A stretch of DNA of 42,591 nucleotides, taken from positions 1 to 42,591 of IMG/VR virus record IMGVR_UViG_3300037222_000058, one strand, 5' to 3'. This DNA comes from a virus. A program made the translations under genes and the position numbers. The notes under the pieces were generated by a model. The model saw only the letters and a program-made list of their open reading frames with translations, searched no databases and was not told where the DNA came from. This document shows positions 1 through 42,591 of the stretch, in pieces (the stretch's first letter is position 1; each line of letters starts with the position of its first letter).

Positions 1-2
1 CC

Positions 3-1040
3 ACCAGCATTCCGGACGAGGCGAAGGTGATCAGCAAGGGTCTCGTCGTAGCCTCGCTGGTTGAGGCTATGGACGCGCTCACGGAGCAGCGACAGGCGAT
101 CAAGGACGGCACGTCTGTTTCTGATGCGCTCGCCGCTAGCGTTCCAGCAATTCCACTCTCAGAGCTTTCCTCCACGCTGGCTAGCTGCGTCCGTACCTTG
201 GAGGAACACCTCCTACACGAGCGCGTTGAGGCCGCAGTTGATCCGACCGAGGCCGGCGACGTGTGGGACATGGAAGACGCTAAGTCTGCTCTCGAGTGCT
301 CCCTGCGCTTGGTCGCCAACATCGCGGTCATGGAGTCGCTGGAGAACGAGGGCACGATCAAGACCTTGGACGTCGAGAAGCTCATCGCCGTCCGCCAGAA
401 CCTAGACGACGCTATCGGCGTGGTCAAGGCAACACAAGCTGGGACAACCAGCTCGACAGAAGAGGAGATCCACGTGGCTGATGTCACGAAGTCCGAGCTG
501 GCTGACACCATCGCAGCTAGCACAGTCGCGGCCGTTGAGGCTGCGTTCGCGGCCAAGGCCGCAGAGCAGGTGAAAGCCGACGAGGCTGCCGCGAAGGTGG
601 CTGCTGAGGAGGCTGCAAAGAACGCGAACAACGGCGGTGACATTTCTGAGGGTGAGATCAAACCCACCAAGGAGGCCGACGCCGATGATGTCAACGCAGT
701 AAAGGAGACGCCTGAGGCTGAGGTCGAGGGTACTCTTACCAAGCAGGTGGCAGACCAGCTCGAGGTGCTGACGAAGGGTCTTCAGTCAGTCGAGGAGACG
801 GTAGCCAAGATCGCCAAGCGCCCCCGCGCCGGGGGTCCTTCACTAGATGGCCAGGCTCGCGGAGTAACTCCCGCGGCGGAGGGCCGACAGAGTGACGTGA
901 CCAAGAGCGCCGGAGACGTCGACATCGAGGAGATGCAGAAGAGCCTCGAGGCGGAGACTGACCCCGTGCGCAAGAGCGAGCTCGGGCTCAAGCTGACCTA
1001 CGCGCGGCTGACCAAGCTGCACGAGACCGGCCAGCTGTAA
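3..1040 (+). CDS. Capsid maturation protease/scaffold, C-terminal part (5' end outside window)
   Basis: The frame is open to the left edge, so the GTG at 27 is probably internal and the true start is upstream. The visible 345 residues are rich in Ala, Glu and Lys and predicted mostly helical. They end in a Glu/Lys helix (DIEEMQKSLEAETDPVRKSE) of the kind found in assembly scaffolds. The gene stops 51 bp before the major capsid gene, where protease-scaffold genes normally sit. No protease catalytic residues lie in the visible part, so the protease half is inferred from gene order only. A plain scaffold is the alternative. Confidence 0.6.
   Translation, partial: TSIPDEAKVISKGLVVASLVEAMDALTEQRQAIKDGTSVSDALAASVPAIPLSELSSTLASCVRTLEEHLLHERVEAAVDPTEAGDVWDMEDAKSALECSLRLVANIAVMESLENEGTIKTLDVEKLIAVRQNLDDAIGVVKATQAGTTSSTEEEIHVADVTKSELADTIAASTVAAVEAAFAAKAAEQVKADEAAAKVAAEEAAKNANNGGDISEGEIKPTKEADADDVNAVKETPEAEVEGTLTKQVADQLEVLTKGLQSVEETVAKIAKRPRAGGPSLDGQARGVTPAAEGRQSDVTKSAGDVDIEEMQKSLEAETDPVRKSELGLKLTYARLTKLHETGQL
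474..1040 (+). CDS. Possible nested in-frame scaffold start
   Basis: A GTG at 474, in frame with the gene above, is preceded by GAGGAG at 462-467 with 6 bp spacing. This is a better ribosome site than most annotated starts here. It would give a separate 188-residue product that is only the Ala/Glu/Lys-rich part. Phage lambda makes its scaffold Nu3 from an internal start in the protease gene C in the same way. The ribosome site is visible; use of it is inference. Confidence 0.4.
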   Translation: MADVTKSELADTIAASTVAAVEAAFAAKAAEQVKADEAAAKVAAEEAAKNANNGGDISEGEIKPTKEADADDVNAVKETPEAEVEGTLTKQVADQLEVLTKGLQSVEETVAKIAKRPRAGGPSLDGQARGVTPAAEGRQSDVTKSAGDVDIEEMQKSLEAETDPVRKSELGLKLTYARLTKLHETGQL

Positions 1041-1091
1041 GAACCCGCTCACTAACCGCACAAACCACAAACCGTAAGGAGCACCTACACG

Positions 1092-2576
1092 ATGGATCCC
1101 ATCGATCAGGTGACCGCGGAGACGCTGGCGATGATCAAGAAGGCCGCAACTGAAGGCATTCTGGTCGGAACTGGCGTGCAGGGTGTAGACCTTTCTGGTC
1201 TCGTTGCCCTGATCCCGGTCAATGTACCTGCACGTAATAACACGTCAGCTTTCCCCCGCGTCATCGCGGGTGAGGGTAGCCAGACCGCCGTCTGGCGTTC
1301 GCTGCTGAACATCAACGCTCAGCAGTCGGATGCGGCGGTCGGCTTCGACTTCGCGGGCTCGCTCACGAAGTTCGAGGAGCAGAACTGCTTCGCGCCGTAT
1401 AAGCCGTTGGCGAAGGCTGGACGCGTCACTCTTGACGCGGTCGCCGTCGCCCGCAACTACGCGGACGCGCTGGCTGTGGCTGAGCTTCAGACGCTCAACC
1501 AGCTGTTCATTGACCAGGATTTGCACATCATCAACTCACAGAACTGGCCTGTCAAAGTACCAGCGAAACCGACTACCGTCGATAACGCGCTCAAAGGCTC
1601 AATCCTCAAAACTGAAAAAATCGAAGTTGCAGTAGCGGCTCGCTCTGGAGCTAACTACTTCATCGGCGGAAGCACTGTTGCGTCGGCGAAGACGGAACAG
1701 GAACACGCGGCGACGGAAACAGGTTCGGTCACGGCGAGTGTCCCGGCGGTGCCGGGTGCGGTCGCGTATGACTGGTACTCGGGTCTGGTAGGAAAAGAAC
1801 TCTTCTACTACGGCACCACGACTACCGCGTCTGTTCTGATCACTAAAGTTCAGACGGTAGCTGCGGCGCTTCCGAAACTGCCGCTGCTTAGCGCAACGGT
1901 GACCCCGAAAACGGTTGTGCTGCTGACTGCGCGTGGTGACACGTCGTTCAGCCCGAACTGGTATAACGGAGTTCTCGCTAGCACGCTTGGTGACTACAGC
2001 GAAACCGGGCCTGTTCAGCCGGGTTCGGGTACGCCGTCCGGCGCTACGTTCATCGATTACGGTGGATCTGCTATCACCTCATCGGGATCTAGTATCGCGC
2101 TGCTCGATCAGATCAACGATGAACTCTGGGCCAGCGTACAGCTCTCCCCGACCAGCTACATGGTCAACTCGCTTCAGGGCGACGAGATCTCGAAGCTGAT
2201 CCTGGAAAGCGCTGCTTCGGTTACCTTCCTACCTCCTACGGACGCTGACGCGCGTACGAACCTGGCGGGTGGTGGTTACATCGGCCGCTACATCAACAAG
2301 GCAGCCGGTGGAGTCGCAGTGAACATCGAGGTGCACCCTCGGGTCGCTCCTGGTACGGTCATCGCCCGTACCGATCGTGTTCCCTTCCCAGGGAGCAACA
2401 TCGGGTCGGTCTACGAGGTTCGTTGCCAGTACGACACGATGCGCTTCGACTACGCGGCGAACTATAACCCCGGAGTTGAAGGGGGCGGACCTCGATACGA
2501 TTTCGAGATTCGTTCGATGGAGACGCTCGTGAACCGGGCGCCCGTCGCGCAGGCCGTTGTCTCGAACATCGGCTAA
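1092..2576 (+). CDS. Major capsid protein with inserted beta-domain
   Basis: A 494-residue protein with an AAGGAG site at 1076-1081. Position directly after the scaffold and before the connectors, and the C-terminal half (IEVHPRVAPGTVIARTDRVP, then a receding beta pattern to VNRAPVAQ), fit an HK97-fold major capsid protein. Residues about 155-345 look like an insertion: they include a fibronectin/Ig-like stretch (ASVPAVPGAVAYDWYSG) and use AAA and GAA almost exclusively, while the flanks use AAG and GAG. The insertion probably forms a surface domain on the shell. Capsid assignment is by context and overall pattern. Confidence 0.8.
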   Translation: MDPIDQVTAETLAMIKKAATEGILVGTGVQGVDLSGLVALIPVNVPARNNTSAFPRVIAGEGSQTAVWRSLLNINAQQSDAAVGFDFAGSLTKFEEQNCFAPYKPLAKAGRVTLDAVAVARNYADALAVAELQTLNQLFIDQDLHIINSQNWPVKVPAKPTTVDNALKGSILKTEKIEVAVAARSGANYFIGGSTVASAKTEQEHAATETGSVTASVPAVPGAVAYDWYSGLVGKELFYYGTTTTASVLITKVQTVAAALPKLPLLSATVTPKTVVLLTARGDTSFSPNWYNGVLASTLGDYSETGPVQPGSGTPSGATFIDYGGSAITSSGSSIALLDQINDELWASVQLSPTSYMVNSLQGDEISKLILESAASVTFLPPTDADARTNLAGGGYIGRYINKAAGGVAVNIEVHPRVAPGTVIARTDRVPFPGSNIGSVYEVRCQYDTMRFDYAANYNPGVEGGGPRYDFEIRSMETLVNRAPVAQAVVSNIG

Positions 2577-2589
2577 GCCCCACAAGCTC

Positions 2590-2700
2590 CCTACGGCCCT
2601 CGGGCTGTAGGAGAGGCGCCCCGCGAACCAGACGGGCGCCTCAGACCCTCCGCTTCCCTCGCTGCGCGCCGAGACCTCCCGGTAGCGCGCGAGGGAACGC
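2590..2700 (+). terminator. Hairpin cluster after the capsid gene
   Basis: Three stem-loops lie in the gap after the capsid gene. 2590-2598 pairs with 2603-2611 (9 bp, one G-U, CTCG loop). 2615-2621 pairs with 2634-2640 (7 bp). 2653-2660 pairs with 2689-2696 (8 bp, extended by a bulge). None has a clean T-tract, so partial termination or protection of the capsid mRNA 3' end is more likely than complete termination. Confidence 0.5.
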
Positions 2701-2727
2701 GGACCCTTTCTAATAGGAGGTATCACG

Positions 2728-3018
2728 ATGGCACAGATCCACAACGTAGAGGTAACCAAGACGAAACGGTACATCACGGACCCTGCGAAAGGGCTCACGC
2801 TCGTACACGACGATCACATTCAGAAGGGCAGCGCCACCGCTATCAACTACGGTAACGAGACGTATGAGATCGATGCAGATGGTTCTTTTGATGTGTCGGA
2901 TGAGGCTGCAGCGTTCCTATGCAAACAGCCCGGCTGGTACGAGGGGCCTAACCCCTTCCCTCCTGAGGTTGAGGCTGCCCCTACACGTAAACCCTCGAAG
3001 GCTAAAGCCGCAGCCTAA
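2728..3018 (+). CDS. Small head protein of unknown function
   Basis: A 96-residue protein with a clear site (TAGGAGG, 8 bp before the ATG). It has a compact, mixed alpha/beta-looking body and a short Pro/Lys/Ala tail. It sits between the capsid and head-tail connector genes, where head decoration or small connector genes are common. No family was recognised. Confidence 0.7.
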   Translation: MAQIHNVEVTKTKRYITDPAKGLTLVHDDHIQKGSATAINYGNETYEIDADGSFDVSDEAAAFLCKQPGWYEGPNPFPPEVEAAPTRKPSKAKAAA

Positions 3019-3024
3019 ACCGCC

Positions 3025-4008
3025 GTGCCTGCCTTCGTCCCTGAAACGTTCTCCGAACCTGTAGTCTGTCCTGATACAGCTTCACTTTTCCGGAGAGCCC
3101 CATACATCTCGCCCGCCGAGTACCAGCAGACGCCGACTGCTGTCGGTATCAAAAACCTGGTACCCGGCGGGACGGAACCAGAACAGCTCGCCTCACTCGC
3201 AGCCGTTATCTCGCGCGCCAGCGATTGGGTGGACACGATCTGCTTCCACCGCGCGGACGGGACGCTGGCAGCGAGCCCGTCCACGGAGTCCGGCTGGGTG
3301 AGACCGAAGGATGACGACACGCTGCAGCTGATCTGTAACTACAAACCGATCCTCGAGGTGGATGGACTAGCAATAGGAACCCCCGGTCAGCTGTCTAACA
3401 TCGGAGACCAGGCGGCTCAAACTCTCTCGATCCAGGGCACGATAATCCAGCTGCCTGGGAACGTAAGCCCGCGTGGTGCGACGAGTTCCATCTACCCTAG
3501 CTACACCACCGTGCGTGGGAAGGTGTACGCCGTATGGGTGTACGTCAGCGGCTACCCTCACACCGCACTAGCTAAAGCTGCTAAAGCGAAAGACTCGACG
3601 CTCGAAGTGACGCCGTCCATTCCTGATGGCTCTAATCTATACGGGGTCTACCCAGGGACACAGCTCACGATCCACGACGGCGCTAACACGGAGGTCATCG
3701 TGGTGGCGTCCGTAGCGGGCTTGACGCTCAACCTAGCCGCCCCCCTCGTGTACGCTCACACGCTCCCCGCGGCCCCTAACACGACCCGAGTGACCGCGAT
3801 ACCGTGGATCGTGGAGCAGGCAACAATCTCTCTCGTATCCAACTTGATCAAGATGCGCGGCACGCGCGCGCTGGTGATTCCCAGCTCGCCAGCGAAGGCA
3901 GCGAACCCACCCAAACAGTCAAGCGGGCAGGCTGGCGCCCAGAACGATTACGACGCTGCTGTCAAAATGCTTGAGCCGTTCACCTCCGTTTATATGCGGT
4001 CGACATGA
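3025..4008 (+). CDS. Head-tail connector with inserted beta-domain
   Basis: A 327-residue protein starting at GTG 3025; no good ribosome site is visible, so coupling to the preceding stop at 3018 is likely. The N-terminal part (ISPAEYQQTPTAVGIKNLVP, then ASLAAVISRASDWVDTI) and the C-terminal helix (EQATISLVSNLIKMRG) fit the helical gp6-type connectors that cap the portal. Residues about 182-255 (STLEV...IHDGANTEVIVV...LTLNLAAPL..AH) are an inserted beta-domain resembling the repeats in the tail tube protein at 4575. Function rests on context and pattern. Confidence 0.65.
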   Translation: MPAFVPETFSEPVVCPDTASLFRRAPYISPAEYQQTPTAVGIKNLVPGGTEPEQLASLAAVISRASDWVDTICFHRADGTLAASPSTESGWVRPKDDDTLQLICNYKPILEVDGLAIGTPGQLSNIGDQAAQTLSIQGTIIQLPGNVSPRGATSSIYPSYTTVRGKVYAVWVYVSGYPHTALAKAAKAKDSTLEVTPSIPDGSNLYGVYPGTQLTIHDGANTEVIVVASVAGLTLNLAAPLVYAHTLPAAPNTTRVTAIPWIVEQATISLVSNLIKMRGTRALVIPSSPAKAANPPKQSSGQAGAQNDYDAAVKMLEPFTSVYMRST

Positions 4009-4523
4009 GCCGCGTAGCAGTCCGCACAGCGATAACCGAATATTTCGCTAACGCGAACCTGCAGTATGTCGGAATGGTGCACTCAGCACGACCAGAAATC
4101 ACGAACGAACAGGACTACGAAACTAACCGGCTCGCAGAAGCGGTCCCGTCCGTGAATGGCTCAAGCGCGGTACTCGTCGTGAACATCCCCAGCGACGACA
4201 GGAAACGCCGGGCTGACACCGGGCGCGGCGCTGTCAACGACAGCGTGATCCACAAGATAGTGATGGAGGTTTTCTTCGCGAGTACCGGCGGAGACTCCGT
4301 CGCGGCGCAAAACGACTACGACGTCATAGTCGACGGGATGGTGGCCCTCATACGCGCAAACGCGGTCATGGGTGCCCCCAGCGTCATTTGGAGTGCAGGC
4401 GAGTACGAAGCGGGCGTCCAGCACCAACAGACCGCCCCCTTCAACGACGCCGAGGGCATGGCCGTGTTCATAAGCGGCGCAGTCAGCTTCGATGCATATG
4501 AGTGGGTAGCCGGAAATGTGTAG
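4005..4523 (+). CDS. Tail terminator / tail completion protein
   Basis: A 172-residue protein whose ATG overlaps the previous stop (ATGA). Size, position between the connector and the tail tube gene, and the alternating fold (AVRTAITEYF at the start, a central HKIVMEVFF strand, a final SFDAYEWV strand) fit the tail-terminator/neck family that stops tail tube growth. No catalytic motif is expected. Another neck protein of similar fold is the alternative. Confidence 0.55.
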   Translation: MSRVAVRTAITEYFANANLQYVGMVHSARPEITNEQDYETNRLAEAVPSVNGSSAVLVVNIPSDDRKRRADTGRGAVNDSVIHKIVMEVFFASTGGDSVAAQNDYDVIVDGMVALIRANAVMGAPSVIWSAGEYEAGVQHQQTAPFNDAEGMAVFISGAVSFDAYEWVAGNV

Positions 4524-4574
4524 AGAAATGTACATCACGCGTTGGAAAACGCCTAAGATAGAAGGAGCTAAGCT

Positions 4575-5984
4575 GTGACCTTTTTCAGCGCGATCCCCGT
4601 ACCAGAGACACAGATCGGAGTAGCCCTTGAGACCGAACGCGGGGTGCCTGTAGCTCCTGCTTTCTGGATTCCGATCATGGGGCCTAAGTATAAGCCGGAC
4701 CTGAAGCTGCTCCCGGATGAGGGGCTCCGCGGGTCAATGGTGACGATCTACGATGAGGTCCCCGGCTTGCGCTACGACAACCACAGCTGGGACCAGCACC
4801 CGTACCTGGACAGTTTCCCTGTGTTCCTGCGTGCTCTGCTCGGGTCGAAAGACATCCTCACTAAAGCGACGCCTTTCACTACGCTCGTTCTAGAAGCGAA
4901 AGCTGCCGACAAAAAAATCGTTACTGTCGCAGCCCTGACCGAAGGGTCGTCGGTCGTGCTTGATGAAGGTACGGCCGCAGAAGAGACCCGTGTCGTCGGT
5001 AAAGTAACGAAAATCAAAGCTGGCGAATGGGAAGCCGTCGTGGTCGCTCTCGGTTTCAAACATGAAGTCGGCGGCACAGTGACGGCCCCGACAGAACTTC
5101 TGGTTGAAGCGAAAGCTCTGGCTACGACGATCAAAACCGCCGCTAACGTCGAAGCAGGGAGGTACATCGTTGTCGGTGCCGGTGCCGGGCAGGAGACGGC
5201 TCTGGTTACCAAAGCTACCGAAGTCAAAGCCGGCGAATTCACGCTAACGCTGGCGTACCCGCTAGCGCTCACTCATGCAGCAAAAGCGGCCGTGCTCGGT
5301 CTCACTGGTCACTCGTTCAGTCTGCTGAACAACGAACCAGCAGAAGGAAACCAGCCGGTCAGCTGCACGCTTACCGACTACACAGGCGAGACAAACTGGC
5401 GCCAGCTAGCAGCCGCCCAGCTAGACTCCATCACACTAAGTGGCGCTGCTGATGCCTTGCCGAAGGCCGCGCTCAACTGGTTCGCTAACGCAGCCAACAC
5501 CCCATCACCGACGCCAACTGCGACCTATTCACCTGCTGAGGCGCCCCCTGGTTGGACGGTCAAAGCGTCTGTTGGAGGTACGCAGATCGGCTACCTGGTG
5601 TCTTGGGAGGCTAGCCTAAAGAGAGGCGTCAAGAACATTCCGGCAATTACCGGAACACAGAACTACTACCAGCACTTCGCTGGTGCCCTCGACCCGACTA
5701 TGAAGATCGTGGTCCTCGAGGATCCCGCCGCGTCGTGGTTGACCGCGTACGAGAACGGTGAACTCGAGTCGATCGACCTCACGCTTAGTGACGTCGAGTC
5801 GGGCTTCGCTCTGAACCTGCATTCCACGAAGGCGAAGTTCCTGACAGGCGACCTGGACCGCTCGAAGGAGTGGGTTGAGGTTCCGCTTGAGGTGCAGCTG
5901 CTCCCCTCAAGCACGGACGCCCTCGCGGGGGGAGTGTCTCCGATCGTCGCCACTGTGGCGAACAGCAACACCCTGGCGTACTAA
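4575..5984 (+). CDS. Major tail (tube) protein with two tandem inserted beta-repeats
   Basis: A 469-residue protein with a GTG start 5 bp after AAGGAGC. The outer parts (residues 1-100 and 245-469) look like a siphovirus tail tube subunit and the gene directly precedes the chaperones gpG/gpGT. Residues about 104-172 and 173-243 are two copies of one domain: each has an Ala/Lys-rich opening strand, an ETRVV or ETALV core, then the shared motif KAGE[WF]. Lysine in this stretch is always AAA and glutamate almost always GAA, while flanks use AAG/GAG. The repeats probably project from the tail surface. Confidence 0.75.
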   Translation: MTFFSAIPVPETQIGVALETERGVPVAPAFWIPIMGPKYKPDLKLLPDEGLRGSMVTIYDEVPGLRYDNHSWDQHPYLDSFPVFLRALLGSKDILTKATPFTTLVLEAKAADKKIVTVAALTEGSSVVLDEGTAAEETRVVGKVTKIKAGEWEAVVVALGFKHEVGGTVTAPTELLVEAKALATTIKTAANVEAGRYIVVGAGAGQETALVTKATEVKAGEFTLTLAYPLALTHAAKAAVLGLTGHSFSLLNNEPAEGNQPVSCTLTDYTGETNWRQLAAAQLDSITLSGAADALPKAALNWFANAANTPSPTPTATYSPAEAPPGWTVKASVGGTQIGYLVSWEASLKRGVKNIPAITGTQNYYQHFAGALDPTMKIVVLEDPAASWLTAYENGELESIDLTLSDVESGFALNLHSTKAKFLTGDLDRSKEWVEVPLEVQLLPSSTDALAGGVSPIVATVANSNTLAY

Positions 5985-6008
5985 GAGAATCGACTAGGAG
6001 GTCGACAA

Positions 6009-6530
6009 ATGGCAACGAAAACAGTAGACATCCCAGGAGGCACAGCGCAGATAAGAGATACGCTAAGTGTCCGTCAGCGGCACGACATCGAATCCGCGGC
6101 GGTAGCGGCGGCTTCGGCGTTGGACAAGCTCCCCAAAACTCGCGAGGAGCTGGAGACGGTGGTTGAGGGTTCCATCAACCTGACCCGAGAGGAGGCCCGG
6201 TCCCTGTTCGTTCTGCAGGAGGCCACGATCGTAGCGACGCTGGTTGACTGGTCTCTCCCTGGGCCTATTCCCAACGAGAACACGATCGGCGATATGGATC
6301 CGGACGTGTACGACGCGCTGGCGGAGGCGACTACGGACATCGGGGTCGCTACCGTGGCGCCCGTCGACTTCAACCCCACGGACCCAGCTGGCGCGACCTT
6401 CCAGTCGAGCCCTACTTCGCCCTCAGGCGGCTCCGCAGCTGCCTCGAGGGCAGACCAGGAGCAGGAGTCGACCGAGCCACAGCCGAGCGGTTCGATGAGT
6501 ACCGCTTCCGCAGAGCCTTCCCAGGCTTGA
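6009..6530 (+). CDS. Tail assembly chaperone gpG
   Basis: A 173-residue protein with an AGGAGG site. Chaperones of this class coat the tape measure protein during tail assembly. It has an acidic, helical body (residues 20-100) and a low-complexity Ser/Pro/Gln tail, and it lies between tail tube and tape measure. The overlapping -1 frame encodes a typical gpT tail (next entry), which supports the call. Confidence 0.8.
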   Translation: MATKTVDIPGGTAQIRDTLSVRQRHDIESAAVAAASALDKLPKTREELETVVEGSINLTREEARSLFVLQEATIVATLVDWSLPGPIPNENTIGDMDPDVYDALAEATTDIGVATVAPVDFNPTDPAGATFQSSPTSPSGGSAAASRADQEQESTEPQPSGSMSTASAEPSQA

Positions 6531-6646
6531 CACACGAGGAGTACCTAAGCGAACCCGGCGTCACAGTTGATTGGCTGCTGGCTATCGACAACCTCGCGGA
6601 TGAAGTGAGAGCGGAAAAGCAGAGGAGAGAAAATGCCGGCGGATGA
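6440..6646 (+). CDS. gpGT extension, expressed by -1 frameshift (start approximate)
   Basis: In the -1 frame relative to gpG, the sequence through gpG's stop codes ERFDEYRFRRAFPGL, then EEYLSEPGVTVDWLLAIDNL, then a charged end, stopping at 6644-6646. This is the standard gpT pattern of actinophage-type chaperones. It has no start of its own, so a programmed -1 shift (equivalently +2) inside gpG is needed. I could not find a canonical X XXY YYZ heptamer between 6340 and 6500, so the slip point is unresolved; the left coordinate only marks where the gpT-like sequence becomes convincing. The end overlaps the next gene by 14 bp. Confidence 0.75.
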   Translation, partial: CLEGRPGAGVDRATAERFDEYRFRRAFPGLTHEEYLSEPGVTVDWLLAIDNLADEVRAEKQRRENAGG

Positions 6647-7016
6647 CGCCGCCACACAAGCTGCCCTAGCCGCGCTGATGGTTCGTATAAGCGCAGCTGG
6701 GGCAGCCGCTCTGAAGAAGGTCGCGTTGGCCGTACAGGCGGCAGGTATGGCCGGGACTCCAGTGCTGTCAGGCACGCTGCGGCGCTCGTGGGCAACCAAG
6801 ATGGTCCCTGCCGGCGGAGTAGGGGTGTACGCCGCGATGGTAGGTCCCACGATGGTCTACGCACGACGCATCGATCTTGGCTTCAAAGGTGCCGACTCGC
6901 TGGGGCGAGTCTACGCCCAAGCACCTAACCCGTATGTGAAGCCAGCGTTCGATAGGACGGTCCCTCGCTTCCGACCGATCGTAATATCCGAGATATCTAG
7001 AGCCTTGAAGGGGTGA
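6633..7016 (+). CDS. HK97 gp10-like protein
   Basis: A 127-residue protein with GAGGAG ten bases or so before the ATG. It has the family's core pattern: TPVLSGTLRRSW, then a beta segment to YARRIDLGFKG, then PYVKPAFD and a C-terminal helix. gp10-like proteins join head to tail or complete the tail. The gene normally sits before the tail tube gene; here it lies between the chaperones and the tape measure. Confidence 0.75.
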   Translation: MPADDAATQAALAALMVRISAAGAAALKKVALAVQAAGMAGTPVLSGTLRRSWATKMVPAGGVGVYAAMVGPTMVYARRIDLGFKGADSLGRVYAQAPNPYVKPAFDRTVPRFRPIVISEISRALKG

Positions 7017-7021
7017 TTGCA

Positions 7022-9703
7022 GTGGCTGCTGATGGTTTCCTTCCGCCTGTAGTTATCGAGATAGCCATCAACGATACTGCGGCTCTCGCTAAGCTTACCC
7101 AGTTCAAGGCGTCGATGGCCGAGACAACTGCGTCTCTCGATAAGAACGCTGCTGGGATCAGCTCGGGGATGTCTCGTGCGGAGGGTGACGCTGCTACTGC
7201 AGCGGGGGGTATTCACGGTAGTGCCGGGAGTATCGGTAAAGACCTGGAGGGGATCGGGGTAGGTGCCGCAGCGGGCGGGCGCGCGACTGAGAGCGCGATC
7301 AAAGACGCCAGCAGTGCGGTCAGTCGTGGTGAGGAGGACATCGCCAGTAAGAGCGGCAGCTTCTCGTCGCGTGTCGGTAACATGTTCAGCGGGTTGGGTA
7401 ACTCGATGGGCAAGTTCGGTATTCCTTTTGGTCACGGTGTGACAAAAATGGGCGAGGACATGAAGTCCGCCGAGACCAAAGGGTCCAGCTTCGCATCGTC
7501 TCTAGGGTCGATCGCGCAGGCCGGTGCTGCTGCAGGGCTGCTGCTAGCAGTCGGGATCGGTGTGGCGTCAGTCAAAGCGGCTGATCAGTTTGATGTCGCA
7601 CAGACCAGGCTCCGTACAGCCGTTACGGATACAGGTCATTCCTTCGCGCAGTTTGAACCGGCGATCAAGAAGTCGGAGTCGAACCTTACCAATCTTGGAT
7701 TCACCACTACTGAAACGGCGCAGTCCCTAGGAACACTGACTGTCTCGACCAAGAGCCCAGCCAAGGCGATGGGTGAGATGGGATTGGCGGCGGACCTCGC
7801 TCGCTACAAGAATATCTCCCTTGCTCAGGCCAGTGAAACCCTCGCCAAGGTCAACGCCGGCTCGCTGCGCCCGCTGATGCAACTAGGTATTCAGTTGGAT
7901 ATCGGATCTACAAAGCTAACAGCCCAAGTCAAAGCGACCGAAGCTGTGACGAAAGCGAAGACCGCATTGAAGGCGGCTGAAGAAGCTATGGCTGCCGCTG
8001 TAGTCAAGGGCTCCGAAGAACACAAGGCCGCAGTAGAAAAGGTAACGGCCGCTGAGGATTCTCTCAAGCAGGCACAGGAAACCTTGAAGGGAGGCTCCGA
8101 AGGTTTGGTCGCCGCCCAGACATCACTACGAGAAGCTCAGAAAGGCGTAACCGAAGCCGCACAGAAACAAAAGCTAGCGGTCAAGGAAGCTGCAGCTGCG
8201 TTGAAGAGCGCAGAAGAAAGCGCCAAGGAAGCCGCAGAATCCGGGGCTAAGGGTGTGGAAGGAGCTAAGAAGAATCTAAGCTCGCTGGAAACAGAACGCG
8301 GTAAAGAAGCTAACGAATCTGCTATCAAAACAATAGAAAACGAAGAAAAGGTCTTGGAAGCAACTAAGACCGCCGCGTCAGAAGCTGCGTTGGTTCAACT
8401 GCGTTCCAAAAAGGCTTCGCTAGAAGCAACAGACAAATCTATCGAAGCCGGTAAGAAGGAAGCTCAGCTCCAGGAAGCGCACAAAGGCATCATTGAAGCA
8501 GAAGCGATCGCACACAAGAATAACAAGACGGCCATAACCGCCGTAGCTACAGCACACGAAAAACTGATCAAGGCGCAGCAGGAAGCCATCCACGGGAGTA
8601 AAGAAAGCCAGACCGCCGCGAACAGCCTAGCGAGCGCCCAGCGCGGCGTGGCGTCAGCAGAGAGGACGCTCGCCACTGACCAGGCAGGCGTACAGAAGGC
8701 GACCGCCGCTGTAGCGATAGCGCAGGTCGCCGAGGCGCAGTCGTCTAAGACGGTAGAGACGGCTCAGGCAAAACTAGCCGCCGCACACGAAAAACTGTCC
8801 GAAGCAGAGAAGAAACTGCAGAAGGATCAGGTAGCGACCGGCACAGTTCTCGGTGCACTGAAACAAAAGATAGGTGGGACCGCCGCCGCGTTTGGTCAGA
8901 CCCTCGCCGGCCAGACCGATATCGCCAAGGCTAAGCTGAATGCGATAGCGGTAGAAATCGGAACTAAACTCACACCTATCCTGCTCACGCTGATCGATTC
9001 TGTGAAAACAGTCGCTCACGCGCTTGTTCCTCTATGGCAAGGGTTCGTGTCTGGCGTCCAGTGGGTAGGTAAGGAGGCCGCCAACCTGGACATTGCGTGG
9101 GAACGGAACTGGGGCCACGTTCAGGACATCGTAAAAGTTGTTCACTTCCTCGTGGTTGGATGGATTATCGATCTAGGTAAAGTTCTGTTCGGGGTCGCTG
9201 TAAAAATAGGAGAATACATCGTCAAAATCGTAGGCTTCTTCGTGTCGCTCCCAGGTAAAGTGATAGGTGCCTTGTCCGGTCTAGTGTCAGACATGGAGAA
9301 TCTCGGAAAGAACCTCATCACCGCTCTCATCAACGGTATCACGAGCGCGCCGGGCGCTATCGTGAACGCTATCAAGGGTCTGATGCCGGGAGGAATCATA
9401 GGGAAAGCCGCGAGCCTCATCGGGCTGGCCGCTGGTGGCATCGTCACAAAACCCACACTTGCCGTGGTGGGTGAGGCCGGTCCTGAGGCAGTCATACCCC
9501 TGAGCGGACTGGCTACCTCCCCTAGTAGCGTGGCGCCGCTAGCGCGCAGCGGGACCGCCGCTCCCAGCACCGCAGGACTCTCCGGCGGGAGCAGCGGTCT
9601 TCATGTCGGCGAGATAAATCTGTACGGGGAAAAAGCCACATCTGCCGAGCTGGTGCAACAGGTGTACCTGGCGCTCCGCCCTATGTTGAATGCGACGGGG
9701 TGA
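7022..9703 (+). CDS. Tape measure protein
   Basis: The longest gene in the window. It sets tail length and often helps DNA entry. I prefer the GTG at 7022 (893 residues), 8 bp after GAAGGGG, over the in-frame GTG at 7013, which has no ribosome site. Residues about 160-185 are hydrophobic Ala/Gly/Leu; residues about 300-610 form a long Ala/Lys/Glu coiled coil; about 660-770 hold several hydrophobic helices. The end carries the usual tape-measure signature (GGIVTKPTLAVVGEAGPEAV). It is immediately followed by Dit. Confidence 0.93.
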   Translation: MAADGFLPPVVIEIAINDTAALAKLTQFKASMAETTASLDKNAAGISSGMSRAEGDAATAAGGIHGSAGSIGKDLEGIGVGAAAGGRATESAIKDASSAVSRGEEDIASKSGSFSSRVGNMFSGLGNSMGKFGIPFGHGVTKMGEDMKSAETKGSSFASSLGSIAQAGAAAGLLLAVGIGVASVKAADQFDVAQTRLRTAVTDTGHSFAQFEPAIKKSESNLTNLGFTTTETAQSLGTLTVSTKSPAKAMGEMGLAADLARYKNISLAQASETLAKVNAGSLRPLMQLGIQLDIGSTKLTAQVKATEAVTKAKTALKAAEEAMAAAVVKGSEEHKAAVEKVTAAEDSLKQAQETLKGGSEGLVAAQTSLREAQKGVTEAAQKQKLAVKEAAAALKSAEESAKEAAESGAKGVEGAKKNLSSLETERGKEANESAIKTIENEEKVLEATKTAASEAALVQLRSKKASLEATDKSIEAGKKEAQLQEAHKGIIEAEAIAHKNNKTAITAVATAHEKLIKAQQEAIHGSKESQTAANSLASAQRGVASAERTLATDQAGVQKATAAVAIAQVAEAQSSKTVETAQAKLAAAHEKLSEAEKKLQKDQVATGTVLGALKQKIGGTAAAFGQTLAGQTDIAKAKLNAIAVEIGTKLTPILLTLIDSVKTVAHALVPLWQGFVSGVQWVGKEAANLDIAWERNWGHVQDIVKVVHFLVVGWIIDLGKVLFGVAVKIGEYIVKIVGFFVSLPGKVIGALSGLVSDMENLGKNLITALINGITSAPGAIVNAIKGLMPGGIIGKAASLIGLAAGGIVTKPTLAVVGEAGPEAVIPLSGLATSPSSVAPLARSGTAAPSTAGLSGGSSGLHVGEINLYGEKATSAELVQQVYLALRPMLNATG

Positions 9704-9706
9704 CCG

Positions 9707-10834
9707 ATGTTCCCTTCTCCCTCTCTAACTCCCCCTACCCTCGAAAACTTTCAGTTTGAATACAACGGCCTCACGTTCGGTGCAGGTACCTCTTTCGCAG
9801 TCCTACACGCCGATGGTCTCGATCTGGCAGACATTCGCAGTGGAGACGTTAGCTGGTCGCGCGATCACGGACAGGCAAAAGGGCTAGACCTGTACGGGGG
9901 GAGAGACGTCATCTTTGATATTTGGATGAAGGCGAACGGGACCTCCCTACAGAGCTCTCAGCTAGAACTGGCAGCGGCTACGGTGGTGCGCCCGAGCGAA
10001 GAGCTTCCGTTGTGGTTCCAGCTTCCGAACCTACCTCTGCTGTGCATCATGTGTCGACCACGGAAGAAGCTCCTGAAGGTGGAAACTGACTACGCCGCGG
10101 CGAACATCGGCCAGCCCGAACTCACCTTGCACGCAACGGACCCTCGCATCTACGCTGCCGGGATAGAAACTACGATCAAACCGGCGAAAACGGCGAAACT
10201 GAACAACACGGGGAATACGGAGATGCGTCCTATCTTGGTGGTTACTGGCCCTATGTCCCGGCCGAAGGCAGAGAACGAAACAATAGGAGGGAAACCGTTC
10301 TTGGAGCTGGTGAACCCAAAAGCCGAGGAAGAAGAAAGACTCGAGCGAGAAACGGATGAAGCAGAAGAAAGGGCAGCCAAGGAAAAACGAGAAGGCGAAG
10401 AAAAAGCAGCTCGGACAAAATGGGAAGTAGAACTCTCTAAACTTGAAATCACCATCCCTGAACTCGAAGCGAAAGTCGCAGCGCAGAAAGTAACTCGGGA
10501 AGCCGCTGAAAAAGCTGAAAAAGAAGCTGTCGTAGCTAGGGAAAAAGCTGACAAAGAAGCCCTTGAAGCCAGGGAAAAAGAAGAACACGAAGGGCTCAAA
10601 CCGACCGTCAAAACCGGGGACCAGCTGCTCGTAGACCTAGGCACACCGCACATCGTCCAGTACTACCCCGGCGGTATCATCAAAAACGAACCCGCCGACG
10701 CGTCCGGCTGGATCGCTACGGGGTCCGTCTGGTGGGACATCATCCCCGGCGAAAACACGGTAGCGATCACCTCCTTCGACACCGCTCCCACGGGTACCGT
10801 AGCCGTACTCTGGGCGCCTGCCAGTGAGATCTAG
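9707..10834 (+). CDS. Distal tail protein (Dit-like) with charged helical insertion
   Basis: A 375-residue protein starting 3 bp after the tape measure. The N-terminal part (FQFEYNGLTFGAGTSFAV, then RSGDVSWSRDHGQ) and the following strands match the phage tail/Dit family that forms the hub at the tail tip. Residues about 208-298 are a run of Glu/Lys/Ala (EKAEKEAVVAREKADKEALE) in GAA/AAA codons, predicted to be a coiled coil or single long helix interrupting the galectin-like C-terminal domain, which resumes at TGDQLLVDLG. Such an insertion is not usual for Dit. Confidence 0.75.
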   Translation: MFPSPSLTPPTLENFQFEYNGLTFGAGTSFAVLHADGLDLADIRSGDVSWSRDHGQAKGLDLYGGRDVIFDIWMKANGTSLQSSQLELAAATVVRPSEELPLWFQLPNLPLLCIMCRPRKKLLKVETDYAAANIGQPELTLHATDPRIYAAGIETTIKPAKTAKLNNTGNTEMRPILVVTGPMSRPKAENETIGGKPFLELVNPKAEEEERLERETDEAEERAAKEKREGEEKAARTKWEVELSKLEITIPELEAKVAAQKVTREAAEKAEKEAVVAREKADKEALEAREKEEHEGLKPTVKTGDQLLVDLGTPHIVQYYPGGIIKNEPADASGWIATGSVWWDIIPGENTVAITSFDTAPTGTVAVLWAPASEI

Positions 10835-12760
10835 ATGACCTCCCCGTCCGGCGCAGAGCACCTAGTTACTTGCAAGTTCACTGACATTCTAGGCTTCCGG
10901 CCGCTAGGTGAACTCCCGCTAAAAGGGCTGCAGTTCAGTAAAGTTCTGAACGGGTCCGGTCCTTGGTCCGGCACGCTCCCTATAGAGGACACGGACATAC
11001 AGAAGACGAACTGGTTGGAAGCGACCGCCGTCAACCGTTCGGCGCTATGGGTAGATATCGACGGGGTGCTCTTTTACGGAGGTCGCACGCTTGGTCGGAA
11101 ATACGGGATGAGCCAAGGGATCGCATCGCTCACCGGCTCGGATTTCAGCGGGTACACCGCGCAACGGCTCCAAGCTAAGGACTACGGAGTTTACACGGAC
11201 CCTGACGGCCACGAATGGTGGCGGACAGGAGCTCCAGCCCTCAAGATCGCGTTTTGGACGTTGAAGGACGCGATGGAAAAGGCCTACTCCATACCGATAA
11301 AGATAGTGGCTGAAGGTTCGGAAGCAAAAGAATCGTATTGGGTTACGTTCAGTGCACCGGAAGAACAACACCAGACCCTTGGTTCCATTCTGTCGCAGAT
11401 GCAGGGTATGGGGTACCCGATAGGTATAGACTACGCCAGCGACGTATCATACGTAAGTGGGCGCCCTACCGCAACCATAACGCTGTCGTATCCGCGACGG
11501 GGAGCCCCCTTTACTGTGGCGTCGAAGGTTATCGACCTAGCGAACGCACTCGATCTCGAATATGACGAGGACGGCACGCAGCAGGCCGACTCGATTGTGG
11601 AGCAGGCCGGTGCGCTGCTCGTCCGCTCGAGCGAAGGCATCTGGGTACCGACACGGGAAGCCGGATACCCGTTGCTGGAGGCAATGATCTCGCACCCCGC
11701 CACGGCCCCGTCCTCCCTTCCAGGAGCTGCTCTGGAGGCTTACGTGTCAGGGGATCTAGCGACACTGGCTTATCCTCTGACTGCGCCTGTGATCACTCTC
11801 CCGCTGTTCGGGAACCCGTCGATCTTCGAGATAGATGTCGGGGATGACGTGCAGCTGCGTATCCCGGTGGTGGCGGGAGACCAGCCGCCTACCAACCCGC
11901 GGTTCCCGTCTGGGTTGACTGTAGTAATGCGTATCGTCCGTATAGATGTGACTATCCCGGACGAGGGCATAGCGACGATGGTCATTACTTTGAATCTCCC
12001 GCCGAGTGCGGTTCCGGTGGAGCCGCCCGAAGAGACGACCGAAGGCCGGAAAGCCAAAGAAGAAGAAAGCGCCGAACTGAATAAAGAACAGGAAAAAGCC
12101 GCGAAGGAAAAGGAAGAAGAAGCGGCAAAAGAAGCGACGGAACAAGAAGAAAAAGAAGACAGTGAACGTAAAAAAATTGCGGAAGAAGCGCTAGCGGAAG
12201 CAGAAGCCGCGAAGAAAGCTGCAGAAGAAGCCGCTGCGGAAGCGCTGACAAAAAAAGTAAAAGATGAAGCAGAAGCCGCGAAGGCCGCTGCGGAAGCCGC
12301 TGCGGAAGCAGCACGGAAAGCTGCGGAAGCCGCCGCTGAAAAATCCGCTGATAAAGCGCGACGCAAGCAGGAGGCTAAGGAACACAGGCAGGCAGCCGAA
12401 CGGGCGAAACACGAAGCTGAAGCTGCCAAACGAGCTGCCGAACACGCTAAAGAAGAAAACAAAGAAGTCGAACGAGTCAAAGAAGAAATCGCAGCGGCCA
12501 GCGTGAAAACGAAACTACATGTCAACACTAACGCGTCCGGGCTATCCGGCGGCTCAGAAGAAGAAAGGACCGTAGAACTCCCTAGCCTAGTGTGTCTGAC
12601 ATTCCTGGCGGAAGGGAACGTGAATATCAAAGTAGACGGGGTGCCGGTCTACATCGGCGTCCTTGTCAAAGTCGGAGGTTCCGTGGCGTTTATGGCAGAA
12701 AAAGGCTTCTCGTGCTCTCTGAGCAACCGCAGTACCGTTCAGGCTATAACGGTCGTCTGA
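10835..12760 (+). CDS. Tail-associated hub/minor tail protein (Tal/gp37-like)
   Basis: A 641-residue protein, ATG directly after the Dit stop. Residues 1-390 ([20 protein letters not shown], then [20 protein letters not shown]) fit the siphovirus baseplate hub fold. Residues about 402-555 are an extreme Ala/Glu/Lys coiled coil ([20 protein letters not shown]), again in GAA/AAA codons. A compact beta-domain follows (556-641), with the pattern [20 protein letters not shown]. No lysozyme or peptidase motif was seen. The tail may carry fibres on the coiled-coil stalk. Confidence 0.7.
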
Positions 12761-13650
12761 TGCCTCCCAAGATCGATCCTCCGCACCTCAGACACATAGG
12801 TGTCATTGCCGGGAACACCAGTAACCAGCTAGGCCAGCTCGTCGGCCGGCAAGGGCTAGAAGGAAGCCTTCCTGGGCCTGAAGGCCCTCCGGGTGCTGGC
12901 GGCAAAGAAGGCCCTAAAGGAGAAAAAGGCGAAAAAGGAACAGCAGGAGAAAAAGGGGCAGAAGGCAAAGAAGGACCAAAAGGAGAAAAAGGCGAAAAAG
13001 GAACAGCAGGAGAAAAAGGGGCAGAAGGCAAAGAAGGACCAAAAGGAGAAAAAGGAACGACAGGAGAACCCGGACCCTCAGGGAGCGCCTTCACCGCCGA
13101 AATAGGCGACGGAGCAAAAACCGAATACCTGATAGAACACAAACTAGAAGCCTCGCACGTAATCACGAACGTGTACGAAAAGGAAGCTCCTCACGCAGAG
13201 GTCATTCCGACAGTAGAGATAACCGACAAAAACCACGTAACACTGATTTTCGCTACGCCGCCATCGGTGAATCAGTACGTGGTAGTTGTCGTTTCAGGCG
13301 CAGGTGGCGGCGGGGGAGGAGAACCAGAAGCACCACACATTGTGGGGGGCGTAGGTGAGCCTGCGTTTGAACACTCCTGGAAATCCTACGGCGGAGAATA
13401 CGGGGCGCCCCAGTTCTACAAGGACCCTTTCGGCATCGTACATCTTGACGGCCTGCTGAACTCCGGAGAAGTGGGACTATCGACTTTCATTCTGCCTGCC
13501 GGATACCGGCCAGCAGCAAGCATTCTCTTCTCGATATGGAGAGGCTTGACGGGTAGCCTTATTATCCTACCTAACGGGGAAATCATCGTACCCGTAGCGA
13601 TAGGCGCTGAAAGCTACGCATCCCTTGCGGGAATCACGTTCCGGCCATGA
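12760..13650 (+). CDS. Collagen-like tail fibre
   Basis: A 296-residue protein whose ATG overlaps the Tal stop (TGATG at 12758-12762). An N-terminal attachment segment ([17 protein letters not shown]) is followed by about 22 Gly-X-Y triplets, most of them GEKG/GPKG. Then comes a small beta-domain ([19 protein letters not shown]) also found in the next two genes, a Gly-rich hinge, and a C-terminal beta tip ([10 protein letters not shown]...LPAGYRP). It is probably a trimeric receptor-binding fibre. The collagen part contains a 63-bp DNA repeat. Confidence 0.85.
12901..13053 (+). repeat. 63-bp tandem repeat inside the collagen gene
   Basis: Two full 63-bp units (12901-12963 and 12964-13026), almost identical, plus a partial third from 13027. 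Each unit codes 21 residues (seven Gly-X-Y triplets). Near-identity including third codon positions suggests recent expansion by slippage or unequal recombination, which would change fibre length. Confidence 0.9.
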
Positions 13651-13671
13651 CAGACACTAGAGGAGAATAAA

Positions 13672-13929
13672 ATGGCCGGTGAACCAGGAGGAGTAACACC
13701 CGGCGATCTCTCCGTCGAAGTGAAAGAAAAACTCGCAACTACTTTCACACACACGCAAGGAGCCCCCGCCGAAGTCTGGACGATAGAACACAAACTCAAA
13801 CGGTTCCCCAGCGTCACCTCACAAGACACAGCCGGTGATGAAGTGGACGGGATCGTCGTCTACGTCAGCGAAAACGAATTGACTATTACCTTCTCGGCCC
13901 CGTTTGCGGGTCTCGCGTATTGCAATTGA
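13672..13929 (+). CDS. Small tail-fibre beta-domain protein
   Basis: An 85-residue protein with a GAGGAG site. Almost the whole protein is the domain seen in the neighbouring fibres: FTHTQGAPAEVWTIEHKL, then FPSV, a short turn, a GIVVYVSENELTITFS strand pair and AGLAYC. Free-standing copies of this domain occur among phage tail-tip genes. It probably packs on the fibre or caps it; a role as a receptor-binding module is inference. Confidence 0.75.
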   Translation: MAGEPGGVTPGDLSVEVKEKLATTFTHTQGAPAEVWTIEHKLKRFPSVTSQDTAGDEVDGIVVYVSENELTITFSAPFAGLAYCN

Positions 13930-13943
13930 ACTAGGAGGAACGG

Positions 13944-15071
13944 ATGGCCGGTATCAGAAAGTTCGGATCGAACGTAGACCTGATTCAGAATCAGCTGCTC
14001 AATGCTGTCATACAGGTATTGGCAGGAGCGCCTGGGACACCTAAAGAAGGGCAGATCTACTTCAACTCAACCAAAAAAGAATTCGGATACTACAACGGCG
14101 CAGCATGGATCTACGGGACCACAGTGGCAGAAGCCACTGAATCGACGCTCGGCACGATCAAGCTCGCCGAAGACCTGAAAGGGGGGACGGGTGCCGCGCC
14201 GAAGGTGTCAGGACTGCACCTGACCGCAGACACCGCGATCGGTCACCGGCTGACGTCGGTTACCGACCCGACAGAAGCCCAGGACGCCACAACCAAAAAA
14301 TGGGTGCTCGCTGAAATCTCAGCAAAGCTTGCTGGTCTGAACTGGAAGGAAGTAGTCCGACTCGCTACCGCAGTGGCGCTCCCCGCATGCACACCAGAAG
14401 GTGAAGCCCTCAAATCGACCGGGAAAGAACTCCTCGAAGTCGATGGGGTTGCGGTGGAAGTCGGGGACCGGATCCTCGTCAAGAACCAGGTCGCGACCAA
14501 AGATGACGGCATATACTCGGTCGTGAAAATAGGCTCTGGCGCTGAATTCTGGGAACTGAAACGGACAGTTGACGCGAACACAACCAAACTGCTCCAGGAT
14601 GCGGCGGTGTTCGCTGCGGTAGGTACAGCGAACCTAGGACATGAGTTCATTCAGACCGCTAAAGTGACAACGATCGGAACGACCAACCAGACCTGGATCG
14701 AATTCCAGAGCGGGCTCACACTCACTACGGAAGCAACCTACCTGGAACTGTCCGGCAACGAACTCAAGGTCAAGAAGGTCACGGCGAACCAGGCTGTCGT
14801 CCCGGCAGAAGGCGCTATCTCCGCAGCGATCCGCGGCAACGCGCGGGTGGCGAACTTCGCTTTCCAGCTCAAAGCGGGTATCACCGAACTCGAACTGGAA
14901 CATACTTTGGCGACGCTGCAGGTGCAGGTTACTTGTCAGGAAAGCGCTGCGGGAGCTCCGGGTGTTCCTATCGAGCTGGCATGGGAACCCTCAGGGGAAA
15001 ACAAGATCAAGATCACCTGGCCCGAAGCGCCGGCTGCGAAATCGGTGTTCTTCGTATCGATAGTCGGGTGA
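13944..15071 (+). CDS. Tail fibre with GDRxLVKN-type domain
   Basis: A 375-residue protein with an AGGAGG site. The N-terminus (KEGQIYFNSTKKEFGYYNG) is a common fibre attachment motif. Residues about 130-255 contain a recurrent phage fibre domain: RLATAVALP, then VDGVAVEVGDRILVKNQ, DDGIYSVVKIG, RTVDANTT, and a closing TTNQTW strand. The C-terminal 70 residues (ITELELEHTLATLQVQV) are a diverged copy of the IEHKL domain. It is one of three consecutive fibre genes. Confidence 0.8.
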   Translation: MAGIRKFGSNVDLIQNQLLNAVIQVLAGAPGTPKEGQIYFNSTKKEFGYYNGAAWIYGTTVAEATESTLGTIKLAEDLKGGTGAAPKVSGLHLTADTAIGHRLTSVTDPTEAQDATTKKWVLAEISAKLAGLNWKEVVRLATAVALPACTPEGEALKSTGKELLEVDGVAVEVGDRILVKNQVATKDDGIYSVVKIGSGAEFWELKRTVDANTTKLLQDAAVFAAVGTANLGHEFIQTAKVTTIGTTNQTWIEFQSGLTLTTEATYLELSGNELKVKKVTANQAVVPAEGAISAAIRGNARVANFAFQLKAGITELELEHTLATLQVQVTCQESAAGAPGVPIELAWEPSGENKIKITWPEAPAAKSVFFVSIVG

Positions 15072-15075
15072 GCTA

Positions 15076-16047
15076 GTGACGATCCAGAAACGGAACTTCG
15101 AGTATCAACCGAACTTCCTTGCGGGGTTTCTGTGCAAAGCGGGCACTCTTGTCGCGTCCATGTTCGGTGCGGAATCGGTAGAAACCGCTGCGATCAAGAA
15201 TAAGGCTGTGACGGCCGCGAAGATGGCTACGCCTTGGAAGGCTCCCGTTGCCGTTGCTACGACAGCGGCGTTCTCAGAAGTTGAAGTCAAAGGTGAAGAA
15301 ATCGAAAGTAAACTGCTTGTAGTACTGTCTGTCGATGGTGTCTCGCCGACTGTTGGTCAGCGCGTTCTCGTAAAGAACGAGGCGGAAGCCAAGAATGACG
15401 GCATCTATGAAGTTGTCCGCACGGGAAAAGCCACAAAAGAATCTTGGCTTATAAAACGCACCGTAGACGCTAACACTACGAGCGAACTGCAAGATGCTGT
15501 GATAGTAGTCGAAAAAGGTACAGCTAACGGAGGTTCGGAATGGACACAGACAGCCACGGTAACGACTGTCGGAACGACCGCACAGACGTGGGTAGGTAAG
15601 GTTAGTCCCGTCACGACGGTCGCGATTGCTTATCGCAAAGCAGGGCAGAAAATACCCAGCGGCGCTACCACGCGAGTAAAAATCGATACCGTCGTCAAGG
15701 ATCCTGGCAAAAACATCAATGTTGCAGAAGGATTCTATGAAGTTCCGGTTGAAGGATACTACTCCGTGGTCGGTAACGTTTTCTATGCGGCGCAGCTAGG
15801 GACGGGCGGGCACTCCAACACTGGTCTAGTCCTGCTCAATGGAACCCAAGCTAGTTTGGGTAATCAGACTTATAGTGCACAGATAGCGGGGGGAAACATC
15901 GGATTTTCAGTGGAGTGTATATTGTTCTGCAAAGCCAAAGACAAAATCGAATTGGCGATTTACCAAGACAATGCTGCAGCTTCCGAAGCTCCTACGGCCG
16001 AAAACAATGAATCGTTCAATCGTCTGCAAGTCGTCCGCGTAGCGTGA
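15076..16047 (+). CDS. Tail fibre with C1q-like tip
   Basis: A 323-residue protein from GTG 15076, 4 bp after the previous stop; the ribosome site is weak, so translation is probably coupled. Residues about 55-175 repeat the domain of the previous fibre (VDGVSPTVGQRVLVKN, NDGIYEVVRTG, RTVDANTTSELQDA). Residues about 180-323 have the order of a C1q/TNF-like jelly roll: an opening strand, GFYEVPVEGYYSVVGNVFYA, VLLNGTQ, then a KAKDKIELAIYQDN strand near the end. C1q-like heads bind ligands as trimers, so this is a good receptor-binding candidate. Family by pattern only. Confidence 0.75.
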   Translation: MTIQKRNFEYQPNFLAGFLCKAGTLVASMFGAESVETAAIKNKAVTAAKMATPWKAPVAVATTAAFSEVEVKGEEIESKLLVVLSVDGVSPTVGQRVLVKNEAEAKNDGIYEVVRTGKATKESWLIKRTVDANTTSELQDAVIVVEKGTANGGSEWTQTATVTTVGTTAQTWVGKVSPVTTVAIAYRKAGQKIPSGATTRVKIDTVVKDPGKNINVAEGFYEVPVEGYYSVVGNVFYAAQLGTGGHSNTGLVLLNGTQASLGNQTYSAQIAGGNIGFSVECILFCKAKDKIELAIYQDNAAASEAPTAENNESFNRLQVVRVA

Positions 16048-16065
16048 GCCAACAAATCTAAATGA

Positions 16066-16248
16066 ATGATCAAACTGCGGAAAACCCTTTCAAACTGGCC
16101 TCTCGTCGGTATAGGTGTGGGGATAGCTCTCAATACGGCTGGCCTAGCTACAGATTCAGCGACATTGATCGCGACCGGCTCCAATGTTCTGACGATCTCT
16201 GGTCTGTTCCTTGTTCAGAAAACCAAAAACAAGAAGACAGAAAAATGA
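16066..16248 (+). CDS. Small membrane protein
   Basis: A 60-residue protein. The N-terminus is basic, residues about 12-52 are hydrophobic and Gly/Ala-rich with room for one or two membrane spans (PLVGIGVGIALNTAGL, then LTISGLFLV), and the end is Lys-rich. It is the first of four consecutive membrane protein genes, typical of a phage lysis cluster. An overlapping frame from ATG 16062 was rejected. Holin is possible but not shown. Confidence 0.6.
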   Translation: MIKLRKTLSNWPLVGIGVGIALNTAGLATDSATLIATGSNVLTISGLFLVQKTKNKKTEK

Positions 16249-16373
16249 CACGGCGACTCAGAGCAAAAGCCCTAGTTGTCCACGAGGCGACCGCCGCCTT
16301 GCACGTCGTCATCCCTGGTGTAGTCATAGCCGGTGTCGTGGATATAATCCTCAAGCTACAAGGAGTCATTTAG
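16245..16373 (+). CDS. Very small membrane protein
   Basis: A 42-residue protein. Its ATG overlaps the previous stop (ATGA at 16245-16248) and its stop abuts the next ATG. A basic start (MTRRLRAK) precedes one hydrophobic segment (VVIPGVVIAGVVDIILKL). Tight coupling on both sides supports a real gene. It could be a holin partner or regulator. Confidence 0.55.
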   Translation: MTRRLRAKALVVHEATAALHVVIPGVVIAGVVDIILKLQGVI

Positions 16374-16985
16374 ATGCCTCGAGTTCGTTACGAAAAAGTA
16401 GAGAAATGGGCTGAGCGGAACGCTGCTTTGTTCGTCCTGATTGGTCTACTCGGGTTGTCTGGGCTGGGAATCATCGTTTACGATCAAGGCCTCAGCAACA
16501 GTAGCCTACAAGCATCGCAGCACTCATTGCAGGCGACCGAGAATGCTAATGTGGAACAGCTCATCGCAGACAACAAGGCTCTTGTCGTGAAGGTCGCCAA
16601 GCTGGAGCACGGCACCAGAAAGTTTCTCGCCGGTAAGGCGGGTCTACCTGGCCTCCCGGGAGTTCCTGGTGTAGGGCAGATCGGGGCGCCTGGCCAGCCT
16701 GGAGGTATCGGTAGTCCGGGTCCTCAAGGCGCACAGGGACCTCAGGGAATATTTGGAGCAATCGGCCCTGTAGGCCCTAGCGGCACAGAAGGAAAAACTG
16801 GCGCGAACGGTGAAAACGGTACCAAAGGTGACGCGGGAACCAATGGAGCAGTTGGGCCTGTAGGTTCACAAGGCGAAGCGGGCAAGGAAGGCGCGGTCGG
16901 TAAAGAAGGTCCCATCGGCCCCCCAGGCCCAGCCGGACCAGCCGGACCAGAAGGCCCCGCTGGAACACCCGTACCAACACCCTAA
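16374..16985 (+). CDS. Membrane-anchored collagen-like protein
   Basis: A 203-residue protein. A cytoplasmic basic/charged N-terminus is followed by one membrane helix at about residues 18-37 (ALFVLIGLLGLSGLGIIV), a short coiled coil (about 45-80, ending LVVKVAKLEHGT), then about 35 Gly-X-Y triplets to the end. This is the layout of a type II membrane protein with an external collagen stalk. It sits among small membrane genes, away from the tail fibres. Function unknown; a spanin-like envelope bridge or a cell-surface role after infection are both guesses. Confidence 0.75.
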   Translation: MPRVRYEKVEKWAERNAALFVLIGLLGLSGLGIIVYDQGLSNSSLQASQHSLQATENANVEQLIADNKALVVKVAKLEHGTRKFLAGKAGLPGLPGVPGVGQIGAPGQPGGIGSPGPQGAQGPQGIFGAIGPVGPSGTEGKTGANGENGTKGDAGTNGAVGPVGSQGEAGKEGAVGKEGPIGPPGPAGPAGPEGPAGTPVPTP

Positions 16986-16994
16986 AGGAGATCA

Positions 16995-17546
16995 ATGCGC
17001 AAGCCCACGCACGGCTTCACTAAGCACGGTCTCGCGGTCCACGCGAAGACCATCGACCATCACCCGACAGGCAGTGCGTACCAGCGGTTCAACAAGTCTG
17101 CGGCGCTCAAGATAACTGAAAACGTCGGCACGATGACATGCACATGGGCCTTCGCAGTAGTTGCACTCTGCAGTCTCCCTGCGACCCTATTCGCCGCGAA
17201 CGTCATCAACCTCAAGATGACGCTCACGAGCGCGGGTTTTATCCTCGTCGTTTCGTGGCTGGCGCAGTCCTTCATTCAGCTCGTGCTGCTCCCGGCGATC
17301 ATGGTCGGGCAGAACCTCCAAGCCGCCGCCTCTGACGTGCGCGCGAGCAAGCAGTTTGAGGACACGGAGCTACTCGTGGATCGACTCGACACGAAGACAG
17401 CCGGTGGGCTCGCGGACGTAATGGCTGCGATCGAGGAACTAAAGTCACCGCCGTCACCACCAAAAGCCGGACCCGCTCCGAAGCCAGCACCGCCACGGCC
17501 AGCGCCACCACGACCAAAGGCGGACAAACTCACGAAGCTCGCATGA
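16995..17546 (+). CDS. Two-span membrane protein with Pro-rich tail (holin candidate)
   Basis: A 183-residue protein with an AAAGGAG site. Two hydrophobic helices (about residues 48-69 and 77-103: WAFAVVALCSLPATLFA and ILVVSWLAQSFIQLVLLPAI) are followed by MVGQNLQAAASDVRASKQFE, a helical region and a Pro/Lys/Ala tail. The helices and the GQNLQ..SDVRA region resemble DUF1003-type and actinophage membrane proteins. It precedes the cysteine peptidase gene, so a holin role is plausible. Confidence 0.6.
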   Translation: MRKPTHGFTKHGLAVHAKTIDHHPTGSAYQRFNKSAALKITENVGTMTCTWAFAVVALCSLPATLFAANVINLKMTLTSAGFILVVSWLAQSFIQLVLLPAIMVGQNLQAAASDVRASKQFEDTELLVDRLDTKTAGGLADVMAAIEELKSPPSPPKAGPAPKPAPPRPAPPRPKADKLTKLA

Positions 17547-17652
17547 GCAACGAGAAGAAACTGACACCGAAAGCGCCGCCGAAGTGAACGCCACCGAACG
17601 CCACATACATCAAGAACAGCAAGATCACATCTACCACCAAGGAGACACCGTT

Positions 17653-18447
17653 ATGCCGACGCACCCGAACCGCACACACGAGATCAAGCTCGGGCGCACC
17701 GAGCTATCGCCGCTCGCGAAGATCAGCGTCAGCGACATCGTAGACGTAGAGAAGGCGAAGGCGGTCACGTTCCCGGCCAAGGAGCAGCCGCTTGTCGACC
17801 TGACCACGCTCATCAAGTCGTGGCCCATGTTCCTCAACGACCGATGGGGCGACTGCACGTGCGCGGGCCTCGGGCACATGAAGCAGGTTTTCTGCGCGCT
17901 CGTAGGCTTGCCGTTCACCGTCACTGACGCGGACATCCAGCGCGCCTATGAAGCGTCCGGGTTCAAGCCGGCCGACCCGAGCACTGACCAGGGTTGGTCG
18001 CTCATGGCAGCCTCGGAGTACGCGCGCACGGTCGGGCTACAGGGCAAGCCTGACATCGTCGCGACGGCTAACGTGTCCCTCACGAACCTCGATGAGCAGC
18101 AGGTCGCGCTCGAGCTGTTCGGCGGGCTGTACGAGGGCTTCGAAGTACCCGCATCCGCGATCACTCAGTACCACGAAGGTAAGCCGTGGACTGTCAGCAA
18201 GCAGGAAACGAACATCGTCGGCGGCCACTGCATCACGCGGCCCAAGAACACGCTTCGCAAGTCAGGCGTACACGTCACCTGGGGCAGCCTGCAGGAGGCT
18301 GACGAAGCGTTCGAGAAGACGTACTTCGATGAGCTCCGGGTGTTCGTGCCTACTGACTGGGAGGCTAAACTACCGCTCTACATAGTCGAAGCGGGCATCG
18401 TGGACTTCTCAAAGCTCGCGACCCTCGTAACCCAGTTCGCGGCGTAA
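17653..18447 (+). CDS. Papain-like cysteine peptidase-family protein (possible lysin)
   Basis: A 264-residue protein. I chose ATG 17653, 8 bp after AAGGAG; an in-frame GTG at 17584 is also possible. The catalytic-type motif NDRWGDCTCAG (Cys near residue 62) is followed by GWSLMAASEYARTVG and a GGHCI motif (His near residue 192), then VTWGSLQ...YFDEL. This spacing fits papain/C39-like proteins found in phages and bacteria. It is the only enzyme-like candidate for wall degradation in the window. No cell-wall binding domain was seen. A peptidase acting on host proteins is the alternative. Confidence 0.6.
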   Translation: MPTHPNRTHEIKLGRTELSPLAKISVSDIVDVEKAKAVTFPAKEQPLVDLTTLIKSWPMFLNDRWGDCTCAGLGHMKQVFCALVGLPFTVTDADIQRAYEASGFKPADPSTDQGWSLMAASEYARTVGLQGKPDIVATANVSLTNLDEQQVALELFGGLYEGFEVPASAITQYHEGKPWTVSKQETNIVGGHCITRPKNTLRKSGVHVTWGSLQEADEAFEKTYFDELRVFVPTDWEAKLPLYIVEAGIVDFSKLATLVTQFAA

Positions 18448-18465
18448 CACACGGTGTGGTAGCCT
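18436..18465 (+). promoter_or_regulatory. Promoter with extended -10
   Basis: TGG directly before TAGCCT (18457-18465), with a weak -35 TTCGCG at 18436, 18 bp spacing. It lies in the only gap before the gene at 18496 and matches the repeated TGN-TANNNT motif of this genome. Confidence 0.45.
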
Positions 18466-18495
18466 TACAGGCACCTAACCTATAGGAGGTAGAGC

Positions 18496-18732
18496 GTGAC
18501 TGATCCATCAGCAGTAAAGCCGACGGCTGTACAGAAGGCGGTCGGTGGGCTACAGTTCCTAAAGAACCTAATAGTGGAGATCGCGACATTGCAGCGGCCA
18601 GTGACTGCCGCAGCCGTTGCGGCTTTCATCTTGGTTCTGATTCCCGGAGTGGGACTCTCGGCCGAAGCGGTCGCGGGAATTGTTGCGGGCGTCGGCGCAC
18701 TGGATGCCGCGCTTGAGAAGCTCATAGCCTGA
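18496..18732 (+). CDS. Small membrane protein (holin candidate)
   Basis: A 78-residue protein, GTG start after a strong AGGAGG site. An N-terminal amphipathic part precedes a hydrophobic stretch (about residues 36-72) with a Pro-Gly turn (FILVLIPGVGLSAEAVAGIV), which could make one long or two short spans. It has its own predicted promoter and is closed by a terminator, so it can be expressed alone. Size and shape suit a holin; no family was recognised. Confidence 0.6.
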   Translation: MTDPSAVKPTAVQKAVGGLQFLKNLIVEIATLQRPVTAAAVAAFILVLIPGVGLSAEAVAGIVAGVGALDAALEKLIA

Positions 18733-18737
18733 GGTCG

Positions 18738-18777
18738 GGGGGCGCGGACGCTAAAGAGGCGTCTCGCGCCTCCTTTT
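18738..18777 (+). terminator. Intrinsic terminator
   Basis: 18738-18751 pairs with 18759-18773: GACGC/GCGTC, a one-base bulge, GGCGCG/CGCGCC and three more pairs, with a 7-base loop. TTTT follows within a few bases. It separates the small membrane gene from the gene at 18796. Confidence 0.7.
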
Positions 18778-18795
18778 ACTATCTGAGGAGGGAAC

Positions 18796-19053
18796 ATGGC
18801 AGAGACCGGACCTGACCTGACTGAGTTCTACAAGTACTCACGACCGAAGCGACCCCCGTGCCGAGTCGGACACGTCCTGACTCAGCTGAAGCCGGCGGAC
18901 CGTAAGGCGGTCGAAGCTGCGTTCGATCAGGACAAGAACCTGATCACCGGGCAAGCCATACTGACATGGTTTGAATCACGTGAAATCAAAGACTTCAATT
19001 CAGCGGCCGCCCTCCAAGGCCACCGCAAACACACCTGCACCTGTTACGACTGA
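18796..19053 (+). CDS. Small HTH-like phage protein
   Basis: An 85-residue protein with a GAGGAGGG site. The middle is helical (LKPADRKAVEAAFDQDKNLI, then AILTWFESREI) and the end is AAALQGHRKHTCTC. Phage proteins with this layout, ending in HR..C.C, are usually taken as small DNA-binding proteins, sometimes near terminase genes. DNA binding is inference. Confidence 0.6.
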   Translation: MAETGPDLTEFYKYSRPKRPPCRVGHVLTQLKPADRKAVEAAFDQDKNLITGQAILTWFESREIKDFNSAAALQGHRKHTCTCYD

Positions 19054-19063
19054 AGGAGAGAAA

Positions 19064-20122
19064 ATGGCTGATAGCATTCTCAAGGAGTTCGAGGAACTCA
19101 CGGAAGTCGAGCAGCTGCGAGCAGCGCTGGGGCGCACGGAGGCCCAGCTGAAGCGAGCGAAAGCCCGCTCAGAGAACCTGGTAGCAGCGACACTGCAGGG
19201 CGCTCACGATGCTGTACTCGCCCTCGGGCCGCTCCCGATAGTGCCGAGACCCGCGTTGGTAGCCGATCACGTCAGCGATAAGGAGGAGGTCGCTCTCTGG
19301 CACCTCACAGATTGGCAGGGGTCCAAGGTCACGACCTCCTACAACTCAACAATCATGCGGGAACGGGTTCTTCACTACTGTGATAAGGCTGCGCTACTGA
19401 CCGAGATACAGCGCGCCCACCACCCTGTCAAGAAATGCGTCATCATGTTCGGTGGCGACATGGGCGAGGGAATCTTCAACTTCCCTCAGCAGGTCTTCGA
19501 GATCGACGCCACGCTGTTCGACCAGTTCGCGATGATCGCGCGCCTTGAGGTGGAGGTGGTTCGTCGGGCTCTGGCGATCTACGACGATGTGGAAATCGTC
19601 TCGGAGTTTGGTAACCACGGACGGATCGGGTCCAAGCGCGCAGCGGTGCCTTTGGCGGATAACTTCGACCGGATGGCGTACCACCTCGCTCGAGTGTTGA
19701 TACAGGAGAGCGCAGACGCACCTCGCGTGGTATGGAAGGACAGCATCGAGGACATACAGCATGTAGAGATCGGCGCTTACCGCGCGTTGCTAATCCACGG
19801 AGATGAGGTCGGTCGCAACGGCTTCGCTTCCCGCAACACAATCGTGAGCCACATAGGCCGCTGGCAGAGTGGAGCACACGACTGGGTTTTCCGTGACGCG
19901 TACTACGGTCACTATCACTCGCATTCTGAGGACTCGCTTCCCAACGGCTACGGCACCGTGTTCGGTACCGGCAGCCCGGAGAGCGACAGCCGCTACGCCA
20001 GCGTAAGTGTAGCTGCTGGCAGCCGCCCCTCCCAACGACTTCACTTCATCGACCCGGTCAAGGGTAGGGTGTCTTGCCAATATCGCGTGTGGCTCACCGA
20101 TGAGGATACTCTAGAGGCGTAG
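19064..20122 (+). CDS. Calcineurin-like metallophosphoesterase
   Basis: A 352-residue protein with AAGGAGAG before ATG 19064. After a coiled-coil N-terminus (residues 1-50) it shows the metal-binding order of the superfamily: a first Asp in HLTDWQGSK (about 82), GDMGEG (about 129), GNHGR (about 182), HGDE (about 244) and GHYHSH (about 282). The first motif is DWQ rather than the usual DxH, as in some phage members. The substrate cannot be read from sequence; nucleic-acid ends or nucleotides are both possible. It is the last gene before the main terminator. Confidence 0.85.
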   Translation: MADSILKEFEELTEVEQLRAALGRTEAQLKRAKARSENLVAATLQGAHDAVLALGPLPIVPRPALVADHVSDKEEVALWHLTDWQGSKVTTSYNSTIMRERVLHYCDKAALLTEIQRAHHPVKKCVIMFGGDMGEGIFNFPQQVFEIDATLFDQFAMIARLEVEVVRRALAIYDDVEIVSEFGNHGRIGSKRAAVPLADNFDRMAYHLARVLIQESADAPRVVWKDSIEDIQHVEIGAYRALLIHGDEVGRNGFASRNTIVSHIGRWQSGAHDWVFRDAYYGHYHSHSEDSLPNGYGTVFGTGSPESDSRYASVSVAAGSRPSQRLHFIDPVKGRVSCQYRVWLTDEDTLEA

Positions 20123-20155
20123 CCCCACCAGCACCTCCCCCTCTCCCTCTCCTAG

Positions 20156-20194
20156 CGGGATCGATCTTTCGAGATCGGTCCCGTTTTCTCGTTC
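20156..20194 (+). terminator. Strong intrinsic terminator at end of late region
   Basis: A 12-bp stem (20156-20167 with 20172-20183, one T-G pair) closed by a TTCG tetraloop and followed by TTTTCTCGTTCTT. It lies just before a consensus promoter and so marks the boundary between virion/lysis genes and the right-hand genes. Confidence 0.9.
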
Positions 20195-20210
20195 TTGCGA
20201 ACGCAGACCC

Positions 20211-20240
20211 TTGACAGACCAGCACGTACCATGCTAACGT
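20211..20240 (+). promoter_or_regulatory. Sigma70-type promoter
   Basis: Perfect -35 TTGACA (20211-20216), 18 bp, then TAACGT (20235-20240) with TGC directly before it as an extended -10. It is placed right after the terminator at 20156 and 30 bp before the next start. This is the best promoter match among the TGN-TANNNT group. Confidence 0.7.
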
Positions 20241-20269
20241 AGCGCGAAACAAGCGAAGAGAGGCCGAAA

Positions 20270-20497
20270 ATGAATGAGCCAACCACTATCACAATCGAGC
20301 TGCCCGACGGCCTTACCATGGGCGACATCACCTCCGCCCGCGGCGCCATCATCGAGGCGAGTACTAACTACGTCGATTGGGAGAAGCTCTACAACAACAA
20401 CGACCCCGAACGACATCACGTAACCTCCGACCCCATCAGCGCGCCTGGGATGCTGCTGCTCGCAGTCGCTCACCAGCTAGGGAAGGTCAAAGACTAA
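20270..20497 (+). CDS. Hypothetical protein
   Basis: A 75-residue acidic protein, first gene after the consensus promoter, with GAGAGG upstream of the ATG. It begins with a beta strand (TTITIELPDGLTM) and then looks helical. No family was recognised. Position suggests early expression. Confidence 0.65.
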   Translation: MNEPTTITIELPDGLTMGDITSARGAIIEASTNYVDWEKLYNNNDPERHHVTSDPISAPGMLLLAVAHQLGKVKD

Positions 20498-20499
20498 TC

Positions 20500-20814
20500 C
20501 GACTTCTACTTCACATCGTTACGATAATCGCGGCCGCACTCCCGCAGCACCTCTCTCGACACTTCGAGGTCAGCTCAACCTGCTACGCGCAGGGAGGCAC
20601 CACAGCCAGCGGCCAACAGACCCGACCCGGTGAGGTTGCGAACAACTTCCTCAAGCTCGGTACGTGGATCACGCTCGACCGCCCGGTCTTCGGTCGGCGC
20701 CGCTACCAGGTGCTCGACCACATTGGCTACGGCTCGGAACTCGACATCTTCAACGAATCGGAAGCTGCGTGCATCAGGTACGGCCGGCGTAGGATCGGTT
20801 TCCGTGTCGGCTGA
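20500..20814 (+). CDS. Hypothetical protein, start codon unresolved
   Basis: The frame is open from before 20377 to the stop at 20812-20814, and the last 60 residues look like a real compact protein (LKLGTWITLDRPVFGRRRYQ, then a Gly turn and beta pattern ending RRRIGFRVG). No ATG, GTG or TTG lies in frame between the previous stop and this part; the only canonical start is a TTG at 20377, deep inside the previous gene. The left coordinate is only the first codon after that gene. The end overlaps the helicase start. Confidence 0.4.
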   Translation, partial: RLLLHIVTIIAAALPQHLSRHFEVSSTCYAQGGTTASGQQTRPGEVANNFLKLGTWITLDRPVFGRRRYQVLDHIGYGSELDIFNESEAACIRYGRRRIGFRVG

Positions 20815-22161
20815 TCAGCTCATGGAGCATCAGGTTGAGGGGGTGAAGTTCCTTCAGGCTCATTCGAGAGCAGCGCTCTTCGATGAGCCTGGCTAGTTGG
20901 TCTCGGTAAGAGCGCGCAGGCGCTGCTCGCCGCGGTCGAGCCGATCCTAGTCGTGGCGCCAGCGATGGTTATCGACGGAGGCGTCTGGGACGATGAGATC
21001 GCCCGCTGGCGACCAGACGCCGACGTCACACAGGTCGCCTACAGTAGGCTATCTGAGCGCGAGAAGACCGCCAAGGGGGGGTCGCGGTCCACTGGACGCC
21101 TGAAGCCAGCATACGCCCGCCCCTGGGGCACAGTGATCCTCGATGAGGCCCACTACGTCAAGGGCCGCAAGACAAACTGGACGCTCGCGGCGAAGCAGCT
21201 CCGTGCCGAGCGCATGTTCCTGCTCACCGGCACACCGCTTACAAATTGGGCGCACGAGGCGTTCGTGCTGCTGCAGCTGCTGTGCCCTGAGGACGCGAAG
21301 CCCGGCAAGAGGCTCGGAAGCTACTGGCGCTGGGCCAAAGAGTGGTTCGAGATCGGCGAGCAGTACGGTAAAGGAGGCGTCGTTGTCTCAGACCACGTTG
21401 TTGGTGAGTTCCGCAAGGACAAGCACTGGCAAGACTTCATCGACGCCAACTGGCAGGACCGAATGCTGCTACGCCTGCGCGAGAACTGCCTCGACCTGCC
21501 GCCGCTGACAGAACAGACGATTCTTGTCGACATGGTGCCGGCACAACGCAAGGCGTACAAGGAGCTCAAGAAAGACTTCATCACATGGCTCGACTCGGGT
21601 GAGGAGATCGCCGCGTGGTCATCGTCCGGCCTACTTGTGAAGCTAGCGCAGTGCGCCACTGGTTTGGAGGTGATCGCGCCGGGTGCGGTTGGTTCAGGGA
21701 AGCTCGACGTGCTCCAAACGCTACTTGCCGACCGGGGCCAGCCCACCCTCGTGGTGGCGCACTTTCGAAAGAGTGTTGAGGCGTGCGCGGACCGGGCTGC
21801 GGCGGCCGGTATGACTGCGGTGATCGTACACGGTGGCACGTCTAAGCGGATGCGCGCCTTGTCGGTCAGGGCCTTCCAGGACGGGAAGGTGCCGGTGCTG
21901 TGCGCGACGATCGACACGATCAGCGAGGGACTGACGCTCAACGCCGCGGACCAGGTGATCCGGGTCGAGCGTAGTTGGCGCCCTAGCCGTAACGAGCAGG
22001 TGATCCGGCGCATCCACCGGATCGGCCAGGACCGGCCGGTGACCGCGATCGATCTGGTCACACGTGGCTCCGCCGACGAGCGAGTTCTAGAGTTGCTCGC
22101 CTCTAAGACGGATCAGCAAATGAAGGCGCTGGGGATCGCGGATCTGCGAGCTATGGTGTAG
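20804..22161 (+). CDS. SNF2-family helicase, frame interrupted in Walker A
   Basis: Superfamily 2 ATPase of the small phage SNF2 type. The first part (GTG 20804 or ATG 20822) reads MEHQVEGVKFLQ...ALFDEPG and then hits TAG at 20894. The second part, in another frame, reads LGKSAQALLAAVEPILVVAP and continues through DEAH (motif II), LTGTP (III), LVVAHFRKS, VIVHGG, CATIDTISEGLTLN (V) and RRIHRIGQD (VI) to 22161. Removing 8 bases at 20891-20898 restores a perfect DEPGLGKS motif. It could be a disrupted gene, a sequence error or a translational hop. The second part alone (GTG 20953) lacks Walker A. Confidence 0.8.
20891..20901 (+). other. Possible hop site: Gly codon, TAG, landing Gly codon
   Basis: Bases read GGC TAG TT GGT. 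A glycine codon is followed at once by a stop and, two bases later, a second glycine codon in the new frame. If peptidyl-tRNA-Gly moved from GGC to GGT, the product would read DEP-G-LGKS, exactly Walker A. This is the geometry of the T4 gene 60 bypass (matched Gly codons, stop after take-off), though with a 5-base gap. The sequence is seen; the mechanism is hypothesis. Confidence 0.3.
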
Positions 22162-22163
22162 CT

Positions 22164-22634
22164 ATGCAGACGTTTCTTCCTTATCCATCGTTCGTAGAGT
22201 CCGCCAAGGCGCTCGACCGCCAGCGGCTCGGCAAGCAGCGGGTCGAGGTGCTGCAGCTCTTGAAGACCCTGCACGAGGGTGGTGGCTGGAGCAACCACCC
22301 TGCTGTCCGTATGTGGTGCGGCGGGGAGGGCTCCCTCATCAGGTACGGGCTCGCTGTGTGCTACGAGTGGAAGGGTCGCGGCTACAAGGACACGTGCACG
22401 GACAAGATCGCGGCGTACGCGGGCATCTTTCCGTGTTATGAACGGGACCCGGAGTGGCTCGGAGACGAGGCGTTCCACCGCGCGCACCAGAGCAACCTCG
22501 TGCGGAAGCTTCCTGATCACTACGGCCCGCTCTTTCCTGGTGTGCCGGACGATCTTCCGTACGTGTGGCCGGCAGCCGCCACTAGTACAAACGGCCAACT
22601 TCGATATCTCCCCTTGACAAACCTTTCGAAGTGA
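22164..22634 (+). CDS. MSMEG_6728-like / Pyr_excise-type protein
   Basis: A 156-residue protein starting 2 bp after the helicase stop. It begins MQTFLPYPSFVESAKALD and has RLGKQRVEVLQLLK, GWSNHPAVRMWCG and EWKGRGYKDT, the hallmark motifs of this family, which is common in actinobacteria and their phages. It belongs with the pyrimidine-dimer DNA glycosylase group (PF03013), so base-excision activity on DNA is possible but untested for this branch. Its 3' end contains the promoter of the next gene. Confidence 0.85.
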   Translation: MQTFLPYPSFVESAKALDRQRLGKQRVEVLQLLKTLHEGGGWSNHPAVRMWCGGEGSLIRYGLAVCYEWKGRGYKDTCTDKIAAYAGIFPCYERDPEWLGDEAFHRAHQSNLVRKLPDHYGPLFPGVPDDLPYVWPAAATSTNGQLRYLPLTNLSK

Positions 22635-22642
22635 GCGATACT
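22614..22642 (+). promoter_or_regulatory. Promoter, TTGACA / GATACT
   Basis: Perfect -35 TTGACA (22614-22619), 17 bp, -10 GATACT (22637-22642). It overlaps the end of the preceding gene. The predicted transcript start (7 bases on) is the A of ATG 22649. A diverged copy of this promoter and leader occurs at 25734-25835. Confidence 0.75.
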
Positions 22643-22687
22643 GTTTCTATGGAGCACAACAGCAACCGAGACCAAAGGACCGGGACC

Positions 22688-22918
22688 ATGAACACTAAGC
22701 ATCTACAGACCGGAGCATCCCAAGTGAAGTGCGGAGCGCCTATGGCTCCACGATCTGACGCGTTTGGCTGGACGTTGGGTGACGTGACGGTCAGCTTTAG
22801 TGAGGTCACCTGCCCCGACTGCCTCTCTGCTCCTCGCCGTAACCACGCGTCGCTGCCGGGCGGTATCGCTGACGGTGAAACCCCGCTAGGCGACCACACC
22901 TACCCGGAGGGCGGCTAA
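22688..22918 (+). CDS. Small Cys-containing protein
   Basis: A 76-residue protein from ATG 22688, 7-8 bp after AAAGGA. ATG 22649, in frame and at the predicted transcript start, would add 13 residues and would be leaderless. Cysteines at KCGAP and VTCPDCL could form a zinc site. The leader and first bases (ATGAACACTAA) match the gene at 25825, but the proteins differ. Function unknown. Confidence 0.6.
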   Translation: MNTKHLQTGASQVKCGAPMAPRSDAFGWTLGDVTVSFSEVTCPDCLSAPRRNHASLPGGIADGETPLGDHTYPEGG

Positions 22919-22919
22919 G

Positions 22920-23252
22920 ACGGGCCACACGACCAACATCACCTGCACCTTCCCTGGCTTCCGAGCCGAGTGCGATTGCGGCTGGGTCGGGGAGGCTCAT
23001 CACGCCGATGCGCGTAGCGCTGCTAACGATGCCTACTGGCACAAGCTCGCCACAGAGCTACGGCGCGCTGGCAAAGACTTCGAGACGCTCCGAGCACACA
23101 ACATCGCCCCAGATCCGGTTTTGCCGGGAGCCATGACGATTCTCTATGGTGGCGTGCCGATGATCGTCGAGCACAAGGACGACCGGGTCGCGCCCGAGGT
23201 CGCTGCGCGCCAGCTCCTGACCTATCAGCAGATAATCGACCGCGAGGCTTGA
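22920..23252 (+). CDS. Hypothetical zinc-ribbon-like protein with ACG at the start position
   Basis: Frame 22920-23252 is open and reads like a real protein: GHTTNITCTFPGFRAECDCG, then WVGEAHHADARSAANDAYWH, a helical middle and a VEHKDDRVAPEVAARQLL end. No ATG, GTG or TTG precedes this N-terminal part. GGAGGG lies at 22905-22910 and the codon 9 bases later, where a start is expected, is ACG (22920). Either a rare ACG start or a mutated/misread ATG would explain it. The first in-frame ATG is only in the last third. Confidence 0.5.
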   Translation, partial: TGHTTNITCTFPGFRAECDCGWVGEAHHADARSAANDAYWHKLATELRRAGKDFETLRAHNIAPDPVLPGAMTILYGGVPMIVEHKDDRVAPEVAARQLLTYQQIIDREA

Positions 23253-23257
23253 TAGTA

Positions 23258-23767
23258 ATGATACGACTAGACCCTTTCGCTCCTGCCATCGACATAGCGG
23301 AGCGCCAGAGTCGGATATCTGGGCACCGGATAAAACTACAACGAAATGAGGGAGGGCAAACGTGGGACGAAGAACTAACAGCGACCGGGCTTCTCTCATT
23401 CGATGAGGTCTCAGGGAATATCGAGCTGTTTGCGCTTGTCGGCCGGCCCGGTAAAAGCTTTGATCCTCACCGCGAGAGTGGGCAGTTCCGAGCGATCAAC
23501 ACCAGTGAAATCATCAAGCGAAGCGAAGCCACAAAGCGCGAGAGAGCACCGAGAGCAAAGTCCGAGAACAGCTTCGTTGTTCACGCTGAAATTATTCTCT
23601 GCGCAGAGGGGAAACCAATGCACGTGAAGGACATAACAGCTGCGGCCCTAGCTGCCGGCCTTACAACCCGCGGCAAAACCCCGGACGCAACGATGGGTGC
23701 TCGCTTGGGCAGCAACCCGGACCGCTTCGAAAAACTTGGTAAAGGGATGTTTGACTTGAAGTCGTAA
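23258..23767 (+). CDS. HARE-HTH domain protein
   Basis: A 169-residue protein; ATG 23258 follows the previous stop closely and a TTG at 23249 is an alternative. The C-terminal 60 residues (VVHAEIILCAEGKPMHVKDI, then TTRGKTPDATMGARL and RFEKLGKGMFDL) match the HARE-HTH winged-helix domain (PF05066), known from RNA polymerase delta subunit, ASXL proteins and restriction systems. The N-terminal part has no recognised domain. In a phage early region a role in transcription or chromatin-like DNA binding is possible. Confidence 0.75.
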   Translation: MIRLDPFAPAIDIAERQSRISGHRIKLQRNEGGQTWDEELTATGLLSFDEVSGNIELFALVGRPGKSFDPHRESGQFRAINTSEIIKRSEATKRERAPRAKSENSFVVHAEIILCAEGKPMHVKDITAAALAAGLTTRGKTPDATMGARLGSNPDRFEKLGKGMFDLKS

Positions 23768-23784
23768 GGACTTCATGGTAGTGT
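23756..23784 (+). promoter_or_regulatory. Promoter with extended -10
   Basis: TTGAAG (23756-23761), 17 bp, TAGTGT (23779-23784) preceded by TGG. It lies between the HARE-HTH gene and the Lys-rich HTH gene and matches the repeated TGN-TANNNT motif. Confidence 0.5.
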
Positions 23785-23824
23785 AATCCCGTAACAACGA
23801 ACACAACTAACCAGGAGGCAACAA

Positions 23825-24073
23825 ATGAGCACCACAACGAAAACCAAGAAAGCCCCTAAAGCGAAAGCGGCACCCAAAGCGAAGGGGACGAAAACTCCGA
23901 AGGCTGCAACCTCCCCAAAAGGCAACCGTCACGAGAAGCGCGAGAAGGCGCTGGCGCTACGCAAGGCCGGCAAGACGTTCAAGGAGATTGCCAAGGCGTG
24001 CGGGTACGCCAACCCCGGCGCCGCTCACAACGGTGTCAAACGCGCCCAGGAGGCCGCCGAGAACGCCAAGTAG
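23825..24073 (+). CDS. Lys/Ala/Pro-rich HTH protein
   Basis: An 82-residue very basic protein with an AGGAGG site. Residues 1-40 are a histone H1-like Lys-Ala-Pro tail (KAPKAKAAPKAKGTKTPK). Residues 42-80 form a helix-turn-helix (REKALALRKAGKTFKEIAKA). The layout suits non-specific DNA coating with a sequence-reading head, like small nucleoid proteins. It has its own predicted promoter and a hairpin after it, which suggests strong, separate expression. Confidence 0.7.
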   Translation: MSTTTKTKKAPKAKAAPKAKGTKTPKAATSPKGNRHEKREKALALRKAGKTFKEIAKACGYANPGAAHNGVKRAQEAAENAK

Positions 24074-24078
24074 ACCGA

Positions 24079-24110
24079 GAGGGCTGCTGACGATCCGGTT
24101 AGCAGCCCTC
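24079..24110 (+). terminator. Stable hairpin after the HTH gene
   Basis: A 13-bp stem (24079-24091 with 24098-24110, one G-T pair) with a 6-base loop. No T-tract follows, so it may act as an mRNA stabiliser or a weak terminator. Confidence 0.5.
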
Positions 24111-24137
24111 ACACGAACTTGAAAGGATCTGGGGAGC

Positions 24138-25571
24138 ATGAACAAAAATGCGACGACCAAGATGAGCGAGACACAGACGTACGGAGCGGCGCAGAACTGG
24201 AAGCCCGTAGACGTGCATCCTGACTTCGGCGGCGAGGACCGCACCGTTCGCCCTCCCGTGCAGCCTGAGCCACGAGGCGACGCCGCGCGAGCCGACCCGC
24301 TAGTGCCGAGGTCCGGTGAAGATGCGTGGGCCAATGCACGGTCGAATGCGGATGTGGAAGCCGAGAACGCGCGGAGGGTGATGCCCCCCGGCGTGCAGCC
24401 TGTCCCACCGAACGGAAAGGACACGAAGATGAGCGTCATCCTGAAGGACCGTCTAGAGGCCGTGCGCGACATCCCGCTGAGCGCGGGGAGCCACCCGGCA
24501 CCAGATCCCGGCCAGACGCCCTGCGCGTTCTGCGTGGAGGAGAAGTGGTCATGGCTCACGGGCCTCGATTGGACCGACCACCCGAACAACAAAAGCCAGG
24601 TCATCGGCGCATTCCTCCGAGCGTTCCAGGACAGCTCCGACCAAGATGGCCGCGACAAGGTCGACGCGTGGGTGCTTGAGAACGCAGACCGGCTCTTCGC
24701 TACCGCTCACGACGAGCATGAGGAGACGCGCGGGTTCCTCGCGGCCGACTGGGCGACCCGTGTGGCGCTCCCGATCTGGCTCGACGTCGCCGGCGCCACG
24801 AATGCCGCAACGTCGCTGCGCACCCGCGGGCCGGTTGACAGCAGGGCCGAGGCTGCCTCTATTCGGGCGGCAATCGGGGAGATCCAGAAGGCTCTCCCCG
24901 ATTGGAATGAGGCGCAGCGCGAGCTGCGGCGCCTCGTGCGCGAGGCGGTCGCCGCCTACATCAAGGAGAACCCGCCGGCCCGGGCGGCTTGGGCGGCTGG
25001 GGCGGCTGAGGCGGCTTGGGCGGCTTGGGCGGCTGAGGCGGCTGGGGCGGCTGAGGCGGCTTGGGCGGCTGATGCGGCTGGGGCGGCTTGGGCGGCTGAT
25101 GCGGCTGGGGCGGCTTGGGCGGCTGGGGCGGCTGAGGCGGCTTGGACGGATGGGGCGGCTTGGGCGGCTTGGGCGGCTGAGGCGGCTGGGGCGGCTGAGG
25201 CGGCTGATGCGGCTTGGGCGGCTTGGGCGGCTGATGCGGCTGGGGCGGCTTGGGCGGCTGGGGCGGCTGATGCGGCTTGGGCGGCTGGGGCGGCTGGGGC
25301 GGCTTGGGCGGCTAAGGCGGCTTGGGCGGCTGAGGCGGCTTGGGCGGCTGAGGCGGCTGATGCGGCTTGGGCGGCTTGGGCGGCTGATGCGGCTGGGGCG
25401 GCTTGGGCGGCCCGGGCGGCTGAGGCGGCTGGCAACGAGGTCTACAAGGCCGTCAAGGCCGCGATCCTCGAGGAGTGGGGCGAGCGCTTCGAGCCCACGA
25501 CCACATCGATCAAGGCGTCCGCTATCGAGCTGCTCGACCGCATGGTCGCCGTGGGAGAGAGCACTTCCTGA
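24138..25571 (+). CDS. Protein with 50-unit Ala-Ala-X repeat
   Basis: A 477-residue protein. Residues 1-100 are Pro/Asp/Arg-rich and probably disordered. Residues 120-275 form a folded part with PCAFCVEEKWSWLTGLDW, a helical AFLRAFQDSSDQDG region and FLAADWATRVALPIWLDVAG. Residues 283-432 are fifty Ala-Ala-X units, where X is Trp 19 times, Gly 13, Glu 9, Asp 7, Lys 1 and Arg 1. A normal mixed end follows (VYKAVKAAILEEWGERFEP). Related Ala/Trp-repeat proteins occur in actinobacteria and phages without known function. The repeat could form a long Ala-rich helix. Confidence 0.75.
   Translation: MNKNATTKMSETQTYGAAQNWKPVDVHPDFGGEDRTVRPPVQPEPRGDAARADPLVPRSGEDAWANARSNADVEAENARRVMPPGVQPVPPNGKDTKMSVILKDRLEAVRDIPLSAGSHPAPDPGQTPCAFCVEEKWSWLTGLDWTDHPNNKSQVIGAFLRAFQDSSDQDGRDKVDAWVLENADRLFATAHDEHEETRGFLAADWATRVALPIWLDVAGATNAATSLRTRGPVDSRAEAASIRAAIGEIQKALPDWNEAQRELRRLVREAVAAYIKENPPARAAWAAGAAEAAWAAWAAEAAGAAEAAWAADAAGAAWAADAAGAAWAAGAAEAAWTDGAAWAAWAAEAAGAAEAADAAWAAWAADAAGAAWAAGAADAAWAAGAAGAAWAAKAAWAAEAAWAAEAADAAWAAWAADAAGAAWAARAAEAAGNEVYKAVKAAILEEWGERFEPTTTSIKASAIELLDRMVAVGESTS
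24984..25433 (+). repeat. 9-bp tandem repeat, 50 units
   Basis: Fifty units of GCGGCT followed by a variable codon, almost all TGG, GGG, GAG or GAT. One unit has ACGGAT instead of GCGGCT. Larger blocks recur, for example the X order W-W-D-G-W appears three times. All six frames are nearly free of stops here, so long antisense frames are artefacts. Confidence 0.95.
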
Positions 25572-25723
25572 TGGGCGCCGGAGAGCAAGGTGGCGCGATG
25601 AGGCTCGAGCGCAGAGAGGCGAAACGCCGCATCGAGCAGCGCAGGCTCGGCGCGGCAGGGCGACGCATCGCAGACGGGCGCCCAACTATCACGGATTTGC
25701 AACGCATGAGTGCACAGGAGTAC
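25571..25723 (+). repeat. 153-bp perfect direct repeat, copy 1
   Basis: Identical over 153 bp to 25959-26111 (offset 388). It begins at the ATG overlapping the stop of the Ala-repeat gene and ends inside the small basic gene. No differences between copies were found by eye, so the duplication is recent or maintained by recombination. Confidence 0.95.
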
Positions 25724-25759
25724 ATAAGGGCCTCTAGTACAAACGTCCAGAAGACTTGA
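25598..25759 (+). CDS. Truncated copy of small basic protein
   Basis: A 53-residue protein, MRLERREAKRRIEQRRLGAA to RMSAQEY, then a foreign 11-residue end where the repeat stops. An in-frame ATG at 25571, overlapping the previous stop, would give 62 residues. The full version is at 25986. It is probably a duplication remnant and may not be functional. Confidence 0.5.
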   Translation: MRLERREAKRRIEQRRLGAAGRRIADGRPTITDLQRMSAQEYIRASSTNVQKT

Positions 25760-25784
25760 TATCCTGCCACCGATAGTCGATACT
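25756..25784 (+). promoter_or_regulatory. Promoter, TTGATA / GATACT, in duplicated leader
   Basis: TTGATA (25756-25761), 17 bp, GATACT (25779-25784). The predicted start, 7 bases on, is the A of ATG 25791, as at 22614. That ATG opens a 14-codon leader frame ending inside the start region of the next gene. Shared with the 22582 copy: CTAGTACAAACG upstream, GATACT, and ATGAACACTAA at the gene start. Confidence 0.65.
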
Positions 25785-25824
25785 AGAAACATGGACAAGC
25801 AAGCAAGAGCAAAGGATCGGGACT

Positions 25825-25989
25825 ATGAACACTAACGCGACACTCACACAGCAGGATGAGAACCGCTACTTCACGCTCCGCGCGGATGGCCTGGACCACG
25901 ACGCAGCCGTCGACCAGATCAGCAAAGAGAACAGCGGTAGCGACAACAACCGCACTGAATGGGCGCCGGAGAGCAAGGTGGCGCGATGA
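25825..25989 (+). CDS. Small acidic protein
   Basis: A 54-residue protein; AAAGGA lies before the ATG. It is Asp/Asn/Gln-rich (NRYFTLRADGLDHDAAVDQI). The last nine residues are coded by the 153-bp repeat, and its stop overlaps the next ATG (ATGA). No family was recognised. Confidence 0.5.
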   Translation: MNTNATLTQQDENRYFTLRADGLDHDAAVDQISKENSGSDNNRTEWAPESKVAR

Positions 25990-26111
25990 GGCTCGAGCGC
26001 AGAGAGGCGAAACGCCGCATCGAGCAGCGCAGGCTCGGCGCGGCAGGGCGACGCATCGCAGACGGGCGCCCAACTATCACGGATTTGCAACGCATGAGTG
26101 CACAGGAGTAC
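25959..26111 (+). repeat. 153-bp perfect direct repeat, copy 2
   Basis: Second copy of 25571-25723. It spans the junction between the small acidic gene and the full-length basic gene, so a recombination between copies would delete the promoter at 25756 and the acidic gene. Confidence 0.95.
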
Positions 26112-26267
26112 GCGCTCACAATGGACAGGATCGATCGCAGAGAGGCGGAACGCAGGCGCACGCCCTCTAAGGGCCTGAGGCGCTTCCGCTGGTTCAACCG
26201 CCGCAGGAGCAGGGACCCTCGCCGCACAGGTATACCCAAGCACCCGAACTGCCGGTGCTCGCTATGA
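25986..26267 (+). CDS. Small Arg-rich basic protein
   Basis: A 93-residue protein coupled by ATGA to the preceding gene. It is strongly basic, with RLERREAKRRIEQRRLG early and a GLRRFRWFNRRRSRDPRRTG stretch later, and ends CRCSL. Probably nucleic-acid binding; no family was recognised. A truncated copy is at 25598. Confidence 0.6.
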   Translation: MRLERREAKRRIEQRRLGAAGRRIADGRPTITDLQRMSAQEYALTMDRIDRREAERRRTPSKGLRRFRWFNRRRSRDPRRTGIPKHPNCRCSL

Positions 26268-26371
26268 GTAGCCGCCACTCGACCACGCCCGAGGGTTATC
26301 TGCACCTGGACTTCGAGGACCGTGGGCCGTTTGAGACGAACTGTCCTATCGATTACGAGGAGGAGCGATGA
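26264..26371 (+). CDS. Very small acidic protein
   Basis: A 35-residue frame whose ATG overlaps the previous stop and whose stop overlaps the next start. It reads HSTTPEGYLHLDFEDRGPFE and ends in an EEER run coded by the next gene's ribosome site. Overlaps support translation; function unknown. Confidence 0.45.
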   Translation: MSSRHSTTPEGYLHLDFEDRGPFETNCPIDYEEER

Positions 26372-26451
26372 TGCTGCGCGCGCTGTGGATCTACCTCAAG
26401 ACCTTTGAGGGACTAACGTGGGCACAAGCCCGCGTGAGGGCAGAAGAGTGA
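26368..26451 (+). CDS. Very small protein
   Basis: A 27-residue frame (two ATGs, 26368 and 26371) right after GAGGAGGAG. It reads MLRALWIYLKTFEGLTWAQA and ends RVRAEE, an amphipathic helix. Function unknown. Confidence 0.4.
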   Translation: MMLRALWIYLKTFEGLTWAQARVRAEE

Positions 26452-26669
26452 ACCGGCACTTCCACAAACGCAGGTTCAAGCACATGTTCCCAAATGCGCA
26501 GTTTCTTCTTTGTCTCAAGCGTTCTCAGACATGCTCACCGATCATCGACGATCACCGCACGAGAGACCTGCGATCTGAGCACTACGCTACGCATACGTCG
26601 ATCGCAGCACCTCGCAGCGTCGCACGAGCGGATGCCGAAAGCCTACGAGAGCAAAAAGACCATGACTGA
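26448..26669 (+). CDS. Doubtful small basic frame
   Basis: A 73-residue frame from GTG 26448, overlapping the previous stop (GTGA). It starts NRHFHKRRFKHMFPNAQF and has an irregular composition. It is the only frame that fills 26452-26660, but it could be non-coding sequence. Confidence 0.3.
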   Translation: MNRHFHKRRFKHMFPNAQFLLCLKRSQTCSPIIDDHRTRDLRSEHYATHTSIAAPRSVARADAESLREQKDHD

Positions 26670-26880
26670 CTACCGACCTCGCTACAAGCCGCACCGCCTC
26701 AACCTAGGCAGCGAGAAGGAATCCACCTTCGCTGTTATTGAGGAGCACAGCCGTACCATAGTTGCGAAGGGGCCGATGAACTACGACGACGCCTTGAAGA
26801 TTGCGGACCGGAAGAACGCAGAGCTGGCAGCTAGTCGGATCAGCGCCAGTAAACCAAAACGAAAGAAGGCGAGAAAATGA
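26662..26880 (+). CDS. Small basic hypothetical protein
   Basis: A 72-residue protein from ATG 26662; ATG 26632 is in frame and would add 10. Neither has a strong ribosome site. It reads RPRYKPHRLNLGSEKESTFA, a beta-hairpin-like middle, DDALKIADRKNAELA and a Lys/Arg end. Its stop overlaps the next ATG. Function unknown. Confidence 0.55.
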   Translation: MTDYRPRYKPHRLNLGSEKESTFAVIEEHSRTIVAKGPMNYDDALKIADRKNAELAASRISASKPKRKKARK

Positions 26881-27083
26881 ACAGTGTACGGTTTGAGGTA
26901 ATCGGCGGTCCAGAGGGACCATGCCTTGCGGTATTCCCGGAGGGCGAGCCCGCCGGCGAACGGATCGCCGGGCCAAAGCCGTGGGGCAGCGGTAGCGTGC
27001 TCTATTCGTGGGAGGTCACCATTGACGACTTGATCAAGGCGCTGCCAGCGGATGCTGTGGCAGAGGCGCGCGCTGCGCTGTAA
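26877..27083 (+). CDS. Hypothetical protein
   Basis: A 68-residue protein coupled by ATGA to the gene before. Beta-rich N-terminus (VRFEVIGGPEGPCLAVFPEG), then SWEVTIDDLIKALPADAVAE. No family was recognised. Confidence 0.6.
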   Translation: MNSVRFEVIGGPEGPCLAVFPEGEPAGERIAGPKPWGSGSVLYSWEVTIDDLIKALPADAVAEARAAL

Positions 27084-27108
27084 CACCGGTTGCGTGGCGT
27101 GGTACACT
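27080..27108 (+). promoter_or_regulatory. Promoter with extended -10 and long leader
   Basis: TACACT (27103-27108) preceded by TGG, with GTAACA at 27080-27085 (17 bp). The transcript would have a leader of about 110 bases, GC-rich at first and then A-rich, before the ATPase gene. No other gene was seen in 27084-27222. Confidence 0.45.
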
Positions 27109-27222
27109 TAGCGGGCCACGGCGACCACAGGCAACTCCGACCCGCGAGGGCGAATGTCTCCAAACAGAGCGCCGTTGCACTCTACCTAAAATAAAAGAGA
27201 TAAAATCGAATAGGAGGTTCGG

Positions 27223-28062
27223 ATGGCGGCAGCCAAAAAGAATCCTCGCCTGTTGCAGGACAATGAGAATGAGCCGCTTCACATTCTCTACTATGGGGAC
27301 GGGGGCACCGGCAAGACATCACATATGTGTGCGCTAGCGAACATCGGTCGTGTGCTGATAGTGAATGCGGAGAAGGGCGTCAAACGACGCGCGCTCCAGC
27401 GCATCGGAATTGCGGTTGACAACATCGAGGTCTTCCCGGTAGGAGACGAGGAAATCACGTTCGAGTCACTGGAGCGCGAGTGGCTCCGTGTACGTGAGGA
27501 GCTAAATGCGGACCCTACGGCATATGTTGGTTTCTTGTGGGACTCGATGACACAGATTTACAACGTCCTGCTCGAACACGCCAAGGTAGCCGGCGAAGAA
27601 TGGGAAGCCCGCACGGGCAAGAAACGCGACCCGCGCAACGACTACGGCGACGCTAACGATCAGCTGCGAAAGCTAACTCGGAAAGCGATGGACCTTCCGT
27701 GTCACTTTGGTGCTAGCGCACTAGAGCGACGGGACCAAGACGATGACGGTGTTGTTGTGTACCGGCCGTCAATCCCGCCGGGATTGATGAAGGACACCTA
27801 TGGCTGGTTCGACCTTGTAGCACACACTACCCTAGTGGCAGTAGGTGAGCACGAGCAATATCACGGGCTCTTCAAACCGATCGGAAAGTACAAGGGCAAA
27901 GACCGCGAAGGGATCATGCCACGAACGGTAGTCAGCCCATCGTTCGACCGAGTGATAGCGTACGCTGAGGAGACGCTAACAGCCGCAACAGACCCCGTGA
28001 TGATAACCGCACAAGAACAAAAAAACGAGCAAAAGAAAAGTCAAACACAGGAGGACAAGTAA
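27223..28062 (+). CDS. Sak4-like RecA-fold ATPase
   Basis: A 279-residue protein with a strong TAGGAGG site. Walker A is GDGGTGKT (about residues 26-33), followed by RVLIVNAEKGVK and a Walker B-like GFLWDSMT (about 104-110). This is the AAA_24/Sak4 pattern of phage single-strand annealing/recombination ATPases. The next gene is an SSB-like protein, the usual partner of Sak4. The C-terminus is Gln/Lys-rich. Confidence 0.8.
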   Translation: MAAAKKNPRLLQDNENEPLHILYYGDGGTGKTSHMCALANIGRVLIVNAEKGVKRRALQRIGIAVDNIEVFPVGDEEITFESLEREWLRVREELNADPTAYVGFLWDSMTQIYNVLLEHAKVAGEEWEARTGKKRDPRNDYGDANDQLRKLTRKAMDLPCHFGASALERRDQDDDGVVVYRPSIPPGLMKDTYGWFDLVAHTTLVAVGEHEQYHGLFKPIGKYKGKDREGIMPRTVVSPSFDRVIAYAEETLTAATDPVMITAQEQKNEQKKSQTQEDK

Positions 28063-28063
28063 C

Positions 28064-28528
28064 GTGGCTAAGCTCAACAAAAAACAGTCCAAAGAGGTTG
28101 ACAAAGCATCCGGGGGTTTCGAGCCGCTGGTTGATGGTGTCTACCATGCTCGACTACGCACAGTTGAGGTCAGCGAGAACCCCGGACCCTCGGGGTCGCA
28201 TTATTGGAAGTGGGAGTTCGAGGTCGTAGAGGAGCCGTACATCAACCGGCGCCTATGGACCAACACCTCGCTCGCTGATGCCGCGGCTTTCAAGCTGAAG
28301 GAGCTGTTCGATGCGTTCGGCGAGAATACTGATACAGACACCGATGAGCTGTGTGGTCAGGTGGTGCGGCTGGTCGTCTCGACCCGCACGATTCAGCAGG
28401 GTACGCGTAAGGGCGAGATCAGCAACCAGATCGACCGCGTGTCGCCGGCAGATGAGGAGTTCGAGATCCCCGAGGATCCTCAGACATCAGGAGCCGTCAA
28501 GGGCGATGACGGCGAGGACTTGTTCTAG
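28064..28528 (+). CDS. Single-strand DNA-binding-like protein (DUF669 type)
   Basis: A 154-residue protein, GTG start right after the ATPase stop. The middle (GVYHARLRTVEV, SGSHYWKWEFEV, RRLWTNTSLADAA) matches phage DUF669-type proteins, and the end is acidic with a terminal Phe (GDDGEDLF), like the protein-docking tail of SSBs. It probably coats single strands for the Sak4 ATPase and the replication proteins. Confidence 0.75.
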   Translation: MAKLNKKQSKEVDKASGGFEPLVDGVYHARLRTVEVSENPGPSGSHYWKWEFEVVEEPYINRRLWTNTSLADAAAFKLKELFDAFGENTDTDTDELCGQVVRLVVSTRTIQQGTRKGEISNQIDRVSPADEEFEIPEDPQTSGAVKGDDGEDLF

Positions 28529-28659
28529 CCGATAAGCAAAACATGGGCCGCAGCTCGCGGTGAGGTCTCTCCCCGGTCCCGACTCACTGCTGGTAGCTAG
28601 CGTATGAAAGACCCGAGGGTAATCGGGCGCCCACTACCTTACTTGAGAAGGAGGACCGG

Positions 28660-28962
28660 ATGAGCGCGATGGGAAAGAACTTGGAGCGCTGGCGACGAGC
28701 AGTCGCTACGCATGACGTCGAGAATCCGAAGCACACTAGCTACGGGATCGGGCTCTCACACTTCGACCTAGAGCGCCTAGGGCTCACCGAGGGCGAGGAG
28801 CTATGGGACGGGATCAGGGTCCAGCTTGACGGCGGGCAGGCAGGCAACTTCCGCGTGCTCTGCGACGGCGACCACGACGAATGCAACCTTCACGATAAGG
28901 AAGCAGCTGATATCAAACCCGTGCACGCAGTCTCCAAAGACCGCGATCTTGTGCCTGCCTAA
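28660..28962 (+). CDS. Hypothetical protein
   Basis: A 100-residue protein with AGAAGGAGG before the ATG. It is acidic and His/Asp-rich (RVLCDGDHDECNLHDKEAAD). Its last base is shared with the prim-pol start. The 131-bp gap before it is GC-rich with short hairpins and no clear promoter. No family was recognised. Confidence 0.65.
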   Translation: MSAMGKNLERWRRAVATHDVENPKHTSYGIGLSHFDLERLGLTEGEELWDGIRVQLDGGQAGNFRVLCDGDHDECNLHDKEAADIKPVHAVSKDRDLVPA

Positions 28963-31451
28963 TGGCTAAGCTGCGAGATGCTCAGGCGCTCCACAAACTA
29001 GGGTGGCGAGTCGTCGCAGCACCGCTGGCGGGTAAGGCGCCGATCGGCAGCTGGAAGGCAGCACAGACCAAGCCAGCAACGCCTGAGGAGTTGCAGGAGG
29101 CGTTTGCGAAGGACCACAACATTTTCATTATCACTGGCGCGATCAGTCGGCTGGCTGTGCTCGACTGCGACGACCAAGCAGCGGCGGATTACTGGCGCGA
29201 TCGGCTCGGGTCGGTGCTAGACGAAACAACCTGTGTCAACACGGGGCGCGGGCACCACTACTACTTCCGGCTCGCAGAGGGTGAGACTCACAAAGGGCGC
29301 TCCAGCCTAGGAGGCGGCAGCGGTAAGTGGGACCTACGCGCAGATGGGGGCGGTGTTGTCGCTCCTCCTAGTATCCACCCAACAGGTAGAGTCTATAGGT
29401 GGGGTCGGGGTCGCGGGCCTGACGCACTGCAAGACGCCCCAGATGCTCTGTGGGCCGACGAGAAGAAGTCTTCATCGAATACGACTGGCCCTTCTTCCCT
29501 TCTCTCACACCTGCTAACCAAACCACCAGAGGAGGGCGAGCGTAACAACTGGCTTGCTAAAGTAGCTGGGCACCTCGCAATCATACACCCACATCAAGAC
29601 GCCTTCGAAGAGACGGTTCGCGGTTATGGGCAGCAGATAGGTCTTGAGGTGCCTGAGATCGAGAAGCTCATAAGGTCAATATGGGAGTCCGAGCAGGCGA
29701 AGATCGGCAAAGGCCCGCCCGAGCCGGCCGCGGAGGGTGAGGGCGGCAGCTGGCGTATCACTAACTGCACCGAAGAGTCTGGTTGGTTGATGTCTGGGGA
29801 TATTCGTATCCTCACGCAGATCCGCGAGCGCGACTCGGACGGTAACTGGCAGGCGGCTATTGCTCCGTGGCTCAACGCAGACCTGCGCGCTATCGGAATC
29901 TTCGAGATGCCCGACGATACGCGACTCTATCACGTTGAGGTGCGTACGCAAGATCGAATCTATGATGGAGATGTAAGCAGCAAGACATTGGGTGACAACA
30001 AAGCCCTCGTACAATGGCTCGCCGGCTTCGGAGTAAGCTTGGCCGCACCGGACGGCATCTACCCCCGCGGGATGGCCTCAGGCGCCCGTCTGGTGCGCTA
30101 TCTGGAGGTCCAGCAGCCGCCTGTGCAGCTAGCAGTCACTGCGCTGGGGTGGCACGAAGAGTCCGGAGCCTTCATCACCCACGAAGGACTCCTACGATCC
30201 GACGGATTCGCTCCCTTTGAGGCCGTCAGACCCGCCCCACGTGTGCGTCAGTGGGCGCCTTACGTATACGGGCTGGATGGTGCCGAGCACACCGCTCAAG
30301 ACGTGCTATCAGAGGTGCTGACGTTCCACGATGAGCGTGTAGCAGCAGTGTTTGGTGCTTGGTGGGCAGCCTGCCTACTCAAGCCTCAAATCGCCCGCGA
30401 GTTCTCACAGTTTCCGTTCATGGCGCTCGAGGCCCCTTCAGAGAGTGGAAAGACGACGGGATATTTCCCTTTGATGTTGGAACTCGCCGGCAACACGCAA
30501 GGCAACAGCAACCCCACACGCGCAGCTATGCGTGATTATCTGAGCGCACACCGCTCCGGGATCGTATGGGTTGATGATCTAGATAACCTAGACGCGCTCG
30601 GCGAGCTGATTCGCTCAACGACCGTCAGCGGGACAGTCGTCAAGAAGGCGCTCAACCAGTCGGACCAGATCAGCGTGCAGCTAGTGGCGGCACTATGTGT
30701 GAGCGGCGAGTCCCTCGGTCTGCACGGGCAGAAGGCCCTACTCGACCGCTCGATCGGACTAGAGGTCCCGAGCCCGGTAGGCCGGCGCAGCCTACACGGC
30801 GATTACTCTCAATTCCAAGATATCGTTGAGCTGAAAAGAAAGCACCCGACTTTGAGCGACTACGCCGGCACGTATATGGTGCGCGCCCTGAAGCTAGTAC
30901 CTGAAATCCCCTCTAAGGCTCTCACTCTGCGGGAGGGTGACGGCCGGTTGATGGACAAGCTCACGATCATGCGCCTTGGGGTGTGGGTGCTCCGTACGCT
31001 TATCGACCACGAGAGCAGCGAATGGGTGGATCGCCACGTAGAGGGGTGGGTAGCCGAACAGCTCGCAAATTACGACCCTGCCGACAACAGTCTCACGATG
31101 CAGCTGCTCCCTGCCGCCCTCAAGCGCCTAGGGCGCCCAGGGCAGCCGATGGGGCCTGACACGAGTCGCTCTCGACCAGCCAGTCCTGTTTTCATCCGTG
31201 CGCAAAAGTCTGATATCTGGTTCAATCCCACACTGCTCGCGGAATGGTGGAGCGACATTCACTACGGTCGCATAGATCAGCGCACAGCCTCAGCCGAGGC
31301 CCTCAAGCAGCAAGCAAATGCAATCGGGGCGGGCGGTCGTAAAGGCGTCGACCGACGGTACTTCAAGTACTCAACCGGAACTGGAGGCGCGAACTATTGG
31401 CGCCTTCCAGACGACATCGCCGAACAGGTCATACTGAGATCCGAGGCTTGA
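28962..31451 (+). CDS. Bifunctional primase-polymerase / helicase-like ATPase
   Basis: An 829-residue protein. Residues 1-165 are a prim-pol domain: GWRVVAAPLAGKAPIGSW, the metal motif LAVLDCDD (about 64-69), the substrate motif GRGHHYYFR (about 91-99) and ADGGGVVAPPS (about 130). The C-terminal half holds a P-loop, ESGKTTG (about 490-496), and a Walker B IVWVDDLDN (about 533). The protein would both prime and unwind at the phage fork. It sits between the recombination pair and the nuclease genes. Confidence 0.88.
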   Translation: MAKLRDAQALHKLGWRVVAAPLAGKAPIGSWKAAQTKPATPEELQEAFAKDHNIFIITGAISRLAVLDCDDQAAADYWRDRLGSVLDETTCVNTGRGHHYYFRLAEGETHKGRSSLGGGSGKWDLRADGGGVVAPPSIHPTGRVYRWGRGRGPDALQDAPDALWADEKKSSSNTTGPSSLLSHLLTKPPEEGERNNWLAKVAGHLAIIHPHQDAFEETVRGYGQQIGLEVPEIEKLIRSIWESEQAKIGKGPPEPAAEGEGGSWRITNCTEESGWLMSGDIRILTQIRERDSDGNWQAAIAPWLNADLRAIGIFEMPDDTRLYHVEVRTQDRIYDGDVSSKTLGDNKALVQWLAGFGVSLAAPDGIYPRGMASGARLVRYLEVQQPPVQLAVTALGWHEESGAFITHEGLLRSDGFAPFEAVRPAPRVRQWAPYVYGLDGAEHTAQDVLSEVLTFHDERVAAVFGAWWAACLLKPQIAREFSQFPFMALEAPSESGKTTGYFPLMLELAGNTQGNSNPTRAAMRDYLSAHRSGIVWVDDLDNLDALGELIRSTTVSGTVVKKALNQSDQISVQLVAALCVSGESLGLHGQKALLDRSIGLEVPSPVGRRSLHGDYSQFQDIVELKRKHPTLSDYAGTYMVRALKLVPEIPSKALTLREGDGRLMDKLTIMRLGVWVLRTLIDHESSEWVDRHVEGWVAEQLANYDPADNSLTMQLLPAALKRLGRPGQPMGPDTSRSRPASPVFIRAQKSDIWFNPTLLAEWWSDIHYGRIDQRTASAEALKQQANAIGAGGRKGVDRRYFKYSTGTGGANYWRLPDDIAEQVILRSEA

Positions 31452-31476
31452 TTTAGCGGTCCGGCTGTGCTAGGAT
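31448..31476 (+). promoter_or_regulatory. Promoter with extended -10
   Basis: TTGATT (31448-31453), 17 bp, TAGGAT (31471-31476) preceded by TGC. It overlaps the prim-pol stop and serves the gene at 31503. Confidence 0.6.
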
Positions 31477-31502
31477 TTCTCAAAACGCGAAGGAGGTCAA
31501 TC

Positions 31503-31835
31503 ATGGATATCGTCGAAACTCTGCGTGAGATCGCAGACCAGTTGGAGGAGAAGGCAGCAAGCCCTTGCACATGCGGGGCTGAGGTTGTAGACGCACAGGA
31601 GTTTGACTTCAAAGACGGTAACGGACCCGTCCCCGCAACACGACACACTAACCCATACGGCAGCATCGGTGGCTGGGTTGCTGCGACCGCCGCAGTAGAG
31701 GCTACTGTGTGGGTGTACGGCAACGCGTGGGTGTACGGCAACGCGCGGGTGTACGGCAACGCGCAGGTGCACGGCAACGCGCGGGTGCACGGCAACGCGC
31801 AGGTGCACGGCAACGCGCAGGTGTATCAATCATGA
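31503..31835 (+). CDS. Left-handed beta-helix hexapeptide repeat protein
   Basis: A 110-residue protein with AAGGAGG before ATG 31503. Residues 1-40 include a helix (VETLREIADQLEEKA) and a CTCG site. Residues 65-108 are repeats of V-Y/H-G-N-A-X. This is the hexapeptide pattern of short left-handed beta-helices found in phage and bacterial proteins. It probably forms a small rigid rod or trimer. Function unknown. Confidence 0.7.
   Translation: MDIVETLREIADQLEEKAASPCTCGAEVVDAQEFDFKDGNGPVPATRHTNPYGSIGGWVAATAAVEATVWVYGNAWVYGNARVYGNAQVHGNARVHGNAQVHGNAQVYQS
31713..31820 (+). repeat. 18-bp tandem repeat, six units
   Basis: Six units of 18 bp from 31713, with changes at only two places: TAC/CAC and the last codon TGG/CGG/CAG. 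A partial seventh follows. Third positions are otherwise identical, so the array expanded recently. Confidence 0.95.
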
Positions 31836-32149
31836 ACACATTCACAATCGATCGGACAGAGGCGGAGCTGTATATAATTCACACAGAGCGGCTTCGACAG
31901 GAGCGGTTGAAGGTAGAGGGACGCTTCCGTTACACTCTTAGTGATGAAGGTGCGTCGGATCTACTGCGACTTAGTTCCGTAGTAGAGGAGATAGGGGAGG
32001 TCAGCAAGAACCTGCTCGCACGTGAGGGGCTCGTTACAGACGGAGAACCGACACTAAAGGCGATCCACAAGGAGCTATCACATGTCGCCGCACTATCGGT
32101 GGCGTGGATGGAGTACCTTACACAACTAATGGAAAAGGGGATCGTATGA
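31832..32149 (+). CDS. MazG-like protein
   Basis: A 105-residue helical protein from ATG 31832, overlapping the previous stop. VVEEIGEVSKNLLAREG gives the EExxE metal-binding helix and KELSHVAALSVAWMEYL the second helix, as in phage MazG-like NTP pyrophosphohydrolases. The Asp often found in the second motif appears as His here, so activity is uncertain. A role in nucleotide pool control would suit the neighbouring genes. Confidence 0.6.
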   Translation: MNTFTIDRTEAELYIIHTERLRQERLKVEGRFRYTLSDEGASDLLRLSSVVEEIGEVSKNLLAREGLVTDGEPTLKAIHKELSHVAALSVAWMEYLTQLMEKGIV

Positions 32150-32313
32150 CCGTCATCACCACAACCAGCGGTACACAGCACGTGGTCGTAGAGACCATAG
32201 ACCACATAAAAACTGGGCTTGCGGCGCCGGGTACAGGACTCCTGAAGCTAACTATAAACCTTAGCCTTGAGACCATCGTGTTCAACCCAGATAATATTGA
32301 GTCAATTCGATGA
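32146..32313 (+). CDS. Small hypothetical protein
   Basis: A 55-residue beta-rich protein (ATG 32146, overlapping the previous stop). It reads TVITTTSGTQHVVVETIDHI, then TINLSLETIVFNPDNI. Its stop overlaps the exonuclease ATG. No family was recognised. Confidence 0.6.
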   Translation: MTVITTTSGTQHVVVETIDHIKTGLAAPGTGLLKLTINLSLETIVFNPDNIESIR

Positions 32314-32819
32314 GACCAATCATATTCATAGACTGCGAGACGACCGGGCTTGATCCGTACACGCATGGTGTGTGGGAGGTCGCGCTGGTTCCGAACAAGC
32401 CAAATGAAGTAGGGTTCAGTCCGACGGTCTGGCAAACCCACGTAGATCTGCGGGTTGCCGACCCGACCGCATTGCGTGTTGGCGGGTTTCAGAGGCGCTA
32501 CTGCGCTTCTGAGGCGATCGATGGGGTCGTCCTAGCGGATTACCTAGCGTGGCAGCTGCGCGACGTAACGCTGGCCGGCTGCAACCCAGCCTTCGACGCC
32601 GCCTTCCTCCGCGCCCTGCTACATGAACACGGGCTCAAGCCCACCTGGCACCACCGTTTGCTTGACCTTCAGGCCATGTACGCCGGGATGACCCGCGCTG
32701 CCCACCTGTCCGGGACTGCAGACCTACCAGCACTGATAGGTATCTCGAACAGCAAACCACACACCGCACTTGGTGACGCAAGTTGGAATAAGCTCTTCTA
32801 TGATTGGTTGACCAAATGA
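32310..32819 (+). CDS. DnaQ-like 3'-5' exonuclease (DEDDh)
   Basis: A 169-residue protein with all core motifs: FIDCETTGLD (Asp/Glu of Exo I, about residues 8-10), GCNPAFDAAFL (Exo II, about 90-100) and HTALGDA (Exo III, His then Asp about 150-155). It could proofread or trim 3' ends. It lies within the nuclease group and is coupled by ATGA to the next gene. Confidence 0.88.
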   Translation: MRPIIFIDCETTGLDPYTHGVWEVALVPNKPNEVGFSPTVWQTHVDLRVADPTALRVGGFQRRYCASEAIDGVVLADYLAWQLRDVTLAGCNPAFDAAFLRALLHEHGLKPTWHHRLLDLQAMYAGMTRAAHLSGTADLPALIGISNSKPHTALGDASWNKLFYDWLTK

Positions 32820-34762
32820 GCGTTCTCGATGTAGTTGCAGCACGGGAAGCCGCTATCAAGCAGCCTGTAACTTCAGCACACAGCACCACACACGTTGTAT
32901 CTTATTCGGAGCTTGATTCCATACGCCAGTGCCGGCTGAAGGCGCACCTGGCCTACAAGGAGCGCTGGCAGCCCGAGACCGTCAGCGCTGCCCTGAGCCG
33001 CGGCAAGCTCTACCACGCGGTCCTAGAGGCCCACTACCGCACCCAGGCGACGACGCTTGATGGGAGTGGGGTAGAGCAGACCGTCGACCCGTGGGACGTG
33101 CTCAACGCAGCCAAGGATTGCGAGGAGACAGATACCGTCCGATGGATCTACGAAGGCTACCTCGAGCGATACGGCAAGGACACGCAGTGGGAGGTACTGC
33201 AGGTCGAGCAGCGCGTCGAGGAGTGGCTGACGCTGCCTAATGGCCGGCGCTCAACGTTCAAGCTGAAGGGGTTCGTAGATCTGCTCGTGAGGGACCATTC
33301 AGCCGGCGGAGGACTGTGGATCGTAGACCACAAGCTAGAGCCTCTCTCCTCTGAGCTACATACACCATACGGTCTAAAGCACATGGGGGATATACAGGCT
33401 GGGGATGAGGTGCTTGGATCAGACGGAACACCGACTCGGGTCGTAAACGTGTTTCCTCAGGGTCTGCAGGAAATCTGGAACGTACACTTCGATGACGGCG
33501 CTGTCGTACCGTGCGGACCGGAGCACCTCTGGTCCGTAGGGAGAGAAGGAATGGAGTCACCTAGAACCATTTCAACTCAAAAGCTCCGAGAGAATCTCGA
33601 TGGGTCTAGCAGATACGTGTTTGTGCCGATCGGGAATCCTCTTTATCAACATACACAGAATCTCCCAATCAATCCTTACACGCTAGGAGCGTTGCTCGGG
33701 GACGGCGGGATGACACGCTCTCTCTCATTGCACACACATGAGAATGAGTGGGAGCATTTCAAACGTATGTGGCTGTGTGCTGGTGATGAGTGGGGCGCGA
33801 TCACGTTACGGAATGAGCACGGATTCAATGTTCACGTAAACGGAGGAAATACTCTTCGTGAGCTTGAGCGACTTGGGCTTCGAGGATGTAAGTTCAACTC
33901 GAAGTTTGTGCCTGAGCTGTATCTCAATGGAAACATAGAACAGCGCCTCGCGCTGCTACAAGGGCTGATGGATACAGACGGCTGCGTTTCTCAAGGGAAG
34001 TCGCGATTCGTAACTACTTCTCCAGCCTTGCGCGACGCAGTGATTCGTCTCGCGCGATCCCTTGGGGGAACGGCTCGTGAATGGTTGATACCAGACTACC
34101 AAAAGACTCAATCAACACCTGCTTGGGCTGTGTGGGTCTGGACACCTCTATGCCATTTCTTGCTACCTCGCAAGGTTGAGAAATGGCAAACAGAACGATC
34201 AATACAACAACGAAAAGGGCGCCGAGTCGTCGGGGTAGAGCCATCCGGTACTGCGGAGGCTCAATGCATTCAAGTTGAAGCCGCAGACGGGCTGTACGTG
34301 ACAGGAAGACAGGCAGTCGCGCTCACACACAACACGTGCCGCGAACTTCCCAAGAGTCGCGCCCTGGACTTCGATGACCAGATGGGACTTTACACGTTGC
34401 TGCTACGCCGTCAGGGCCTCGACATACGAGGAGCGATCTACAACGCCTGTCGCAGCTACAAACTGAAGCGTCCGATGAGCTCAGATGAACGCTTCAGTCG
34501 ATCGCTCACGACCCGCACAGACACCGAGCTGGAGGTGATGGCACAGGAGGCTCTCGCTACCTTCAAGAGCGCCTACGGGGTAGGCCAAAGGGCACCAAAA
34601 GGGGGGCACTCTAGGGGGACACTACCGCCGCGCAGCCCCGATCCTGACCGATGTGGGTGGCGTTGCCCGTTTGTTGAGCCGTGTCTTATGTCGCGCAAGG
34701 GAAGAGATATTCGGGAGCTACTAACCGAAATGGATTACTCTCAGAATCTGGTTCGTCACTGA
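32816..34762 (+). CDS. Cas4/RecB-like PD-(D/E)XK nuclease containing an intein
   Basis: A 648-residue precursor (ATG 32816, overlapping the previous stop). Without the intein it is a 315-residue nuclease. SYSELDSIRQC gives the first Cys of a possible iron-sulphur site; LKGFVDLL and LWIVDHK carry the catalytic Asp and the D-x-K motif. After the intein comes TCRELPKSRALDFDDQMGLY, then the C-terminal Cys cluster CGWRC...EPC. Four such Cys are the AddB/Cas4 arrangement. The intein splits catalytic DHK from the following Thr. The last 26 residues recur in the next gene. Confidence 0.88.
   Translation: MSVLDVVAAREAAIKQPVTSAHSTTHVVSYSELDSIRQCRLKAHLAYKERWQPETVSAALSRGKLYHAVLEAHYRTQATTLDGSGVEQTVDPWDVLNAAKDCEETDTVRWIYEGYLERYGKDTQWEVLQVEQRVEEWLTLPNGRRSTFKLKGFVDLLVRDHSAGGGLWIVDHKLEPLSSELHTPYGLKHMGDIQAGDEVLGSDGTPTRVVNVFPQGLQEIWNVHFDDGAVVPCGPEHLWSVGREGMESPRTISTQKLRENLDGSSRYVFVPIGNPLYQHTQNLPINPYTLGALLGDGGMTRSLSLHTHENEWEHFKRMWLCAGDEWGAITLRNEHGFNVHVNGGNTLRELERLGLRGCKFNSKFVPELYLNGNIEQRLALLQGLMDTDGCVSQGKSRFVTTSPALRDAVIRLARSLGGTAREWLIPDYQKTQSTPAWAVWVWTPLCHFLLPRKVEKWQTERSIQQRKGRRVVGVEPSGTAEAQCIQVEAADGLYVTGRQAVALTHNTCRELPKSRALDFDDQMGLYTLLLRRQGLDIRGAIYNACRSYKLKRPMSSDERFSRSLTTRTDTELEVMAQEALATFKSAYGVGQRAPKGGHSRGTLPPRSPDPDRCGWRCPFVEPCLMSRKGRDIRELLTEMDYSQNLVRH
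33335..34333 (+). mobile_element. Class 3-like intein with LAGLIDADG endonuclease
   Basis: 333 residues inserted between Lys of VDHK and Thr. The start (LEPLSSELHTPYGLKHMGDI) aligns without gaps to typical intein block A but has Leu at position 1 in place of Cys/Ser. Block B has EHLWSV (Trp), block F has QCIQVEAADGLYVTG (Cys) and block G has ALTHN followed by Thr. This Trp-Cys-Thr set is the mark of class 3 inteins, which do not need a position-1 nucleophile. The centre carries both LAGLIDADG helices (LGALLGDGG and LLQGLMDTDG), so homing is likely intact. Confidence 0.85.
34682..34762 (+). repeat. Nuclease C-terminal coding segment, copy 1 (copy 2 at 35209-35289)
   Basis: Both 27-codon segments start at a Cys-Leu-Met-Ser-Arg-Lys-Gly string and end Arg-His-stop. 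18 of 26 residues are identical, with many synonymous differences, so they are old homologues and not a fresh duplication. Copy 2 is fused in frame to the HNH gene. Confidence 0.85.
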
Positions 34763-35289
34763 TGATCGCAGTCGCACAACCGTACTGTAGGAAGGGGCAT
34801 CTATTTACTCCAGAGAACACCTACGTACGCCCTGACAGCGGAACAAGGCGCTGTCGCATATGTATGAGAGAGTACCTAAAAACACACCATCCCACACGAC
34901 AGAAATCTTCGATGATTCGGCTTAGGAAAGAAGCGTTTGAGGCTTACGGTGGATGTTGTGTTTGCTGTGGAATAGACGACATCACAGTCTTGCAATTGGA
35001 CCACATTCACGATGATGGATCAGCACATAGACAAGCGATCGGGTGGGGTACCGGAAGAGGCGCAGGAGGACAATCCTCCGCTAGCGGGTCGACTACGTAT
35101 CGTTGGCTTCGGCAGCGGAATTGGCCGACAGGTATAGTTCAAATCCTCTGCGCTAACTGTCACGTCAGCAAGACTCGTGGTGTGCCTTGTGTGTGGCATG
35201 AGGAGTCCTGTTTGATGAGCCGGAAGGGACGAGACATCCGCACCCTTTTGTCCGAGACAGGTTTCACTCAACAGCTGCAAAGGCACTAA
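34762..35289 (+). CDS. HNH endonuclease with displaced nuclease C-terminus
   Basis: A 175-residue protein; ATG 34762 overlaps the nuclease stop (TGATG). A zinc ribbon opens it (CRKGHLFTPENTYVRP, then RRCRICMREYL), followed by an HNH core: CCVCCG, LQLDHIHDDG and ILCANCHVSKTRG. The last 26 residues (CLMSRKGRDIRTLLSE...RH) do not belong to an HNH protein; they are a diverged copy of the end of the Cas4-like nuclease. The gene probably entered by homing. It is a sister of the HNH gene at 36953. Confidence 0.85.
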   Translation: MIAVAQPYCRKGHLFTPENTYVRPDSGTRRCRICMREYLKTHHPTRQKSSMIRLRKEAFEAYGGCCVCCGIDDITVLQLDHIHDDGSAHRQAIGWGTGRGAGGQSSASGSTTYRWLRQRNWPTGIVQILCANCHVSKTRGVPCVWHEESCLMSRKGRDIRTLLSETGFTQQLQRH

Positions 35290-35292
35290 CCG

Positions 35293-35679
35293 ATGGCGTC
35301 GACTCGACAACTACAGGCAGCTCAATCGCTTCGATTTGTACGTGCTGATCGTAACGCAAAAGCAGAGATTCGAGACACAGCAAGCAAGCTAGTCGCTCGC
35401 GCAGTCGCTGATGGCACGCTCATCAAACCAACTATTTGTCCTGTTTGTGGAGATGCTGATTGGCTGCGTCTGCGTGGTAAACGTGTGCAGATTGGCGGGC
35501 ATCACAACGATTACGGCAAGCCTTTAGAGGTCGAATGGCTTTGTGCTGTTTGTCACGCAGAGGCTGACAAGCTACGGTGCAGTGCTGAAACAGAGGCTGA
35601 GTGGGGTCAATACATACCAGATTCGCAATTTCATGCCCCCCTCAAAACAGCACTACCAAGCCAAGTTGACCCCGGTTGA
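35293..35679 (+). CDS. Zinc-binding HNH-like protein
   Basis: A 128-residue protein starting 3 bp after the HNH gene. The N-terminal half is helical and basic. CPVCGD, GGHHNDYGKPLEVEWLC and AVCHAE form a four-Cys/His site with the HH-x-D-Y-x-KPL pattern seen in small HNH or zinc-ribbon proteins of phages. It may be a third homing-type nuclease or a plain DNA-binding protein. Its end overlaps the first of a series of GGGGTCA-type sites. Confidence 0.65.
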   Translation: MASTRQLQAAQSLRFVRADRNAKAEIRDTASKLVARAVADGTLIKPTICPVCGDADWLRLRGKRVQIGGHHNDYGKPLEVEWLCAVCHAEADKLRCSAETEAEWGQYIPDSQFHAPLKTALPSQVDPG

Positions 35680-35720
35680 CCCCATGACCCCATATGAATT
35701 CCTCTACATGCGAGAAGTGG

Positions 35721-35747
35721 TAAGGGGTAGTGTTATACTACCCCTTA
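35721..35747. terminator. Perfect 11-bp inverted repeat
   Basis: TAAGGGGTAGT (35721-35731) and its exact complement (35737-35747) flank the loop GTTAT. GGCGTTTT follows. It can form a bidirectional terminator-like hairpin; it may also be a protein-binding palindrome. Confidence 0.55.
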
Positions 35748-35810
35748 GGCGTTTTAGCAAAGTAACCGCTGTGATTCAGGATTTCAGGGTCAAACAGGTT
35801 ATTTTGGCTC

Positions 35811-35890
35811 TAGCAAGCCAAATACGGGGGTCACGATCAAGAGGCAGTTACAGATGCTCGGGGTCACGTCCTGTAGGATTTGGCTTGCTA
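35811..35890. repeat. 13-bp inverted repeat with 54-bp spacer
   Basis: TAGCAAGCCAAAT (35811-35823) and ATTTGGCTTGCTA (35878-35890) are exact complements; three more bases pair after one mismatch on the outside. AAGCCAA also occurs at 35659-35665 next to the first TTGACCCC. The arms enclose two GGGGTCAC sites. Confidence 0.8.
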
Positions 35891-35911
35891 AAGCGGAATT
35901 AGGAGGGGTCA

Positions 35912-36232
35912 GTGCCGGTTTACGCGTACATCGAGTACGAAGGAAAACGTGTCAAGGTCGAGGTTCCTCTACAAGAGGTACAGCGGCGAGTTACACAGCA
36001 GAAAAAGGAACTAGCTAGAAAGGAGCGTGAAAAGAACTCACTGCAAACCCGCATCAAGGAAACCCTCAGAGCGCACCCTGAGGGATTGAGCAAGAACGCG
36101 GTGTATCGCTACACCAGATGCTACCCATCAGGAGGTTCGCTAGCCCTAGCGCAACTGGAGATGGCTGGTGTCGTTAGCTTCGAACGAGTAGGTAATTCCA
36201 TTATCTGCAAAGCAACGGAGGCAAAAACATGA
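35912..36232 (+). CDS. Winged-helix DNA-binding protein
   Basis: A 106-residue protein, GTG start (35912) after a strong AGGAGGGG site that is itself one of the GGGGTCA elements. After a beta hairpin (VYAYIEYEGKRVKVEV) and a Lys/Arg/Glu coiled coil, residues about 48-104 form a winged helix: LQTRIKETLRAHPEGLSKNA, ALAQLEMAGVVSFERV, GNSIIC. It probably binds the upstream sites and could control its own gene or start replication. Confidence 0.7.
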   Translation: MPVYAYIEYEGKRVKVEVPLQEVQRRVTQQKKELARKEREKNSLQTRIKETLRAHPEGLSKNAVYRYTRCYPSGGSLALAQLEMAGVVSFERVGNSIICKATEAKT

Positions 36233-36918
36233 ACGAGATAACAGAAGGTGACTGCGTAGAGGTGATGAAGGATATGGGGGCCAGCAGTATCGACTGCATG
36301 GTGACCGACCCGCCCTACGGCATCGCCTATAAGAGCCGCCAGAAGGAGGGAGGCAAGAATCGTCTCGAAGCAATCGCTAACGACGCCACTTTCGATCCTG
36401 TATGGCAACTGGCGTGGATGAAGGCTGCTTTCCGGACACTCAAGGCCGGCGCCCATATCTACTTGTTCTGCTCCGAGCACTACGTCGGCGAGTTCCGCAC
36501 CACGATTATTGCAGCTGGCTTCGATATCAAGCGGATGCTCATCTGGAAGAAGGGACATCACGGCATGGGCGACATGGTCGGCGGCTACCTGCCGATGACA
36601 GAGCTAATCCTCTTCGCACACAAGCCAGCACACAAAGGCGATGAGCGCGCGCTTGAGCGCCAAGGCCAGTCGAACGTGATCGAGGTAGCAGGAATACGCA
36701 AGATGGAGTTTCACCCAACAGAAAAGCCGACGGGTGTGCTGCGGACCCTGATCCTGAACTCAACAAAGGTAGGCGAGACGGTGCTGGACCCGTTCGCCGG
36801 CAGCGGCAGCACAGGCGTTGCAGCACGCGAGGAGAACCGTGAGCCGGTGCTCATCGAGCTGAACCCAAAGTACATCAAGGTCATCGAGGGTCGACTCGCT
36901 CAGGGCGGCTTGTTCTAA
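36229..36918 (+). CDS. DNA methyltransferase (amino-MTase, beta-like order)
   Basis: A 229-residue protein coupled by ATGA to the gene before. Catalytic motif IV is TDPPYG (about residues 26-31) and the AdoMet motif DPFAGSGSTG is at about 187-196, the order of beta-class N6-adenine/N4-cytosine enzymes. FHPTEKP before motif I is typical. No restriction partner is nearby, so it is probably an orphan that protects phage DNA or marks regulatory sites. Confidence 0.9.
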   Translation: MNEITEGDCVEVMKDMGASSIDCMVTDPPYGIAYKSRQKEGGKNRLEAIANDATFDPVWQLAWMKAAFRTLKAGAHIYLFCSEHYVGEFRTTIIAAGFDIKRMLIWKKGHHGMGDMVGGYLPMTELILFAHKPAHKGDERALERQGQSNVIEVAGIRKMEFHPTEKPTGVLRTLILNSTKVGETVLDPFAGSGSTGVAAREENREPVLIELNPKYIKVIEGRLAQGGLF

Positions 36919-36936
36919 AACTTATCTCGTACGGTA

Positions 36937-36945
36937 TGGTATAGT
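36937..36945 (+). promoter_or_regulatory. Extended -10 promoter before HNH gene
   Basis: TGG-TATAGT, 8 bp before ATG 36953, with no convincing -35. It is the closest of the group to the TATAAT consensus. The transcript would start almost at the ATG, so the message would have little or no leader. Confidence 0.5.
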
Positions 36946-36952
36946 TAGACAA

Positions 36953-37393
36953 ATGACACGCCTGAAAAACACACACTGTCATCAAGGACATGAGTTCACT
37001 CCTGAGAACACGCATACACGGCCTAACGGCGATCGACAATGCCGTACGTGCATGAAGGGCTATCGTGAAAAGTACAAAAAGGACGGGCGTTATCGTGAGG
37101 ATAATAATCGTCGCGCAAAGGAATGGAGAGTCAGTCTGCGGCAAGCAGCGTACGACCACTACGGCGCTAAGTGTGCCTGCTGCGACGAGACGGAGTTGCT
37201 GTTTCTAACGATTGATCATATCGACGGAGGCGGTTGTGAGCAACGCCGTGAAAACGGCTGGGGAGGTAACGGCCCACTACTAAAGTGGCTTCGCGATCAC
37301 AACTATCCCGAGGGATATCAAGTCCTCTGCTTCAACTGCAATCAAGGAAGGCACAGGAATGGCGGAATCTGTCCCCACCGAGATATGGAATAG
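36953..37393 (+). CDS. HNH homing endonuclease
   Basis: A 146-residue protein of the same family as 34762. It has a zinc ribbon (CHQGHEFTPENTHTRP, then RQCRTCMKGYR) and an HNH core (CACCDE, LTIDHIDGGG, YQVLCFNCNQGRHRNGG). Its end overlaps the polymerase start by 35 bp in another frame, so it sits exactly between methyltransferase and polymerase. It has its own promoter, typical of a free-standing homing gene. Confidence 0.88.
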   Translation: MTRLKNTHCHQGHEFTPENTHTRPNGDRQCRTCMKGYREKYKKDGRYREDNNRRAKEWRVSLRQAAYDHYGAKCACCDETELLFLTIDHIDGGGCEQRRENGWGGNGPLLKWLRDHNYPEGYQVLCFNCNQGRHRNGGICPHRDME

Positions 37394-39275
37394 CCTCACA
37401 CGTGCAGACGTGGTTGCAGTAGACACAGAGACTTCCGGACTTTATCCCGATGACGGAGCTAGAGTCGCTTGTGTTGCGTGTGCTTGGAAGGATAAAGGAG
37501 AGCTGCGCTCGTACGGGTGGCCTCTAGATCAAGGAGTAAGGGACAAGCCGTTGACGACCAAGCGGCGTTACGAGGAACGACGCAAAGCAGAAGAAAAACA
37601 GATGACCTTCGGGGATACCGAAGTCGATCCTAACCTGAGCGAAGAGGACTGGCAGATGCTGCTGTGGTTGCTAGGGAAAAAACATCTGGTCTTCCACAAC
37701 GCCGCGTTCGATCTAATCATGATGCACGCCGGTACACGGCACTGGCACGGTGTAGACCTTGGTAACCAGCTGCTATGGGACACCATGATTACTCATCGTG
37801 TGTGGAGACCAAACAGCAGCGCCGGACTCGATAACGCAGCACGTGAGCTAGGTATTGGCCAAAAGCAGGGACTTGACGCCGTTCGCGAATGGCTCCAGCA
37901 CGCTAAAAAGCCGAAGCACCGATATGACCTGGTGCCGTGGTTGGTGATCGAGCAGTACGTGACAGTAGATGCAGAAACAACTTTTGCACTATACGAGCAG
38001 CAAAAGCTCCATTTCAAGGAAGAGACAAAGGCGGATCGGAACCGGCTGCTGAAAGAATGTCGACGCGAGTTCAACCTCTCTGTGGTGCTGATGCGAATGG
38101 AGCAACGCGGTCTCGGCTATGACGCCAAGCGATCGTTGGGGGCCGCAGGGAAGATGGAACATAAGGTCGAGGATATCGTTGCGCAACTACCGTTCAAGCT
38201 GACGCCGGCAGGAGCTAGAAAATATTTCCTAGAGCAGGGATTGATTCCTGAGCGCTACACACCGACTGGGGCTCCATCTATTGACGCTGAGCAGATCCGT
38301 GAATGGGCCTCCGATAACCCACCAGTCAAGTGGGCTGCCGAGTACAGAGACGCAACAAAAGCTAAACGTGCCGCATCGATGTGGTACCGTGGATACGTTG
38401 AGAAGCTCGGTGAGGATGGTCGGCTGCGTTGCCGCTATCGGCAAGTCAAGTTCAGCAGCGCAGGCGGAGGAGACAGCGACAGTGGCGCTCGCAGTGGCCG
38501 GCTGTCAGTCGAGCGCGTGAATCTGCAAGCCATGCCGAAGGGCGACAAGATCGAGAAGGGTATGGTGGGTGTACGAGATCTACTGTTGGCGAAGAAAGGG
38601 CACGCACTAGTCTCCTTGGACATGAGCCAAGCCGAGCTCAGGGCTGCGGCGAGGTTTTCGAAATGCGAGACGATGCTGCAGATGTTGAATGAAGGTGTCG
38701 ACTTCCACGGGAAAACAACCGAAGATGTGATGTTCATAGAACGTGACCATCCGGAATGGGCTCTGAAGCGTGACATTGGGAAGAAGCTGACCTTCGGATC
38801 TATCTTCGGCATTGGCGGTGAAGGATTCCAAAAGCTACTTGCAAGAGAAACAGGAGTACACCTCGAGCTCGATGAATGCGAAGATCTAGTTCGAAACTGG
38901 CGCCGGACGTACCCTGAGATCATGAACGCATATCGGCGAGCTGAGCGGGTGTTCCGAGAGCGCGGTTACGTGCGTATATTGCCTGGTACCGAGTATGAGA
39001 GCCGATCTTACCTAGCTGACGGGGATTGGCCGCATACGGGCTGGAACCGTATGGTGCAAGGCAGTCTGGCGGCGTGGTTGCGACTATGGTTGGTTGAGAT
39101 CGAGCATGCGCTACCGGGTGCGCTCGTGCTGACCGTCCACGACTCGGTTGTCCTTGAGCTCCCCAAACGAACCGCGAAACGAACCGGACAGAAGATAGCG
39201 GATGCTGCTGCAGCACGAGCGAGTGTGTTGTTCGATACTCCGATGGTCGTTGACCTGGAAATGTACACTAAATGA
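37359..39275 (+). CDS. Family A DNA polymerase with 3'-5' exonuclease
   Basis: A 638-residue protein; AAGGAAGG precedes the ATG. The exonuclease domain starts VAVDTETSGLYPD (about residues 20-32) and continues HLVFHNAAFDL and TVDAETTFALYE. Polymerase motif A is SLDMSQAELR (about 418-427), motif B KRDIGKKLTFGSIFG (about 470) and motif C TVHDSVV (about 593). In the O-helix the usual Tyr before Gly is Phe. There is no 5'-nuclease domain. This is the replicative polymerase. Confidence 0.93.
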   Translation: MAESVPTEIWNSLTRADVVAVDTETSGLYPDDGARVACVACAWKDKGELRSYGWPLDQGVRDKPLTTKRRYEERRKAEEKQMTFGDTEVDPNLSEEDWQMLLWLLGKKHLVFHNAAFDLIMMHAGTRHWHGVDLGNQLLWDTMITHRVWRPNSSAGLDNAARELGIGQKQGLDAVREWLQHAKKPKHRYDLVPWLVIEQYVTVDAETTFALYEQQKLHFKEETKADRNRLLKECRREFNLSVVLMRMEQRGLGYDAKRSLGAAGKMEHKVEDIVAQLPFKLTPAGARKYFLEQGLIPERYTPTGAPSIDAEQIREWASDNPPVKWAAEYRDATKAKRAASMWYRGYVEKLGEDGRLRCRYRQVKFSSAGGGDSDSGARSGRLSVERVNLQAMPKGDKIEKGMVGVRDLLLAKKGHALVSLDMSQAELRAAARFSKCETMLQMLNEGVDFHGKTTEDVMFIERDHPEWALKRDIGKKLTFGSIFGIGGEGFQKLLARETGVHLELDECEDLVRNWRRTYPEIMNAYRRAERVFRERGYVRILPGTEYESRSYLADGDWPHTGWNRMVQGSLAAWLRLWLVEIEHALPGALVLTVHDSVVLELPKRTAKRTGQKIADAAAARASVLFDTPMVVDLEMYTK

Positions 39276-39676
39276 TACTTGCAGTCGATCCTGGAGACAA
39301 GCACGTCGGTGTCGCTACCTGGCGAAATGGTGTTGTATCCGCCGATGAGGTCGATGCTGAGTTCTGGCTCAAACAATTTATCTCAATTATCAATACACTA
39401 GAGTTGGTAATCATCGAGAGCTTCGTTTTGTACCCTGGGAAGGCGAGTGCGCAGAGCTGGTCGCAAATGAAGACCTCTGAAATGATTGGCGCGATGAAAT
39501 GGATAGCGTTCCAAGCGGCGGTGCCTGTTGTTATGCAAGGAGCGAATATCAAGAAGCCTACTCGAGCGCAGTGCAAAGCACGTAGGATAGACGTATCAAA
39601 CAGCAGCAACCATGCCCAAGATGCTATTCTTCACCTACACTATTATCTCCTAAGAAACAATTTGGAGGTCAAATGA
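39272..39676 (+). CDS. RuvC-like Holliday junction resolvase
   Basis: A 134-residue protein coupled by ATGA to the polymerase. The RNase H-fold acidic residues are visible: LAVDPGDKHVGVA (Asp 5 region), LVIIESFV (Glu near 49) and NHAQDAILHLHYYLL (Asp near 116). It would resolve branched DNA before packaging. Length and motifs fit the short phage RuvC group. Confidence 0.82.
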   Translation: MILAVDPGDKHVGVATWRNGVVSADEVDAEFWLKQFISIINTLELVIIESFVLYPGKASAQSWSQMKTSEMIGAMKWIAFQAAVPVVMQGANIKKPTRAQCKARRIDVSNSSNHAQDAILHLHYYLLRNNLEVK

Positions 39677-40491
39677 GAGCAAAGAAATATTACCTAGCTG
39701 GTCCCATGACCGGAATCAAGCACTTCAATTTCCCGGCCTTTCATGCCGCGGCAGTTGATCTACGCGAGCGCGGCTTCGCTATTATATCGCCTGCAGAGTT
39801 GGATTCACCTGAGGCGAAAAAAGCAGCGGAAGAGTCACTCGACGGTGACCCCTCGCATTACGCAGCTAACGACTCATGGGGTGACCTGCTGTCTCGCGAT
39901 GTGAAGCTGATCGCTGATGAAGGAATAGAAGCTATTGTTGTGTTGCCGGGCTGGCACTCCTCACGCGGCGCCAAGCTTGAGACGTTCATAACACACCTAT
40001 GTGGTGTGCCGATCCTGGAGTATCCTCTGCTGAATGAGTGTCACGTTGACCTGATCGATGTTGCGCACGGCCATGAGGGCGCACGTAAGCACGTCGACTC
40101 GGTGATCGCCGGGGAGAGCCTCGAACTGCCCCACGAGACGCGCGTCGTTGACTCAAGCACAGGCGGAGAAAAGGGTAGCAAGCTCGCACAAATCAGCGCC
40201 CTCGACCCGGATGCGCTGCTAGCAGTGGCGAAGGTGGCGGGGTTTGGGGCACAGAAGTATGCTCGATTGAACTACATGAAGGGCTTCGATTGGTCGCTAT
40301 CGTTCGATGCTCTAATGCGACACTCACTTGAGTTCTGGGCAGGGCGTGCGATTGACGAGGAGTCCGGGCTACCGCATATAGCACATGCAATCTGGCAAGC
40401 GATGTGCTTGTACTCGTTTTCAACACGGGAACTAGGAACTGACGATCGCATTAGTGCAGGTCGACACCTACAGGAGGCTAACAATGAGTGA
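39673..40491 (+). CDS. DUF4406 / dATP-dGTP diphosphohydrolase-like fusion
   Basis: A 272-residue two-domain protein. Residues 1-115 are DUF4406-like (nucleoside deoxyribosyltransferase fold): YYLAGPMTGIKHFNFPAF, the SRDVKLIADEGIEAIVVLPG strand and SRGAKLE. Residues 150-265 match the DUF5664 dATP/dGTP diphosphohydrolase family related to MazZ: VAGFGAQKYARLNYMKGFDW, ALMRHSLEFWAG, DEESGLPHIAHAI. It probably adjusts the dNTP pool. No purZ-like gene was seen in the window. Confidence 0.75.
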   Translation: MRAKKYYLAGPMTGIKHFNFPAFHAAAVDLRERGFAIISPAELDSPEAKKAAEESLDGDPSHYAANDSWGDLLSRDVKLIADEGIEAIVVLPGWHSSRGAKLETFITHLCGVPILEYPLLNECHVDLIDVAHGHEGARKHVDSVIAGESLELPHETRVVDSSTGGEKGSKLAQISALDPDALLAVAKVAGFGAQKYARLNYMKGFDWSLSFDALMRHSLEFWAGRAIDEESGLPHIAHAIWQAMCLYSFSTRELGTDDRISAGRHLQEANNE

Positions 40492-40771
40492 TAAGCCTAC
40501 GATTATCCAGCATCAGGTGCACACCGTTCTGCTAACAGCCGATAAGCGTCAAGGCGTTGCGTTGGGCGTGAACCCTGCAGGTGAAACGTTTCGTATCTGG
40601 TTGATGACTCCGCGCGCAGTGAAAGCAGCACAAGAAAAGCTCAGCGCGGTTGCTCGATCACTAGGAACAAAATCAAAGCGCATAAAAGCGCCTCAAGAGA
40701 CAATCCGAGGAAGCCGCAACTGCTGCATCAGTGGGATTTGGCGACATGACCGGGAATGGAGCATGCGATGA
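40484..40771 (+). CDS. Hypothetical protein
   Basis: A 95-residue protein; CAGGAGG precedes ATG 40484, which lies just inside the end of the previous gene. A beta-rich N-terminal part (HTVLLTADKRQGVALGVNPA, ETFRIWLMTP) is followed by a helix and a basic end. No family was recognised. Confidence 0.6.
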   Translation: MSDKPTIIQHQVHTVLLTADKRQGVALGVNPAGETFRIWLMTPRAVKAAQEKLSAVARSLGTKSKRIKAPQETIRGSRNCCISGIWRHDREWSMR

Positions 40772-40902
40772 AAAGTTTCTTCTTCTTCCTTGTTCTCATC
40801 GGGTTCATCGGGCTAGCAGCCGCTTATGCTGCTGAGGAAAACCCTAAACTCGCTTTGGGGTGCGTGCTACTTGGGATTGCGAATGGGGCTCTGTTTGCAT
40901 GA
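40768..40902 (+). CDS. Small two-span membrane protein
   Basis: A 44-residue protein overlapping both neighbours by four bases. Hydrophobic segment 1 is FFFFLVLIGFIGLAAAYA and segment 2 is LALGCVLLGIANGALFA, with a short EENPK loop. The first segment could also be a signal peptide. Function unknown. Confidence 0.6.
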   Translation: MKSFFFFLVLIGFIGLAAAYAAEENPKLALGCVLLGIANGALFA

Positions 40903-41267
40903 CCAACCCAAACGATCCTGGTTTGAGCGAGGCAGCTATAACAGCTCTAGAGAGATTCGGAGGCAAGCGCGGACAGCAAGCTCTTGCGATCGTGGCAGCA
41001 GTGCAAGTAAGTGTGCCGGCAATCAAGTGGGTTAAGGAGAAGCTGAACAAACGAGAGGACTACACGATCACTGTCGGCGGGCAGGATGAGATCTACGATG
41101 ACCTGCACGAATGGGTGCTGGAGCACATCCCCGAGATCGAGCGAAAGGCGCTGATTGCCTTGCTTAGAGCTGTCCGTGTCGATGTGGATGAGGAGTTCAA
41201 GCCGCTGAATCAAGAGCAGGCAAAGCGACTCTTCCTGCGAATAGATCGGCTAGCGTCATGCGATTGA
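40899..41267 (+). CDS. Hypothetical protein with a membrane-like helix
   Basis: A 122-residue protein from ATG 40899, overlapping the previous stop. A moderately hydrophobic helix (ALAIVAAVQVSVPAIKWV) is followed by REDYTITVGGQDEIYDDLHE and helices rich in Glu/Arg. The YTITV...YDDLHEWVLEHIP part faintly recalls the N-terminal domain of BCS1-type AAA proteins, but this is not secure. Confidence 0.55.
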   Translation: MTNPNDPGLSEAAITALERFGGKRGQQALAIVAAVQVSVPAIKWVKEKLNKREDYTITVGGQDEIYDDLHEWVLEHIPEIERKALIALLRAVRVDVDEEFKPLNQEQAKRLFLRIDRLASCD

Positions 41268-41752
41268 ACGCGGCGGAGCTGCAGGAGCTGAAGGAACAGA
41301 AGCCGACGAAGATATGGCGGTTGGTAGAGCAGAAAGCTGAAGCCGGCAAATCCTATAGTGCAGTCGGCGAGGAATACACGGTACTCAGCGTCGATATGCT
41401 AGAGCAAAAAGATGTGCTTCGGCGGTTCGGGATGAAGGGATACGAGGACCTGGTTGAGCGGCTGGGGCCTTGGCAGCAGATCTGGCTTATCGTAGTAGTG
41501 GCAGGGGACCGAACTGACCGACCGCGTTTGCTGGCACCATCCGGAGGTAAGAGCGGTGACTACACATCACAGTCCGCTCGAGCCATGAAAGATACCGTAG
41601 GGGTGGAGCCCGAGGCAGTTAGTGCAGAGGTTGTGAATCAGTTTTCTAAAGCGGCTAATTCTGCGATTGAAGCCACGCAGACTCGACGACAGAAGAAACA
41701 GCGGCTGCGTAGCGCACGAGACCTGCTAAAAAAGGCGCTAGACGGGCCTTGA
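41258..41752 (+). CDS. Hypothetical protein
   Basis: A 164-residue protein overlapping the previous gene by 10 bp. Mixed N-terminal part (PTKIWRLVEQKAEAGKSYSA, WQQIWLIVVVAGD) and a helical basic C-terminus (TRRQKKQRLRSARDLLKKAL). It is probably expressed with the two genes before it. No family was recognised. Confidence 0.6.
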   Translation: MRLNAAELQELKEQKPTKIWRLVEQKAEAGKSYSAVGEEYTVLSVDMLEQKDVLRRFGMKGYEDLVERLGPWQQIWLIVVVAGDRTDRPRLLAPSGGKSGDYTSQSARAMKDTVGVEPEAVSAEVVNQFSKAANSAIEATQTRRQKKQRLRSARDLLKKALDGP

Positions 41753-41768
41753 CCGAGTGTGCTACACT
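41739..41768 (+). promoter_or_regulatory. Promoter with extended -10 and 118-base leader
   Basis: TACACT (41763-41768) preceded by TGC, with TAGACG at 41739-41744 (18 bp). The gap 41769-41885 is GC-rich with short pairing segments (for example GGGTCT near 41814 with AGGACTC near 41826) and no gene was seen in it. A structured leader is possible. Confidence 0.45.
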
Positions 41769-41885
41769 AAGTGCCTGCTCAGAGTACGGCCGCTCGCACA
41801 GCCGACGCTCTAGGGTCTGCCCAGAGGACTCTCGCCCATACGGCGATCGAAGCCCGGTTGGTAGTTTGACTGTCGAGGGATTCAG

Positions 41886-42383
41886 ATGACGGTTACGATC
41901 AAAACCAAGAAACGCCTCCCTCGACCACGCACAACACTTTCTAAGAGCTGCCTACTTGATGGAGCGCGTTCGTCGGACGTAGACTGGCAGGCCCTGCAAC
42001 CGATCAGTCAGGACGGCACATACCGGGGCGGTTGTGCGTCGTGGGTCTACTTTGTTGAGGAGACCGATACTGGATTTCTGAAGATCGGCTTGTCAGGGGA
42101 CCCCCTACGGCGCCGTGCGGATATGCAAACTGGAACACCACACCCGCTGCGTGTCATTCGCTGTCTCTACGGATACGAGAAGACAGAGCAACTTCTCCAT
42201 CAAGCATTCTCTTACTGGCGTGTAGAGAATACGAGGGAGTGGTTTTCACCTTCTGGGCGTTCTTTGATTCTCGTTGTTGCTGATGAGATTATCAACCGAC
42301 AGCTCAACTCCTCTTATGACTCACTGATGGATAAGATGCACGGAATAGCCTGCGATGTAATCAAGCACGCAGGGATCAAGTAA
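41886..42383 (+). CDS. GIY-YIG-type nuclease (MUG113/T5orf172-like)
   Basis: A 165-residue protein. After a basic N-terminus the core reads SWVYFVEETDTGFLKIGLSG, then PLRRRADMQTGTPHPLRVIR, EQLLHQAF and REWFSP. This is the MUG113/T5orf172 branch of the GIY-YIG superfamily, with KIG in the second motif and the conserved Arg and Glu. It may be a homing-type or DNA-processing nuclease. Confidence 0.8.
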   Translation: MTVTIKTKKRLPRPRTTLSKSCLLDGARSSDVDWQALQPISQDGTYRGGCASWVYFVEETDTGFLKIGLSGDPLRRRADMQTGTPHPLRVIRCLYGYEKTEQLLHQAFSYWRVENTREWFSPSGRSLILVVADEIINRQLNSSYDSLMDKMHGIACDVIKHAGIK

Positions 42384-42399
42384 GAGATGGAGGTCTCTC

Positions 42400-42501
42400 G
42401 TGAAAAAAGCACTCGCAGCATTGTTTCTTGAGCTGTTGGCCGCTGACGTGCTCTACCGGGTTGCTATCCGGCCGACAGTACGACGCATTGTTTATCGCTA
42501 G
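42400..42501 (+). CDS. Very small protein
   Basis: A 33-residue frame from GTG 42400 after GGAGG (42390-42394 region). A hydrophobic helix (ALAALFLELLAADVLYRVA) is followed by a basic end. It fits between its neighbours with almost no spacing. Function unknown. Confidence 0.5.
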   Translation: MKKALAALFLELLAADVLYRVAIRPTVRRIVYR

Positions 42502-42503
42502 TC

Positions 42504-42591
42504 ATGGCTAAGGCGCTGGTTGTTCATTTCCGGAAGGCTGAGTACGACGTATACATCGGGAGACCAACTAAGTGGGGCAACCCATTTTTGG
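42504..42591 (+). CDS. DUF4326-like protein, 5' part only
   Basis: 29 residues before the right edge: VVHFRKAEYDVYIGRPTKWG then NPF. The DVYIGRP..WGNPF motif is the start of DUF4326, a small domain common in phages and bacteria with unknown function. The gene continues outside the window. Confidence 0.75.
   Translation, partial: MAKALVVHFRKAEYDVYIGRPTKWGNPFL

Follow-up and report, generated by a model that had tools for sequence, protein, structure and literature searches.

A phage SNF2 helicase gene interrupted within Walker A is probably decoded by programmed translational bypassing

The viral record IMGVR_UViG_3300037222_000058 (42,591 nucleotides, analysed at its full length and referred to below as the window) encodes just one SNF2 helicase, and a stop codon splits this gene inside its ATP-binding motif (Walker A, or P-loop). 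We confirmed that the break is real. Comparisons with related genes make it probable that the helicase is produced by programmed translational bypassing, with ribosomes skipping about 5 bases. Programmed bypassing in bacteria and phages rests almost wholly on T4 gene 60, which to our knowledge is the only well-proven phage example of such hopping.

The break in the helicase frame and its relatives

At 20882-20913, the window reads GAT GAG CCT GGC TAG TT GGT CTC GGT AAG AGC, with the codons and the 5-base gap that an earlier note on this DNA had described. The upstream frame starts at GTG 20804 or ATG 20822 and its translation ends in MEHQVEGVKFLQAHSRAALFDEPG at the TAG; the downstream frame runs from GGT 20899 to TAG 22161 without interruption. 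The downstream product matches SNF2-rel_dom (PF00176, E = 4e-22) and Helicase_C (PF00271, E = 1e-15) and contains the DEAH, TGTP, and V-VI motifs, as expected for a SNF2-family (SF2) DNA helicase; the earlier note had described the rest of the gene as intact. As in other bypassed genes, the two out-of-frame parts together make up one conserved protein, and the Walker A motif DE[MP]GLGK[ST] lies in a single polypeptide only if they are joined.

Table 1. Features of the split helicase gene in the window
Feature	Position	Strand	Basis
Upstream coding part, ends ...RAALFDEPG	20804..20893	+	Matches N-termini of intact L067, L069, L070
5' stem-loop in mRNA	20854..20892	+	-25.6 kcal/mol, z -4.2
Hairpin lower helix, 11 bp	20854-20864/20882-20892	+	Folding
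Hairpin 1x1 mismatch	20865/20881	+	Folding
Hairpin upper helix, 6 bp	20866-20871/20875-20880	+	Folding
Hairpin loop AGC	20872-20874	+	Folding
Putative take-off codon GGC (L002 GGT, L151 GGC)	20891..20893	+	Inferred role
Stop TAG directly 3' of take-off codon	20894..20896	+	Sequence
Putative bypassed gap TAGTT, 5 nt	20894..20898	+	Same 5 bases in L002
Putative landing codon GGT, would re-pair with the same Gly-tRNA	20899..20901	+	Inferred role
Downstream coding part LGKSAQALL..., SNF2 motor domains	20902..22161	+	Frame and Pfam

We identified relatives by protein search of IMG/VR, whose metagenomic records are fragments. The closest helicases (L003 and L164, 82-83% identical) start after the P-loop and lie outside the P-loop comparison. 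Among relatives with a readable P-loop, the broken lineages are few: the window and two other contigs, L002 and L004. DEPGLGKS is intact in L067 (75% identical), L069 (66%), L070 (65%), and more distant helicases. (L170 is also intact, with an odd Walker A at ~380-420, DEPGCGKC, in which Cys replaces Ser/Thr.) Relative to the intact genes, the interruption in the window amounts to 8 extra bases, the size given in the earlier note. Judged from these sequences, the insert is the derived state, because close relatives are uninterrupted. The earlier note had named uninterrupted relatives as a finding that would count against a hop. We did find them, but, like the uninterrupted relatives of T4 gene 60, they are evidence that the insert arose later and leave the hop itself unrefuted; the same comparison turned up a relative that shares the break.

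That relative is L002 (73% protein identity), which reads GAT GAG CCT GGT TAG TT GGT CTG GGT AAG. Its 8-base interruption is the one seen in the window, with synonymous differences on both flanks (GGC/GGT and CTC/CTG). Between the two genes, 62 of 165 fourfold-degenerate sites are identical (~38%; synonymous sites are saturated). Because L002 shares the interruption despite this divergence and the flanking differences, both an error and a recent co-conversion can be dismissed as its source. If neutral, the five gap bases would be identical by chance with a probability of ~0.8%, given the 38% identity at fourfold sites. Sequencing or assembly error, which the earlier note had raised, might be suspected in a metagenomic virus record, but the break recurs in an independent contig of a different data set, and two further contigs share its architecture. 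We consider error to be excluded in practice, its probability being negligible.

L004 (66% identity) reads GAT GAG CCG TAAG GCG GGT CTC GGT AAA. The stop is at the same place as in the window and directly follows a codon (CCG, then TAA) from which a ribosome could take off, but the insert differs: it is 7 bases long and leads into a different frame. The CCG and GCG codons are not matched and would pair at 2 of 3 positions.

Substitution patterns indicate that purifying selection acts on both halves of the gene, including the P-loop codons after the break. For the window versus L002, dN is 0.22 and dS is 1.67 in the downstream part, and dN is 0.11 and dS is 0.93 in the upstream 24 codons (dN/dS of ~0.12-0.13). 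The earlier note had also considered an insertion that kills the gene. Such a decaying pseudogene would fit with the presence of intact relatives at a similar distance (L067) and with the finding, described below, that the broken genes form no clade. However, besides the low dN/dS, the three diverged broken genes have no stops and no frameshifts over 415-423 codons and keep all of the motor motifs; one insert is conserved in two lineages; and the break is accompanied by a hairpin that is independent of coding (see below). Inactivation is disfavoured by these data and we view it as very unlikely.

Conservation of the 17 codons directly 3' of the break matches that in intact relatives. In the window, the downstream frame has no start codon from the in-frame TGA (20884-20886) until GTG 20953, and L002 similarly lacks ATG, GTG, or TTG from the in-frame TGA to GTG 3052; in both genes, this GTG is past the Walker A lysine. 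The conserved stretch LGKSAQAL...AAVEPI thus precedes any start codon. Because the codons after the break are conserved with no reachable start codon, they are apparently translated and used, which would require joining them to the upstream frame. This bears on the alternative that a short N-terminal peptide and the helicase body are made separately, by termination and reinitiation near the stop, and assemble in trans. In L004, an ATG that belongs to the downstream frame overlaps the break (ATG AGC CGT AAG GCG GGT CTC...), and restart at this ATG is a real alternative to a hop in that gene; in L151, an unrelated helicase described below, a CTG overlaps the TGA. But in the window and L002 the first start lies beyond codons that are conserved, and two polypeptides would leave unexplained both the matched glycine codons and the exact family motif that is formed by joining. 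Overall, separate synthesis seems unlikely.

Some other recoding near GGC, such as slippage by -1 or +2, would yield DEPGLVGLGKS. As the earlier note had calculated, a -1 slip adds three residues (LVG). From 20887 on, the -1 frame remains open, and GLVGLGKS would still satisfy the generic Walker A consensus (the classical GxxxxGKS). On the other hand, there is no slippery heptamer, the three added residues are unlike intact relatives, and Gly-tRNA on GGC is unable to re-pair with the -1 codon UGG or the +2 codon CUA. Because these overlapping codons cannot re-pair, a hop of 8 nt is the sole shift among those we examined that gives both good re-pairing and the family motif. We therefore regard a slip as improbable, about as much so as decay of the gene.

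A hairpin before the stop and an independent case

Folding revealed a strong stem-loop directly 5' of the stop in the window, L002, and L004, which was missing from the earlier note. A 5' stem-loop near the take-off site is a feature of bypassing; here, its 3' arm ends on the first or second base of the stop-adjacent codon. We spotted the hairpin post hoc and then tested it against coding-aware controls. We computed z scores for the 45 nt up to and including the take-off codon: they are -4.7, -5.2, -3.1, and -6.0 in the four broken genes (these three and L151), as compared to a mean of -0.3 (sd 1.2) across 66 intact P-loops. Among synonymous recodings of the broken genes, 0/3000 (window), 5/3000, 7/3000, and 0/3000 were equally stable, as compared to 1565/3000 for the intact L067, 409/3000 for L069, and 468/3000 for L070. 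Intact relatives have no counterpart of the hairpin. The stability of the hairpin is not explained by coding.

The three related genes also agree in structure. When the window, L002, and L004 are aligned, 87% of cells are paired, versus 22-49% if the arms are slid. Two pairs change on both sides in step (A-U/C-G and C-G/G-U/U-G), and with three sequences the covariation statistic is modest (41 of 500 shuffles reach the observed value). Synonymous identity within the trio is 0.68-0.71 in the upstream 24 codons versus 0.41-0.46 downstream; either constraint on the RNA or common descent of the upstream segment would raise it in this way.

We scanned for further cases with a pattern that did not include the hairpin: DE-x-G, a stop, two bases, and then codons for G-[LF]-G-K. 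Four contigs matched, namely L002, L151, L149, and L150; we rejected the last two as chance matches outside helicases. L151 is a different, unrelated SNF2 helicase, on a 103.8-kb contig, that reads GAT GAG ATG GGC TGA CC GGC TTG GGT AAA. Its break lies at the same codons as in the window and has the same hop geometry, and relatives of this helicase are intact. The same arrangement of hairpin is present as well (GCCCAUCUCACGCC...GGCGAUGAGAUGGGC, directly followed by UGA). This hairpin is independent support, because the pattern that found L151 left the hairpin out. The glycine codons on the two sides of the gap are matched in the window (GGC/GGT), L002 (GGT/GGT), and L151 (GGC/GGC), and in each of them a stop directly follows the first codon (TAG, TAG, and TGA).

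Within the L151 helicase, a short distance upstream of the P-loop, lies a gene for a DUF559 nuclease (Pfam E = 3e-11). On the minus strand of that contig (7918-6965), the N-terminal frame of the helicase stays open for ~170 codons through the overlapping DUF559 gene and runs into GVLFGDEMG, with 0 stops versus 6 in the other alternative frame. This may be a chance or a functional overlap.

Other searches did not extend the set. An exact 14-mer scan of viral contigs gave 60 matches and no further helicase relatives, a search of a genome collection gave no useful relative, and megablast against known phages gave no match. Scanning with the pattern of the hairpin arms recovered L002 and L004 again, along with three chance matches. 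Gordonia and Arthrobacter phages in which two features lie under one helicase match were rejected, as they have intact helicases with overlapping neighbours and not splits.

The proposed hop and known bypassing systems

The hop over 5 bases that the earlier note had proposed gains support from the matched glycine codons in the window, L002, and L151 and from the hairpin that each of the four broken genes has at its take-off codon. We infer the take-off, sliding, and landing steps, and the efficiency of the hop. The ribosome would translate up to GGC (20891) and stall with UAG in the A site, and the peptidyl-tRNA-Gly would release GGC. Behind the ribosome, the mRNA just upstream would refold into the strong hairpin. 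Its upper 6-bp helix is located 11-16 nt 5' of the take-off codon, approximately where the mRNA exits the ribosome, and the lower 11 bp could presumably close only as the ribosome moves forward. Refolding would push the ribosome 8 nt forward, the same tRNA would re-pair with GGT (20899), and decoding would resume at CTC to give DEPGLGKS, with residues neither gained nor lost. In L004, a hop from CCG to GCG (2 of 3 pairs) would give DEP-GLGKS.

We looked for other signals near the breaks. No Shine-Dalgarno sequence is evident before the landing site, the window has no tRNA genes that might act as suppressors, and the regions around the breaks contain neither Rfam families nor group I introns. 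Folding gave no significant downstream stem-loop in the window. L002 does have a strong one from near the landing codon (2989-3069; z = -2.8, 0/200 shuffles), which resembles the 3' stem-loop of T4; it is significant in L002 only and so is not conserved. The nascent chain is ~24-30 residues long at take-off, as compared to 46 in T4; it is conserved, but it is also helicase motif sequence.

In T4 gene 60, a GGA codon with UAG as the next codon is the site of take-off, and landing is on a matched GGA; a 5' stem-loop that is partly formed outside the exit channel completes its pairing behind the moving ribosome and so acts as a "motor" (PMC5009743, PMC11194080). The window resembles T4 in having UAG right after a glycine take-off codon, a matched glycine landing codon, and a 5' stem-loop of the kind thought to pull the mRNA and push the ribosome. 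As in T4, a derived insert lies in a phage DNA-metabolism gene that is uninterrupted in relatives. In contrast to T4, the gap is 5 nt instead of 50, and the gene is a SNF2 helicase, interrupted inside Walker A and in several phage lineages. Furthermore, the hairpin in the window is made up of coding sequence alone, with the take-off codon at its 3' end, and this single hairpin covers the positions of both T4 loops. The window has no take-off stem-loop in the gap, as 5 nt is too short for one; a take-off stem-loop that includes gap sequence is T4's own signal and not a feature of bypassing as a class.

Three other systems involve shorter hops or inserts. Synthetic "stop-hops" and hops of +5 or +6 in E. 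coli reporters (Weiss et al. 1987, cited in PMC5009743) similarly have matched codons around a stop and skip a few bases, but they are laboratory constructs, while the helicase gene occurs naturally, is conserved, and has a hairpin of its own. The byp elements of Magnusiomyces capitatus mitochondria are likewise short, mobile-looking inserts in coding genes that ribosomes skip; however, they are mitochondrial and reported to be context-independent with relaxed decoding, whereas the window has an upstream hairpin and a bacterial-type stop. The terminase of Streptomyces phage Hau3 is another short proposed bypass, in an actinophage, but it is tied to a rare UUA codon instead of a stop, and the review text that we consulted describes no such hairpin.

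Origin of the insert and neighbouring nucleases

In a tree of the downstream proteins, monophyly of the broken trio was rejected (AU test, p = 0.019), and monophyly of the window and L002 was not (p = 0.147). Together with the alike upstream segments, the lack of a clade suggests either that the 5' segment has moved laterally or that losses have occurred repeatedly.

The T4 bypass adjoins a nuclease gene, the homing endonuclease mobA (PMC3014915), and its 50-nt insert has been proposed to protect against cleavage (PMC5009743). Nuclease genes are also nearby in L004 and L151. In L004, an Endonuclease VII family gene (2588-2917) is directly upstream of the helicase. A nuclease-like gene with weak HNH/endonuclease VII matches is beside the intact helicase of L067 (2784-3221), and neither the window nor L002 has a nuclease gene beside the helicase. 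The spot between a phosphoesterase-like gene and the helicase holds differing nuclease-like genes in L004 and L067, and it is a hotspot for free-standing homing-type nucleases.

Elsewhere in the window, an ORF at 32804-34762 (652 amino acids) encodes a PD-(D/E)XK nuclease that also matches a LAGLIDADG domain and is possibly an intein-bearing Cas4/RecB-like nuclease. Its end is overlapped by an HNH endonuclease ORF (34681-35289; PHROG 2255 and others).

By analogy with T4, a mobile bypass cassette is plausible here. More tentatively, and with some doubt, the hairpin, stop, and 5-nt gap might together form a small mobile "hop" element that has inserted time and again into the Walker A codons of SNF2 helicases in phages. 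Homing endonucleases encoded nearby would probably spread or protect such elements, which might represent a recurring class of short natural programmed bypasses and not a single case such as T4 gene 60. In the text of a 2016 review, shorter natural counterparts of T4 gene 60 with matched codons are described as long assumed to exist, and thus as expected and not as established (PMC5009743).

The window, L002, L004, and L151 form a compact natural series, with gaps of 4-5 nt, varied stops, and one hairpin that ends on the take-off codon. This series would allow the minimal needs for leaving and re-finding a reading frame to be tested, including whether hairpin refolding can be the lone driver. 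If the bypass is as we propose, then some phage genes in metagenomes are only seemingly "broken".
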